Shown here piece by piece: positions 1 to 23,726 of a stretch of DNA of 23,726 nt (positions within the stretch are counted from its first letter, which is position 1; every line of letters starts with the position of its first letter). The stretch spans positions 1 to 23,726 of the forward strand of contig QHUQ01000022.1 in NCBI GenBank assembly GCA_003221985.1, in the 5' to 3' direction. A model generated the notes under the pieces. That model was not told where the DNA came from. It searched no databases and worked only from the letters and a program-made list of their open reading frames with translations. Position numbers and translations under genes: made by a program. Source of the stretch: Gemmatimonadota bacterium. Lineage in GTDB: Bacteria > Gemmatimonadota > Gemmatimonadetes > Gemmatimonadales > GWC2-71-9.

Positions 1-1013
1 ACCCAGCCGCCGTTCGGGTTCGTATCGATCTGCTGGCGCATCTTCATGTAGCTGTCGCGCACTTCCGGATCCATCGCCTGCAGCACGCGCTCGTCCTTGG
101 TCGGACGCCCGGCCACGAACGGCTCGTACACCGCGAGCGTGGACGTCATGGAGACATGATGCTGGACGAGGGAGCGAATCGTGGCCTGCCCCGCATCACC
201 CTTGGGATCGGACGCGCTGATCTGAGACATAAGATTGACCGGACACACGTCCGCCTGCTTGCCCGTGGTGAAATCTGACGCGGTGAGCATGCCGTGCTCG
301 AGATTGTCGATGCCAAGCGCCACCGCCTCCTTGAAACTCACCGAGCACAAATGTCCGGTGACTTTGACGCCGCGCTTGTGTGCTTCCTGAATCGCGGCGC
401 CGAGCTCGGCGCGACGAATGTCCGTATATGCCTTGATCCACGTCGCCCCTTCGGCCGCCCAGTACGCCACGAAGCGGCGCGCCGCTTCCGGGGAATTCAC
501 GATCGCCATCGCCCCGCCGCCCTGAGCGCCGGTGATATAGGGCGCGGTGAGGTGGATCCGCGGTCCCGGGACGTACCCGTGATCGATGATGTCCTTGAGA
601 TTGATCTCCGCGTACGGCGCGCGGCTGCCCGTGGTGCGAATCGTGGTCACGCCCGAGCCCAGATACAGCCGCGGGCCGGTGTACGACATCTGCACCGCGC
701 GCCCGCCCGCCGCCGTGTAGAACAGATGGTCGTGCATCCCGACGAGCCCCGGAATCACCGTCGAGCCGCTCAAGTCCAGCGTCTTGGCGCCGTCGGGAAT
801 GAGCACCGCCGACGACGGCCCCACCGACACGATCCGGCCGGAGCGCAGCACGATGGTCTGGTCCGCCTTGGGCGCGGCGCCTGTTCCATCCACGAGCAAC
901 ACGTGCGTCAGCGCGACCAGCGAGGTATCCACGGTGATGTACTCGCGGACCTGCGCCGTGAACGAGTCGGGACGCTGCGCGGTCAGAGCGACCAGGAGTG
1001 TGAGCGCGTACAT
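1..1013 (-). CDS. Secreted amidohydrolase, imidazolonepropionase-like (3' end cut by window)
   Basis: Metal-dependent hydrolase of the amidohydrolase superfamily, probably exported. The frame from the ATG at 1013 gives 337 residues before the window ends. Residues 1-13 form a short hydrophobic leader. A small beta domain follows (about 32-90). The TIM-barrel metal motifs are visible: HDH at 94-96 after IPGLVGM, a lysine in WIKAYTD (194) that would be the carboxylated metal bridge, His221 in VTGHL and His240 in LEHG. The last metal ligand, an Asp, lies beyond the window. A good ribosome site (GAGGAG, 5 bases before ATG) lies in the 12-base gap after the multicopper oxidase stop, so the two are cotranscribed. 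The family includes Xaa-Pro dipeptidases and imidazolonepropionase-like enzymes, and the substrate cannot be read from the sequence. Overlapping open frames on both strands are shadows. Confidence 0.88.
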   Translation of the reverse strand, partial: MYALTLLVALTAQRPDSFTAQVREYITVDTSLVALTHVLLVDGTGAAPKADQTIVLRSGRIVSVGPSSAVLIPDGAKTLDLSGSTVIPGLVGMHDHLFYTAAGGRAVQMSYTGPRLYLGSGVTTIRTTGSRAPYAEINLKDIIDHGYVPGPRIHLTAPYITGAQGGGAMAIVNSPEAARRFVAYWAAEGATWIKAYTDIRRAELGAAIQEAHKRGVKVTGHLCSVSFKEAVALGIDNLEHGMLTASDFTTGKQADVCPVNLMSQISASDPKGDAGQATIRSLVQHHVSMTSTLAVYEPFVAGRPTKDERVLQAMDPEVRDSYMKMRQQIDTNPNGGW

Positions 1014-1025
1014 GAAGGCTCCTCG

Positions 1026-3131
1026 CTAATTCACGGTGAAGTGCATCATCATCCCGGCCGAGAGATGCTCCGCGATGTGACAGTGCAGCATCCACTGACC
1101 GGGGTTGGCGGTGTCGAGCAGAATATCCACCACGCTGCCCGCGGGCACCAGCACGGTGTCTTTCCACGCCAGGTCGGTATTTGGAACGCCATTCACCGCC
1201 AGCACGAGAAAGCGCTGGCCGTGCACATGGATCGGATGCTGCATGCCGTGAAAGGCGCGGCGCTCGTTGACGAGGCGCAGCTTCACCGGCTCGCCGCGCC
1301 GAAAGCTCCAGTCGATGTCCATGTTCTGCCGCCCGCTCTCCGGATCCTTCAGAACCCAGCGCACCTGCCGGCCCGTCGATGCCCAGTTCATCATCGGCAT
1401 CGTCCCGCCCCATTCGACGGGCGCAAAGTAGATCGAGTCGAGCTGCATCAGTCGCTCGGTGACGTACGGCAGTCCGTGCGTCTCTAGGGTCAACACCAGC
1501 GTCTTGTCGGGGACTCGGTCGATAAACCGGCGATACGGTTCGAGGGCGGCGAAGGGCGGCGGAGGGCCGCGAAGGGCGGCAAAGGCTTTGCCCAGGTCAT
1601 TCGGAACACGTTGCGGCGAGACGGTCACGACGCCAAGCGTGTCGGTCTCTTGAAAGAAGCGGCCAAAGAGATGATCCAAGCCACGCACGCGATTTACGAG
1701 CGCGACGGTCCCCGGCCGCTCGAATCGGACATGGACGACATAGCGCTCGGCGGGACCGATCACGACGTTATCGACCCACGTTTCCCGCTCGAACGGGCCT
1801 GCATCGGCGGCGATGAGCTTCATGCGCGCGCCGGGAAACGACAGGTTCAACGTGCGGGTGTTCGAGGCGTTGGTCAGATAGAAGCGCACCACTTGACCGC
1901 GACGCACCGACAGCCGATAGCCCGGCTCACCGTTCACGAGAAACACATTTCCAAACCGGCCCATCAGGGCGTGCGTCGGTGATTCCAGCCCAAATGGAAT
2001 GAGGCTTCCATCGCCGACCAGCAGATCCTGCAGCATCAGGATCTGTTCTTGATTGGCGGCGATCTTCGCGCCCGGCTGCCGCACGAGAATGTTGCCGTAC
2101 AGGCCGAGCGCTTGTTGGATGTCTTCGCGAATGTGCGGATGGTACCAGAAAATCCCTGCATCCGGGAACTTCAGTCTGTATGTGAACGCGTCGCTTATCC
2201 CTTCGACTCCGTCGAACGCGTTCTCGAGCCGTATGCCATGCCAATGAATGCTCGTCGAGTCTGAAAGGTGATTCGTGAACCGTACCATGATCTCGGACCC
2301 ACGCGAGACTTCGATCAGTGGGCCCGGATACTGTCCGTTGTAGCCGTACATCGTGTAGGTCTGTCCATTGATCGTGCGGTGGACGAGCTCGGCATCGAGA
2401 TCGACGATGTCGCCGTCCTGTAGACGCAGCACCTCGTTCGACTGGGCGTGGGGAAGAGGCATGTCCGCCGCGGGAAGAAACGGAGTCACCGCAGGTCGCA
2501 GCGCCATCTCCGACGGCAGCATCGTCACCCCGGGAGGCGCAGGCACCATTGGCCAGCCGGACCTCTCGTGCTCACCATGATCCATCGCGTCGGCGGAGCG
2601 CGCGGCTCCCAGCGAGAATTCGAGCAAATCGGGCGGGAATAACCGCGTGCTCGGCGATTGCCCGCGCAGGATCACGCGGCCCTGCGGCTCGCGTACGCGC
2701 GCGCTCCGCTCGGCGGTAATCAGGACGTTGAACTTCTCGAGCGCGATTGGCCGGAGCGTCGTCCTGCCGTTCCTCACCGTACCGAGCTTGATGAGCGTAT
2801 CCATCTGCGGCGTCGCGGCCCAGGCGACGTAGACGACGTCCGTGCGTGATGCGTCGTGCGTCGTGCGTGGGAGCCCGCTCAGGAAGACAATCGGTAGAAA
2901 TCGGCTGCGTCCGTCCGGTGTGATGGAGACGGTAAACGGGCCGGGAGGAATGGACAGCTCGACGCGTCCCGCAGCGCGTTCTAATCCCGGCGCGGCGACG
3001 AGCTCGAGGCAATACAGATCGTGGCTCGGACCGAGCGGGGTCTGCGGATCGCAGGGCCGGGGGGACCGAGGATTCGCCTGCCCTTCGCAGATGCCCGCGA
3101 CGATGGCGAGGAGGGCGACTCCTCGCAGCAC
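1026..3131 (-). CDS. Multicopper oxidase with a long N-terminal extension
   Basis: Periplasmic laccase/CopA-like multicopper oxidase that would oxidise a substrate or metal ion and reduce O2 to water. I chose the GTG at 3131 (701 residues) because it begins a signal peptide (VLRGVALLAIVAG, cleavage near EGQA) and lies 2 bases after the preceding stop. The longer open frame up to 3524 runs antisense-free over the preceding lipoprotein gene and is not credible. No clear Shine-Dalgarno is visible. Copper motifs are complete: HWHG at about 296, WYHPH at about 330, HPIHVHG at about 632, and HCHIAEHLSAGM near the end, which holds the Cys, His and Met ligands of the type 1 site. The cupredoxin part begins only near residue 230. 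Residues 30-220 are an extra beta-rich and Pro/Met-containing region that I do not recognise. The amidohydrolase follows in the same unit. Confidence 0.9.
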   Translation of the reverse strand: MLRGVALLAIVAGICEGQANPRSPRPCDPQTPLGPSHDLYCLELVAAPGLERAAGRVELSIPPGPFTVSITPDGRSRFLPIVFLSGLPRTTHDASRTDVVYVAWAATPQMDTLIKLGTVRNGRTTLRPIALEKFNVLITAERSARVREPQGRVILRGQSPSTRLFPPDLLEFSLGAARSADAMDHGEHERSGWPMVPAPPGVTMLPSEMALRPAVTPFLPAADMPLPHAQSNEVLRLQDGDIVDLDAELVHRTINGQTYTMYGYNGQYPGPLIEVSRGSEIMVRFTNHLSDSTSIHWHGIRLENAFDGVEGISDAFTYRLKFPDAGIFWYHPHIREDIQQALGLYGNILVRQPGAKIAANQEQILMLQDLLVGDGSLIPFGLESPTHALMGRFGNVFLVNGEPGYRLSVRRGQVVRFYLTNASNTRTLNLSFPGARMKLIAADAGPFERETWVDNVVIGPAERYVVHVRFERPGTVALVNRVRGLDHLFGRFFQETDTLGVVTVSPQRVPNDLGKAFAALRGPPPPFAALEPYRRFIDRVPDKTLVLTLETHGLPYVTERLMQLDSIYFAPVEWGGTMPMMNWASTGRQVRWVLKDPESGRQNMDIDWSFRRGEPVKLRLVNERRAFHGMQHPIHVHGQRFLVLAVNGVPNTDLAWKDTVLVPAGSVVDILLDTANPGQWMLHCHIAEHLSAGMMMHFTVN

Positions 3132-3133
3132 GT

Positions 3134-4324
3134 TTAGTGCTTCGACCGCTGCAGCCAGCCTGGCAGTGCGCGAGCGCTTAGGACCCGGGCGCCTGGAGCC
3201 GGGGCGCTCGCGGGGGGAACGGCCGTTAGGTCGAACGTATACGCTCCCGTCTGTCCCGCCGTGCTCGCGCCAAACACGACGTCGTACGGTGCGCTGACCG
3301 TGATCGAATCGGCGAGAAAGGCATTGGAATTGCCGGCGGCGCTGTCGTCGTTCGACGCGACCAGCTCGCGGGTGTAGCCGGTACCGCTGGTACCGGTGAC
3401 CCGGTACAGCGCGACTTTGGGATCGATGGCGCCAGACCGCTCCGCGATGGCCACCGTCGTGCCGGCCGTGAGAATGACCCGCGCGACATCGAAGCGGCTG
3501 GCGGTGAGCGAGGTGTCGGCGCAATCAGCGGCCGTGAGCGAGTCGGCGACCGATACTCCGCTCGCGACCCAAACCTCCCGGCATCCGTTCATGGCGGCCG
3601 GCCGGTTTACGACCTTCAGCTGGTACCCACCCATCGCTCCCTGATTGTACGAGTTGGCGCCGATGAGATAGACGTCGCCAGGGAAAATGATGTCGAGCTG
3701 CGAATTCTGTATCTGGGTCAGTACGACGTCGTCATCGAATCCCACATAGGGCCCGTCGGCACGAAACAGGTCTATCCACGTATCGAACGCGGTCGATTGC
3801 ATCGTGATCCGGATGCTTTGCTGACCCGTCGGCAGGCCGAGCGCGTAAAAGTCGTAGAACCACCCCTGCCCCTGATAATTGCAGTCGGCGGACGAAAGTA
3901 CGCCGTTCACCGTCTCGTCGACGTTGACGCCTCTGGCATACGCGCACGGCGCCAGCACCAGCGCGCTGAACACCACGGGCGACGATACGCCGGGCACATT
4001 GGCCTGGATCGCGATTTCCTGCGCGGTGGGTCCGGCCGTCACCGCCGTCGTGACCTGACCGTTGGCGTCCGAGATGGACGTTTGCGGGTTGAACGTCGCG
4101 GCGCCGACCGGCGTGACGGTCCACGACACATGGACGTTCTGAATCGGCTGTCCGTTGGAGCCGAGCGTCACGAAACTGAGGGGGTACTGGAACGCCCCAC
4201 CGGTGGGCGCCAGCTGGCTATCACCTGCGAAGCCGGTGACCGAGGCGGCGCGCACGTTGGGCCCCGTCGAATCCCCGCAAGCCACTACCGCCACGATCAG
4301 ACATATCAGAGCGAGCGCTTTCAC
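3134..4324 (-). CDS. Lipoprotein with an Ig-like domain and two PPC-like domains
   Basis: Surface or periplasmic lipoprotein of 396 residues; no enzymatic motif. The GTG start at 4324 has a strong ribosome site (AGGAGG, 5 bases upstream). The leader ends in a lipobox (VVAC, Cys16) followed by GDSTGP, a common tail in Gemmatimonadota lipoproteins. Residues about 25-125 resemble a bacterial Ig-like (Big_1/invasin type) domain: FAGDSQLAPTGG, then SWTVTP and the SDANGQVTTAVTAG strand. Two beta domains follow, about 135-245 and 250-380. Each starts with a Cys-containing turn and has the hydrophobic-strand and FDDD/SNDD pattern of bacterial pre-peptidase C-terminal domains. It lies 15 bases after the ftsB-like gene and 2 bases before the oxidase, so it may be cotranscribed with both. 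The role is unknown; adhesion or complex assembly is a guess. Confidence 0.82.
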   Translation of the reverse strand: MKALALICLIVAVVACGDSTGPNVRAASVTGFAGDSQLAPTGGAFQYPLSFVTLGSNGQPIQNVHVSWTVTPVGAATFNPQTSISDANGQVTTAVTAGPTAQEIAIQANVPGVSSPVVFSALVLAPCAYARGVNVDETVNGVLSSADCNYQGQGWFYDFYALGLPTGQQSIRITMQSTAFDTWIDLFRADGPYVGFDDDVVLTQIQNSQLDIIFPGDVYLIGANSYNQGAMGGYQLKVVNRPAAMNGCREVWVASGVSVADSLTAADCADTSLTASRFDVARVILTAGTTVAIAERSGAIDPKVALYRVTGTSGTGYTRELVASNDDSAAGNSNAFLADSITVSAPYDVVFGASTAGQTGAYTFDLTAVPPASAPAPGARVLSARALPGWLQRSKH

Positions 4325-4339
4325 GAGAGCCTCCTATTA

Positions 4340-6621
<2,282 letters not shown>

Positions 6622-6625
<4 letters not shown>

Positions 6626-7584
6626 GCGAAGTGATCGAATCCTGCAGGCAAGGGCACCGGTTTGCTGTGATCGATGAGCCGCGCGCCGCTGCGGCGGCCG
6701 CCGGTACCGCGCAGGCAGGTGCCGATGCGGCTCAATTGAATGCCGGTGTCGGAGCGGAACGCCGACGCGCTGGCATCACCGAATGTCGGCGGCATCGTCG
6801 TGAGCAGCTCGAATTCCTCTCCGCTCGCGACCGCAGCCATCGCTTCCACGCTCTCCCAGCAGGGAATCTGCTCGAGGTTGATCTCGATGCCCACTCCGGA
6901 AGCCGCCGAGAGATGCCGCGCGTCGGCGGCGAGACCGTCGGAGATGTCGATCATGGCGGTCGCGCCGTGCTCCGCAAGCCAGCGGCCGGCCTGGATGCGC
7001 GGCTCGGGGTGGGCATAGCGGTTACGCAATGCGGTCGCCATGCGCTTCCCCTCCCGCAACTGTTCCAAGGCGAGCGCCGCGCCGCCGAGGTAGCCGGTGA
7101 CCCAGAGCGCATCCCCTTCGCGCGCGCCGGTACGCTGCACGGGCCGTTCGACCGTTCCGAGGACGCACACGTCGACGACGTATTTGTCGGACCGCGTCAA
7201 ATCTCCGCCCAGGACTTTGGCCTCGAGATTGTGCGCCACCGTGGCCACGCCCGCCATGATGTCGGCGGCAGGATCGTTTCCCTGCTTCCCGTTCGTCGCC
7301 GGCACTCCCAACGAGACCAGCAGGCCGAACGGTGTGGCGCCATCGGCGGCGAGATCGGACATCGCGGCCGCCGCGGCACGGAAGCCGATCTCCTTGAAGT
7401 CGAGCCAATCGGTGCGGAAGTGAACGTTCTCGACCGAGCTGTCCAGGCTCACGGCCAGCGTCGTCGTTCCGAGCGGAACGAGGGCGCAGTCGTCGCCGAT
7501 CTCCTCGACATCGCCCGTGATCTCCGCGATCCGCTCGATGACGCCGCGAATGCGATCGAACTCTTTACCGGGACCGAGGTTCAT
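6622..7584 (-). CDS. thiL: Thiamine-monophosphate kinase
   Basis: Cytosolic ATP-dependent kinase that converts thiamine monophosphate to thiamine diphosphate, the last step of thiamine cofactor synthesis. The ATG at 7584 gives 320 residues and overlaps the preceding stop as ATGA; the longer frame to 7620 runs into the propeller gene. Motifs of the PurM/ThiL fold: IGDDCALV (29-36), SLDSSVENVHF (46-56), AAAMSDLAADGATP (73-85), LGGDLTRS (125-132), DISDGLAADARHL (213-225) and GEEFELL (255-261, the family GEDYELL). These cover the ATP, Mg and substrate sites. No other thiamine gene and no recognisable TPP riboswitch is in the window, so regulation is probably that of the operon. Confidence 0.95.
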
Positions 7585-9029
7585 CGGACGCGCATCAGGC
7601 CGCTGTCCGTGGCGGCCCACAAGAAGTCGCGATCAGCGCCGAGATCGCGCACCGGCGCGGGGACTTCGAACGGCACGGTGTGGACGTGGATGAGCGAGCC
7701 GGCAATGCCGCCCTGCGCGAGGCCGCGCGTGCCGCCGATCCAGAGATCGCCGTTGTAACCAGCCAACGCCGTCGGGATGCCGAGCGCCAGAGGAAGTGGA
7801 ATGGCACTCCACGCCCGCGTGGCGGGATCACGCCAGAGGAGATTTCTCTCCGTCGCCATGACGATGGTATCCTGGAGACGCCCCAGCGCGTAAATGGTGA
7901 CGCGCAAGCTGGGGCGGTCTGCGAGCTCCGCGGGCGTGGTCAACGCATTCGCCCCCGGCAGGACCTGGCCCAGCCCGGCGCTCGTTCCCGCCCAAAGCGT
8001 GTCGCCGACCGCGAGCAGGCTCGTGATCGGCAGACCGCTCGGCCCGAAGTCCTGAACGTTTTCATCGGCACTAATAAAGGAAAGGCCACGCGTCGTACCC
8101 ACCCAAACGCCGCGCGGAGTGCCCGCGAGACACGTTGCATCCGGAAAATCCCAGAGGCGCGCGCGGAACGTGTACGGATCGATGCGCAGCACCCCCTGTT
8201 CAGTCGCGAGCCAAAGCTGATTGCCTGCATTGATGAGGCGTCGGGAGTTAAGAAAAGAGAACCCGAGAGCCGCACCTGCACCCTCGGAGCTACGCGTTGC
8301 GGATAGATCACTCGCCACCCACGTCAGACCGTGACGCTCGGTGCCTGGGCGTGCGTTGGCCGCCGCCCAGATTCCGTCCGGAGCAGGTGCAACGGCGCCT
8401 ACCCCAGGTGCAAGCAGTCCGTAGGTCAGCACTTCCCATTCTCCCGTTTGCTTATCTACACGCACCAGCCCCAAGCCGTTCGTCCCGAAGTAGATCTCGG
8501 GCCGGTCCGGGGTGGCGGCCGCAGCGGTGAACTGATGGGTCCGCAACCGCTTATCGGTGAGGATCGCCGCCCGCATCGCGTCGGCCAGCGGCGCGGCGGC
8601 CAGTGCTTTCTCTACCGTCAGTGGTGCGTCAATCGGAGCCGAAGGGGTCGGGCCGGGCGTCCAGATGCGTCCATCGACGTCGTAACGGGCGTAGCCGAGC
8701 ACGGTTCCAAGGTCGAGCCAGACCGCATTCCCCGACGGGTCGGCAATTGCACGCCGGACCCTGCCCGCCGGGTAGCCGTCGAGCGAGGTCACTGGCGATC
8801 TGAAGCGTCGCGACACGCGGTCGTAGATCAGCAGGCCATGCGTGGTCGCCGCAAAGACGAGCCACGGCGTCGCAGCGACGGCTTCGATTTCCGCGAAATC
8901 TGAGATCAGAACGCGGTTGTCCGGACTCAAAATGACGGCCGCACGGCCTGACGGCCGGCCGGCCCCAGTCGCGCAGGCGATCAGCATCGACGCGACTGTT
9001 GCGGCGCTACAACAAATCCGGAGCTTCAA
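7581..9029 (-). CDS. Beta-propeller lipoprotein with two-component-regulator-type repeats
   Basis: Predicted lipoprotein of 482 residues that folds as a seven- or eight-bladed beta-propeller; no catalytic motif seen. The repeats follow the pattern LW-A/G-T-x-x-GL: LVFAATTHGLLIYD, IYFGTNGLGLVRVD, LWLATEQGVLRID, VWVGTTRGLSFI, LWAGTSAGLGQV, LWIGGTRGLAQG and LWAATDSGLMRV, as in Reg_prop domains of hybrid sensors. The lipobox is MLIAC (Cys19 from the TTG). The TTG start at 9029 overlaps the nnr gene by 23 bases and gives a sensible leader with K and R. The internal ATG at 8987 would leave almost no leader before the lipobox Cys, so I prefer TTG, with moderate certainty. It ends in an ATGA overlap with thiL. 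An exported propeller between two cytosolic enzymes is odd; its partner is unknown. Confidence 0.8.
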   Translation of the reverse strand: MKLRICCSAATVASMLIACATGAGRPSGRAAVILSPDNRVLISDFAEIEAVAATPWLVFAATTHGLLIYDRVSRRFRSPVTSLDGYPAGRVRRAIADPSGNAVWLDLGTVLGYARYDVDGRIWTPGPTPSAPIDAPLTVEKALAAAPLADAMRAAILTDKRLRTHQFTAAAATPDRPEIYFGTNGLGLVRVDKQTGEWEVLTYGLLAPGVGAVAPAPDGIWAAANARPGTERHGLTWVASDLSATRSSEGAGAALGFSFLNSRRLINAGNQLWLATEQGVLRIDPYTFRARLWDFPDATCLAGTPRGVWVGTTRGLSFISADENVQDFGPSGLPITSLLAVGDTLWAGTSAGLGQVLPGANALTTPAELADRPSLRVTIYALGRLQDTIVMATERNLLWRDPATRAWSAIPLPLALGIPTALAGYNGDLWIGGTRGLAQGGIAGSLIHVHTVPFEVPAPVRDLGADRDFLWAATDSGLMRVR

Positions 9030-10536
9030 GTTCCGCCAGAACGGGAGGCCGATGGGGCTTCACGTCCTTCCAGGCGCGCCACACATCCGGCAGCGCCGCG
9101 AGGACGTCGGCGGGCCGCAGGCTGCGGGCGGTCCACTGCCGCGCGCCCAGCTCCGCCGCGCGGCCGAGCGCGTGCGCGCCGAGAGCCGCGGCCTCAGCGG
9201 GCGCGGTGCCGCGGGCGAGAAACGCGCCGATGAAACCGGCGAGCATGTCTCCACTGCCGCCCGTCGCGAGACCCGGATTACCGCTGGCGACGACATGCTC
9301 CGGCCCGCGCAGATCGGCGATGACGGTCGGAACGCCCTTGAGCAGCATCGTGCATTTGAGCTTCGCCGCTGCGCGCGCCGCGGCCGACCAGCGGTCGTTC
9401 GCGGCTTCGTCGGCCAATGCGTCGCCGGCAAGCGCGCGGAATTCTCCCAGGTGCGGCGTGCACACGACGGGCCGATTGGCCGGACCGTTGAAGTAGTGGA
9501 GCGCATCGGCGTCGATCACCGTGGGCACCGGGCGGCGGGCCAGGACCTCGGCAACAAATTGCTGGCGCACGTCCACACGACCGAGCCCCGGACCGATCAC
9601 GACCGCGTCGGCCCACTCGAGCACCTCGGCGACCGCGGGCTCGAGGTTGTCACCGAGTGACGATTCAACGGTCAGTACGTACGGCAAACTGGCCTGGGCG
9701 GCGACGATGGTTTCGCGCGTGGCCACGAGCTTGACGACGCCGGCTCCGGCCGCCAGGGCGGCACGGGCTGCATGGAGTGCAGCGCCGGTGAGACCATCCG
9801 AGCCGCCGATCACGCAGACTCGACCCCGATCGCCCTTGTGCATCTGCGGCGCGAGCCGCGGCAGGCGCTCGGCCGCCCACACATCGGTCACGAGCAACGG
9901 CGACGCGCGGTCGGCCGTCGGGGGGGGGAAACCGATGTCCACGACGACCACCTTGCCGCACCATTCGCGCGCCAGGAGATGGCCGCGCCGCGGACCGCCG
10001 AACGTCACCGTGATGCGGGCGTGTACCGGCCCGTGCGCTTCCCCGCTCGTCAGATCGAGCCCGGTCGGCCCGTCCACGGCCAGGATCGGCGCGCCGTACG
10101 CCGCAACCCGCTCGGCCAGCGCGAGCGCGTCACCCTTCGCCGGTCCCGCGGCGCCGGTGCCCAGCAGCGCATCGACGGCGACCGCGGTCTGCGGCCACGC
10201 TTCTTCGCGACCCAATTCCCGCACGCCGTCGAGCCGCGCCAGCGCGCGGTTGTCGATGGCGTCATCGGTCTTGGGATCGACGGCCGTGACCCAGACGGGG
10301 ATGCCGATGGCGTGCAAGGCGCGCGCGATCACCCAGCCGTCGCCGCCGTTGTTGCCCGCTCCCGCCGCGACCAGCACTCCACCGGTGATCGCCGCCGGGA
10401 TCTCCGCGACCAGCACCTGCACGACGGCACGTCCCGCTGTCTCCATCAGCACGCGGCTCGGCACGCGATACTGCGTGCGCGCGGCCGAATCCCACGCCGC
10501 GGCTTCGCTCGCCGAGAGAACCGGAATCGGATTCAC
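9007..10536 (-). CDS. nnrD: Bifunctional NAD(P)HX epimerase / ADP-dependent NAD(P)HX dehydratase
   Basis: Cytosolic metabolite-repair enzyme that epimerises hydrated NAD(P)H (NnrE part) and dehydrates the S form back to NAD(P)H using ADP (NnrD part). The GTG at 10536 gives 509 residues, the usual length of the fused YjeF form, and overlaps the Memo-like stop as GTGA. N-terminal YjeF_N domain (about 1-210): GNNGGDGWV at 61-69, VDALLGTG at 121-128, DGPTGLDLTSG at 155-165. C-terminal ribokinase-like YjeF_C domain (about 225-495): HKGDRGRVCVIGGS at 233-246, IGPGLGR, DADAL, TPHLGEF at 360-366 and GNPGLATGGSGDMLAG with catalytic Asp430. A run of nine C (9 G on the plus strand, 9920-9928) codes for the Pro-rich linker between domains, a slippage-prone place. 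The longer frame up to 10887 runs over the Memo-like gene and is rejected. Confidence 0.95.
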   Translation of the reverse strand: MNPIPVLSASEAAAWDSAARTQYRVPSRVLMETAGRAVVQVLVAEIPAAITGGVLVAAGAGNNGGDGWVIARALHAIGIPVWVTAVDPKTDDAIDNRALARLDGVRELGREEAWPQTAVAVDALLGTGAAGPAKGDALALAERVAAYGAPILAVDGPTGLDLTSGEAHGPVHARITVTFGGPRRGHLLAREWCGKVVVVDIGFPPPTADRASPLLVTDVWAAERLPRLAPQMHKGDRGRVCVIGGSDGLTGAALHAARAALAAGAGVVKLVATRETIVAAQASLPYVLTVESSLGDNLEPAVAEVLEWADAVVIGPGLGRVDVRQQFVAEVLARRPVPTVIDADALHYFNGPANRPVVCTPHLGEFRALAGDALADEAANDRWSAAARAAAKLKCTMLLKGVPTVIADLRGPEHVVASGNPGLATGGSGDMLAGFIGAFLARGTAPAEAAALGAHALGRAAELGARQWTARSLRPADVLAALPDVWRAWKDVKPHRPPVLAELEAPDLL

Positions 10537-11366
10537 GGAATCAGCACCCCCGCGTACCCTACCACGCGCGCATTGTCGCCGGAAACCCAACCTGACTGGC
10601 GGTAGTCTACAACCTCCCCCTGCTTCGCGCCCAGGGCTCGCGCGGCCGCGATCACGACGGCCGCCGGCCCGCGGCCGCACATGGAGATGCGCTCGCGTTT
10701 GCAGCGCGCCAGCAGCTCCGCGCCGTCGAGTGCCGTCACAGCCTCGAGGGCACGCGCGTCCTTCTCCTCCGACACACGCGCCGGCTCGTAGTGATTGAGA
10801 TCGCTCGACGCGAGCAGCAGGACGGGCTCGCCGGTCGCTCGGACGAGACTCGCGAGCACGTCTCCGAGCTGACTCGCCGGCTCCCACGCGTCCCAGGCGA
10901 GCACCAGCGGCACGATGCGCACGTCCGATCGCAGCATCTGGAGAAACGGCAGCTCGACCTCGACTGCGTGCTCGGCGCGATGGGCGTCGTGATCCACCTC
11001 CACGAACCCTTTAGAGATCTCACGGAGTGCTTGCGCAGCGCCGGCATCTACCGGGACGTCGCCGAGGGGTGTGTGGAACGCGCCTTCCTCCCACAACGAC
11101 ACGCCGCTCTTGGCGTTCGACATGCCCGTATGGTTGGGAGCGACAATGATGACGAGACCGGGGATCGTTACGCGCGCGAAGACGGCAGCCGCGGTTGGAC
11201 CGGAGTAGATGTAGCCGGCGTGGGGCACGACAACAGCGACGACCGGACGGCCGGACGGCCGGACAGCCTTGCGCGCATCGGCAAGGAGGGTGGCAACTGT
11301 CGCCCGCAGCTCGACGGGATCAGAAGGGTAGAATCGCCCGCTGACGGCGGGCGGGCGGACGTTCAC
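10533..11366 (-). CDS. amrB: Memo-like protein (AmmeMemoRadiSam system protein B)
   Basis: Member of the Memo family, which is structurally related to class III extradiol dioxygenases; the bacterial biochemical role is unsettled. The GTG at 11366 gives 277 residues and overlaps the upstream stop as GTGA. Conserved pieces: PPAVSGRFYP at the start, VVPHAGYIYSGPTAA (His49), VAPNHTG (His79), DHDAHRAEHAVEVELPFLQ (about 125-143), ASSDLNHYEP (His192), MCGRGP (Cys230) and GYAGV at the end. All histidines expected at the putative metal site are present. In many genomes it pairs with an AMMECR1 protein and a radical SAM enzyme; neither is in this window. Here it is coupled to a Minf_1886-like gene and the NAD(P)HX repair gene. 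The symbol follows common usage and is less certain than the family. Confidence 0.92.
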   Translation of the reverse strand: MNVRPPAVSGRFYPSDPVELRATVATLLADARKAVRPSGRPVVAVVVPHAGYIYSGPTAAAVFARVTIPGLVIIVAPNHTGMSNAKSGVSLWEEGAFHTPLGDVPVDAGAAQALREISKGFVEVDHDAHRAEHAVEVELPFLQMLRSDVRIVPLVLAWDAWEPASQLGDVLASLVRATGEPVLLLASSDLNHYEPARVSEEKDARALEAVTALDGAELLARCKRERISMCGRGPAAVVIAAARALGAKQGEVVDYRQSGWVSGDNARVVGYAGVLIP

Positions 11367-11758
11367 CCCGAAGAGGAGACTCCGGGCCAGCGATAGCCCG
11401 CCCCGGCCTTGAAGACTTCCGCGAACTCGTACACCCGCTCGAAGTCCTCCAGACGATCGGTGGGTTGCTGCGCCAGCAGTCCGACGTCGATCAGGATGAA
11501 GACGATTTGCCCGAAGTCTTCCGTGGTGTGAATGCCCCAGTGCGTCAGCACCGCCGACGCCAGCATCCCGAACTGCTCCAGCGCGAAATCGCGGCAGGCC
11601 CACGCCAGCTCGACGCCACTCAGATGCCGGCGCGCGGGGAGGCGCGTCTGCGCGAACTCCAGCGCCGCGAGCACGAACACGTAGGCGCGCTCGTTGTATT
11701 TCCCATCGCGGCGGCGGATCTCGGCGAGGGCCGCTTCGAGAGTCGCGACGTCGCTCAT
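11363..11758 (-). CDS. Minf_1886 family protein of unknown function
   Basis: Small cytosolic protein of 131 residues. The ATG at 11758 overlaps the lon stop as ATGA. I recognise the Minf_1886-type pattern: an N-terminal helix with GKYNERAYVFVLAALEF, then the RHLSGVELAWACRDFALEQFG block, then MLASAVLTHWGIHTTEDFG and a hydrophobic FILIDVGLLAQQ helix, ending with the DFERVYEFAEVF block. No membrane segment, signal peptide or catalytic motif is seen. The family has no established function to my knowledge. Its overlap with the genes on both sides suggests the group is made in fixed proportion. Related proteins seem common in Verrucomicrobia, Planctomycetes and Gemmatimonadota, which fits the suggested origin. 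Confidence 0.78.
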   Translation of the reverse strand: MSDVATLEAALAEIRRRDGKYNERAYVFVLAALEFAQTRLPARRHLSGVELAWACRDFALEQFGMLASAVLTHWGIHTTEDFGQIVFILIDVGLLAQQPTDRLEDFERVYEFAEVFKAGAGYRWPGVSSSG

Positions 11759-14205
11759 CGCCGGGCTTGGCCCGGAGGCGGTGGAGCGGCCGGCGAGGCC
11801 GGCGGCGTGGGAGGTGTCGTCACCACACGAATCCCGCCGGAACGGCGTTCCGAACGCTCTTCAGCCAGCGGCACCTCGAGCAGTGCCAAGTCGAGCACGT
11901 CGTCAATCGTTTCCACGAGCTTGATATCAAGCAACTTCTGCACCTCTTCAGGCAAGTCAATAAGGTCGTTCTTGTTGCGTTCGGGAACGAGTACGGACGT
12001 CACGCCCGCGCGTGCCGCCGCGGTCAGCTTCTCTTTGAGCCCGCCAATCGGCAGCACGCGGCCGCGCAACGTCAGCTCACCCGTCATCGCGACGTCGTGG
12101 CGCGCCGGCCGCCGGCACAGCAGCGACGCCAGCGCCGCCGCGATCGTGATGCCCGCCGAAGGCCCGTCCTTGGGGACGCCGCCCGCCGGCACGTGCAGGT
12201 GCACGTCCGACTGGGTGAACGCATCGGGCGGGATGCCGAGAGCGCTGGCGCGGGCGCGCAGCAGGCTCCAGGCGGCCTGGGCCGATTCCTTCATCACGTC
12301 GCCGAGCTGGCCGGTCAACGTGATCTGACCTTTGCCGGGCATCCGGATCGCTTCGATGAAAATGATGTCGCCGCCCACGGGCGTCCATGCGAGACCGGTG
12401 GCCACGCCGATCTCCGGCGCTCGACCCGCGACTTCGCTCTGCACCTTGGGCTGACCGGCGTACTTCTCCAGATTCTTCGACGAGATCCTCACGTTCGTCG
12501 ACTTCCCTTCGACCACCTCAAGCGCGGCTTTTCGCAGGATCCCCTGGATTTCCCGCTCCAGCTGGCGGACGCCGGCTTCGCGCGTGTACTCGGCGATCAG
12601 CCGGTCGAGGGCGCCATCGGCGACGTGGGCGCGTTCGGCCTGTTTGCCCTTCCCCAACCCCGTCTCTTTCAATTGCCGCGGCATGAGGTAGCGCTTGGCG
12701 ATCTGCAGCTTTTCCGAGGGCGTGTACCCCACGAGCGTCAGCTGCTCCATGCGGTCGAGCAGCGGATCGGGGATCGGCACCGTGCTGTTCGCGGTCGCGA
12801 TGAACATCACGCCCGACAGGTCGAACGGCACCTCGAGGTAGTGGTCCACGAACGTCGAGTTCTGGGCGGGATCGAGCACCTCGAGCAGCGCGGCCGTCGG
12901 GTCGCCGCGCACATCGGACCCCATCTTGTCCACCTCGTCGAGCATCAGGACGGGCGTGCGCGTCTCGCAGCGCTGCAGCGCGTGGATGATGCGGCCGGGG
13001 ATCGCGCCGACGTAGGTGCGGCGGTGGCCGCGCACCTCCGCCTCGTCGCGCACGCCGCCGAGCGACACGCGCGTGAATTTGCGGCCCAGCGCTTCGGCGA
13101 TGCTCTGGCCGAGTGACGTCTTGCCGACGCCCGGCGGTCCGACGAAGCAGAGGATCGAGCCCTTCGCGTCGGGGTTGAGCGTGCGCACCGCGAGGTACTC
13201 GAGGATGCGCTCCTTGATCGTCTTGAGATCGTAGTGGTCGCGGTCGAGGATTTCGCGCGCCGTCTTGAGGTCGAGCCGGTCCTGCGTCACCCGGCTCCAC
13301 GGCAGCGCGGCGAACACGTCGAGATAGGTGCGCGCGACCTGATACTCGGCCGATTGCGGCGACATCTGGCGCAGCCGCTTCAGCTCGCGGTCGGCGACTT
13401 TCTTGGCTTCGGCAGACAGCTGCGCCTCGTCCAGGCGCTGGCCGAGCTCCTCGAGCTCGTCGTCGCCCTCGCCCTCGCCCAGCTCCTGGCGAATGACCTG
13501 AAGCTGCTCGCGCAGCACGTACTCGCGCTGATTCTGGTCGAGCCGTGTCTTTACTTTTTCCTGGATCTGCGTCCCGACCTCGAGCACCTGGAGCTCTTGC
13601 ACCAGGAAGTCCGCCAGCCGCTCGAGCCTGTGGGTGACGTCGTCGACGGCGAGCAGCTCCGCTTTCGCGGGAAGGGCGAGGTCCAGATTGGCCGCGATGA
13701 AGTCGGCCAGCTTCCCGGCCTCCGTGATGCCGGCGAGCACTTCGTGCAACTCGGCACCGAGGTAAGGGGCGATGTCGATGACGCGGGAGAACTGGGCGAT
13801 GACGGTGCGCTTCAACGCTTCGGTGCGCGAGTCCTCGAGCAGATTCTCGACGAGCGGCTCGGAACCCGCCATCAGCCACTTCTCGCCCTGGGCGATGTCC
13901 TTCAACCGGGCGCGCTCGAGCCCCTGCACCATCACGCGCACCGAGCCGTCGCCCAGCTTCAGCATCCGCACGATCGTGCCGAGCGTGCCGACGTCGTAGA
14001 GCTGATGCGGCAGCGTGTTCATCACGGCGCCCTCGGGCGGTTCCATCCCGCTCATCGATTTCACGACGCCGAGCAACACGCGCTTCTCGCCCTGGATGAT
14101 CTCGTCGATCAGCTGAACGGCTTTGGGATCTGTGAGGGCCAGCGGCAGGACAACGTGGGGATAGACGACGAGCTGGCCCAGGGGAAGGACCGGCAGTCGT
14201 TCCAT
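11755..14205 (-). CDS. lon: Lon ATP-dependent protease
   Basis: Cytosolic AAA+ serine protease that degrades misfolded and regulatory proteins. The ATG at 14205 gives 816 residues, starting MERLPVLPLGQLVVYPHVVLPL. Domains in order: Lon N-terminal substrate-binding domain (about 3-200), coiled linker (about 200-300), AAA+ module (about 305-580) with Walker A GPPGVGKT at 356-363 and Walker B LMLDEVDK at 420-427, then the protease domain (about 595-775) with catalytic Ser683 in PKDGPSAG and Lys726 in GGLKEK. The 43-residue spacing of this Ser-Lys pair equals that of the E. coli enzyme. A short Pro/Ala-rich tail follows. The start overlaps the hsp20 stop as TAATG and the stop overlaps the next gene as ATGA. 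The pairing with hsp20 suggests stress control of the whole run. Confidence 0.98.
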   Translation of the reverse strand: MERLPVLPLGQLVVYPHVVLPLALTDPKAVQLIDEIIQGEKRVLLGVVKSMSGMEPPEGAVMNTLPHQLYDVGTLGTIVRMLKLGDGSVRVMVQGLERARLKDIAQGEKWLMAGSEPLVENLLEDSRTEALKRTVIAQFSRVIDIAPYLGAELHEVLAGITEAGKLADFIAANLDLALPAKAELLAVDDVTHRLERLADFLVQELQVLEVGTQIQEKVKTRLDQNQREYVLREQLQVIRQELGEGEGDDELEELGQRLDEAQLSAEAKKVADRELKRLRQMSPQSAEYQVARTYLDVFAALPWSRVTQDRLDLKTAREILDRDHYDLKTIKERILEYLAVRTLNPDAKGSILCFVGPPGVGKTSLGQSIAEALGRKFTRVSLGGVRDEAEVRGHRRTYVGAIPGRIIHALQRCETRTPVLMLDEVDKMGSDVRGDPTAALLEVLDPAQNSTFVDHYLEVPFDLSGVMFIATANSTVPIPDPLLDRMEQLTLVGYTPSEKLQIAKRYLMPRQLKETGLGKGKQAERAHVADGALDRLIAEYTREAGVRQLEREIQGILRKAALEVVEGKSTNVRISSKNLEKYAGQPKVQSEVAGRAPEIGVATGLAWTPVGGDIIFIEAIRMPGKGQITLTGQLGDVMKESAQAAWSLLRARASALGIPPDAFTQSDVHLHVPAGGVPKDGPSAGITIAAALASLLCRRPARHDVAMTGELTLRGRVLPIGGLKEKLTAAARAGVTSVLVPERNKNDLIDLPEEVQKLLDIKLVETIDDVLDLALLEVPLAEERSERRSGGIRVVTTPPTPPASPAAPPPPGQARR

Positions 14206-14666
14206 TACGTCACTCGCACCGACTGCGCGCCCGACGAGCGCGGCGGTTGCTTGGCGAGCCGGATCTCGAGAAACCCCTGCTCATAGGTGGCGCGAATCGA
14301 CGCGGGATCGACGATGACGGGCAGACGGAAACGGCGCTCGAACGGTCCGATCTGAACTTCCATCGAGTGGTAATGCCGCTTGCCCTGCTGCCGCATCGCG
14401 GTACGCTCACCCGAGATCTTGAGGATCCCTTCATCCAGCTCGACGCTGAAGTCCTCGGCGCGCATGCCCGCGATGTCCATGTGGACGATGAGCTCCTCGT
14501 CCGTTTCGAAGACGTCGGTGCGCGGCTTCCATTTCGGCGAGGCAACGAAGCCGACCGGGCGGCCGTGGGCGACTTCGTTGAAATAGACGTCCAGCTCGTC
14601 GGCGAGATGAACCGTCAGAGAACCCGACCCGCGGGAGGGACGATTGGGAAGACCGCTATCAGCCAT
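14205..14666 (-). CDS. Small heat shock protein, Hsp20/alpha-crystallin family
   Basis: ATP-independent holdase chaperone of 153 residues that binds unfolding proteins. The alpha-crystallin domain covers about 48-140: KPRTDVFETDEELIVHMDIAGM, then the ILKISGER strand, the FERRFRLP block and the signature A-x4-GFLEIRL (ATYEQGFLEIRL). The tail ends SVRVT, where VRV may serve as the I-x-I anchor for oligomers. I took ATG at 14666; a TTG at 14672 is the only alternative close by. No Shine-Dalgarno is seen before either start. It is the first gene of the tight lon run, and its TAA overlaps the lon ATG by one base. The 47-base gap before it is the largest in this whole strand run and may hold a promoter. 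Confidence 0.93.
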   Translation of the reverse strand: MADSGLPNRPSRGSGSLTVHLADELDVYFNEVAHGRPVGFVASPKWKPRTDVFETDEELIVHMDIAGMRAEDFSVELDEGILKISGERTAMRQQGKRHYHSMEVQIGPFERRFRLPVIVDPASIRATYEQGFLEIRLAKQPPRSSGAQSVRVT

Positions 14667-14713
14667 GCGCAATTTAAGATAACGCCCGGCGGGACGGCGC
14701 GCGGGGCCTCAAA
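14667..14713 (-). promoter_or_regulatory. Possible promoter of the hsp20-lon run
   Basis: This 47-base gap is the only sizeable break in about 19.7 kb of minus-strand genes. Read on the minus strand it is very GC-rich and then turns abruptly AT-rich (TTATCTTAAATTG) just before the hsp20 ATG. TATCTT could serve as a -10 hexamer. It ends about 10 bases before the ATG, so the transcript would start at or very near the start codon, which fits the lack of a ribosome site. No good -35 hexamer at 16-18 bases, no CIRCE inverted repeat and no clear heat-shock sigma site is seen. This rests on base composition and one hexamer only. Confidence 0.3.
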
Positions 14714-15316
14714 TCACCGACTTTCCAGCCTATGGGGGGGGGTCGGCGTCAGCCGGCTAGCCTTGATCCAGAACCAATCGTCGGGGAATCCGAGCTTCCC
14801 GTCGCCGTGGATCATCGCGGGGTACCCGTACTGGGGGTCGTACGCGACCTCGAGGACGTCGACCCACCTCGCACTTTGCTCGACATTGTCGAACAACCCT
14901 TCGACCGTGTACAGCGACCACGGTTCGCGCGGCGCCCCCAACGCGTTGCCCGTCGTGTCGTACAACCTGACCGCCACTCCGCCCCGCACCTCGAGGATCG
15001 CCGGGTTCCCCGGCCATGGACAGAAGCAGCCGACCGCGATCTGTATGCGGTAATCGGTGACGTGCCGCGCACGCCACGATTCACGGCGTGTGGCTACCTC
15101 GCGCAGCAGCGAGTCGCGCTCGCCAGGTGTGAGCGGAGCGGTCCAACGCCTGCCAACACCCAACACATTGTTGCCAGGCGGCAGCACCTCGGTGGGCGGC
15201 GGGAGCGGGGCTGGAGGCGGGGCCGGAGGTGGGGATGGCAGGTGACGATGTGCCCCACACGCCGTGCTGAACGCCAGCAGCGCGACCACAAGCGGCACAC
15301 GCAACATGGCTACCAT
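14714..15316 (-). CDS. DUF6174-like lipoprotein
   Basis: Predicted lipoprotein of 200 residues; function unknown. The leader ends in the lipobox FSTAC (Cys20), followed by a proline-rich stalk (about 26-47) that would hold the domain off the membrane. The folded part (about 60-190) matches the DUF6174 pattern: WRARHVTDYRIQI, a Cys-x-Cys turn (VGCFCPW), an ILEVRGG strand, TVEGLFDNVE, then AYDPQYGYPAMIHGD and a final DDWFWIKAS strand. ATG at 15316 overlaps the stop of the upstream gene by 7 bases; a second ATG at 15307 would also work and would still leave a full leader. A run of nine C (nine G at 14734-14742 on the plus strand) codes for the Thr-Pro-Pro tail, so slippage would only change the last few residues. 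Confidence 0.75.
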   Translation of the reverse strand: MVAMLRVPLVVALLAFSTACGAHRHLPSPPPAPPPAPLPPPTEVLPPGNNVLGVGRRWTAPLTPGERDSLLREVATRRESWRARHVTDYRIQIAVGCFCPWPGNPAILEVRGGVAVRLYDTTGNALGAPREPWSLYTVEGLFDNVEQSARWVDVLEVAYDPQYGYPAMIHGDGKLGFPDDWFWIKASRLTPTPPHRLESR

Positions 15317-15900
15317 CCCAGGCGAATAAAGTAGACAACGTAGAACACGAACCAGACCGAGGCGAGGAGGGCAACCCAGCGCGCCGCATGCTGCTCGATC
15401 GAACGCGCACACACGGCACGCGCGAGGGCGGCCAACGCAAACACCGGCGCGATGCGCACGACGCGCGCAAACACGGTCCACAGCAGTACGGCGCTCAGCG
15501 ACATCCCCAGCGAGAACGCCATGCCGGCGTAGACCTTGAGCGGCACGCCTCCCACGATCAGCAGCAGCGTATAGGGCAGACCGCTCGCGCCCAGCAGTAG
15601 CCGCACGTGTTCGAGCATGCTCCACGGTATCCCCGGTACGGCGGCCAGGAAATTGACGTACGCCACACCTGCCGCGGTCAACAGGAAAATCACCGTGACG
15701 GCGACGAGCGAGCCGGCAATCGAGGCGATCCAGGCCGTGACGCCCGAGCGCAGCGAGAAGAGCGTGGCGAACGTCACGTACACGTCCGGGATTATGAAGA
15801 AGAAGAGCCCTTCAGCGAATCCCCATGCGAAGCCGGCCCACCCGGCCCGCCGCTCATCACGCGCGAGCTGCGGAATCCGTTCTGCGAGCACGAAATCCAA
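15310..15900 (-). CDS. Multi-spanning membrane protein of unknown function
   Basis: Integral membrane protein of up to 196 residues with about five or six hydrophobic segments: about 22-50, 55-80, 105-125, 125-150 and 175-195. The first contains the notable block GFAEGLFFFIIPDVYVTF, with acidic residues inside a hydrophobic stretch; this Glu/Asp pair is the best candidate for a functional site. It is somewhat like the small VTT/DedA-type membrane proteins, but I could not confirm their motif, so I leave the function open. The start is uncertain: TTG at 15900 or GTG at 15891, both overlapping the end of the upstream membrane gene (by 44 or 35 bases). Its stop overlaps the lipoprotein start. 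Being packed between two envelope genes suggests a joint envelope role. Confidence 0.7.
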   Translation of the reverse strand: MDFVLAERIPQLARDERRAGWAGFAWGFAEGLFFFIIPDVYVTFATLFSLRSGVTAWIASIAGSLVAVTVIFLLTAAGVAYVNFLAAVPGIPWSMLEHVRLLLGASGLPYTLLLIVGGVPLKVYAGMAFSLGMSLSAVLLWTVFARVVRIAPVFALAALARAVCARSIEQHAARWVALLASVWFVFYVVYFIRLGW

Positions 15901-16516
15901 AATACAGCAGTACGAGAGCGGCGGCTTGCACGACGTGATAGAGCGCGTTGTGGTCGAAATAGACCGGGTGGATGGCGATGCGCGCTTGTTGCAGCAGCGC
16001 CGCGAGCATGGACAGCGCCAAACCGCCCGAGATCAGCATCCAGCTGGCGTTCCCGGGGCGTGACGCTTGATACTGCGCCGCCACGAACATCAGCAGGACC
16101 GTGGGTGCGTACAGCCGCGTGACGGTCGTGAACGATTCATCGACGAACAAAATGATGCAGGCAAACAGCAAGCAGTAGCCCAACACGATGGCGCGACGAA
16201 CCCCGGGCCGAACATCAGGGGCGAACCGGCCGAAGAAGATTGTCAGCGCCATATCGAGCAGCGACCCGGCAACGACGGCGATCGAAAACGCGACCAGTAA
16301 CCAGACGACGAATCCGGCAGCGGTCGCCGTTTTGGCAGGAAAGACGGCATGAAACAGCGCGCCCCACAGCGCGGCGCTCGCGAGTCCCAGCATCACGATT
16401 GCGCCTCGGCGCAACCACCCATCCCCCAGGCGCCCCAGGCGCCAGGCGAAATACGTGCCCAGCGCCGCGAGGCCGAGATCCGTGAACACCACGTCGGGAT
16501 CGGGAATCGTGATCAT
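15857..16516 (-). CDS. Seven-helix membrane protein, possibly DUF6962-like
   Basis: Integral membrane protein of 219 residues with about seven hydrophobic helices and very short loops. The ATG at 16516 overlaps the phosphodiesterase stop as ATGA. Conserved-looking polar residues inside the helices are His in ALWGALFHAVFP (helix 2), Asp in SLLDMALTIFFG (helix 3), and two His in FDHNALYHVVQAAAL (last helix). Seven helices with S/H in helix 2, D in helix 3 and paired His in helix 7 recall the CREST superfamily (alkaline ceramidases, PAQR receptors). The His spacing here is one residue longer than usual, so this is only a suggestion. I believe it matches DUF6962-type proteins, from memory. The coupled phosphodiesterase upstream fits a lipid-related role. 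Confidence 0.72.
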   Translation of the reverse strand: MITIPDPDVVFTDLGLAALGTYFAWRLGRLGDGWLRRGAIVMLGLASAALWGALFHAVFPAKTATAAGFVVWLLVAFSIAVVAGSLLDMALTIFFGRFAPDVRPGVRRAIVLGYCLLFACIILFVDESFTTVTRLYAPTVLLMFVAAQYQASRPGNASWMLISGGLALSMLAALLQQARIAIHPVYFDHNALYHVVQAAALVLLYFGFRARRTDSAARA

Positions 16517-17427
16517 TGATCGCGCAGTTGTTTCGCGCGCACCGGCTGGTCAGAGATGACCCCATACGGATGGCGGGCCAGCGCGGCGCGGATGTCGGGT
16601 TCCTCATTCACGGTCCAGATGAATACCGGCCAGCCCTTCGCGATCAAGCGGTCGGTGACTGCGGCGGGGACCTCGTGATTGATACTGAGCAGGTCGGGCC
16701 GGATGATTTTGCGCATGGCGCGGCGAATGAACTCGCGGCGGACGATCCACGGCAGGTTCACGCGATCTTCCGGCTTGATCTCCGCGAGCAGCTGCGGGTT
16801 CCAGTTGGTGTCCATGAAGATGAAACAGGTGCGCACCCGCGGGTCGAGCTGCTTCACGCGGTACAGCACGAAGGGATTGAACGAGCTCAGCACGACGTGC
16901 TCGTAGGCGTCATGGCGACGGATGATGTCCACCGCACGGCGCTCGATGCCGGTGGCGCCGAGGCCCGGGACCTTGAGCTCGGTCATCAGGATTCCGCCGC
17001 GTGCCATCACCGTCCGCACGAAATCCTCGAACGTGTGCACGGTCGCGCCGTGAATGGTGGGGTTGTACTTGGGGCCGAGATCGAGCGCCAGCATTTCAGC
17101 CGTCGTCTTGTCGCGCACCCGCCCCGTCCCCGACGTCAGACGGTCGACGCTCAAATCATGAAAAATCACGATCTCGCTGTCCTGCGTGAGCTGGCCGTCC
17201 ATGTCCACGCCGTCCATCCCCGCCGCGAGGGCGTGCTCGACGGCATACAGACTGTTGTCGGGACCGAGATTCCCGAAGCCGCGGTGCGCGAACACCAGCG
17301 GTCGGGCCGGACGCGGCACCAGCGTGCCGTGATAGGCCGGCTCGTAACAGGAGAGGTAGCCGCCGAGCAGCACGACGCCGAGCAGAATCAGGCCCAGCGC
17401 CCGCCCGACGGCCCGTCTAGTGACCAT
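16513..17427 (-). CDS. Glycerophosphodiester phosphodiesterase family protein
   Basis: Predicted membrane-anchored, outward-facing hydrolase of the GDPD family, 304 residues, which in the family releases sn-glycerol 3-phosphate from deacylated phospholipids. An N-terminal membrane anchor (about 9-26) is followed by the TIM barrel. Seen: FAHRGFGN (His48, Arg49), FHD (His90), TELK (Glu150, Lys152), SINHEV, and the WTVNEEPDI strand. Two metal positions differ from the family: the usual PENT has Asp (GPDNS, Asp57) and the usual V-E-x-D has Asp (GVDMDGQL, Asp75 and Asp77). Charge is kept but side chains are shorter, so metal preference or activity may change. The ATG at 17427 overlaps the oxidase stop by 11 bases. 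Confidence 0.9.
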   Translation of the reverse strand: MVTRRAVGRALGLILLGVVLLGGYLSCYEPAYHGTLVPRPARPLVFAHRGFGNLGPDNSLYAVEHALAAGMDGVDMDGQLTQDSEIVIFHDLSVDRLTSGTGRVRDKTTAEMLALDLGPKYNPTIHGATVHTFEDFVRTVMARGGILMTELKVPGLGATGIERRAVDIIRRHDAYEHVVLSSFNPFVLYRVKQLDPRVRTCFIFMDTNWNPQLLAEIKPEDRVNLPWIVRREFIRRAMRKIIRPDLLSINHEVPAAVTDRLIAKGWPVFIWTVNEEPDIRAALARHPYGVISDQPVRAKQLRDQ

Positions 17428-18901
17428 AGGTCTCGTAGAACTGGCTGCTGAACAGCTCGCCCGGATCGTAGAACCGCTTGCGCTCGAAGGCGCGGGCCGC
17501 AGTGGGATAGGCGCGGTGCAGCTGCTCCACCGTGGGATAGAGCTGATAGGTGAGGTAATACGTGCCGCCGAAGGCGATGGCCGCGTCCACCAGCTGCCGA
17601 GTCACGTCGCGTGCGTGCGCCTGCGCGTCGGGCGCCAGGCCGACGTTGCTCATCTGGATGATGGCGAAGGCCGGGCGCTGCGGAGCATAGGCCAACACCG
17701 GCGTGGCGTTTGGTGCCACGTAACGCACCGTCGAGCTGATCACATTCATCCGGCCCGCCACGAGAATCTCGCGGAAGCGGTCCATGAACGGGACGAAGTT
17801 CTCGACCGGGACGTAATACTCCTGGATGATGTCGGTATTACGGCGGGAGTGATACTGCAGCAGCTCGAGCGGCGCGAGCGGCGGCCGCATCGCGTTGTTG
17901 CGCGACACCACGCGGTGCTCCCCGGCGCCGAGCTCGAGCTTCTTTTGCAGCGACCAGCGCCACCGTTTGGCCCAATCGTAGCGCCGCGATAGCTCCAGAA
18001 AAAAGCGGTCGCGCCAGACGTGCGCCTCTTCCGTCAGCGCGAACGAGGCGTCCGCGCCCCCCCCCGGCGGCGCGCGCCGCCAGGTCACGACCACCAGCTC
18101 GCGCAGGAATGAGTCCGGCGATGGATCAATCGAGGGGCGCACGAGCAGCAGCGCGATGCTGGAGTCGTGCGCGATGTGTTGGGCGAAGTATGCGGGGAAC
18201 GCCGTGTAGTCCATCACCACCGCGTTCTGTTCGTACAGCTCGTCGCGCGTCACCCGCAGCGTGACGTCGAGAATCACGCCGTACATGCCGTAGCCCCCGA
18301 TCACCAGACCGAACAACTCCGGGTGCTCGGTGCGCGACACCTCCACGACGCTGCCGTCGGCGAGCAGCAGCCGAAAGCGCTGCACGACCTCGACGATTTG
18401 CATGACGTCCACGTCGCGGCCGTGGGCGTTGGCACTCAACGTTCCGCCGACCGTGAAGATATTGGACGACTGCATCACCTTCAGAGCCAGCCGGTGCGGC
18501 GCGAGCGCGCGCTGCACCTCGTCCCAGGTGGCGCCGCTCTCCACGGTGACGGCCGGCGTGATCGTGTCGATGGCGAGCACGCGGTTGAAGGTCCGCATGT
18601 TCAGCACCACCCCGCCCGCCGTGTAGGTGTGGCCCCCCTGGCTGTGGCGGGAGCCCGCGACCGACACCTTCAGCCCCCGCTGGCGCGCGTCCCGCAGCAC
18701 GGCTTGCAGCTGCTCGACATCCCGCGCGGCGGCGACCGCCGCGACCCGCGCGGGGGCGATTCGGGCGACGTCGGCGGCGAGCAGGGGATCCTGCCGGCGC
18801 AGCAGGTCGCCGTAGGACACCACGAACGTGCTGCCGTACAGCACGACGGCCAGCAGGACGGCCGCGGCGAGCGACAGCCACGTCCGGGCGCGGCCGCGCA
18901 T
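17417..18901 (-). CDS. Membrane-anchored FAD-linked oxidase (PCMH/FAD_binding_4 type)
   Basis: Flavoprotein oxidase or dehydrogenase of 494 residues with an N-terminal membrane anchor (about 8-30). The PCMH-type FAD domain spans about 50-225: SVAGSRHSQGG at 80-90 is the pyrophosphate loop, where His86 sits in the position that carries covalent flavin in aldonolactone-oxidase-like enzymes. Then come VTVESGATWDEVQ, FTVGGTLSANAHG at 149-161 and IGGYGMYGVILDVTL. The C-terminal part ends with the usual YDPGELFSSQF motif. The substrate is unknown; sugar lactones, sterols or lipid alcohols are used by relatives. I chose ATG 18901 because a strong site (GGGAGGAAAGG) lies just before it and inside the longer frame to 18931. 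A run of nine G (plus strand C9, 18057-18065) codes for the GGG turn of PPGGGADA. Confidence 0.88.
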   Translation of the reverse strand: MRGRARTWLSLAAAVLLAVVLYGSTFVVSYGDLLRRQDPLLAADVARIAPARVAAVAAARDVEQLQAVLRDARQRGLKVSVAGSRHSQGGHTYTAGGVVLNMRTFNRVLAIDTITPAVTVESGATWDEVQRALAPHRLALKVMQSSNIFTVGGTLSANAHGRDVDVMQIVEVVQRFRLLLADGSVVEVSRTEHPELFGLVIGGYGMYGVILDVTLRVTRDELYEQNAVVMDYTAFPAYFAQHIAHDSSIALLLVRPSIDPSPDSFLRELVVVTWRRAPPGGGADASFALTEEAHVWRDRFFLELSRRYDWAKRWRWSLQKKLELGAGEHRVVSRNNAMRPPLAPLELLQYHSRRNTDIIQEYYVPVENFVPFMDRFREILVAGRMNVISSTVRYVAPNATPVLAYAPQRPAFAIIQMSNVGLAPDAQAHARDVTRQLVDAAIAFGGTYYLTYQLYPTVEQLHRAYPTAARAFERKRFYDPGELFSSQFYETYGH

Positions 18902-18903
18902 GC

Positions 18904-19272
18904 CTACACCTTTCCTCCCTGCTGTGCCCATTGCTGGCGCCGCTGCTCGACGCTGTTCGCGAAATCGTGCTGCCGCGTCGTGAAGGTCGCCGACAAATCG
19001 TCACTGTAACCGTAGATCGCCCAGGGCGCGCGCTGTTGCACGTATTCCAGCAGCTCGTGCACGTTCTTTTCCTTCCCCGGAATCGTGGCGTTGCCGCCAT
19101 AGCATTGGATGATCGCTTCGTACGTCTTTCCGGTGGGAATGAAGTTCACGCTGTGCTTGGTGATCTTCTTATACGCCCACAACACATCCTGGAAGCGCAG
19201 CACGTTGAACGTGAAGAAGCTCGACCGCACCAGATACTTGTTCCCGAGCCGCCAACCCGCCTTCGCCGTCAA
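18904..19272 (-). CDS. C-terminal piece of a DUF6709-like protein (probable frameshifted half)
   Basis: Open frame of 122 residues whose body reads as the C-terminal part of a larger protein: GWRLGNKYLVRSSFFTF, then LLWAYKK-like DVLWAYKKITK, NFIPTGKTYEAIIQCYGG, and a helical end DFANSVEQRRQQWA. The strand-rich part before about residue 70 could be a PH-like domain. There is no signal peptide. TTG at 19272 overlaps the stop of the preceding frame as TTGA, so formally it could be a separate coupled gene. I think it more likely that this and the next feature were one gene, because the first frame ends abruptly in mid-domain and this one starts in mid-domain. The family name is from memory. Its stop is 2 bases before the oxidase ATG. 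Confidence 0.65.
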   Translation of the reverse strand: MTAKAGWRLGNKYLVRSSFFTFNVLRFQDVLWAYKKITKHSVNFIPTGKTYEAIIQCYGGNATIPGKEKNVHELLEYVQQRAPWAIYGYSDDLSATFTTRQHDFANSVEQRRQQWAQQGGKV

Positions 19273-19751
19273 CACGACTCGCCGTCGAGGTAGAACGGAT
19301 AGAAGCTGCTGCGCAGCGACCGCATCTCCTTGCTGTCGAACAGTTGACTCTCGAGCTCCGCCGGCCACGGCACGAGCTTGCCCTCGGCTACTGGGGATGC
19401 GGCGCCCGCGGTGCGCACGACCAGAAAACGATGGCCGAAGACGAGCGCGCGATAGGCACCCGATTCCTCCCGGCTCGTCTCGACCCCGTTCTGGGTGTGC
19501 ACGCGGTACTGCCGCAGCCCGGTGTCGAGCACCTTCACTGCGGCGACGTGCGCGTAGTAGCGCGGCGTGATCGAGACGTCACGGATGGAATCGAGGTCGG
19601 CCTGGGTCAGCGCATACGGGCCGCGCACAAAGTTCGCGATGTAGCGCTGATCACTCATCATTGCCAGCACACCGATCACGAGCACCAGCGTCCACGCGAA
19701 GAAGCGGCGGAAGGACGTCCCGCGAATGCGCTTGGCAATCCAGTTTTCCAT
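19269..19751 (-). CDS. N-terminal piece of a DUF6709-like membrane protein (probable frameshifted half)
   Basis: Open frame of 160 residues from the ATG at 19751, which has GAGG 7 bases upstream. It begins MENWIAKRIRGTSFRRFF and has one membrane segment (about 17-32). A soluble stretch follows with DLDSIRDVSITPRYYAHV, TREESGAYRALVFGHRFLVV-like SREESGAYRALVFGHRF and a VPWPAEL block. It stops right after SSFYPFYLDGES, where I would expect the chain to continue through a second hydrophobic stretch. A direct repeat of 8 bases (TCGCCGTC on the plus strand, 8 bases apart) sits exactly at the junction with the second frame, which could have promoted a deletion. First gene of the envelope run, facing the cyclophilin gene across a 69-base divergent gap. 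Confidence 0.68.
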   Translation of the reverse strand: MENWIAKRIRGTSFRRFFAWTLVLVIGVLAMMSDQRYIANFVRGPYALTQADLDSIRDVSITPRYYAHVAAVKVLDTGLRQYRVHTQNGVETSREESGAYRALVFGHRFLVVRTAGAASPVAEGKLVPWPAELESQLFDSKEMRSLRSSFYPFYLDGESC

Positions 19752-19820
19752 GATCGGCCTCGGCGAAAAGTCGGGCCACACTATAGCGAACGCCGCTGCC
19801 GGAGGGTAGCATAAAGCCTT
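19752..19820. promoter_or_regulatory. Divergent promoter region with a shared CTATAG
   Basis: The 69-base gap between the divergent DUF6709-like and cyclophilin genes should hold two promoters. It contains one AT-rich spot, ACTATAGC at 19780-19787. CTATAG is a palindrome, so it gives TATAGC as a -10 for the plus strand and TATAGT for the minus strand. No convincing -35 hexamer is found at normal spacing on either strand. GGAGG at 19801-19805 is the only ribosome site for the cyclophilin, 15 bases from its ATG, longer than usual. Confidence 0.4.
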
Positions 19821-20495
19821 ATGCGTTATCTCCCATGCGTTTCCGCGATCGCGCTGACGGTTCTCTCGGCATGCCAGAAGCCTGCGGCCAAGTCCCCGCC
19901 CGCCGCCGATAACTCCGCCCGACCCGATTTCCACAACCCGGCCGATCCCGGCTTCGCGGTACAGGCGCCCGACAGTTTCCGCGCGCGCTTCACGACGACC
20001 AAGGGCGACTTCGTCATCGAGGTCCATCGCGCGTGGGCACCGCTCGGCGCCGACCGCTTTTACAACCTCGTGCGGTCAGGCTTCTACGACGGCGTGCGCT
20101 TCTTCCGCGTCCTGCCGGGCTTCATGGCGCAATTCGGGATTCACGGCGACACCGCCGTCGTGTCGGCGTGGCGCGAGCGCGTGTTCCTCGACGATCCGGT
20201 GCGCCGCACCAACGGGCCCGGCATGGTGACATTCGCGACGGCGGGTCCCGGCACCCGCACGACGCAGGTGTTCATCAACTTCGTCGACAACAGCCGGCTG
20301 GATGGCATGGGCTTCGCGCCGTTCGGGCGCGTCGTTTCGGGGGTCGACGTGATCAGCAAGCTGTACGGCGGCTATGGCGAGGGCGCGCCCCGCGGCCGCG
20401 GCCCGGATCAGATGAAGTTGAACATCGAAGGCGAGAAGTATCTCGCCCGTCAGTTCCCCAAGCTCGACAAGATCATCACGGCGACCGTCGAGTAA
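19821..20495 (+). CDS. Lipoprotein cyclophilin-type peptidyl-prolyl isomerase
   Basis: Exported lipoprotein of 224 residues that would catalyse proline cis-trans isomerisation of envelope proteins. The leader ends in LSAC (Cys18), followed by a Pro/Ala-rich spacer (about 20-50). The cyclophilin domain (about 55-200) shows TTKGDFVIEVHRAWAP, the FFRVLPGFMAQ block with the catalytic Arg96, a GMVTFATAGPGTRTTQVFINF stretch (the family's GSQFFI strand) and MGFAPFGRVVSGVDVI. The first residue of the usual FHR is Phe instead of His, common in prokaryotic forms. ATG at 19821 is the only good start. Its last 20 bases overlap the convergent cytochrome remnant, so there is no room for a terminator between them. 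Confidence 0.93.
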   Translation: MRYLPCVSAIALTVLSACQKPAAKSPPAADNSARPDFHNPADPGFAVQAPDSFRARFTTTKGDFVIEVHRAWAPLGADRFYNLVRSGFYDGVRFFRVLPGFMAQFGIHGDTAVVSAWRERVFLDDPVRRTNGPGMVTFATAGPGTRTTQVFINFVDNSRLDGMGFAPFGRVVSGVDVISKLYGGYGEGAPRGRGPDQMKLNIEGEKYLARQFPKLDKIITATVE

Positions 20496-20874
20496 GCGCC
20501 CGCAGTCGACCCGCCGCCTCGCCATTGGTCGAGTCGCGCTTGACCGCCTCCTGGAACGCGGCGATGGCGGCCGCGGTGTCGCCTTTCAGCAGGTTGATGT
20601 TCCCCCGGAACGTCGCGAGGTTCGACGATGCCGGGAATTGCTCTTCGTTGAGTCGCAAGATTGCAAACGCCTCGTCGTATTTTCCCGCCCGCGCCAGCCG
20701 GAACGCCGCGACGTCGAGCGTCGGCTCGCCGAAGTCGTAGGACGCGCGGCCGTAATAGCGCTCGCGCAGCGCGCGGTAGGCTCGCACGGCGGAATCGGCG
20801 CCCGACGTCTGCGCGGTTTCCTGCACCAACTGTTCGAGCGGCATCGGCCGGCTCACGCCGCGGTGGCACGTCAT
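20476..20874 (-). CDS. C-terminal piece of a broken diheme cytochrome c with TPRs
   Basis: Open frame of 132 residues whose formal ATG at 20874 is followed at once by TCHRG. Reading one codon further upstream in the same frame gives TGC, that is C-M-T-C-H, a complete heme c site. So the frame enters in the middle of a cytochrome and the ATG is a methionine inside that heme motif. After RGVSRP the chain goes into helical repeats of TPR type (about 25-125): DSAVRAYRALRERYYG, DEAFAILRLNEEQFP and DTAAAIAAFQEAVKRD. This matches the C-terminal half of the photosynthetic reaction-centre cytochrome c subunit-like family common in Acidobacteria and Gemmatimonadota. As it stands the piece has no leader and could not be exported for heme attachment. 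Confidence 0.75.
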   Translation of the reverse strand: MTCHRGVSRPMPLEQLVQETAQTSGADSAVRAYRALRERYYGRASYDFGEPTLDVAAFRLARAGKYDEAFAILRLNEEQFPASSNLATFRGNINLLKGDTAAAIAAFQEAVKRDSTNGEAAGRLRALTRRSP

Positions 20875-21101
20875 GCACCGAGCGGCTGTCCTTCCTGGCC
20901 CACGTGACAGAATTGGCAGCGCACGCCGAGGGCGCCGGCGAAGTTGCGCATGATGCCGACGACCTGCATCACGGGCGTGTTTTTGGGAATGATCTTGACG
21001 TTGATGAGCGAATCGGGAGGAAAGTGGCCGGGGGCCTGCGCTGCAACGGCGCCAGGGGCGGCAAGGACGCCAAGGGCGATGATCAGCGGACCGAGTGTCA
21101 T
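20871..21101 (-). CDS. N-terminal piece of a broken diheme cytochrome c
   Basis: Open frame of 76 residues. It has a Sec leader (about 1-21, ending AVAAQA), then INVKIIPKNTPVMQVVGIMRNFAGALGV and one heme c site, CQFCH at 62-66, followed by VGQEGQPLG and a stop. Full-length relatives continue for roughly 40 residues between this first heme and the second one; here the second heme motif follows within a few bases but in another frame. I conclude that an internal deletion of a length not divisible by three fused the two parts. The TGA overlaps the ATG of the next frame as ATGA, which could look like a normal operon junction. The alpha/beta hydrolase ends 9 bases upstream. Confidence 0.78.
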   Translation of the reverse strand: MTLGPLIIALGVLAAPGAVAAQAPGHFPPDSLINVKIIPKNTPVMQVVGIMRNFAGALGVRCQFCHVGQEGQPLGA

Positions 21102-21110
21102 CAGGGAAAC

Positions 21111-21899
21111 CTACATCCCCTTACTCCTCAGCCACGTCAGGGACGCGTCCGCGACTTCCTTCCAGCCGTTATCGACCGTGAGTGAATGGCCGCGGTCGGG
21201 GAACACTTGATAGTCGGTCACGCTCGGCGCCTTGCGGTACAATTTGTACGCGGCGCGCGAGACAACCTCCGGCACGGTGTGGTCCTTGCCACCGCCGGTG
21301 ATGAGCAGCGGCCCGCGCGTCGCCTTGGTGTTCACCTTGGCCGGCGTGTTGGGGAAAAAGTTGGCCAACGCCGCTTCGAACAGCGGCTTCCCCGGCGCTG
21401 GGATGTGGTACCTGGCGTGCAGCGCGTTCGATTCCTGCTCGGAGAGCGTATTGCCGAAGCCGAAGTAGAACTGCTTCGGCGTTTGCGCAATCGCCTTCTT
21501 GTAATTGAACGGATTACCCAGCACCGGGAATGCGCTCTTGAGCTGCGCCAGCGGCAACGGCAGCACGCCGCGGATCTGCGCCGGATCGAGCGCCACCGCC
21601 GCGGACGCGAGTCCCATCCCCAGCAGCTTCTGTGCGACGAGCCCGCCGAACGAATGGCCGATCACGATCGGTTTTGCGGGCAGCGCGCGAATGATCTTGG
21701 CGTAATGCTCGACGACGTCATCGATCCCCACGTTGGCGAGGCGCTCCGGATGCGCGTTCGCCTCCGCGACCGTCGCCGGGTCACCCGGCCAACCGGGAGC
21801 GATAGGATCGTAGCCGGCGGCGCGGAACAACTCGACCCAGGGCTTCCAGGAATCGGCATGGAGCCAGAGGCCGTGAATGAAGACTACAGGGGTCGGCAT
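21111..21899 (-). CDS. Alpha/beta hydrolase
   Basis: Cytosolic alpha/beta-fold hydrolase of 262 residues with no leader. The oxyanion-hole motif is FIHGLWLHADSW (7-18). The nucleophile elbow is GHSFGG with Ser83. The acid is Asp206 in TGGGKDHTVP and the base is His238 in PDRGHSL, so the triad is complete. The cap region (about 120-190) is family-specific, and the substrate (an ester or lactone) cannot be told. ATG at 21899 has a GAGG ribosome site 5 bases upstream that lies inside a predicted stem (see the separate entry). It is followed after 9 bases by the broken cytochrome gene, probably on the same transcript. Confidence 0.92.
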   Translation of the reverse strand: MPTPVVFIHGLWLHADSWKPWVELFRAAGYDPIAPGWPGDPATVAEANAHPERLANVGIDDVVEHYAKIIRALPAKPIVIGHSFGGLVAQKLLGMGLASAAVALDPAQIRGVLPLPLAQLKSAFPVLGNPFNYKKAIAQTPKQFYFGFGNTLSEQESNALHARYHIPAPGKPLFEAALANFFPNTPAKVNTKATRGPLLITGGGKDHTVPEVVSRAAYKLYRKAPSVTDYQVFPDRGHSLTVDNGWKEVADASLTWLRSKGM

Positions 21900-21904
21900 G
21901 ATGT

Positions 21905-21960
21905 CCTCACAGGAATTATTGGACGACTAACGCTGTCCTTTGGGACGCGGTTCCGTGAGG
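21905..21960 (-). promoter_or_regulatory. Stem-loop covering the ribosome site of the hydrolase
   Basis: Read on the minus strand, CCTCACGGAA (21960-21951) can pair with TTCC-T-GTGAGG (21915-21905), giving ten base pairs with one bulged base. The 35-base loop holds a smaller GTCC/GGAC stem (21935-21946). The 3' arm contains GAGG, the Shine-Dalgarno sequence 5 bases from the hydrolase ATG. Folding would hide it. This could be a translational switch or an RNA-binding site; it could also be a worn repeat element like those nearby. No known riboswitch class is recognised. Confidence 0.4.
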
Positions 21961-22059
21961 GCGCAGGAGCGAATTGTTACAATGCCATCGACCGCACGTT
22001 GATGAGCGGTTGACGGTGCCAGTGCAACATGGGATTGACCGCGTTTCTTTGGTTTTTGG

Positions 22060-22103
22060 ACAGGCTAAAGCCTGTGCTCGGCACTCATTGTCCTAAAGGA
22101 CAA
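22060..22103 (+). repeat. REP-like double hairpin, left copy
   Basis: Two palindromes joined by a short linker. The first is ACAGGCT-AA-AGCCTGT (22060-22075), a perfect 7-base-pair stem. Then comes the linker GCTCGGCACTCA, and then TTGTCCT-AA-AGGACAA (22088-22103), again 7 base pairs. The same architecture occurs inverted on the other side of the RAYT-like gene. This is the arrangement expected of REP elements that serve as substrates for a RAYT (REP-associated tyrosine transposase). Confidence 0.8.
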
Positions 22104-22107
22104 GCTC

Positions 22108-22383
22108 GTGTCAGCGCATCAACTATTCATCCATCTCGCGTGGACGACACTCAATCGGAGCCCAATGATCGACGCGGCGACGCGCACGTTCCTGGAAGCG
22201 TTTTTCAAGAAGACTGCCGCCAAGCAAGATGTGCAAATCGCCGCGAGTCGCCAACCCGACAACGTCCTAGGCCTGCGATGGGCACCCGAGTATTCATCCA
22301 CCAGTGTGGGACCGCGACAACTCGACATTGTTCGTCAGTATCTGCGCGATCAACCCAAACATCACCCCGACGAAGCGATCTAA
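22108..22383 (+). CDS. IS200/RAYT-like transposase lacking its HUH catalytic region
   Basis: Short protein of 91 residues from GTG 22108. The N-terminal part, QLFIHLAWTTLNRSPMIDAA then LEAFFKK, matches the start of IS200-type Y1/RAYT transposases. The C-terminal part, NVLGLRWAPEYSSTSVGPRQ then VRQYLRDQPKHHPDEAI, matches their end. The two are joined near residue 47 (VQIAA|SRQPDN). In relatives about 35-45 residues lie here, including the His-hydrophobe-His pair that binds the metal. So an in-frame internal deletion seems to have removed the active centre, and the protein should not cut DNA. The full family length is about 130-150 residues. The flanking inverted double hairpins show it once moved, or served, as a REP/RAYT unit. 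The start could also be a little upstream, but GTG follows the hairpin directly. Confidence 0.8.
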   Translation: MSAHQLFIHLAWTTLNRSPMIDAATRTFLEAFFKKTAAKQDVQIAASRQPDNVLGLRWAPEYSSTSVGPRQLDIVRQYLRDQPKHHPDEAI

Positions 22384-22386
22384 GCG

Positions 22387-22429
22387 ATTGTCCTTCAGGA
22401 CAATGTCTGCCGAGCACACCCTTTAGGGT
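22387..22429 (-). repeat. REP-like double hairpin, right copy (inverted)
   Basis: Inverted partner of the left element. On the plus strand it reads ATTGTCCT-TC-AGGACAAT (22387-22404), a perfect 8-base-pair stem, then GTCTGCCGAGCAC, then ACCCT-TT-AGGGT (22418-22429). In the orientation of the left copy, the linker core GTGCTCGGCA is identical in both and the second hairpin is the same except for one loop base and the outermost pair. The first hairpin has two G-C pairs swapped to C-G with pairing kept. It starts 3 bases after the RAYT-like stop codon. Confidence 0.8.
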
Positions 22430-22448
22430 ATCCATAAAAACGAGCGAC

Positions 22449-22480
22449 GACCTAAATCTCTATGACCTACAAATCTCTAT
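22449..22480. repeat. Two-copy short tandem repeat
   Basis: GACCTAAATCTCTAT (22449-22463) is followed at once by GACCTACAAATCTCTAT (22464-22480), the same unit with two extra bases. It lies between the right REP-like element and the end of the lipoprotein gene in a locally AT-rich stretch. Probably a slipped-strand duplication; no function seen. Confidence 0.6.
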
Positions 22481-22495
22481 CCGTATTCATCCGGA

Positions 22496-22972
22496 CTACG
22501 GCGTCTCATGCCCCGCTGCATGGTGCTGCTCGCGTTGGAATTCGAGAAACTCGTGTATGGCGGCCACCGCGGCGGGATCACTCGCCCTGATTCGCACTTC
22601 CCCTCCCCATACCCGATCGATGGGCGTGTAGCTGATTTCTGCGCGTCGTGCGCTCATCACCGCCGTTCCCGGCACGTTCTGCGCGTGGACCTCGAACGGC
22701 TTCGTGAAATCACCCGCCCGAAACGCAGTCGCGATGTCGCGCATGTGCGCGCGAATCGTCTCGATGCCGGCACTGTCCGCCGTATCCACATCGAGGACCA
22801 CGCGGCCGCCGTCGGGCAGGTCCTCGAAGACATGTGTGGACGTATACTGATCGACGCCCATGACGTGTGCGCCGCGCGCTTGCATCGCGGCAAAATCGTC
22901 ACGAGCATCTTTGGAGCCCGTGCAGGCGGTCAGTACAGCAGCCGTGGCGACAACGCGAACAAAGCTCGTCAT
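22496..22972 (-). CDS. Lipoprotein of unknown function, coupled to the TMEM175-like gene
   Basis: Lipoprotein of 158 residues. The leader ends in VLTAC (Cys17). The mature part has MGVDQYTSTHVFEDLPDGGRVVL, then IRAHMRDIATAFRAGDFTKP, a VPGTAVM stretch, a SYTPIDRVWGGEVRI strand and the helical end IHEFLEFQREQHHAAGH. I have seen this layout in small exported proteins, sometimes labelled aspartate carbamoyltransferase in databases; nothing in it supports that enzyme. The several His and Met residues near H-M-R and Q-H-H could bind metal, which is a guess. The ATG at 22972 overlaps the TMEM175-like stop as ATGA, so the two are made together. Confidence 0.8.
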   Translation of the reverse strand: MTSFVRVVATAAVLTACTGSKDARDDFAAMQARGAHVMGVDQYTSTHVFEDLPDGGRVVLDVDTADSAGIETIRAHMRDIATAFRAGDFTKPFEVHAQNVPGTAVMSARRAEISYTPIDRVWGGEVRIRASDPAAVAAIHEFLEFQREQHHAAGHETP

Positions 22973-23568
22973 CGAGTCGCGCTCCTTTCCGACCGGTAGC
23001 CCAACCGTACCCACAGGATCCACAGCGAAACATTGACGAGCAGGCCGAGCGTCGGCCGTATCAACGCGACGCCGGTCGAAAAGAGATACACCACGGGGCC
23101 CCAGAAGTACGCCTTGCGGACGGTCGCGACGGTTTCGGCCGTGACGCCGGGCTTGAGCCCGCCGCGCACCATCGTGGCGAACAACAGCCTCCAGACGAGG
23201 GCGTTCACCACGAATGTGGCGCAGTAGAACGCGACCGCCGTCCTGGCCTCGGCGGTGCCCAGGTAGGCGGCGAGGACCGCGGTCGGAAACGGGACGAACG
23301 TCACGGTGAGCAGCAGCAGCCCGTTCGCAAACAGAAACGGATAGGTGACGCCCCCCACCATGCGCAGCAGCTCGTGGTGATTCACCCACATGATCAGGAT
23401 CACGGCGAAGCTCAGCAGGAACGCAACGTACGATGGCCACAGCGCCACGAGGCCTGCCCATAAGCCGTGATCGACGTGCGGCACGCGGATCTCGAGGATC
23501 AACAACGTAATCGCAATCGCGAACACACCGTCGCTGAACGCTTCGACGCGCGTGGGGCTTTCGGTCAT
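22969..23568 (-). CDS. TMEM175/DUF1211 family potassium channel protein
   Basis: Integral membrane protein of 199 residues with six hydrophobic segments. The first carries the family signature RVEAFSDGVFAIAITLLILEI (7-27), whose F-S-D core lines the pore helix in TMEM175-type potassium channels. Bacterial members have one six-helix repeat per chain and assemble as tetramers. The WVNHHELLRMV segment and the NxxLLLxVTFVPFPTAVL helix are also typical. I chose ATG 23568 because the family starts a few residues before this signature; the longer frame to 23658 adds an unlike N-terminus that overlaps the divergent gene. It is followed by the lipoprotein through an ATGA overlap. Confidence 0.9.
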   Translation of the reverse strand: MTESPTRVEAFSDGVFAIAITLLILEIRVPHVDHGLWAGLVALWPSYVAFLLSFAVILIMWVNHHELLRMVGGVTYPFLFANGLLLLTVTFVPFPTAVLAAYLGTAEARTAVAFYCATFVVNALVWRLLFATMVRGGLKPGVTAETVATVRKAYFWGPVVYLFSTGVALIRPTLGLLVNVSLWILWVRLGYRSERSATR

Positions 23569-23652
23569 GTCGGTGAGAGTACAGCGGGAAACCGCTACGC
23601 ACAAACGTCCTGTTTGCGGGTAGATTTGCGGAAACCATTCAAGGGTTGAGCC
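23569..23652. promoter_or_regulatory. Divergent intergenic region with a GAAA hairpin and a direct repeat
   Basis: This 84-base gap separates the TMEM175-like gene from a divergent lipoprotein gene. It has a 5-base-pair hairpin with a GAAA tetraloop (AGCGG-GAAA-CCGCT, 23583-23596), which would lie in the TMEM175 mRNA leader as its complement. It also has TTTGCGG twice, 12 bases apart (23613-23619 and 23625-23631), a possible operator. TAGATT at 23621 could be a plus-strand -10, but no matching -35 is seen. Confidence 0.35.
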
Positions 23653-23726
23653 ATGCATCGCTCGCTTTCTGCTCTGCCAGTCGCGTTGCTCGCCGTCTGG
23701 TTAGCCGCGTGCTCGGACTCGGGGGG
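23653..23726 (+). CDS. N-terminus of a lipoprotein (3' part beyond the window)
   Basis: Only the first 24 codons are present. They code for a typical lipoprotein leader: MHRSLSALPVALLAVWLAAC with the lipobox Cys at position 20, then SDSGG. ATG at 23653 is preceded by AAGGG, about 7 bases upstream, as a ribosome site. The tail after the Cys is like that of other lipoproteins in this window. The mature protein is not visible, so no function can be given. Confidence 0.7.
   Translation, partial: MHRSLSALPVALLAVWLAACSDSG

What the first reader, a model, noticed from the sequence alone, without database searches (positions are those of the whole stretch)
22060..22429. RAYT-like gene between inverted REP-like double hairpins with compensatory stem changes
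Both copies have the order hairpin, GTGCTCGGCA linker, TTGTCCT-NN-AGGACAA hairpin, and they point in opposite directions around a RAYT-like gene. In the first hairpin the stem is AGGCT/AGCCT on the left and ACCCT/AGGGT on the right: two base pairs are swapped, both with pairing kept, while the loop and linker are unchanged. This is direct evidence that the fold matters, not the stem sequence. REP-RAYT pairs are known; this double-hairpin type with a TAAA core and conserved linker is not one I can name.
Basis: partly seen in the sequence, partly recalled or inferred. Interest (0 to 1): 0.7.

Follow-up and report, generated by a model that had tools for sequence, protein, structure and literature searches.

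The report
Double-hairpin REP repeats with IS200-type transposase
A soil bacterium carries a broken copy of a small mobile gene framed by two mirror-image DNA hairpins, and relatives carry dozens of scattered copies of the same hairpin pair; this looks like a little-known branch of the REP/REPIN repeats found in many bacteria, apparently served by a different kind of transposase.

Summary
Two inverted ~48-nt arms (22057-22104 +, 22387-22434 -) frame a 91-aa ORF. Each arm is hairpin H1, tag CTCGGC, hairpin H2. The ORF is an internally deleted Y1 transposase: 105 bp including the HUH motif are missing in frame compared with an intact 126-aa copy in the same gene neighbourhood of a relative (MAG AG14). 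Four Gemmatimonadetes MAGs give 14-35 arm matches each, mostly as ~78-101-nt inverted dimers with sharp edges, i.e. REPIN-like. In 31 diverse arms all seven H1 pairs change on both sides while the T-A-A of the loop and most of the tag stay fixed. Arms co-occur with the transposase, and tag type follows enzyme clade. The transposase scores as IS200 (above cut-off), not as REP-associated transposase (below), and carries Y---Q--HH, not Y---NP. So this works like a REP/REPIN-RAYT system but is outside the GTAG/CGTC REP families and class 2 RAYTs; the nearest described enzyme group, subclass 1.2, was reported without REPs. Arms within a dimer usually differ in stem sequence, which permits a three-hairpin 'clover' fold. 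Mobility is inferred. New variant of a known kind; the window copy is a relic.

The parts
22059..22076 (+). H1 of left arm, GACAGGC-TAAA-GCCTGTG (6 pairs, outermost G-G unpaired)
22077..22082 (+). linker/tag CTCGGC (reads GCCGAG 5' of the hairpin foot on the other strand)
22087..22104 (+). H2 of left arm, ATTGTCC-TAAA-GGACAAG
22108..22383 (+). 91-aa relic of a Y1 transposase (PF01797), HUH region lost in an in-frame 105-bp deletion, Tyr helix RQYLRDQPKHH kept
22239..22240 (+). approximate place of the in-frame deletion relative to L044
   Evidence: protein alignment; tblastx segments 22108-22239 and 22240-22383
22387..22404 (-). H2 of right arm, ATTGTCC-TGAA-GGACAAT
22409..22414 (-). linker/tag CTCGGC of right arm
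22415..22432 (-). H1 of right arm, GATACCC-TAAA-GGGTGTG
21111..21899 (-). alpha/beta hydrolase gene beside the element; the same gene stands beside the intact transposase copy in L044 (90% aa identity in tblastx)

Best explanation
The window holds a decayed 'REPtron' of a REP/REPIN-like system of Gemmatimonadota: a low-copy Y1 transposase gene framed by two inverted double-hairpin REPs. Intact relatives of the enzyme most likely act in trans on single-stranded DNA, recognise the folded hairpin by its TRAA loop and the CTCGGC/GCCGAG tag at its foot rather than by stem sequence, and cut and join at the element edges, spreading 78-101-nt inverted REP dimers (REPINs) through the genome. REPINs were probably born from the framed gene by loss of the gene between the two self-complementary H2 hairpins. 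Shown: anatomy, dispersal, covariation, sharp edges, presence/absence at one orthologous spacer, co-occurrence with the enzyme, tag type following enzyme clade. Inferred: catalysis, mobility in trans, loop/tag recognition, birth by deletion. The window's own ORF should not be able to cut because its HUH motif is gone.
For: Arm matches in 4 of 4 source MAGs: 14, 35, 29, 27, against 0, 2 weak and 0 in three other genomes. H1 in 31 arms that I chose for diversity: 95.4% of cells paired, 7 of 7 pairs change on both sides, covariation 0.869 vs 0.200 shuffled and at most 0.185 slid; 149 distinct arms, both helices. Conservation stops at the outer TT in 164 arms. One operon spacer: element in G001 and G003, absent in G002, G052, G149, G147, G193. 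Enzyme at E<=1e-15: 10 of 13 such genomes have >=4 general arms, against 4 of 185 others. Tag: dispersed arms fetched from G002 and G149 are all CTC (29 of 29, 28 of 28), from G187 CCC in 14 of 16; enzymes L046, L047, L078, which lie beside CCC-type arms (one of L078's two reads TCC), form one supported clade.
Against: No excision or insertion event was seen, no cut site is known, and no insertion tetranucleotide stood out. G052 and G179 have >=4 arms without an enzyme match, and 25 of 37 enzyme genomes have fewer than 4 arms by the model; of these 25 only G017, G160 and G186 match at E<=1e-15. G001 has 3 CCC arms but no CCC-clade enzyme in its draft. The genomes are mostly fragmented drafts, so absences are weak. 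Arms were found by models built from arms, so pairing percentages lean towards the structure.
Confidence: 0.8

Rival explanations
1. An ordinary IS200/IS605-type insertion sequence and its MITE-like (palindrome-ended) deletion derivatives, not a REP system.
For: NCBIfam transpos_IS200 above cut-off for the enzyme; solved sequences matched are Y1 transposases such as ISHp608; window and L005 copies are decayed derivatives with both ends kept; the L005 unit sits about 1 kb from the window/L044 site in the same neighbourhood, as if the gene unit itself had moved.
Against: The arms are inverted, whereas IS200/IS605 ends carry hairpins on one strand (recalled). Enzyme matches per genome are 1-4 and divergent among the arm-bearing genomes (G149: 60, 45 and 32% identity to the same query), not near-identical multicopy as described for subclass 1.1. 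Dispersed units are short dimers with one shared or two adjacent H2 hairpins.
Confidence: 0.12
2. The hairpins are mainly RNA elements (terminators, mRNA stabilisers or processing sites) kept by selection on transcripts, and the transposase link is secondary.
For: Copies sit in spacers between genes, one of them directly before a short-chain dehydrogenase start; stems covary and loops are fixed, as expected for a structured RNA; 32 of 69 dimers lie inside a long open frame against 1272 of 1372 control stretches of their flanks, though the elements carry stop codons themselves.
Against: No Rfam match at gathering cut-offs in the window or in 8 loci; presence differs between relatives at the same spacer; inverted arms frame the transposase in both window and L044; co-occurrence with the enzyme.
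Confidence: 0.06
3. The 91-aa ORF is itself a functional, shortened protein (for example a DNA-binding repressor of REPIN spread) rather than a relic.
For: The deletion is in frame, the frame stays open, the Tyr helix and the last residues are intact.
Against: No protein of the same length and full coverage appears among the 71 listed relatives; the only 100%-identical entry, P0122 (72 aa), lies on a contig of the window's length. A second copy, L005, is decayed in another way.
Confidence: 0.04

Closest known systems
REPIN/RAYT systems of Pseudomonas fluorescens (Bertels and Rainey 2011, PMC3116915; abstract start and passages seen)
   Same: Inverted REP doublets with a spacer, compensatory changes, RAYT genes beside them, two alternative folds (long hairpin and clover) discussed there.
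   Different: Different REP sequence, two hairpins per REP, and an enzyme of the IS200 branch.
GTAG and CGTC REP super-families (Di Nocera 2013, PMC3733652; abstract and sections 14 and 16 read)
   Same: Short palindromes with an unpaired tag at one end; dimers; heterodimers with different stems or loops are described (P. aeruginosa GTAG-24, enterobacterial GTAG-3) and called unexplained.
   Different: Tag is GCCGAG (GGG-type in the CCC subfamily), not GTAG or CGTC; 'Gemmatimonas', 'Gemmatimonad' and 'CTCGGC' do not occur in the main text.
TIRtrons/TIRYT genes, some with double-palindromic TIRs, e.g. in Acidobacteria (same paper, section 16)
   Same: Y1 transposase framed by long inverted repeats, some with self-complementary tracts.
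   Different: 20 of 26 of them are subclass 2.1 by Quentin 2018; the TIR consensus GGGGWSAS is absent from window 22000-22500 and L044 1400-2000; the sequences of that figure were not available to compare.
TnpAY1 subclass 1.2 (Quentin 2018, PMC6006769; abstract, sections 6, 12, 15 part 1 and 31 read)
   Same: Y---Q--HH motif, close to IS200 transposases, low copy number.
   Different: Reported as without REP and mostly in Cyanobacteria and Bacteroidetes; W motif WQ there, W[ASN] in the REP-framed Gemmatimonadota enzymes.
IS200/IS605 TnpA (IS608, ISDra2)
   Same: HUH plus one Tyr, sequence and fold.
   Different: Here the ends are inverted and are dispersed as short dimers, and the enzyme is low-copy; a tnpB partner was not searched for.

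Membership tests
REPIN (works like) | two REPs in inverted orientation forming a discrete short unit, many copies per genome | tested here: met
   69 dimers in 94 loci from seven genomes; 48 of 69 are 78-81 nt and 10 are 95-101 nt; sharp edge
REPIN (works like) | REPs frame a low-copy Y1 transposase gene | tested here: met
   window, L044, L046, L048, L082 and others; no arms found near several more distant relatives (L086, L088-L105, mostly)
REPIN (works like) | moved by the RAYT in trans | not testable with these tools
   only presence/absence at one spacer
Class 2 TnpAREP / RAYT | Y---NP catalytic motif | tested here: not met
   0 of 120 listed homologues have Y---NP, 88 have Y---Q--HH by my first pattern; of 34 loci, 23 gave an ORF with HUH and Y---[QN], all with Q, 22 ending in H (11 gave none); the E. 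coli rayT control reads YIYINP
Class 2 TnpAREP / RAYT | NCBIfam REP_Tyr_transpos above cut-off 80 | tested here: not met
   22.4-31.1 bits for the seven relatives scored in bits; E. coli rayT control 179 bits
GTAG or CGTC REP super-families | GTAG or CGTC tag at the hairpin foot | tested here: not met
   tag CTCGGC/GCCGAG, column counts over 164 arms
IS200/IS605 transposase family | NCBIfam transpos_IS200 above cut-off 55, and Y---Q | tested here: met
   60.1-72.2 bits for the same seven; the window relic itself only 23.8
IS200/IS605 element | end hairpins on the same strand (recalled), near-identical multicopy IS | tested here: not met
   arms inverted; 1-4 divergent matches per arm-bearing genome
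TnpAY1 subclass 1.2 | Y---Q--HH and WQ motifs | tested here: inconclusive
   Y motif met, W motif W[ASN] in REP-framed enzymes; WQ in other Gemmatimonadota and Verrucomicrobiota relatives
TnpAY1 subclass 1.2 | no associated REP (as published) | tested here: not met
   REP-like arms in Gemmatimonadota; L249 (Verrucomicrobiota, DHVH, WQ, YIKNQRQHH) is framed by an inverted double-hairpin repeat

The most novel reading that the evidence does not exclude
REP-RAYT-like genome colonisation arose, independently of the classical class 2 RAYTs, in the IS200 branch of Y1 transposases (subclass 1.2 and kin), in at least two phyla, with a double-hairpin REP whose stems are free but whose dimer arms must differ so that the clover fold, not the long hairpin, can form for the transposase.
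Probability: 0.45. Interest if true: 0.75.

Novelty: new variant of a known kind. Interest (0 to 1): 0.6.

Why it matters
Why some Y1 transposases become low-copy partners of short repeats while their sisters stay insertion sequences is an open question. An IS200-side example with its own tag gives an independent comparison, and two tag types (CTC and CCC) beside two enzyme clades make the recognition code testable. It also offers a possible answer to the published puzzle of why many REP families prefer unlike arms in a dimer: 138 of 138 in-silico like-armed versions fold as one long hairpin, whereas 33 of 69 natural dimers fold as a clover.

Tried and rejected
Chance matches: of 12 contigs with TGTGCTCGGCANNNATTGTCC, the 6 outside Gemmatimonadetes (Verrucomicrobia, Novosphingobium, Nannocystis, Rhizobiales, Dictyobacter, Pseudomonas) show no such hairpins beside the match and were set aside. 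Viral contigs: 0 matches. Weak Nannocystis-order matches: 6 of 29 genomes with one or two, and 0 of 29 with the enzyme, taken as chance. An insertion tetranucleotide: none clear. Structure as a way to tell IS200 from TnpAREP: undecided, since 29 of the 30 PDB chains with E<=0.001 are other Y1 transposases, mainly IS608 and ISDra2, but 4er8 (E. coli TnpAREP) has the best query TM-score, 0.73. Intergenic location: only partly informative because GC-rich frames are open nearly everywhere and the elements bring stops; a count of nearby stop codons in that call had no control and is not used. Tree with E. coli rayT: that row is a very long branch and its place is not used. Unlike arms: 3 of 61 dimers alike against 14.2 expected, 2 of 53 against 12.4 for distinct combinations, but 3 of 38 against 6.6 (P 0.047) once CC/GG dimers are left out, so part of it may be a founder effect. 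H2 covariation in the first 16 arms could not be tested because the search pattern had fixed H2. Rows dropped: the 4 weakest of the 175 matches were not carried into my parsing, and 7 of the other 171 were under 39 nt (164 arms); 8 of 69 dimers were left out of the arm test for unpaired stem positions; one search left out 22 of 171 matches and, for the dispersed counts, five transposase loci; 11 of 34 transposase loci gave no ORF by my pattern. From G149, G187, G193, G031, G147 and G052 I fetched only part of the listed places.

Full report
Observation. The window has one 51-nt inverted repeat (82% complementary, 284 nt between arms) around a short ORF. Each arm reads H1 - CTCGGC - 4 nt - H2. 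H1 is GACAGGC-TAAA-GCCTGTG on the left and GATACCC-TAAA-GGGTGTG on the right; H2 is ATTGTCC-TAAA-GGACAAG and ATTGTCC-TGAA-GGACAAT. No whole genome is held for the window, so relatives had to supply the rest.

The gene. The 91-aa ORF matches Pfam Y1_Tnp (E 1.2e-7). An intact 126-aa version lies in L044 (genome G002; the contig of L002, from the same genome, is titled Gemmatimonadetes bacterium isolate AG14), framed by the same inverted arms, with the same alpha/beta hydrolase on one side (90% aa identity) and the same minus-strand genes on the other (about 78% over two parts; tblastx). Compared with it, the window gene lacks 35 residues in frame, including THVH and the stretch after it; the Tyr helix is kept. 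Among the 71 listed relatives of the window ORF no other has this length with full coverage. A second decayed copy is in L005/L048: HUH kept, frame disturbed after it; it lies on the other side of the hydrolase gene, about 1 kb away in window terms.

Dispersal. An exact scan of the genome-contig collection for TGTGCTCGGCANNNATTGTCC gave 12 contigs; 6 are Gemmatimonadetes MAG contigs with 7 matches beside real hairpins, 6 are other groups without them. A covariance model of 16 arms finds 14, 35, 29 and 27 arms in the four source MAGs (105 in 67 clusters), and 0, 2 weak and 0 in three unrelated genomes. Only 150 candidates per genome were scored, so counts are lower bounds. Class-wide, 9 of 198 genomes at E<=1e-4. 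From 94 loci I parsed 164 arms and 69 inverted dimers. 48 of 69 are 78-81 nt and share one H2; 9 of the 13 in G149 are 95-101 nt, and those read there have two adjacent H2 hairpins. Conservation stops at the outer TT.

Fold versus sequence. In more distant genomes (L082, L083, L043, L080) the H1 stems are different, but the TRAA loop and CTCGGC stay (one L083 arm has TTAA). In 31 arms chosen for diversity, all 7 pairs change on both sides, 71 cells; 95.4% paired; covariation 0.869 against 0.200 shuffled and at most 0.185 slid. In 149 distinct model-found arms both helices covary (321 two-sided cells, 12 of 14 pairs; alignment fitted to the structure). A general H1 model (R2) rings in 18 of 198 genomes of the class, with up to 38 matches (38 is the scoring cap), and in 3 of 194 Verrucomicrobiota genomes with one borderline match each.

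Link to the enzyme. Relatives of the L044 protein are in 37 of 198 class genomes. With E<=1e-15, 10 of 13 enzyme genomes have at least 4 general arms, against 4 of 185 others (Fisher P 1.3e-11); with E<=1e-3, 12 of 37 against 2 of 161 (P 2.4e-8). Genomes are related, so these P values are optimistic. Tag type follows enzyme clade: L046, L047 and L078 form one supported clade and lie beside CCC-type arms (one of L078's two arms reads TCC). G187, with L078, has CCC in 14 of 16 dispersed arms fetched, while G002 and G149 have none among 29 and 28; G003 and G004, with both enzyme types, have both tags. The arms were ranked by a model built from CTC arms, which could hide CCC arms in G002 and G149. 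G001 has 3 CCC arms without such an enzyme in its draft.

Evidence of movement. At the spacer before a short-chain dehydrogenase gene (Pfam adh_short; I take it for fabG after fabD, names recalled, the upstream piece had no Pfam match) the element is present in G001 and G003 and absent in G002, G052, G149, G147 and G193; G031 and G187 have another inverted repeat there; G004 and G106 were not resolved. Nothing more direct is available.

What the enzyme is. NCBIfam puts seven scored relatives over the IS200 cut-off (60.1-72.2 bits, cut-off 55) and far under the REP-associated transposase cut-off (22.4-31.1, cut-off 80); E. coli rayT (179) and ISEc46 (141.3 for IS200) behave as expected as controls. 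The Tyr motif is Y---Q--HH in 88 of 120 listed homologues by my pattern, and in 6 more with F after the Y; Y---NP is in 0 of 120; the remaining ones have R or another letter for the first H, or lack the C-terminal part. Quentin et al. 2018 give Y---Q for class 1, Y---NP for class 2 (the RAYTs) and Y---Q--HH for subclass 1.2, which they list as without REPs. The REP-framed Gemmatimonadota enzymes have W[ASN] rather than WQ, so I call them a neighbouring lineage rather than plain members. AlphaFold2 (mean pLDDT 83.9) gives a Y1 fold; for the undecided structural comparison.

A wider hint. L249, a Verrucomicrobiota transposase with DHVH, WQ and YIKNQRQHH, is framed by an 82%-identical inverted double-hairpin repeat with a different tag, and five short pieces of it lie elsewhere: four in the same genome and one in G419; 6 of the 8 genomes searched had none. 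Of the 6 Verrucomicrobiota loci fetched, L249 and L252 show paired flanking hairpins, L247, L248 and L251 do not, and L250 gave no readable ORF.

Clover and unlike arms. In 61 dimers with paired stems, the two arms carry the same stem dinucleotide in 3 cases against 14.2 expected. Natural dimers fold (DNA parameters) as clover in 33, long hairpin in 28 and mixed in 8 of 69; all 138 like-armed constructs fold as one long hairpin (expected by construction, but it shows what unlike arms permit). Bertels and Rainey 2011 suggested that the clover form is the one likely to be recognised by a RAYT dimer (figure legend passage), and Di Nocera 2013 found heterodimers common and unexplained. The two fit together: unlike arms may be kept because they leave the clover open. 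That link is my inference.

Mechanism, with its steps. Shown: double-hairpin anatomy, near-fixed loop and tag, free stems, discrete dimers, enzyme association. Inferred: single-strand recognition, cutting at the TT/AA edges, spread in trans. The birth of REPINs by loss of the gene between the two H2 palindromes is suggested by the identical order of parts and by the double-H2 dimers of G149, but no intermediate was caught.

Literature. In the held library, Gemmatimonad with 'repetitive extragenic palindrom' gave 3 papers, with 'REP-associated tyrosine transposase' 0, and with 'miniature inverted-repeat' 2 (titles and abstract starts seen); none of the titles or abstract starts concerns this family. 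Bertels 2017 was not held, and most subscription papers are not in the library.

Noticed in passing
L118, L119, L122, L124, L125, L137 (ends of G002 contigs): REPs whose H2 palindrome is interrupted by what look like the two ends of an IS110-family element (one end matches a plasmid-borne 'IS110 family transposase' at 69.6% identity; the other has a GIDVSKDTL start, recognised from memory, no Pfam or plasmid match). Insertion of an IS110/IS492-family element into REPs is known for ISPpu9 (PMC8450116, passages).
   Followed up: partly
L212/L218 (G031) and L214/L219 (G187), the spacer: A different long inverted repeat (GCGGATTG/AATCCGC-type in G187, a similar one in G031) sits in the same operon spacer where G001 and G003 carry the REPIN.
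   Followed up: no
L249 (Verrucomicrobiota genome G422), about 1350-2080: Transposase with the subclass 1.2 motifs framed by inverted double hairpins, 82% identical, with a few dispersed pieces; tag differs from the Gemmatimonadota one.
   Followed up: partly
L085 and L084 (G117, G034): Transposase near hairpins with 3-nt loops (CGCGGGCT-GAC-AGCCCGCG then CTCGGC), a further variant with the same tag.
   Followed up: no
L155, L157 (G003, G004): Dimers with CGTGCCC/CGTGTCC-type stems and two H2 hairpins of CGCGTCC and CGAGCCC type, distinct from the main family.
   Followed up: no
G003:C53:1037-1181: A fragment of the transposase (query positions 1-31) next to an arm: probably another decayed copy.
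   Followed up: no
L017, L022 (Nannocystis): Weak model matches containing GTCCTGAAGGAC hairpins; no related enzyme match in 29 genomes of that order.
   Followed up: partly
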